Origin: Gemmatimonadota bacterium
GTDB lineage: Bacteria; Gemmatimonadota; Gemmatimonadetes; Gemmatimonadales; Gemmatimonadaceae
Direction of reading: 5' to 3'
Length of the DNA stretch: 13,174 bases
Assembly: GCA_003222065.1 (NCBI GenBank)
Contig: QHUV01000014.1
Span: forward strand, 1-13,174
Shown: positions 1 through 13,174 of the stretch, piece after piece
How positions within the stretch are numbered: position 1 is the stretch's first letter
How the letters are laid out: each line of letters begins with the position of its first letter
Program-made: the position numbers and the translations under genes
The notes under the pieces: model-generated
What the model was told of the DNA's origin: nothing
Database searches by the model: none
What the model saw: only the letters and a program-made list of their open reading frames with translations

Positions 1-1
1 A

Positions 2-37
2 TATCGCATCACGTACGCGGCCTCTGCCTTGCATTGA
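2..37 (+). CDS. Possible 3' tail of an upstream gene (partial)
   Basis: An open frame enters from the left edge and ends at TGA 35-37, giving the tail YRITYAASALH. Only eleven residues are visible, so no family can be named. A gene end here would fit the plus-strand genes that follow. The stretch is short enough to be open by chance, so this is tentative. Confidence 0.22.
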   Translation, partial: YRITYAASALH

Positions 38-108
38 CCGCGGGGGGCCGACGCCGGACGGGACCGCGCCACGGCCGGCGACTGCTTTCTCCAGCGAGAC
101 TCGACGCA

Positions 109-849
109 ATGTTCGAGGCGATGACGTGGGCGGGCGTATGGCTCGTCCAACGTAGTGCGGCACTGCCGGACACGGTATTCACGAAGCAGGTCGCGGCGGT
201 ACCGAGCACTTTCGATCGAATCACTGGGATCGCTAGCGGCGTGCTGACGATCCTCTTCTGCATTTTCGTCATCGCGGCGGTGCCGGCCGCGTGGAACTTT
301 CGAAAGAGCTATCGACGGGTGAATCAGCTGCTCGAGCGGATTTACGGCGACATCAATCCGATCATGCGCCACGCCAGCTCCGTCGCGGACAACATCAATT
401 ACATCACGACGTCGATCCGAACGGACGTCCAACGGATCAACGCAACCATTGCGGATGCGAACGAGCGGCTGCAGGAGGCCGTCACGGCTACGGAGCGCCG
501 ACTTGGCGACTTCAACGCCCTGCTTCGCGTGGTACAGGAGGAAGCCGAGAGCATGTTCGTGTCTACCGCATCGGTGGTCCGGGGGGTTCGGAGCAGCGCC
601 GAAGCGCTGTCCAAGCGGAGTGATGGGACGAAGTTTGCGACACCAGACGACGAAGATCTCGATCAGCTCGAACTCGACAGCGAGATCGATACCGAGGAGG
701 AAATGAGCGATGGCCACGACAGCAACGCCGCGCCGGCCGAGAACGATGTCGCGCGGCCGAGGCTCAAGCGTCGGAGCAGGGGCAGGGGGGGTATGGGGCA
801 ACCGAATGAGCACGAACGATCGAGCGGACCGCGAACCAGGGGTAGCTGA
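109..849 (+). CDS. DUF948-like membrane-anchored coiled-coil protein
   Basis: This gene encodes about 246 residues from ATG 109. One strong membrane segment lies at residues 41-62 (around GVLTILFCIFVIAAVPAAW). It is followed by a basic patch (RKSYRR) and a long helical region at residues 70-180 with regular hydrophobic spacing and no Gly or Pro breaks. The last 60 residues are low complexity, first acidic and then Arg-rich. Short N-terminal anchor plus soluble coiled coil is the architecture of DUF948 proteins such as Bacillus YtxG, whose biochemical role is not established. The YtxH-like gene directly downstream supports this, because ytxG and ytxH are neighbours in Bacillus. The frame is open back to a TTG at 34, but that would add a basic, low-complexity leader. 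ATG 109 or ATG 121 is more natural, though neither has a strong Shine-Dalgarno. Family assignment is by architecture only. Confidence 0.6.
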   Translation: MFEAMTWAGVWLVQRSAALPDTVFTKQVAAVPSTFDRITGIASGVLTILFCIFVIAAVPAAWNFRKSYRRVNQLLERIYGDINPIMRHASSVADNINYITTSIRTDVQRINATIADANERLQEAVTATERRLGDFNALLRVVQEEAESMFVSTASVVRGVRSSAEALSKRSDGTKFATPDDEDLDQLELDSEIDTEEEMSDGHDSNAAPAENDVARPRLKRRSRGRGGMGQPNEHERSSGPRTRGS

Positions 850-1204
850 CGAGCAGTACGACCTGCTGACCGCCGCGCTGATTGGTGTGGCAATCGGCGT
901 GGGGACGACACTGCTCGTACGACGCGGCCCGTCAGGGAGTCGGCCAATGTCGCCGATACTTCGCGGCGCAGCGCTAGGTGCGAAATGGGCGGGCGTCAAC
1001 GCTGCCCGTCTGGGCGCTCGCGGCGCCACGTGGGCGCGCGATACGGGCGAAGAACTGTGGGACCGTATCCCGCGCGAGGAGATTCGCGACCACGTCCGTG
1101 ATTACCTTGGCAAGGCGCAGGAGGCGATCGATGATGTGGTCGAGACCGAACTGCGCGATCTCCGTCGGGCCGTCCGACGACAGCGAAAGCGATTGGGGAT
1201 CTAG
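806..1204 (+). CDS. YtxH-like small membrane protein
   Basis: This gene encodes 132 residues from ATG 806, ending at TAG 1202-1204. The sequence has a short polar N-terminus, a Gly/Ala-rich membrane helix at residues 22-38 (LTAALIGVAIGVGTTLL) followed by Arg-Arg, a second Ala/Gly-rich amphipathic stretch, and a charged C-terminal helix ending in an Arg/Lys cluster. A glycine-rich helix followed by basic residues and a long charged helix matches the general pattern of YtxH-type proteins, whose function is unknown. The start lies 44 bases inside the preceding DUF948-like gene in another frame, with a G-run (GGGG, 795-798) about seven bases upstream. Such overlap suggests translational coupling. 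The frame extends upstream to 710, but that part reads as Arg/Gly-rich shadow sequence. The family name is tentative; the gene itself is likely real. Confidence 0.55.
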   Translation: MSTNDRADREPGVADEQYDLLTAALIGVAIGVGTTLLVRRGPSGSRPMSPILRGAALGAKWAGVNAARLGARGATWARDTGEELWDRIPREEIRDHVRDYLGKAQEAIDDVVETELRDLRRAVRRQRKRLGI

Positions 1205-1265
1205 GCCGCACCCGGATCAGCCCAACAGCACGAGGAAGCCAACGCGCTGGACGACGATTGCCTTG

Positions 1266-2171
1266 ATGATGGTTCTCGCCGGCGCGGCTTTAGTGCTGCT
1301 GCCGTCGCCGGCGTACGCATGGACCCCCGGTACGCATGTCTTTCTCGGCGAAGCCGTGATGCGATCACTGGATCTGCTGCCGAGCGCGATCGCCGAGCTT
1401 CTTCGAGCCTATCCGTACGACTTCCTTTATGGGTCGATTGCCGCGGATACGAGCATCGCGAAAAAGTACGCTCCGGTCGGCCGTCATTGTCATTCGTGGA
1501 CGGTCGGACTCGAGATCTATGACGGGGCCGAGGACGATGCGCTGCGCGCTTTCTCGTTAGGCTACCTGGCGCATCTCGCGGCGGACGCGGTGGCGCACAA
1601 TTACTTCGTGCCGAAGCAGCTGGCAATCACCTCCAGTACGTCTTCCCTGGGGCACAGCTACTGGGAGAGTCGATTCGAGACGCACCTCGGCGAACGTTAC
1701 AGTAGGCGCGCGCGTGACTTGATCACGCTGGATCACTCCCGCTCGGACGGGCTCCTCGACCGCATTCTGAGTCCGACAATCTTCAGCACATCGACCAATC
1801 GCCGGATATTTCGAGGTATGGTCGTCGTCGCCGACTCGGAATCGTGGCAACGGATCTTTCAATTGATGAAGGAGAACAGCCGCTGGGATCTCGCCGATTC
1901 CGAAGTGGGTCGCTATCTCGAACGTTCGTTCGATTACATCGTCGATTTTCTCAGACGGATCGAGAAGTCGGAGCCGTACCGTCTCGACCCTTCGGGCGAT
2001 CATCCGCTCCGACTCGCCAAGCGGGTACGACGCGACGTGCTGAGACGAGAGGGAGACGACGAGCTACGCGAAGAGGCTGAGCGACATTTCGGAATGCCTG
2101 AGTCGGCGTTGACGTTCTCTCAGCAGCTCGAGCTGCCGCTCTACGCGCCGAGTCGCTCCACCAGCAGTTGA
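1266..2171 (+). CDS. Secreted zinc-dependent phospholipase C-like protein
   Basis: This gene encodes about 301 residues and is probably an exported hydrolase of the Zn-dependent phospholipase C superfamily. The first 18 residues are a hydrophobic signal ending AYA, so cleavage would leave Trp19 as the mature N-terminus (WTPGTHVF). In Bacillus cereus PLC and clostridial alpha-toxin the mature N-terminal Trp and a nearby His are zinc ligands, and here GTH follows at residues 22-24. Other likely ligands are Asp52 and Asp61, His74/His76 in GRHCHSW, the HLAADAVAH cluster (His103, Asp107, His111), and His130/Glu134 in GHSYWES. Substrate cannot be told from sequence; nuclease or structural relatives of this fold exist. 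The start is uncertain: TTG 1263, ATG 1266 and ATG 1269 are adjacent, and all give a signal peptide lacking positive charge, whereas upstream in-frame codons would supply Arg/Lys. A GAGGA lies at 1232-1236, too far from these starts. The 3' end overlaps gatB by 31 bases. Confidence 0.8.
   Translation: MMVLAGAALVLLPSPAYAWTPGTHVFLGEAVMRSLDLLPSAIAELLRAYPYDFLYGSIAADTSIAKKYAPVGRHCHSWTVGLEIYDGAEDDALRAFSLGYLAHLAADAVAHNYFVPKQLAITSSTSSLGHSYWESRFETHLGERYSRRARDLITLDHSRSDGLLDRILSPTIFSTSTNRRIFRGMVVVADSESWQRIFQLMKENSRWDLADSEVGRYLERSFDYIVDFLRRIEKSEPYRLDPSGDHPLRLAKRVRRDVLRREGDDELREEAERHFGMPESALTFSQQLELPLYAPSRSTSS
1555..1562 (+). repeat. CGTTAGGC octamer, exact
   Basis: Copy in the phospholipase-like gene, read as Ser-Leu-Gly with the rare TTA leucine codon. 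Confidence 0.7.
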
Positions 2172-3631
2172 TTTACGCGCTTGGGATCAGCGCGGCCGCT
2201 CGACTTCTTCATCACGAAGCCGACCAAGACGCCGAGCAGCTTCTGCTCTCCGCCGGCGTATCGCGCTATTTCCTTCGGATGCTCGGCCACGACCTCGTCG
2301 ATCCAGCCACGCAGCGCGGAGTCGTCACGCACCTGGACAAGCGCCTCTCGTTGGGCAATCTGCGATGCGCGTTCGCCCGTTTGCGCCATGACCGCGAAGA
2401 CGCGTTTGGCGGCGGTGCCACTCAGAACGTCGTCGCGCACGAGGTCGAGGAGCTCGCCGAGATCGGCGGCGCGAACCGGGAAATGAGCGATGTCGATCTT
2501 GCTCGCGTTGAGAGCGGCGCGCACTTCGCCCATCACCCAATTGGCGGCGGCCTTCGCGTCACGGTGGTGCCGGACGACCTCCTCGAAGTAGTCGCCTAAC
2601 GCTTTTGTCGCCGTCAAGACGTCGGCGTCATAGGGGCTCAGGCCAAGCGTTTCGCGGTAGCGCGCTCGCCGTTTGGCCGGAAGCTCGGGCAGCTCTCGAC
2701 GAATCGTCTCGACACGATCGAGCTCGAGGACGAGCGGCGGCAAATCGGGCTCGGGAAAGTAGCGATAGTCGTGACTCTCCTCCTTGGTCCGTGCCGGCCG
2801 GACTGACGCCGTGACGGCATCCCAGAGCATTGTTTGCTGTATGACGCGCTGCCCGGCGTCGAGTATGCCGCATTGCCGCGCGAATTCCGCGTCCAGTGCG
2901 CGTTCGACCGCGGAGAAGGAGTTGAGGTTTTTGACCTCCGTTTTCGTTCCCAGCTGCGAAGCACCAACGCGTCGCGCGCTGATATTAGCGTCGACACGCA
3001 GACTTCCCTCCTCCATGCTGACGTCGCTCACCTCGAGGAACTCGAGAAGCTGCTTGAGTGAACGGAGGTAGGCACCCGCCGCCCGCGACGAGCGGATGTC
3101 CGGCTCGCTGACGATCTCGATCAATGGTACGCCGGCGCGATTCAGATCGATCGCCGTGAGCGTAGGAAAGCGATCGTGAACCGACTTGCCAGCGTCTTCC
3201 TCGATGTGAAGGCGAGTAATGCCGACGCTCGCCGGGGCATCGCCACGGTCGCCCTCGATCGTGAGGCGACCCGCCGTCGCCAATGGGCGGTCGTACTGCG
3301 AGATCTGATAGCCCTTTGGCAGGTCGGGATAGAAGTAATTCTTCCGCGCGAAGACCGACACCAGGTGAACGCGGCAGTCGAGCGCGAGCGCGGCACGGAT
3401 CGCAAGATCGACGACGTGCTCATTGAGCACCGGCAACGCGCCGGGGAGTCCGAGGCACACCGGACAGACCTGCACGTTAGGCGGCGCACCAAACTCGGTC
3501 GAGCAGCGGCAGAATGCCTTGGTACGCGTGAGCAGCTGGACGTGCACCTCGAGGCCGACGACCATCTCATAGTCGAGACGCGACGGCGCGCGCTGGAGTG
3601 AGCTCGTCACGGTTGATTCGCGAGTGCTCAT
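2141..3631 (-). CDS. gatB: Asp/Glu-tRNA(Asn/Gln) amidotransferase subunit B
   Basis: GatB is the tRNA-binding and kinase subunit of GatCAB, which converts misacylated Asp-tRNA(Asn) and/or Glu-tRNA(Gln) to the amidated forms using ATP and ammonia delivered by GatA. The protein has 496 residues, a usual length. Visible marks are YEMVVGLEVHVQL (residues 21-33), the zinc-type cysteines Cys41, Cys43, Cys56 and Cys59 (CRC and CPVC), and DLNRAGVPLIEIVSEPDI in the cradle domain. The C-terminal helical and YqeY-like tail runs from KAAANWVMGEV to KKSSGRADPKRVNQLLVERL, which is the tRNA-contacting part in the family. ATG at 3631 overlaps the gatA stop as ATGA, so translation is probably coupled. About 17 residues precede the conserved core. 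It is the last gene of the minus-strand unit, and its end overlaps the convergent phospholipase gene, leaving no space for an intergenic terminator. Confidence 0.97.
   Translation of the reverse strand: MSTRESTVTSSLQRAPSRLDYEMVVGLEVHVQLLTRTKAFCRCSTEFGAPPNVQVCPVCLGLPGALPVLNEHVVDLAIRAALALDCRVHLVSVFARKNYFYPDLPKGYQISQYDRPLATAGRLTIEGDRGDAPASVGITRLHIEEDAGKSVHDRFPTLTAIDLNRAGVPLIEIVSEPDIRSSRAAGAYLRSLKQLLEFLEVSDVSMEEGSLRVDANISARRVGASQLGTKTEVKNLNSFSAVERALDAEFARQCGILDAGQRVIQQTMLWDAVTASVRPARTKEESHDYRYFPEPDLPPLVLELDRVETIRRELPELPAKRRARYRETLGLSPYDADVLTATKALGDYFEEVVRHHRDAKAAANWVMGEVRAALNASKIDIAHFPVRAADLGELLDLVRDDVLSGTAAKRVFAVMAQTGERASQIAQREALVQVRDDSALRGWIDEVVAEHPKEIARYAGGEQKLLGVLVGFVMKKSSGRADPKRVNQLLVERLGA
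2594..2601 (-). repeat. CGTTAGGC octamer, exact
   Basis: Copy in gatB, read as Ala-Leu-Gly (GCG TTA GGC) in the C-terminal half. Confidence 0.7.
3475..3482 (+). repeat. CGTTAGGC octamer, exact, antisense to its gene
   Basis: Copy in gatB reversed relative to transcription, read as Pro-Asn (CCT AAC) between the two cysteine pairs. Confidence 0.7.
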
Positions 3632-5091
3632 CGATCGGCCTCGCTCCCGAGAGCGCGCTCGAGCGCCTGCGCAACGCCGAACATCCGCTGCTCGGCGAAA
3701 TGCGGCGCCAGGATCTGTCCACCGACGGGGAGTCCACGCACGCGACCGATCGGCAGCGAGAGCGCGGGAATGCCGGCAAGGTTCGCGGTGACGGTGAAGA
3801 CGTCACTCAAATACATGTCGTACGGGTCCGTCTTGGAGCCTGCGGCAAATGCCGGTGTCGGCGTCGTCGGCGTGAAGAGAACGTCGATGCCCGAGGAAAA
3901 CACAGCGGTGAAATCGCGTGCGATCAGCGACCGCACCTGCATCGCCTTCGCGTAATAGGCGTCGTAGTAGCCCGCGGAAAGGACATAGGTACCCAGCAGA
4001 ATTCGGCGCGAGACCTCCGGACCGAAACCACGTGACCGCGTCGCCTCGTACATGGCGCGAAGGCCGTCGTCGGCAACGCGCAGTCCGTAGCGGACCCCAT
4101 CGAATCGGGCAAGGTTCGACGATGCTTCGGCGGGCGCGATAATGTAGTAAACTGGAATCGCCAGATCCGTGCTTGGCAGCGAGACATCGCGAACCGTGGC
4201 GCCAAGGGCGCGGCAGTGGTCGAGTGCACGATCGCAGCGCTCGGCGATCTCACGGTCCAGCTGTTCGGGGTAGTACTCGCGCGGCCGGCCGATGACGACG
4301 CCATCGAGCGAGGTGAGTGCCTGACGATAATCCGGCACGGGGACGTCGCGTGTCGTAGCGTCCTGCGGATCAGGGCCGGCAATTGTCTGCAGTGCGAGCG
4401 CCGCGTCATCGACAGTGGCGCCGAGAACGCCGATTTGATCGAGCGACGATGCAAACGCCACGAGACCGTATCGACTCACGCGTCCATATGTCGGCTTCAC
4501 GCCGACGATGCCACAGAATGCCGCAGGCTGCCGAACCGACCCGCCCGTTTCGGATCCAAGGCCGATTGGCGTGATGCCCGCCGCCACGGCCGCCGCCGAC
4601 CCGCCTGACGAGCCGCCGGGTACGAGGCGCGCGTCGAGCGGATGCTTCGTGCGACCGAATGCGCTGTACTCAGTCGACGAACCCATGGCGAATTCGTCCA
4701 GGTTCGTTTTCGCGACAACGACGGCGCCAGCGTCACGAAGGCGCGAAATGGCTGTCGCCTCGAACGGGCTACGGTAATTCTCGAGGATGCGCGAGCCACA
4801 GGTCGTCGGCGAATCGAGCGTCGCGATGTTGTCTTTCACGACGACGGGTACGCCGGAGAGCGGACCAGCGTCGCCGCTCGCAAGGCGCTTCTCGAGTGCG
4901 GCCGCCTGGTCGCGCACGACGCGTTCGTCGCTCCAGAGAAAGGCGTTCAATCCATCGGCGCCGGCACGTGCTTCGTGGGCGCGCGCGAACGTGTCATCGA
5001 CGATCTGTTGGGGCGAGCGCGCGCCGCGAGCGATCGCTTCGGCAATCGCGGCCGCGCCGCCCGTTGGCTGTGCACGGCCCGCGTGCGTCAC
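3628..5091 (-). CDS. gatA: Asp/Glu-tRNA(Asn/Gln) amidotransferase subunit A
   Basis: GatA is the glutaminase subunit that releases ammonia from glutamine and channels it to GatB. The protein has 487 residues of the amidase signature family. The Ser-cisSer-Lys triad is intact: Lys86 in VVVKDN, Ser161 in PGGSSGGSAAAVA, and Ser185 in GSETGGSVRQPAAFCG. The spacings of 75 and 24 residues equal those of Staphylococcus aureus GatA (Lys79, Ser154, Ser178), which separates it from pseudo-amidases. The start is GTG at 5091, overlapping the gatC stop as GTGA, and the stop overlaps gatB as ATGA. With gatC and gatB it forms a complete gatCAB set, as expected in an organism that makes Asn-tRNA and/or Gln-tRNA indirectly. 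Which of the two substrates is used cannot be told here. Confidence 0.98.
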   Translation of the reverse strand: MTHAGRAQPTGGAAAIAEAIARGARSPQQIVDDTFARAHEARAGADGLNAFLWSDERVVRDQAAALEKRLASGDAGPLSGVPVVVKDNIATLDSPTTCGSRILENYRSPFEATAISRLRDAGAVVVAKTNLDEFAMGSSTEYSAFGRTKHPLDARLVPGGSSGGSAAAVAAGITPIGLGSETGGSVRQPAAFCGIVGVKPTYGRVSRYGLVAFASSLDQIGVLGATVDDAALALQTIAGPDPQDATTRDVPVPDYRQALTSLDGVVIGRPREYYPEQLDREIAERCDRALDHCRALGATVRDVSLPSTDLAIPVYYIIAPAEASSNLARFDGVRYGLRVADDGLRAMYEATRSRGFGPEVSRRILLGTYVLSAGYYDAYYAKAMQVRSLIARDFTAVFSSGIDVLFTPTTPTPAFAAGSKTDPYDMYLSDVFTVTANLAGIPALSLPIGRVRGLPVGGQILAPHFAEQRMFGVAQALERALGSEADR

Positions 5092-5399
5092 GGCGCCGGT
5101 TCCGGATCCTCGTGCGTCGCCAATCGCGGGACGAGAAAGAAACCGTCGCGCAGCGCCGGCGCGAACGAGGCCGGTGGCCTAACGAGCTGAATCGGTGGGC
5201 CCTGATCGCGCCGCAAGCGCATTCCCGGTTGCGCGAGTGCAGTGGCGGCGTCGACCTCGGATGTGTCGACCTTGGACAGCACCTGCATATGCTCGAGAAT
5301 CGACGTCAGCTCGGTTGCCATGATGCGAGCGCGCTCATCGCCAATGCCAAGGCGCGCGAGCGACGCGACGTGACGCACCTCATCGAGTGAGATGCTCAC
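5088..5399 (-). CDS. gatC: Asp/Glu-tRNA(Asn/Gln) amidotransferase subunit C
   Basis: GatC is the small subunit that wraps around GatA and stabilises its contact with GatB. The protein has 103 residues. The N-terminus is typical: VRHVASLARLGI followed by a helical stretch with ELTSILEHMQVLSKVDTSEV, then the extended segment with PPIQLVRPP and the DGFFLVPRL ending seen in the family (usually near DNFFLVPKV). It starts with GTG 5397-5399, which shares bases with the TGA of the upstream helicase gene (GTGA). Its own stop overlaps the gatA GTG. One CGTTAGGC copy lies in the codons for LeuValArgPro and brings an AGG arginine codon. Confidence 0.95.
   Translation of the reverse strand: MSISLDEVRHVASLARLGIGDERARIMATELTSILEHMQVLSKVDTSEVDAATALAQPGMRLRRDQGPPIQLVRPPASFAPALRDGFFLVPRLATHEDPEPAP
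5177..5184 (-). repeat. CGTTAGGC octamer, exact
   Basis: Copy in gatC in a different register (C GTT AGG C), giving Val-Arg with an AGG codon. Confidence 0.7.
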
Positions 5400-7744
5400 G
5401 CGCCAATCTCGCGCTCGAGGTTGGCTTGCGCGACGACGAGCGTCTTGCGGCCGACCGACTCGTCGTCGAAGTCGACTTTCACCTTCAGCTCGCGGCCGGA
5501 CCCAGCTAGTTCGGCAATCGTGCCGGCACCGAACCGGCGGTGGCGCACGCGCGCGCCAACGGCGATCACCGGCGCGTCCTGAGAGACGTTCTCGTCATCC
5601 GGGTAAATCGAGACGCGGGTGACGGGCGTGCCGGGGCGGCGCGCGGCCGCTGATGGCGGAAATGCGGGGTCCCGGTCGTCATCGAACGAGCCGAAGGCCA
5701 TGGCGTCGCGGCCGCCGCGCTGGCCCCCCCAACCTAACGACGGCCCACGCATCGCGGCGCGACCCGAACTTCTCACCTTGATCGTGTTTCGTTTGTCGAG
5801 CAGCGAATCAGGAATAGCGACAAGGAAGCTGGATGGCCGCGACGCCAAGAGCTCACCGTTGCGGCGGCGCTCTTCGGCGTGCGTGAGGTACAGCTTCCGC
5901 TCGGCCCTCGTGATGCCGACGTAGAAGAGCCGACGCTCCTCCTCGAGCTGCGGAGGATCGTCGTAGGCGCGCGCGAGTGGAAAGAGCCCATCCTCGAGTC
6001 CACTGATGAAGACGACGGGGAATTCCAAACCCTTCGCGTTATGCAGCGTCATCAAAGTGACCGCATCGGCATCGGCCTCCAGCGCGTCGACGTCGGCGAT
6101 GAGAGTAGCGCGTTGCAGAAAATGATCGAGTGGCCGGAGACCAACCTCTCCCAATTCGTCGGCGACCAACTCGGCGGCGCCCGTGATGAGCTCCTTCACG
6201 TTCTCGAGGCGATCGGCGGACTCGGGGCCTTCCGCCTTGAGGTAATCGCCGTACTTGATGGCGTCGAAGACCTCACGCAGCAGCTCGTCGACCGGCGTTT
6301 CTTCCGCCAAAACCCGAAATCGATCGATGAGTGAAATGAACTGCGCCAGCGCGACGCGCGCCGCCGGCCGCACCCCCTCGAGAAGGTCCGCGCGTGAGGC
6401 AGCGGCGAACATGGACACGCGTTCGCGACGCGCGACCTCGGCGAGCATGTCCAATGTCGTCTCGCCGAGCCCGCGCTTCGGTATAGCGATGGCGCGGCGA
6501 AAGGCTTCGTCGTCGGCCGGGTTCGCGATGAGCTTCAGGTAGCTCATCAGGTCCCGAATCTCACGCCGATCATAGAAACGCACGCTGCCGACGAGTCGAT
6601 ACTGGATCGTGTGGCGACGAAGGGCTTCCTCGAGCGCACGGCTCTGCGCGTTCGTGCGATACAGGACCGCGAAGTCGCGGAGGTCGAGGTTCTTCGTGGC
6701 CCGTCGCGTGGATAGCTCGTCGACGATCCACTCTGCTTCGTCGCGTTCATCCAAGGCGCGCAGCGCGGTGACAGGCTCACTTCCGCCTTGTGTTGGGCGC
6801 AGCGTTTTGCCCATGCGACCAGTGTTGGCGGAAATCACGGCGTTCGCGACATCGAGAATCGGCGGCGCGGAGCGATAGTTCTCCTCGAGCCGCACGATCG
6901 AAGCGGCGGGAAAATCCTTGTTGAAGTCGAGGATGTTGCGTATGTCGGCACCCCGCCAGCCGTAGATGGACTGGTCGTCGTCGCCGACAACACAGACGTT
7001 GCCTTCGTCGCCGGCGAGTAGCCGCACAAGCTGGTACTGCGCGCGATTCGTGTCCTGATACTCGTCGACGAGCACATAGCGGAAGCGAGACCGGTACGAC
7101 GCGAGCTGCGACGGGTTCTCGCGGAGTAGCCTAACGGGAAGGACGAGCAGGTCGTCGAAGTCGACGGCGTTCGCGAGGCGCAGGGCGTCGCCGAGATCGT
7201 GATAGATCGGGGCAACGGTGCGAGAGAAGGGATCCATCGCCAGCGACTCGTACTCGGGCGGCGCGACCAACGCGTTCTTCGCATCCGAGATCGCCGATTG
7301 AATCGCGCGGGGCGCATACTGTTTGGACGAGACGCGATGCCGCTCCATCAATCGTTTGATGACGGCGAGCGAGTCGTCCTGGTCATAGATGGTGAATGCG
7401 GCGGTGCGCTCGACGAGTCGTGGCGCGGCGCGCAGCATCCGTGCTCCGACAGCGTGAAATGTCCCGATCCACATGCCAGCGGTCGGACGGCCGAGCAGGC
7501 GCTCAATGCGATCACGCATCTCGCCCGCGGCCTTATTCGTAAACGTCACGGCAAGAATCGAGTGCGGGTCGACCCCGTGCACCTCGATGAGCCGAGCAAT
7601 ACGCATGGTAAGGACGCGCGTTTTGCCGGAGCCGGCGCCGGCGAGGACGAGCAGGGGGCCGTCGCGATGCAACACGGCCTCACGCTGCGCGGGATTCAAT
7701 CCACCGAGGAGGGACTCGTCGGGCAAAGTCGATGCTTCCATCAT
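5396..7744 (-). CDS. pcrA: UvrD/PcrA-family superfamily 1 DNA helicase
   Basis: This is a 3'-5' DNA helicase of 782 residues, used in nucleotide excision repair, in clearing recombinase filaments and in restarting or unwinding DNA. Motifs in order are the Q motif (LNPAQREAV, 16-24), Walker A AGAGSGKT (35-42), motif Ia VTFTNKAAGEM, Walker B VDEYQDTN (226-233), motif III GDDDQSIYGWRG (254-265), motif IV LEENYRS (286-292), motif V TLHNAKGLEFPVVF (566-579) and motif VI FYVGITRAERKLYLTHA (607-623). The last 55 residues (VGARVRHRRFGAGTIAEL onward) form the Tudor-like C-terminal domain of PcrA/UvrD that contacts RNA polymerase in known members, and they favour PcrA over Rep. A Gly/Arg/Asp-rich linker lies at about 655-705. 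ATG 7744 overlaps the histidine kinase stop (ATGA), and a second ATG follows directly. Confidence 0.96.
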   Translation of the reverse strand: MMEASTLPDESLLGGLNPAQREAVLHRDGPLLVLAGAGSGKTRVLTMRIARLIEVHGVDPHSILAVTFTNKAAGEMRDRIERLLGRPTAGMWIGTFHAVGARMLRAAPRLVERTAAFTIYDQDDSLAVIKRLMERHRVSSKQYAPRAIQSAISDAKNALVAPPEYESLAMDPFSRTVAPIYHDLGDALRLANAVDFDDLLVLPVRLLRENPSQLASYRSRFRYVLVDEYQDTNRAQYQLVRLLAGDEGNVCVVGDDDQSIYGWRGADIRNILDFNKDFPAASIVRLEENYRSAPPILDVANAVISANTGRMGKTLRPTQGGSEPVTALRALDERDEAEWIVDELSTRRATKNLDLRDFAVLYRTNAQSRALEEALRRHTIQYRLVGSVRFYDRREIRDLMSYLKLIANPADDEAFRRAIAIPKRGLGETTLDMLAEVARRERVSMFAAASRADLLEGVRPAARVALAQFISLIDRFRVLAEETPVDELLREVFDAIKYGDYLKAEGPESADRLENVKELITGAAELVADELGEVGLRPLDHFLQRATLIADVDALEADADAVTLMTLHNAKGLEFPVVFISGLEDGLFPLARAYDDPPQLEEERRLFYVGITRAERKLYLTHAEERRRNGELLASRPSSFLVAIPDSLLDKRNTIKVRSSGRAAMRGPSLGWGGQRGGRDAMAFGSFDDDRDPAFPPSAAARRPGTPVTRVSIYPDDENVSQDAPVIAVGARVRHRRFGAGTIAELAGSGRELKVKVDFDDESVGRKTLVVAQANLEREIGA
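5732..5739 (-). repeat. CGTTAGGT, one-base variant
   Basis: Variant in the pcrA linker, read Ser-Leu-Gly; only the last base differs. Confidence 0.5.
7129..7136 (-). repeat. CGTTAGGC octamer, exact
   Basis: Copy in pcrA, read Pro-Val-Arg-Leu, with AGG and CTA codons adjacent. Confidence 0.7.
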
Positions 7745-8889
7745 CGAAGTATAACGTCGAACGTAGCGCCGGAATCAGCAGCAGCGAGGACCAATTTGCC
7801 GCGATGGTTTTCCTCGACGATGCGACGCGCGAGTGAGAGACCGATGCCCCACCCGCTCTGCTTTGTCGAGAATCCAGGCTCGAACACGCGAGCGCGCAAG
7901 CCGGAGGGAATACCAGGTCCATTATCGGCGACGCGAATACGCACGCCTCCATCGGATAGCCGTGCCGTGGAAAGGCGGATGCGTCCGCCGCGACCGGCAA
8001 GCGCGTCGATGGCGTTCTTGGCAAGTACCTCGATCGCCCACTCGAGCAGCACCGGATCGCCCTCGATCATCGGCGGTGCCCCGTCGTGCGCAACGTCGAT
8101 GGCGATTGTGTTCGCGAGCGTCGGTACGCGGGCGCGAAAGTACGTGGCGACGCGATCGACGAGCGCCGTGACGTCGACGGGCTCACACTTCGGCTCGCGA
8201 CCGATTCGCTCGAAGCGATGGGCCACGCGATCGAGCCGCTCGAGATCAGCACTCATGTGCGTCGCAGCGGCATGCGTCGACGGATCCTCGGCCCGCTCCT
8301 CGAGTAGCTCGATCCAGCCGGCCAAGCTCGAGAGCGGCGTTCCAAGCTGGTGCGCGGACTCACGCGCCATACCCGCCCAGATACGTTCGCGGGCGACGTT
8401 GCCCCGTACGCGAATGACGTAGAATCCGACGATGAGGAGAATCGCCGCCGTCGCCACCTGCAGGACCGGCACGATCCGAAGCCCCTCGACGAGTGGCGTG
8501 TTACCGAAGTGAATCTGGCCGAGCATTGGATCGACGAGCGGCGGATTCTCGGCGTCGAGCCGACGAATGTAGGCGCGCAAGCGCGCGTCTTTGGTTACGT
8601 CAGTGACCTCGAACGGAAGATTGGCCGCGGCCGTCGGATTCCCCGCCGCGTCGGTGACGATGACCGGCACGCCCTGCTCGACGATACTGCGCGATAGACC
8701 GAGCAACGCCTGCGTGCCCGCACCCTCGGTGGTGTCGCCTAACGCGTGGTAGATACGGGCGTAGATTCGGCTAGAGCGCTCGGCCTCGAGTCGCAGGTCG
8801 CCGACGACATTATGGGTATACCAGAGAATCGACCCGAGGAGCAGGGCGATGAGCGCGGCGAAGATGAGCTCCGGGCTCCCGCGGCGCAT
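7741..8889 (-). CDS. Membrane-bound sensor histidine kinase
   Basis: This 382-residue kinase autophosphorylates on His and passes phosphate to a response regulator. Layout: membrane helix 1 at residues 7-26, an extracytoplasmic sensor region of about 115 residues with no recognised fold, and membrane helix 2 at 142-160. A dimerisation/phosphoacceptor helix follows with the H box ESAHQLGTPLSSL (His180), and then the ATPase domain with N box EWAIEVLAKNAIDAL (Asn292), G1 ADNGPGIP (321-328), F box FEPGFSTK and G2 SGWGIGLSLARRIVEE. All catalytic boxes are intact. The H box reads HQLGTPL instead of the common HE-R-TPL, so the acidic residue after His is Gln. The frame stays open upstream inside serS, but that part is shadow; ATG 8887-8889 begins four bases after the serS stop. 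No response regulator is adjacent on this strand. The stimulus is unknown. Confidence 0.92.
   Translation of the reverse strand: MRRGSPELIFAALIALLLGSILWYTHNVVGDLRLEAERSSRIYARIYHALGDTTEGAGTQALLGLSRSIVEQGVPVIVTDAAGNPTAAANLPFEVTDVTKDARLRAYIRRLDAENPPLVDPMLGQIHFGNTPLVEGLRIVPVLQVATAAILLIVGFYVIRVRGNVARERIWAGMARESAHQLGTPLSSLAGWIELLEERAEDPSTHAAATHMSADLERLDRVAHRFERIGREPKCEPVDVTALVDRVATYFRARVPTLANTIAIDVAHDGAPPMIEGDPVLLEWAIEVLAKNAIDALAGRGGRIRLSTARLSDGGVRIRVADNGPGIPSGLRARVFEPGFSTKQSGWGIGLSLARRIVEENHRGKLVLAAADSGATFDVILR
8737..8744 (-). repeat. CGTTAGGC octamer, exact
   Basis: Copy in the sensor region of the histidine kinase, read Ala-Leu-Gly. Confidence 0.7.
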
Positions 8890-8893
8890 GCGA

Positions 8894-10168
8894 TCAGCTG
8901 AGCCGGTCAGTCCCCAAATACGGCCTGAGTGCCTCGGGGACGACGACCGTGCCGTCGGAACACTGATAGTGCTCGAGCAGGCAGGCGATGGTGCGCGGGA
9001 AGGCGAGCCCTGACCCGTTGAGTGTATGCACCAAGCGGGGCTTCTCGCCTTTCGCGGCGCGGAAGCGAATGTTGGCGCGTCGCGCCTGAAAGTCGGTGCA
9101 ATTGCTGCACGACGACACCTCGAGCCAAGCACCGACGCCGGGCGCCCACGCCTCGAGGTCGTAGGTCATCGCCGATGAGAAGCCGGTGTCGCCCGCGGCG
9201 AGAAGCTTGCGTCGATATGGAATGCCTAACCGCTCGAGAGCCGTCTCGGCGTGCCTAGTGAGCAGCTCGAGCTGGTTCGCCGAATCTTCCGGGGTGGAGT
9301 AGCGAACGAGCTCCACCTTGTCGAACTCGTGGGTTCGCAGAACGCCCCGAGTGTCCTTGCCCGCCGATCCCGCCTCGCGCCGGAAGCATGGCGTATACGC
9401 GACAAATCCCTTGGGCAACATGTCGGCGTCGACGATCTCGTCGCGATAGAGATTCGTCACCGGCACTTCCGCGGTCGGAATAAGAAACAAGTCATCGACC
9501 GTTACCGAATAGACGTCGTCCTCAAATTTCGGGAGCTGGCCAGTGCCCGTCAGTGTCGCCCGGTTGACCAGAATGGGCGGCCAAATCTCCTCATAGCCAT
9601 GCTCGCGACTGTGCAGCTCGATGAAAAAGTTGATCAACGCCCTAACGAGCCGCGCGCCTAACGCACGATAGACGACAAAGCCGGACCCACTGATCTTTGC
9701 CGCGCGTTCGAGATCGATGATGCCGAGGGCGGCTCCGACCTCCCAGTGCGGGCGCACACCCGCGGCGTCGCGAGGCGTTCCCCACTCACGAACGACGCGG
9801 TTGCACTCTTCCCCGCCCGCTGGCACCCCAGGGGCAGTAACGTTAGGCAGCACGAGCAGCATCGCCCGCAACTCACCTTCGACGGCGTCCAGCTCGCCCT
9901 CGAGGCGCGCGATCTCCTCACCGAGCTCGCGACCGCTGGCAATGAGCTCGTCCGCCGGTTCCTTGGCCTTCTTCCGGCGCGCGACCTCCTGCGAGTTGGT
10001 GTTGCGGGCCGCCTTCCGCTCCTCGACGGCCTGAATAAGCGTCCGCCGGTCGCGATCGAGATCCTCGCCGCGATCGATGAGTTGCAGCAGGGCGTCGTCC
10101 GCGCCGCGGCGGCGCATGGCGTCGCGCAGCAGGTCGACCTGCTCGCGCAGGGCCCGCATGTCGTGCAC
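8894..10168 (-). CDS. serS: Seryl-tRNA synthetase
   Basis: This class II synthetase charges tRNA(Ser), and tRNA(Sec) where present, with serine. The protein has 424 residues, the usual length. The N-terminal long coiled-coil arm, which grips the tRNA variable arm, spans about residues 25-105. Motif 1 lies near GYEEIWPPILVN (191-202), the serine-recognition TAE at 232-234, motif 2 at 260-287 (CFRREAGSAGKDTRGVLRTH with EFDKVELV) and motif 3 at 380-401 (HTLNGSGLAFPRTIACLLEH). GTG 10166-10168 is preferred over ATG 10159. GGAG lies five bases upstream, and the resulting N-terminus (M-H-D-M-R-A-L-R) lines up with the family's usual M-L-D-hydrophobic-R start. It sits 11 bases after the lipoprotein stop. 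The gene holds four copies of the CGTTAGGC word or near variants, the densest cluster in the window. Confidence 0.98.
   Translation of the reverse strand: MHDMRALREQVDLLRDAMRRRGADDALLQLIDRGEDLDRDRRTLIQAVEERKAARNTNSQEVARRKKAKEPADELIASGRELGEEIARLEGELDAVEGELRAMLLVLPNVTAPGVPAGGEECNRVVREWGTPRDAAGVRPHWEVGAALGIIDLERAAKISGSGFVVYRALGARLVRALINFFIELHSREHGYEEIWPPILVNRATLTGTGQLPKFEDDVYSVTVDDLFLIPTAEVPVTNLYRDEIVDADMLPKGFVAYTPCFRREAGSAGKDTRGVLRTHEFDKVELVRYSTPEDSANQLELLTRHAETALERLGIPYRRKLLAAGDTGFSSAMTYDLEAWAPGVGAWLEVSSCSNCTDFQARRANIRFRAAKGEKPRLVHTLNGSGLAFPRTIACLLEHYQCSDGTVVVPEALRPYLGTDRLS
9224..9231 (-). repeat. GGTTAGGC, one-base variant
   Basis: Variant in serS, read Arg-Leu-Gly; only the first base differs. 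Confidence 0.5.
9640..9663 (-). repeat. Tandem pair: CGTTAGGC (9656-9663) and CGTTAGGG (9640-9647)
   Basis: Two same-direction copies 16 bases apart in serS, the first read Ala-Leu-Gly and the second Val-Arg, so the two use different registers within ten codons. Confidence 0.65.
9841..9848 (+). repeat. CGTTAGGC octamer, exact, antisense to its gene
   Basis: Copy in serS opposite to the other three there, read Pro-Asn-Val (CCT AAC GTT). Confidence 0.7.
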
Positions 10169-10179
10169 GATCGCTCCGG

Positions 10180-10776
10180 TCAGTCCTTCGGGATACCCGA
10201 AGGGATGAGAGAGAAAAAGCCGCAGTTCGGATCGACGGTGAAACGCGTCCTCACGGTGCGCGTTCCCGAATCAATGCCCATCACTTCAATCTTGGCGTAG
10301 ATCACATTGCTAAAAACGGAGAATCCGCACGCCGTCGGATCAGTGGTGGAGACCACGAAGACGTCGCCCACTTTCGTGGTGAACAGAGAGTCCGTCACGT
10401 AGCCGCTTTGTGGCGCCTTGAGGAGCGCATCGAACGAGCTGGTGGAGCGCTGCATCGAGACGCTGTGCGCCGCCGAGAGCCCACCCGCGACATAACGAAC
10501 GGAGTAACTCGTCGCGTTGCCCTGGCCGTCGATATCGAACGCCAGATCAAACGTAAAGCTCGGGTTGACGACGACCGCCTGACGACCGAAGAGCCAGAGC
10601 CCGGTCGGAGCGTCGACAGGAGTACCGTTGATCGCGTACACAATAAGCGTGTCGGTCGCGTTCTCGGTTTGCGCTTTCGGGTGCGTCAAGCTGCTGCACG
10701 CCGTCATGCCGACGAAGACCGCGAGCGTCGTCGCGACAAGGGCGAGCCTTCGCGGCGCGTGCAATCTCGATGTCAT
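10180..10776 (-). CDS. Putative lipoprotein, function unknown
   Basis: This gene encodes 198 residues that I cannot assign to a family. The N-terminus has basic residues (RLHAPRR), a hydrophobic stretch (LALVATTLAVFVG) and the lipobox-like MTAC, so Cys27 would be lipidated after signal peptidase II cleavage. This predicts a membrane-anchored periplasmic or outer-membrane protein. The mature part is rich in Ser/Thr/Val and alternating hydrophobic patterns that suggest beta structure, with Cys150 and Cys185 as a possible disulfide. It is the first gene of the minus-strand unit, 11 bases from serS, and a good promoter lies 54 bases upstream of its ATG. The start has no clear Shine-Dalgarno. The lipobox position before Ala-Cys (Met-Thr) is not ideal but acceptable. 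Confidence 0.75.
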   Translation of the reverse strand: MTSRLHAPRRLALVATTLAVFVGMTACSSLTHPKAQTENATDTLIVYAINGTPVDAPTGLWLFGRQAVVVNPSFTFDLAFDIDGQGNATSYSVRYVAGGLSAAHSVSMQRSTSSFDALLKAPQSGYVTDSLFTTKVGDVFVVSTTDPTACGFSVFSNVIYAKIEVMGIDSGTRTVRTRFTVDPNCGFFSLIPSGIPKD

Positions 10777-10829
10777 GATGACGGTGATGGAGTCGAGGAA
10801 CCGATGTGCGGATGACCGGCCAATGGCGT

Positions 10830-10858
10830 AGGATATTCGGACGTCATGGAGAGTTCAA
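10830..10858 (-). promoter_or_regulatory. Predicted sigma70-like promoter of the lipoprotein-serS-pcrA-gatCAB unit
   Basis: On the minus strand TTGAAC (10853-10858) and TATCCT (10830-10835) are separated by 17 bases. That is five of six consensus bases at -35, a fair -10 and optimal spacing. Transcription should begin near 10823, giving an untranslated leader of roughly 47 bases before the lipoprotein ATG. No other spacing or promoter-like gap occurs in the rest of the unit, so it probably drives all seven genes. Confidence 0.6.
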
Positions 10859-10876
10859 GCGATTATCAGCGCTTGA
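10855..10876. promoter_or_regulatory. Inverted repeat between two divergent -35 boxes (candidate operator)
   Basis: TCAAGCG (10855-10861) and CGCTTGA (10870-10876) form a perfect 7-base inverted repeat around an 8-base AT-rich centre (ATTATCAG). Each arm contains the TTGA of one -35 box, so a dimeric protein bound here would touch both promoters at once. Part of the symmetry is forced by two -35 boxes facing apart, but the extra CGC on both arms is not. Confidence 0.4.
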
Positions 10877-10901
10877 CTTCGACATTCACGATCTCTAGCT
10901 T
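10873..10901 (+). promoter_or_regulatory. Predicted sigma70-like promoter of the Roadblock-receiver-manC unit
   Basis: TTGACT (10873-10878) and TAGCTT (10896-10901) are 17 bases apart. The -35 is near consensus and the -10 keeps the key T, A and final T. Transcription would start around 10908, only about 20 bases before the ATG at 10929. The leader would carry the strong ribosome site. Confidence 0.5.
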
Positions 10902-10915
10902 CGCCACCACTTTCC

Positions 10916-10922
10916 GGGAGGA
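10916..10922 (+). promoter_or_regulatory. Strong Shine-Dalgarno for the Roadblock gene
   Basis: GGGAGGA lies six bases before ATG 10929. It is the best ribosome site in the window and fixes this start over the longer overlapping frame that opens at 10846. Confidence 0.75.
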
Positions 10923-10928
10923 CTCGAG

Positions 10929-11282
10929 ATGGCCAGCATCCGGGATCTCGTCGCTGCAATTCGACAGCGCGAAGGAGTCGAAGCAGCGGTCGTGCTCGGG
11001 CGCGACGGACTGCTCATCGACGGTCAGGCCGTCCCGGGGATCGATCCGGAGCGCATTGCCGCGCACATTCCGCCAATCATCGGCCCCGCCGATGAGCTCG
11101 GGGCAACGTTGCGCCGCGCGGAGCTACTCACTGCCGTGCTCGAGTATCGCGGAGGCGTGGCGATCGTTTCGGCGATGTCGTCGGAGGCAATTCTGTTCGT
11201 TCTTCTAACGCCGCAAGCGAACATCGGCCAGCTCTTGTTCGAGTTGCGCCGCAATCGCGACCACATCGCCGCCCTCGTGTAG
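10929..11282 (+). CDS. Roadblock/LC7-domain protein (MglB-like)
   Basis: This gene encodes 117 residues covering a single Roadblock/LC7 domain. The pattern is an N-terminal helix (SIRDLVAAIRQREGVEAAVV), a strand pair with GRDGLLIDGQAV, a helix with DPERIAAHIPPII, then ELLTAVLEYRGGVAIVSAMS and a final strand/helix ILFVLLTPQANIGQLLFELR. Such proteins dimerise and regulate small Ras-like GTPases, as MglB acts on MglA in Myxococcus and Thermus polarity control. No GTPase gene is visible next to it, so the partner is unknown. The gene leads a plus-strand operon: the receiver-domain gene begins two bases after its stop, so the two are probably made together and may act in one pathway. Confidence 0.85.
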   Translation: MASIRDLVAAIRQREGVEAAVVLGRDGLLIDGQAVPGIDPERIAAHIPPIIGPADELGATLRRAELLTAVLEYRGGVAIVSAMSSEAILFVLLTPQANIGQLLFELRRNRDHIAALV

Positions 11283-11284
11283 CC

Positions 11285-11713
11285 ATGGTCGCGGACAGGA
11301 GCGCGGCCGAGCCGACGTTTCACGTCCTGGTCGCGGATGATGAGCCGCACATCGGCCGCATCATCAAGATGAAGTTGGAGCAGGGGCCATTTCGCGTCAC
11401 GCTCGCCTATGACGGACGCGAAGCGCTCGATTTCCTCCGGCGCGATCCGGACGTCGATCTCGTGCTGCTCGATCTCATGATGCCCCACTTGAGCGGCTTG
11501 GACGTGCTTGCCGCCATGAAGGCGGACACGCGCCTTCATGATCTGCCGTCCATCATCCTCACGGCGGCGGGACAGGAACAACAGCATCATCGGGCAATCG
11601 AGCTCGGTGCGAGTGAATTTCTGACGAAACCGTTTAGTCCGAAAAAGCTCTACGCGCGGGCAGCGGAGCTCGTCGGCATCGGCGGCGAGGAGTCCAGCAC
11701 GGACGCATCGTGA
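11285..11713 (+). CDS. Single-domain response regulator (CheY-like receiver)
   Basis: This gene encodes 142 residues, a lone receiver domain with no output domain and a short hydrophilic tail (GGEESSTDAS). The acidic pocket ADDEP (Asp18, Asp19), phosphoacceptor Asp63 in LVLLDLMMPHLSG, switch Thr93 in IILTAAG and Lys115 in FLTKPFSPKKL are all present, so phosphorylation should work. Its kinase is not identified; the membrane histidine kinase at 7741-8889 is on the opposite strand in a different unit and is only a possible partner. It follows the Roadblock gene by two bases without its own clear ribosome site, and its stop overlaps the manC GTG as GTGA. It would signal by protein-protein contact, possibly with the Roadblock protein. 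Confidence 0.93.
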   Translation: MVADRSAAEPTFHVLVADDEPHIGRIIKMKLEQGPFRVTLAYDGREALDFLRRDPDVDLVLLDLMMPHLSGLDVLAAMKADTRLHDLPSIILTAAGQEQQHHRAIELGASEFLTKPFSPKKLYARAAELVGIGGEESSTDAS

Positions 11714-12753
11714 GCACGTCCGACATCTGGGTGGTAGTACTGGCTGGCGGCGTGGGCTCTCGCTTTTGGCCGCTCAGTACGCCCGGTCGGCCAAAGCAAC
11801 TGCTGCCGCTCGTCACCGACAAACCGCTCCTGGTCGACGCGGTCGACAGAGTAGCATCGATGGTCCCTGGTTCACAAACGCTCATTCTCACCAATGCGTC
11901 GCTCGTTCCGGCGATGGCGAAGGTTTTACCGGCAGTGCCGCACGAGAACCTCATCGCCGAACCGCGGCCGAGCGGCACGGGAGCGGCCCTCGCCTGGGCC
12001 GCCGAACTGATACGGGCGCGCGCTGGCAACGAGGCGGTGATGATCTCGCTGCACGCGGATTGGGCGGTCGAGGATGCGGACGGCTTTCGATCCACGCTTC
12101 GGGCCGCGGCGGTCGCCGCGGTGCGACATGAGAGCTTACTCACGGTGGGCGTCGTGCCTTCGCGACCGGATCCCGGCTTCGGATACATCCAGCCGAACGG
12201 AGAAGTCGAGCCTCGCCTGTGGCGCGTTGCCCGGTTTATCGAGAAGCCCGACCGCGCGCGCGCGGAAACGCTGTGGCGCGAGGGATGTCTCTGGAACTCG
12301 GGCATCTTCGTGTGGCGGGTTGGCGACTTTCTCGACGAGGTGCGCCGACACACACCAGAAATCGCGCCGGCGCTCGCGGCGCATCCCAGTGACGCCGCGG
12401 CGTTTTTCAATGCGGTGAAGCCGGTTTCTGTGGACGTCGGGGTGCTCGAGCGCAGCGCCCGCGTGATGGTCATGGCCGGGGATTTCGGCTGGGACGACGT
12501 CGGTACGTGGGGTTCGCTGCGCCGCGTGCGAGCGGTAGACGGCGCCCGTAATGCGACAAGCGGCGACGTCTTCGCCGTGGCCTCGCAAGGTAATGTGGTG
12601 CATGCGGAAGACGGCCAGGTGGTGTTGTATGGAGTCTCCGATCTGGTCGTCGTCGTCCGCGAAGGCCTGGTGCTCATCACGACGGTCGATCGCTCGACTG
12701 ATTTGAAGACACTCATCGACGCCTTGCCGGCGGTGCTGCGGGATCGGCCGTGA
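11710..12753 (+). CDS. manC: Mannose-1-phosphate guanylyltransferase
   Basis: This enzyme makes GDP-mannose from mannose-1-phosphate and GTP for polysaccharide, glycan and glycolipid synthesis. The protein has 347 residues and only the nucleotidyltransferase part; the C-terminal isomerase domain of bifunctional ManC/AlgA proteins is absent, as in short monofunctional enzymes. Visible marks are the nucleotide-binding LAGGVGSRFWPLSTP (11-25) with RPKQLLPL, the EPRPSGTGAAL segment, the FGYIQPNGEV region, the sugar-site FIEKPDRA, LWNSGIFVWR, and GDFGWDDVGTWGSL near the C-terminus. Related hexose nucleotidyltransferases share parts of these, but the whole set fits GDP-mannose pyrophosphorylase best. 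GTG 11710 overlaps the receiver gene stop (GTGA), and the stop overlaps the next gene in the same way. A GGA lies six bases upstream of the start. Confidence 0.93.
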   Translation: MSTSDIWVVVLAGGVGSRFWPLSTPGRPKQLLPLVTDKPLLVDAVDRVASMVPGSQTLILTNASLVPAMAKVLPAVPHENLIAEPRPSGTGAALAWAAELIRARAGNEAVMISLHADWAVEDADGFRSTLRAAAVAAVRHESLLTVGVVPSRPDPGFGYIQPNGEVEPRLWRVARFIEKPDRARAETLWREGCLWNSGIFVWRVGDFLDEVRRHTPEIAPALAAHPSDAAAFFNAVKPVSVDVGVLERSARVMVMAGDFGWDDVGTWGSLRRVRAVDGARNATSGDVFAVASQGNVVHAEDGQVVLYGVSDLVVVVREGLVLITTVDRSTDLKTLIDALPAVLRDRP

Positions 12754-13174
12754 GCGGCCTCTATCTGTACGACGACGCCCGTGCGCGCGAGTTCGAGCCG
12801 TTCGCGCTCACGCGGCCGGTGTCGGACATGGTCGCCGGTACGGTGCCGCAGCGAGCGCGCTGGCAGACAGTTTTGCAGATGCCCGTCGCCGGAGTGATCC
12901 CGTCAGCTCATCTGGCGGACTTCGATGAGGTCGCCTCGGGCCCGTCGGCGCGGGGGCGCATACCCGCCGGTTCGGTCATCGCCAATGCGCGGTTTGCGCC
13001 GAGGCTCAGCACCGTCCATCGGTTTGCGCCTAACGATAACAGCGAATCGACGGCCGACCTCTGGCTGTCCGGCGGCCGAGTCGTGGCGGCGCGAACGGCT
13101 CGCGAGCTGGCGCCGGACTACTTCTCCGACGGTCGCCGCGCGATCGACGATCTGGGCCGGTCCGGAGTCGAGAC
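12750..13174 (+). CDS. GlmU-like sugar nucleotidyltransferase, N-terminal part (cut by window edge)
   Basis: The gene starts at GTG 12750, within the manC stop (GTGA), and stays open to the right edge, giving 141 visible residues. The N-terminus LYLYDDARAREFEPFALTRP followed by VSDMVAGTVPQRARW matches the start of the alternative bacterial GlmU-type family (putative UDP-GlcNAc pyrophosphorylase/acetyltransferase), which begins with a short hydrophobic strand, DD, a Leu/Phe-rich 'LTRPV-D' segment and a basic Trp helix. It lacks the LAAGKGTRM loop of classical GlmU. The catalytic centre and any left-handed beta-helix acetyltransferase domain would lie outside the window, so the reaction is an inference from family and from the neighbouring manC. 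Confidence 0.7.
   Translation, partial: MSGLYLYDDARAREFEPFALTRPVSDMVAGTVPQRARWQTVLQMPVAGVIPSAHLADFDEVASGPSARGRIPAGSVIANARFAPRLSTVHRFAPNDNSESTADLWLSGGRVVAARTARELAPDYFSDGRRAIDDLGRSGVE
13028..13035 (-). repeat. CGTTAGGC octamer, exact, antisense to its gene
   Basis: Copy in the GlmU-like gene, read Pro-Asn (CCT AAC) on the plus strand. Confidence 0.7.

Follow-up and report, generated by a model that had tools for sequence, protein, structure and literature searches.

The 13,174 nucleotides of Gemmatimonadota DNA analysed here (the window) raise the question of why one octamer, CGTTAGGC, recurs along the sequence and what might read it. Nine exact copies were counted over both strands, three on the plus and six on the minus strand, against 0.27 expected and a maximum of 2 in 200 dinucleotide shuffles. 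The initial annotation had placed nine exact copies and three near-misses here; every exact copy was found where it had been placed, and the near-misses, CGTTAGGT at 5732, GGTTAGGC at 9224 and CGTTAGGG at 9640, are real. Matches with any one mismatch number 23 against 10.2 expected, a count equalled in 1 of 200 shuffles, and near-misses as a class are thus weak evidence. The sites, with their state in related genomes, are as follows.

1555..1562, plus strand: exact CGTTAGGC; same aligned position in G001 and G002.
2594..2601, minus strand: exact CGTTAGGC in a gatB-like ORF; common to G001 and G002.
3475..3482, plus strand: exact CGTTAGGC on the strand opposite the gatB-like ORF; G001 has TATTCGGG, G002 TGTTCGGC, G018 and G015 CGTTCGGC.
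5177..5184, minus strand: exact CGTTAGGC in a gatC-like ORF; not shared.
5732..5739, minus strand: variant CGTTAGGT, 16-fold over-represented in G001; the exact word stands there in G002.
6037..6044, plus strand: variant CGTTATGC, 7-fold over-represented in G001; missing from the initial list.
7129..7136, minus strand: exact CGTTAGGC in a pcrA-like ORF; common to G001 and G002.
8737..8744, minus strand: exact CGTTAGGC in a histidine-kinase-like ORF; absent at the G001 counterpart.
9224..9231, minus strand: variant GGTTAGGC, with 7 copies in G001 where 2.2 are expected; possibly a chance match.
9640..9647, minus strand: variant CGTTAGGG, 5-fold over-represented in G001.
9656..9663, minus strand: exact CGTTAGGC in a serS-like ORF; G001 has the variant CGTTAGGT on the same strand.
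9841..9848, plus strand: exact CGTTAGGC on the strand opposite the serS-like ORF; common to G001; Gemmatirosa has TGTTAGGC.
13028..13035, minus strand: exact CGTTAGGC near the window end; common to G001.

Three of the variants are specifically over-represented in G001, a genome of the same genus as the window, in 300 kb of which CGTTAGGT occurs 34 times (2.1 expected), CGTTATGC 33 times (4.5 expected) and CGTTAGGG 10 times (1.9 expected). The sites at 5732, 9640 and 6037 may thus be second-class sites. Tolerated variants depend on the lineage, with TGTTAGGC in G018 and G032 and also CGTTAGGT and CGTTATGC in G001. The 24 one-mismatch neighbours sum to 356 in G001 against 242 expected. In Gemmatirosa (G018) they sum to 331 against 335; most lie at or under expectation, indicating sharp specificity, and one variant reaches 26 against 0.8.

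In copy density the window is typical of its genome: 0.68 copies per kb against 0.55 in the whole genome, where CGTTAGGC occurs 2,065 times in 3.73 Mb and the reversed word 226 times; the enrichment is thus not confined to the window. Nor are the counts near codon-corrected expectation, calculated on genes called roughly from ORF length and GC3 rather than annotated: 145 copies were observed in Gemmatirosa against 2.31 expected (63-fold), 7 against 0.19 in the window, 34 against 0.92 in G001, 21 against 0.37 in G002 and 10 against 0.35 in G022. Six word-free Gemmatimonadota loci hold none, with 0.48 expected after the same correction. The over-represented, frame-independent word of the initial annotation is borne out genome-wide and beyond codon usage, and the data support CGTTAGGC as a genome-wide, frame-independent and codon-independent tag. 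Its frequency, far above that due to chance or protein coding, makes it an apparent, previously unnoticed "self" label; the literature searched contained no earlier report of it.

We examined the placement of the copies. With origin and terminus of the Gemmatirosa chromosome assumed from coordinates, strand counts in its two halves are 65/55 and 47/45, and neither a replichore orientation bias nor FtsK-orienting polarity about origin and dif was seen; the orientation skew about ori and ter that the initial annotation proposed to look for did not appear. Counts per 20 kb are close to Poisson (dispersion 1.06–1.13). No periodicity of spacing was observed, and no inverted-pair or terminator arrangement stood out among close pairs. 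The flanks of 212 dispersed copies show a purine preference at +1 and no other conserved base or box. CGTTAGGC forms 23 of 299 Gemmatirosa stop codons, and a gene-end bias was rejected since the excess in the last fifth of genes comes in part from such copies. A non-coding excess was rejected as inconsistent between replicons and genomes, the non-coding and coding densities per kb being 0.84 and 0.54 for the chromosome of Gemmatirosa, 0.48 and 0.85 for its plasmids, and 0.28 and 0.37 for G032.

Among 149 genomes, the window's own included, 31 hold 168 to 4,469 copies (word-rich) and the other 118 hold 1 to 79 (word-poor). The maximum outside the order is 67 copies per genome in the phylum sample. 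The trait is patchy across the helicase tree, and sister genomes are near all-or-nothing, with 26 copies in G017 (0 in 200 kb sampled) and 2,415 in G032. The putative self-recognition word belongs to a subset of Gemmatimonadales, patchy among genera. A different octamer dialect in word-poor genomes was rejected, as neither 200 kb from G017 nor 220 kb from G015 holds a comparable word. Comparing genome pairs that are not independent of one another, we found 26 of 68 sites shared in genus g1 where control words predict 12.1, 9 of 10 in genus g21 (two pairs) where 3.5 are expected, and 7 of 53 in ten further pairs, at the control level of 7.2. Density is thus maintained while single sites turn over. 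Site conservation in the small pcrA region (5/9, 3/5 and 4/4) is overstated relative to the larger g1 comparison.

CGTTAGGC is present on every replicon type examined. Two megaplasmids carry 48 copies in 60 kb. There is no depletion in a phage-like element of 15 kb, which has 12 copies in its 15.0 kb, or in two tailed-phage contigs, the first with 14 copies in 13.7 kb (0.27 expected; 1.02 per kb) and the second with 8 in 14.2 kb (0.20 expected; 0.56 per kb). In small numbers, variants occur there too: CGTTAGGT occurs twice in each phage contig and CGTTATGC twice in one of them, and TGTTAGGC, the variant of Gemmatirosa, is found twice in the 15-kb element. Pattern matches in viral contigs comprised 8, 1 and 23 stretches; dispersed copies as the top octamer were found only in L303, and the 14 copies in L289 lie largely in one local cluster. 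Viral searches with two proteins of the phage-like element gave nothing useful, and no additional phage came up with a profile built from three primases. A link to gene transfer agents or HK97 prophages was rejected, PF05065 being found in 0 of 14 word-rich genomes.

Tentatively, we favour the reading of CGTTAGGC as an asymmetric self-recognition word that functions like a DNA uptake sequence via a putative reader. A sequence-specific DNA-binding protein would read the word, most likely during DNA uptake through type IV pili and ComEC, and related DNA would be preferentially imported and recombined. New matches made by mutation would spread through this biased import, a molecular drive of the kind accepted for the uptake sequences of Haemophilus and Neisseria. 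Overall density would persist through the turnover of individual sites, and plasmids and phages resident in the cell would be tagged alongside. The excess and density are of the uptake-sequence kind, and the word is asymmetric, near-Poisson in distribution, found on both strands and split into dialects. Like the DUS of Neisseriaceae and the USS of Pasteurellaceae, it is short, occurs in thousands of copies, sits inside genes in several frames, differs among lineages and coexists with type IV pilus and ComEC genes. We regard the uptake sequence as the closest, though unproven, analogue.

Unlike DUS and USS, the word belongs to another phylum, and the machinery does not track it. ComEC is found in 36 of 38 genomes and the PilT family in 38 of 38, equally in relatives without CGTTAGGC, so these genes do not explain its patchiness. 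A literature search on competence in these bacteria found nothing. The full density on the two phage contigs, and likewise on the 15-kb element, is a further difference that may count against the uptake reading. In the text available of PMC7371117, Pasteurellaceae prophages are described as accumulating uptake sequences and coevolving with the host, a precedent for such words in mobile elements that favours the uptake reading, and Neisseria islands as often having them drastically reduced. A gradual near-match pattern is given in one abstract about uptake sequences; Gemmatirosa shows no general one-mismatch gradient, with its one strong exception, which may also count against an uptake function.

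The main alternative, possible if rather doubtful, is an intracellular self-tag: a helicase-nuclease or defence system of the host would spare, or be switched by, DNA carrying CGTTAGGC. The tag could be Chi-like or a licence against degradation, and any resident replicon, phages included, would gain from it. The presence of the word and its variants on chromosome, megaplasmids, phage-like element and phage contigs is in keeping with this. Word-rich genomes more often have a UvrD-type helicase into which a DEDDh exonuclease domain is inserted: 21 of 31, against 41 of 118 among the word-poor (Fisher P 0.0018, shared ancestry uncorrected). Despite this association, the fusion was rejected as a reader, since four word-rich genomes at least 97% complete go against it: G018 and G027 lack it, and the matches include none from G032 or G053. 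The PDDEXK_1 domain gives hits in 7 of the 17 word-rich genomes searched and in 8 of the 15 word-poor ones. Chi, too, is an asymmetric octamer, found on phage and host DNA. Unlike Chi, CGTTAGGC has a 63-fold codon-corrected excess and no replichore bias. Frames resembling AddA and longer than 1,000 aa were found in 2 of the 23 word-rich genomes searched, compared with 8 of the 15 word-poor ones. With strands balanced and such frames so rare in word-rich genomes, Chi/AddAB was rejected, the genome-wide enzyme search having covered AddA-like frames and PDDEXK_1 domains, and polar FtsK/Chi-type use is disfavoured. It is unlikely, in a sharper form of this idea, that CGTTAGGC is an unmodified password by which degradation or defence spares DNA carrying enough copies. 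If it were, phages and satellites would have evolved tagging in the host dialect, integron cassettes would come pre-tagged through attC boxes containing the same heptamer, and self would be told from non-self by word density, without methylation.

Distinctly unlikely is a by-product of biased mutation, repair or modification from which the cell draws no benefit, although the word is on all replicon types as such a process would predict. The method behind the published Gemmatirosa methylome reportedly does not cover 5-methylcytosine, which may still mark the word. Its three m6A motifs (RGATCY, ATGCAC, CCAGN7TCA) do not include CGTTAGGC. The initial annotation had listed known kinds of tag without choosing among them; a dispersed tag is supported, polar FtsK/Chi use is disfavoured, and a methylation target in the m6A sense is unsupported by this methylome. 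Cyanobacterial HIP1 (GCGATCGC) resembles our word in its density of about one copy per 1–2 kb, its patchiness in the phylum and its open mechanism, and the part of PMC4390886 available gives a repair-bias model for it. The same text describes HIP1 as palindromic and associated with orphan methyltransferases. Unlike HIP1, CGTTAGGC is asymmetric and absent from the m6A list, and its sharp specificity in Gemmatirosa also argues against a by-product.

The word might also be bound by an abundant protein of the nucleoid, of segregation or of replication that needs sites every ~1–2 kb. Broadly similar density on all replicons, near-random spacing and density kept despite site turnover would fit, but the idea is quite improbable given the lack of observed periodicity or replichore polarity and the sister genome G017, which manages without the word.

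The integron attC R box is GTTRRRY, and the heptamer GTTAGGC within our word is identical to boxes of Gemmatimonadota arrays. Arrays with GTTAGGC at both ends, which we take to be attC arrays by eye and recall rather than by an attC finder, are found in G127 and, near an IntI gene, on the Gemmatirosa megaplasmid. That the copies are dispersed integron recombination sites is nevertheless very improbable: unlike attC sites, they sit within conserved genes without hairpin, L-box context or second box in the flanks. IntI scores above cut-off in 16 of the 31 word-rich genomes and in 57 of the 118 word-poor ones (P 0.84), and the integron was rejected as driver, this reading being largely refuted. 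An origin in chance, in codon usage or in a locally repeated sequence is favoured by nothing except the weak one-mismatch count. It is refuted by the genome-wide counts and by the 0 copies in the sampled G017 (GC close to G018) and G015 (GC close to G001), and its probability is practically nil.

To our knowledge, comparably enriched genome-wide non-palindromic words are known only from two proteobacterial families, as uptake sequences. CGTTAGGC would add a third, unrelated phylum, and its near all-or-nothing contrasts, dialects and tagged phages provide a basis for comparison from which gene-content association could yield the reader gene. How DNA self-recognition arises and is lost would thereby become directly testable, and such a system would tell whether words of this kind serve uptake, repair or defence.

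The initial annotation had placed nine exact copies of the asymmetric octamer CGTTAGGC, together with three near-misses, in the window, and all of these positions proved correct. Dinucleotide shuffling predicts only 0.27 exact copies. The enrichment extends beyond the window. The assembly of its own genome (3,732,969 bases in 736 contigs, 81.66% complete) contains 1,079 forward and 986 reverse copies, or 0.55 per kb, and the reversed word, used as a control, occurs 112 and 114 times, respectively.

The excess goes beyond what codon usage would produce. Using crude gene calls and an expectation computed from the codon usage of the same genes, with the word itself left out, we observed 145 copies versus 2.31 expected in Gemmatirosa, 34 versus 0.92 and 21 versus 0.37 in the same-genus genomes G001 and G002, 10 versus 0.35 in the word-rich genome G022, and 7 versus 0.19 in the window. 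Six word-poor loci harbor none (0.48 expected). In the Gemmatirosa sample, 70 of the 101 TTA codons fall within the word. According to the same crude calls, it also provides 23 of 299 stop codons in Gemmatirosa, 6 of 153 in the word-rich genome G032 and 10 of 230 in G001, but 0 of 151 and 0 of 173 in the word-poor genomes G017 and G015. Ranking octamers by z-score puts CGTTAGGC first in Gemmatirosa (220 versus 4.03 expected in 380 kb), G032 (78 versus 3.57 in 220 kb) and G001 (184 versus 4.67 in 300 kb), and no copy occurs in 200 kb of G017 or in 220 kb of G015.

A longer motif, envisaged in the initial annotation, was not found: outside the octamer, the Gemmatirosa flanks are unremarkable except for codon periodicity and a favoured purine at +1 (A 0.28, G 0.51). 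Tolerated single-base variants differ between genomes. TGTTAGGC is over-represented in Gemmatirosa (26 versus 0.8 expected) and G032 (18 versus 0.6), while G001 is enriched in CGTTAGGT (34 versus 2.1), CGTTATGC (33 versus 4.5), TGTTAGGC (13 versus 1.4) and CGTTAGGG (10 versus 1.9). Other one-base neighbours are mostly around or under expectation; CGTTGGGC reaches 45 versus 16.2 in Gemmatirosa.

Among 149 genomes, that of the window included, 31 carry 168 to 4,469 copies and 118 carry 1 to 79, the dividing line of 150 being our choice. The same-genus genomes G001 and G002 contain 3,411 and 2,940 copies. Gemmatirosa belongs to the same family as the window, in the order Gemmatimonadales. In a 395-genome phylum sample, no genome of the same class or phylum outside the order exceeds 67 copies, and one genome has none. 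The closest pcrA relatives from named genomes include six Gemmatimonadota loci (L003 to L008, 53–69% identity). On a PcrA tree of 44 sequences, into which these six loci entered as word-poor judging from 12–22 kb each, the word-rich label needs 11 changes, at least six of them forced by well-supported branches. Shuffled labels need 14.9 on average, and as few as 11 in 13 of 500 shuffles. G017, with 26 copies, and G032, with 2,415, are supported sisters. One genome placed with the word-rich G022, G067 and G084 in genus g21 has 3 copies and a GC content of 0.70 over 22 kb, versus 0.65 in G022; it is perhaps misplaced there.

Expected sharing of individual sites was derived from permuted control words, and the genome pairs overlap and are thus non-independent. 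Same-genus pairs at 76–77% identity have 26 of 68 copies in common (12.1 expected), two g21 pairs at 85% identity 9 of 10 (3.5 expected), and ten other word-rich pairs 7 of 53 (7.2 expected); a third g21 pair, at 96% identity, is uninformative (4 of 5, 4.1 expected). Density is therefore kept while individual sites come and go. Of 10 copies compared between Gemmatirosa and G032, 1 is common to both (1.9 expected), a small number compatible with separate build-up in the two.

The orientation skew raised in the initial annotation is not observed in Gemmatirosa. With replichores assumed to be the halves of the chromosome record, strands are 65/55 in the first nine 20-kb samples (P = 0.41) and 47/45 in the last nine (P = 0.92). 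The coefficient of variation of the spacing is 0.97; pairs less than 100 bp apart are somewhat in excess (21 versus 11.8 expected), and counts per 20 kb show a dispersion of 1.06–1.13. Coding and non-coding densities are unequal, in no consistent direction.

The assembly treated here as Gemmatirosa (G. kalamazoonensis KBS708) comprises contigs of 5,311,527, 1,106,233, 1,040,503 and 20,952 bases, the second corresponding to plasmid record NZ_CP007129 in PLSDB. Three stretches of the two megaplasmids contain 13, 17 and 18 copies per 20 kb. The sequence of the smallest contig recurs after 14,997 bases, so that the unit spans about 15 kb and the circle itself probably measures 15 kb rather than 21 kb. 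This unit holds 12 copies, and among its products are an integrase of phage type and a DUF5906 primase, the latter 48–49% identical to phage primases; the genome's authors suggested that the element may be a phage (PMC3974934). Viral contig L316, found solely through its primase, has 14 copies in 13.7 kb (0.27 expected). L319 has 8 in 14.2 kb (0.20 expected) and is a longer, overlapping piece of contig L303, whose density is ascertained because it was found via a close pair of words. L316 and L319 each have genes for both terminase subunits, the small and the large, of differing families. Variants on the phages and element agree with the dialects seen in host genomes, putative hosts in the case of the phages, but with 2 copies each. 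Among 55 viral loci counted, 45 have no copy and five have one. In viral contig L289, a short-period end array (12141–12490) holds 12 of the 14 copies.

None of the candidate reader genes strictly co-occurs with the word, whether ComEC, PilT, AddA-like, PDDEXK_1, helicase-DEDDh or integron integrase. ComEC (36 of 38 genomes; not in G067 and G134) and the PilT family (38 of 38) occur in word-rich and word-poor genomes alike. Frames longer than 1,000 aa that resemble AddA occur in 2 of 23 word-rich versus 8 of 15 word-poor genomes; the one case checked by family scan, an AddA/AddB-like pair in G031, matches both models under the cut-offs. PDDEXK_1 matches occur in 7 of 17 versus 8 of 15. A helicase of the UvrD type that carries a DEDDh exonuclease insertion is found in 21 of 31 versus 41 of 118, with matches in 62 of 149 genomes. 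It is about 970 aa long, its DnaQ-like DEDDh domain preceding the C-terminal helicase part, as at three loci:

L267, 5149–8073: UvrD-type helicase with DEDDh exonuclease
L268, 5783–8686: UvrD-type helicase with DEDDh exonuclease
L272, 4980–7922: UvrD-type helicase with DEDDh exonuclease

Integron integrase scores above cut-off in 16 of 31 versus 57 of 118. The end boxes of attC-like arrays at L164 (G127:C5) and on a Gemmatirosa megaplasmid (L165:337–5214) read GTTAGGC, the heptamer of the word, and in Gemmatirosa the array has an IntI gene within a few kb. This common heptamer appears to be a coincidence.

Three m6A motifs are reported for the Gemmatirosa SMRT methylome, RGATCY, ATGCAC and CCAGN7TCA (PMC3974934). 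CGTTAGGC is not among these three. 5-Methylcytosine is poorly seen by SMRT sequencing. In open-access literature, the matches listed include no earlier report of the word and, for the octamer or heptamer with Gemmatimon, none naming Gemmatimonadota; nothing was found on Gemmatimonadetes with uptake sequences, nor on natural transformation or competence in Gemmatimonas.

The odds attached to the possible readings are judgements. Among the alternatives, a tag with an intracellular reader is the strongest. The presence of the word on mobile DNA weakens but does not overturn the uptake-sequence reading; passages of one study (PMC7371117) describe Neisseria islands in which uptake sequences are less dense, and Pasteurellaceae prophages that gather uptake sequences while coevolving with their host. 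An uptake-sequence-like drive would nevertheless fit CGTTAGGC best, because of the type of excess, the asymmetry of the word, its lack of polarity, its dialects, its patchy gain and loss, and the turnover of its sites at kept density.
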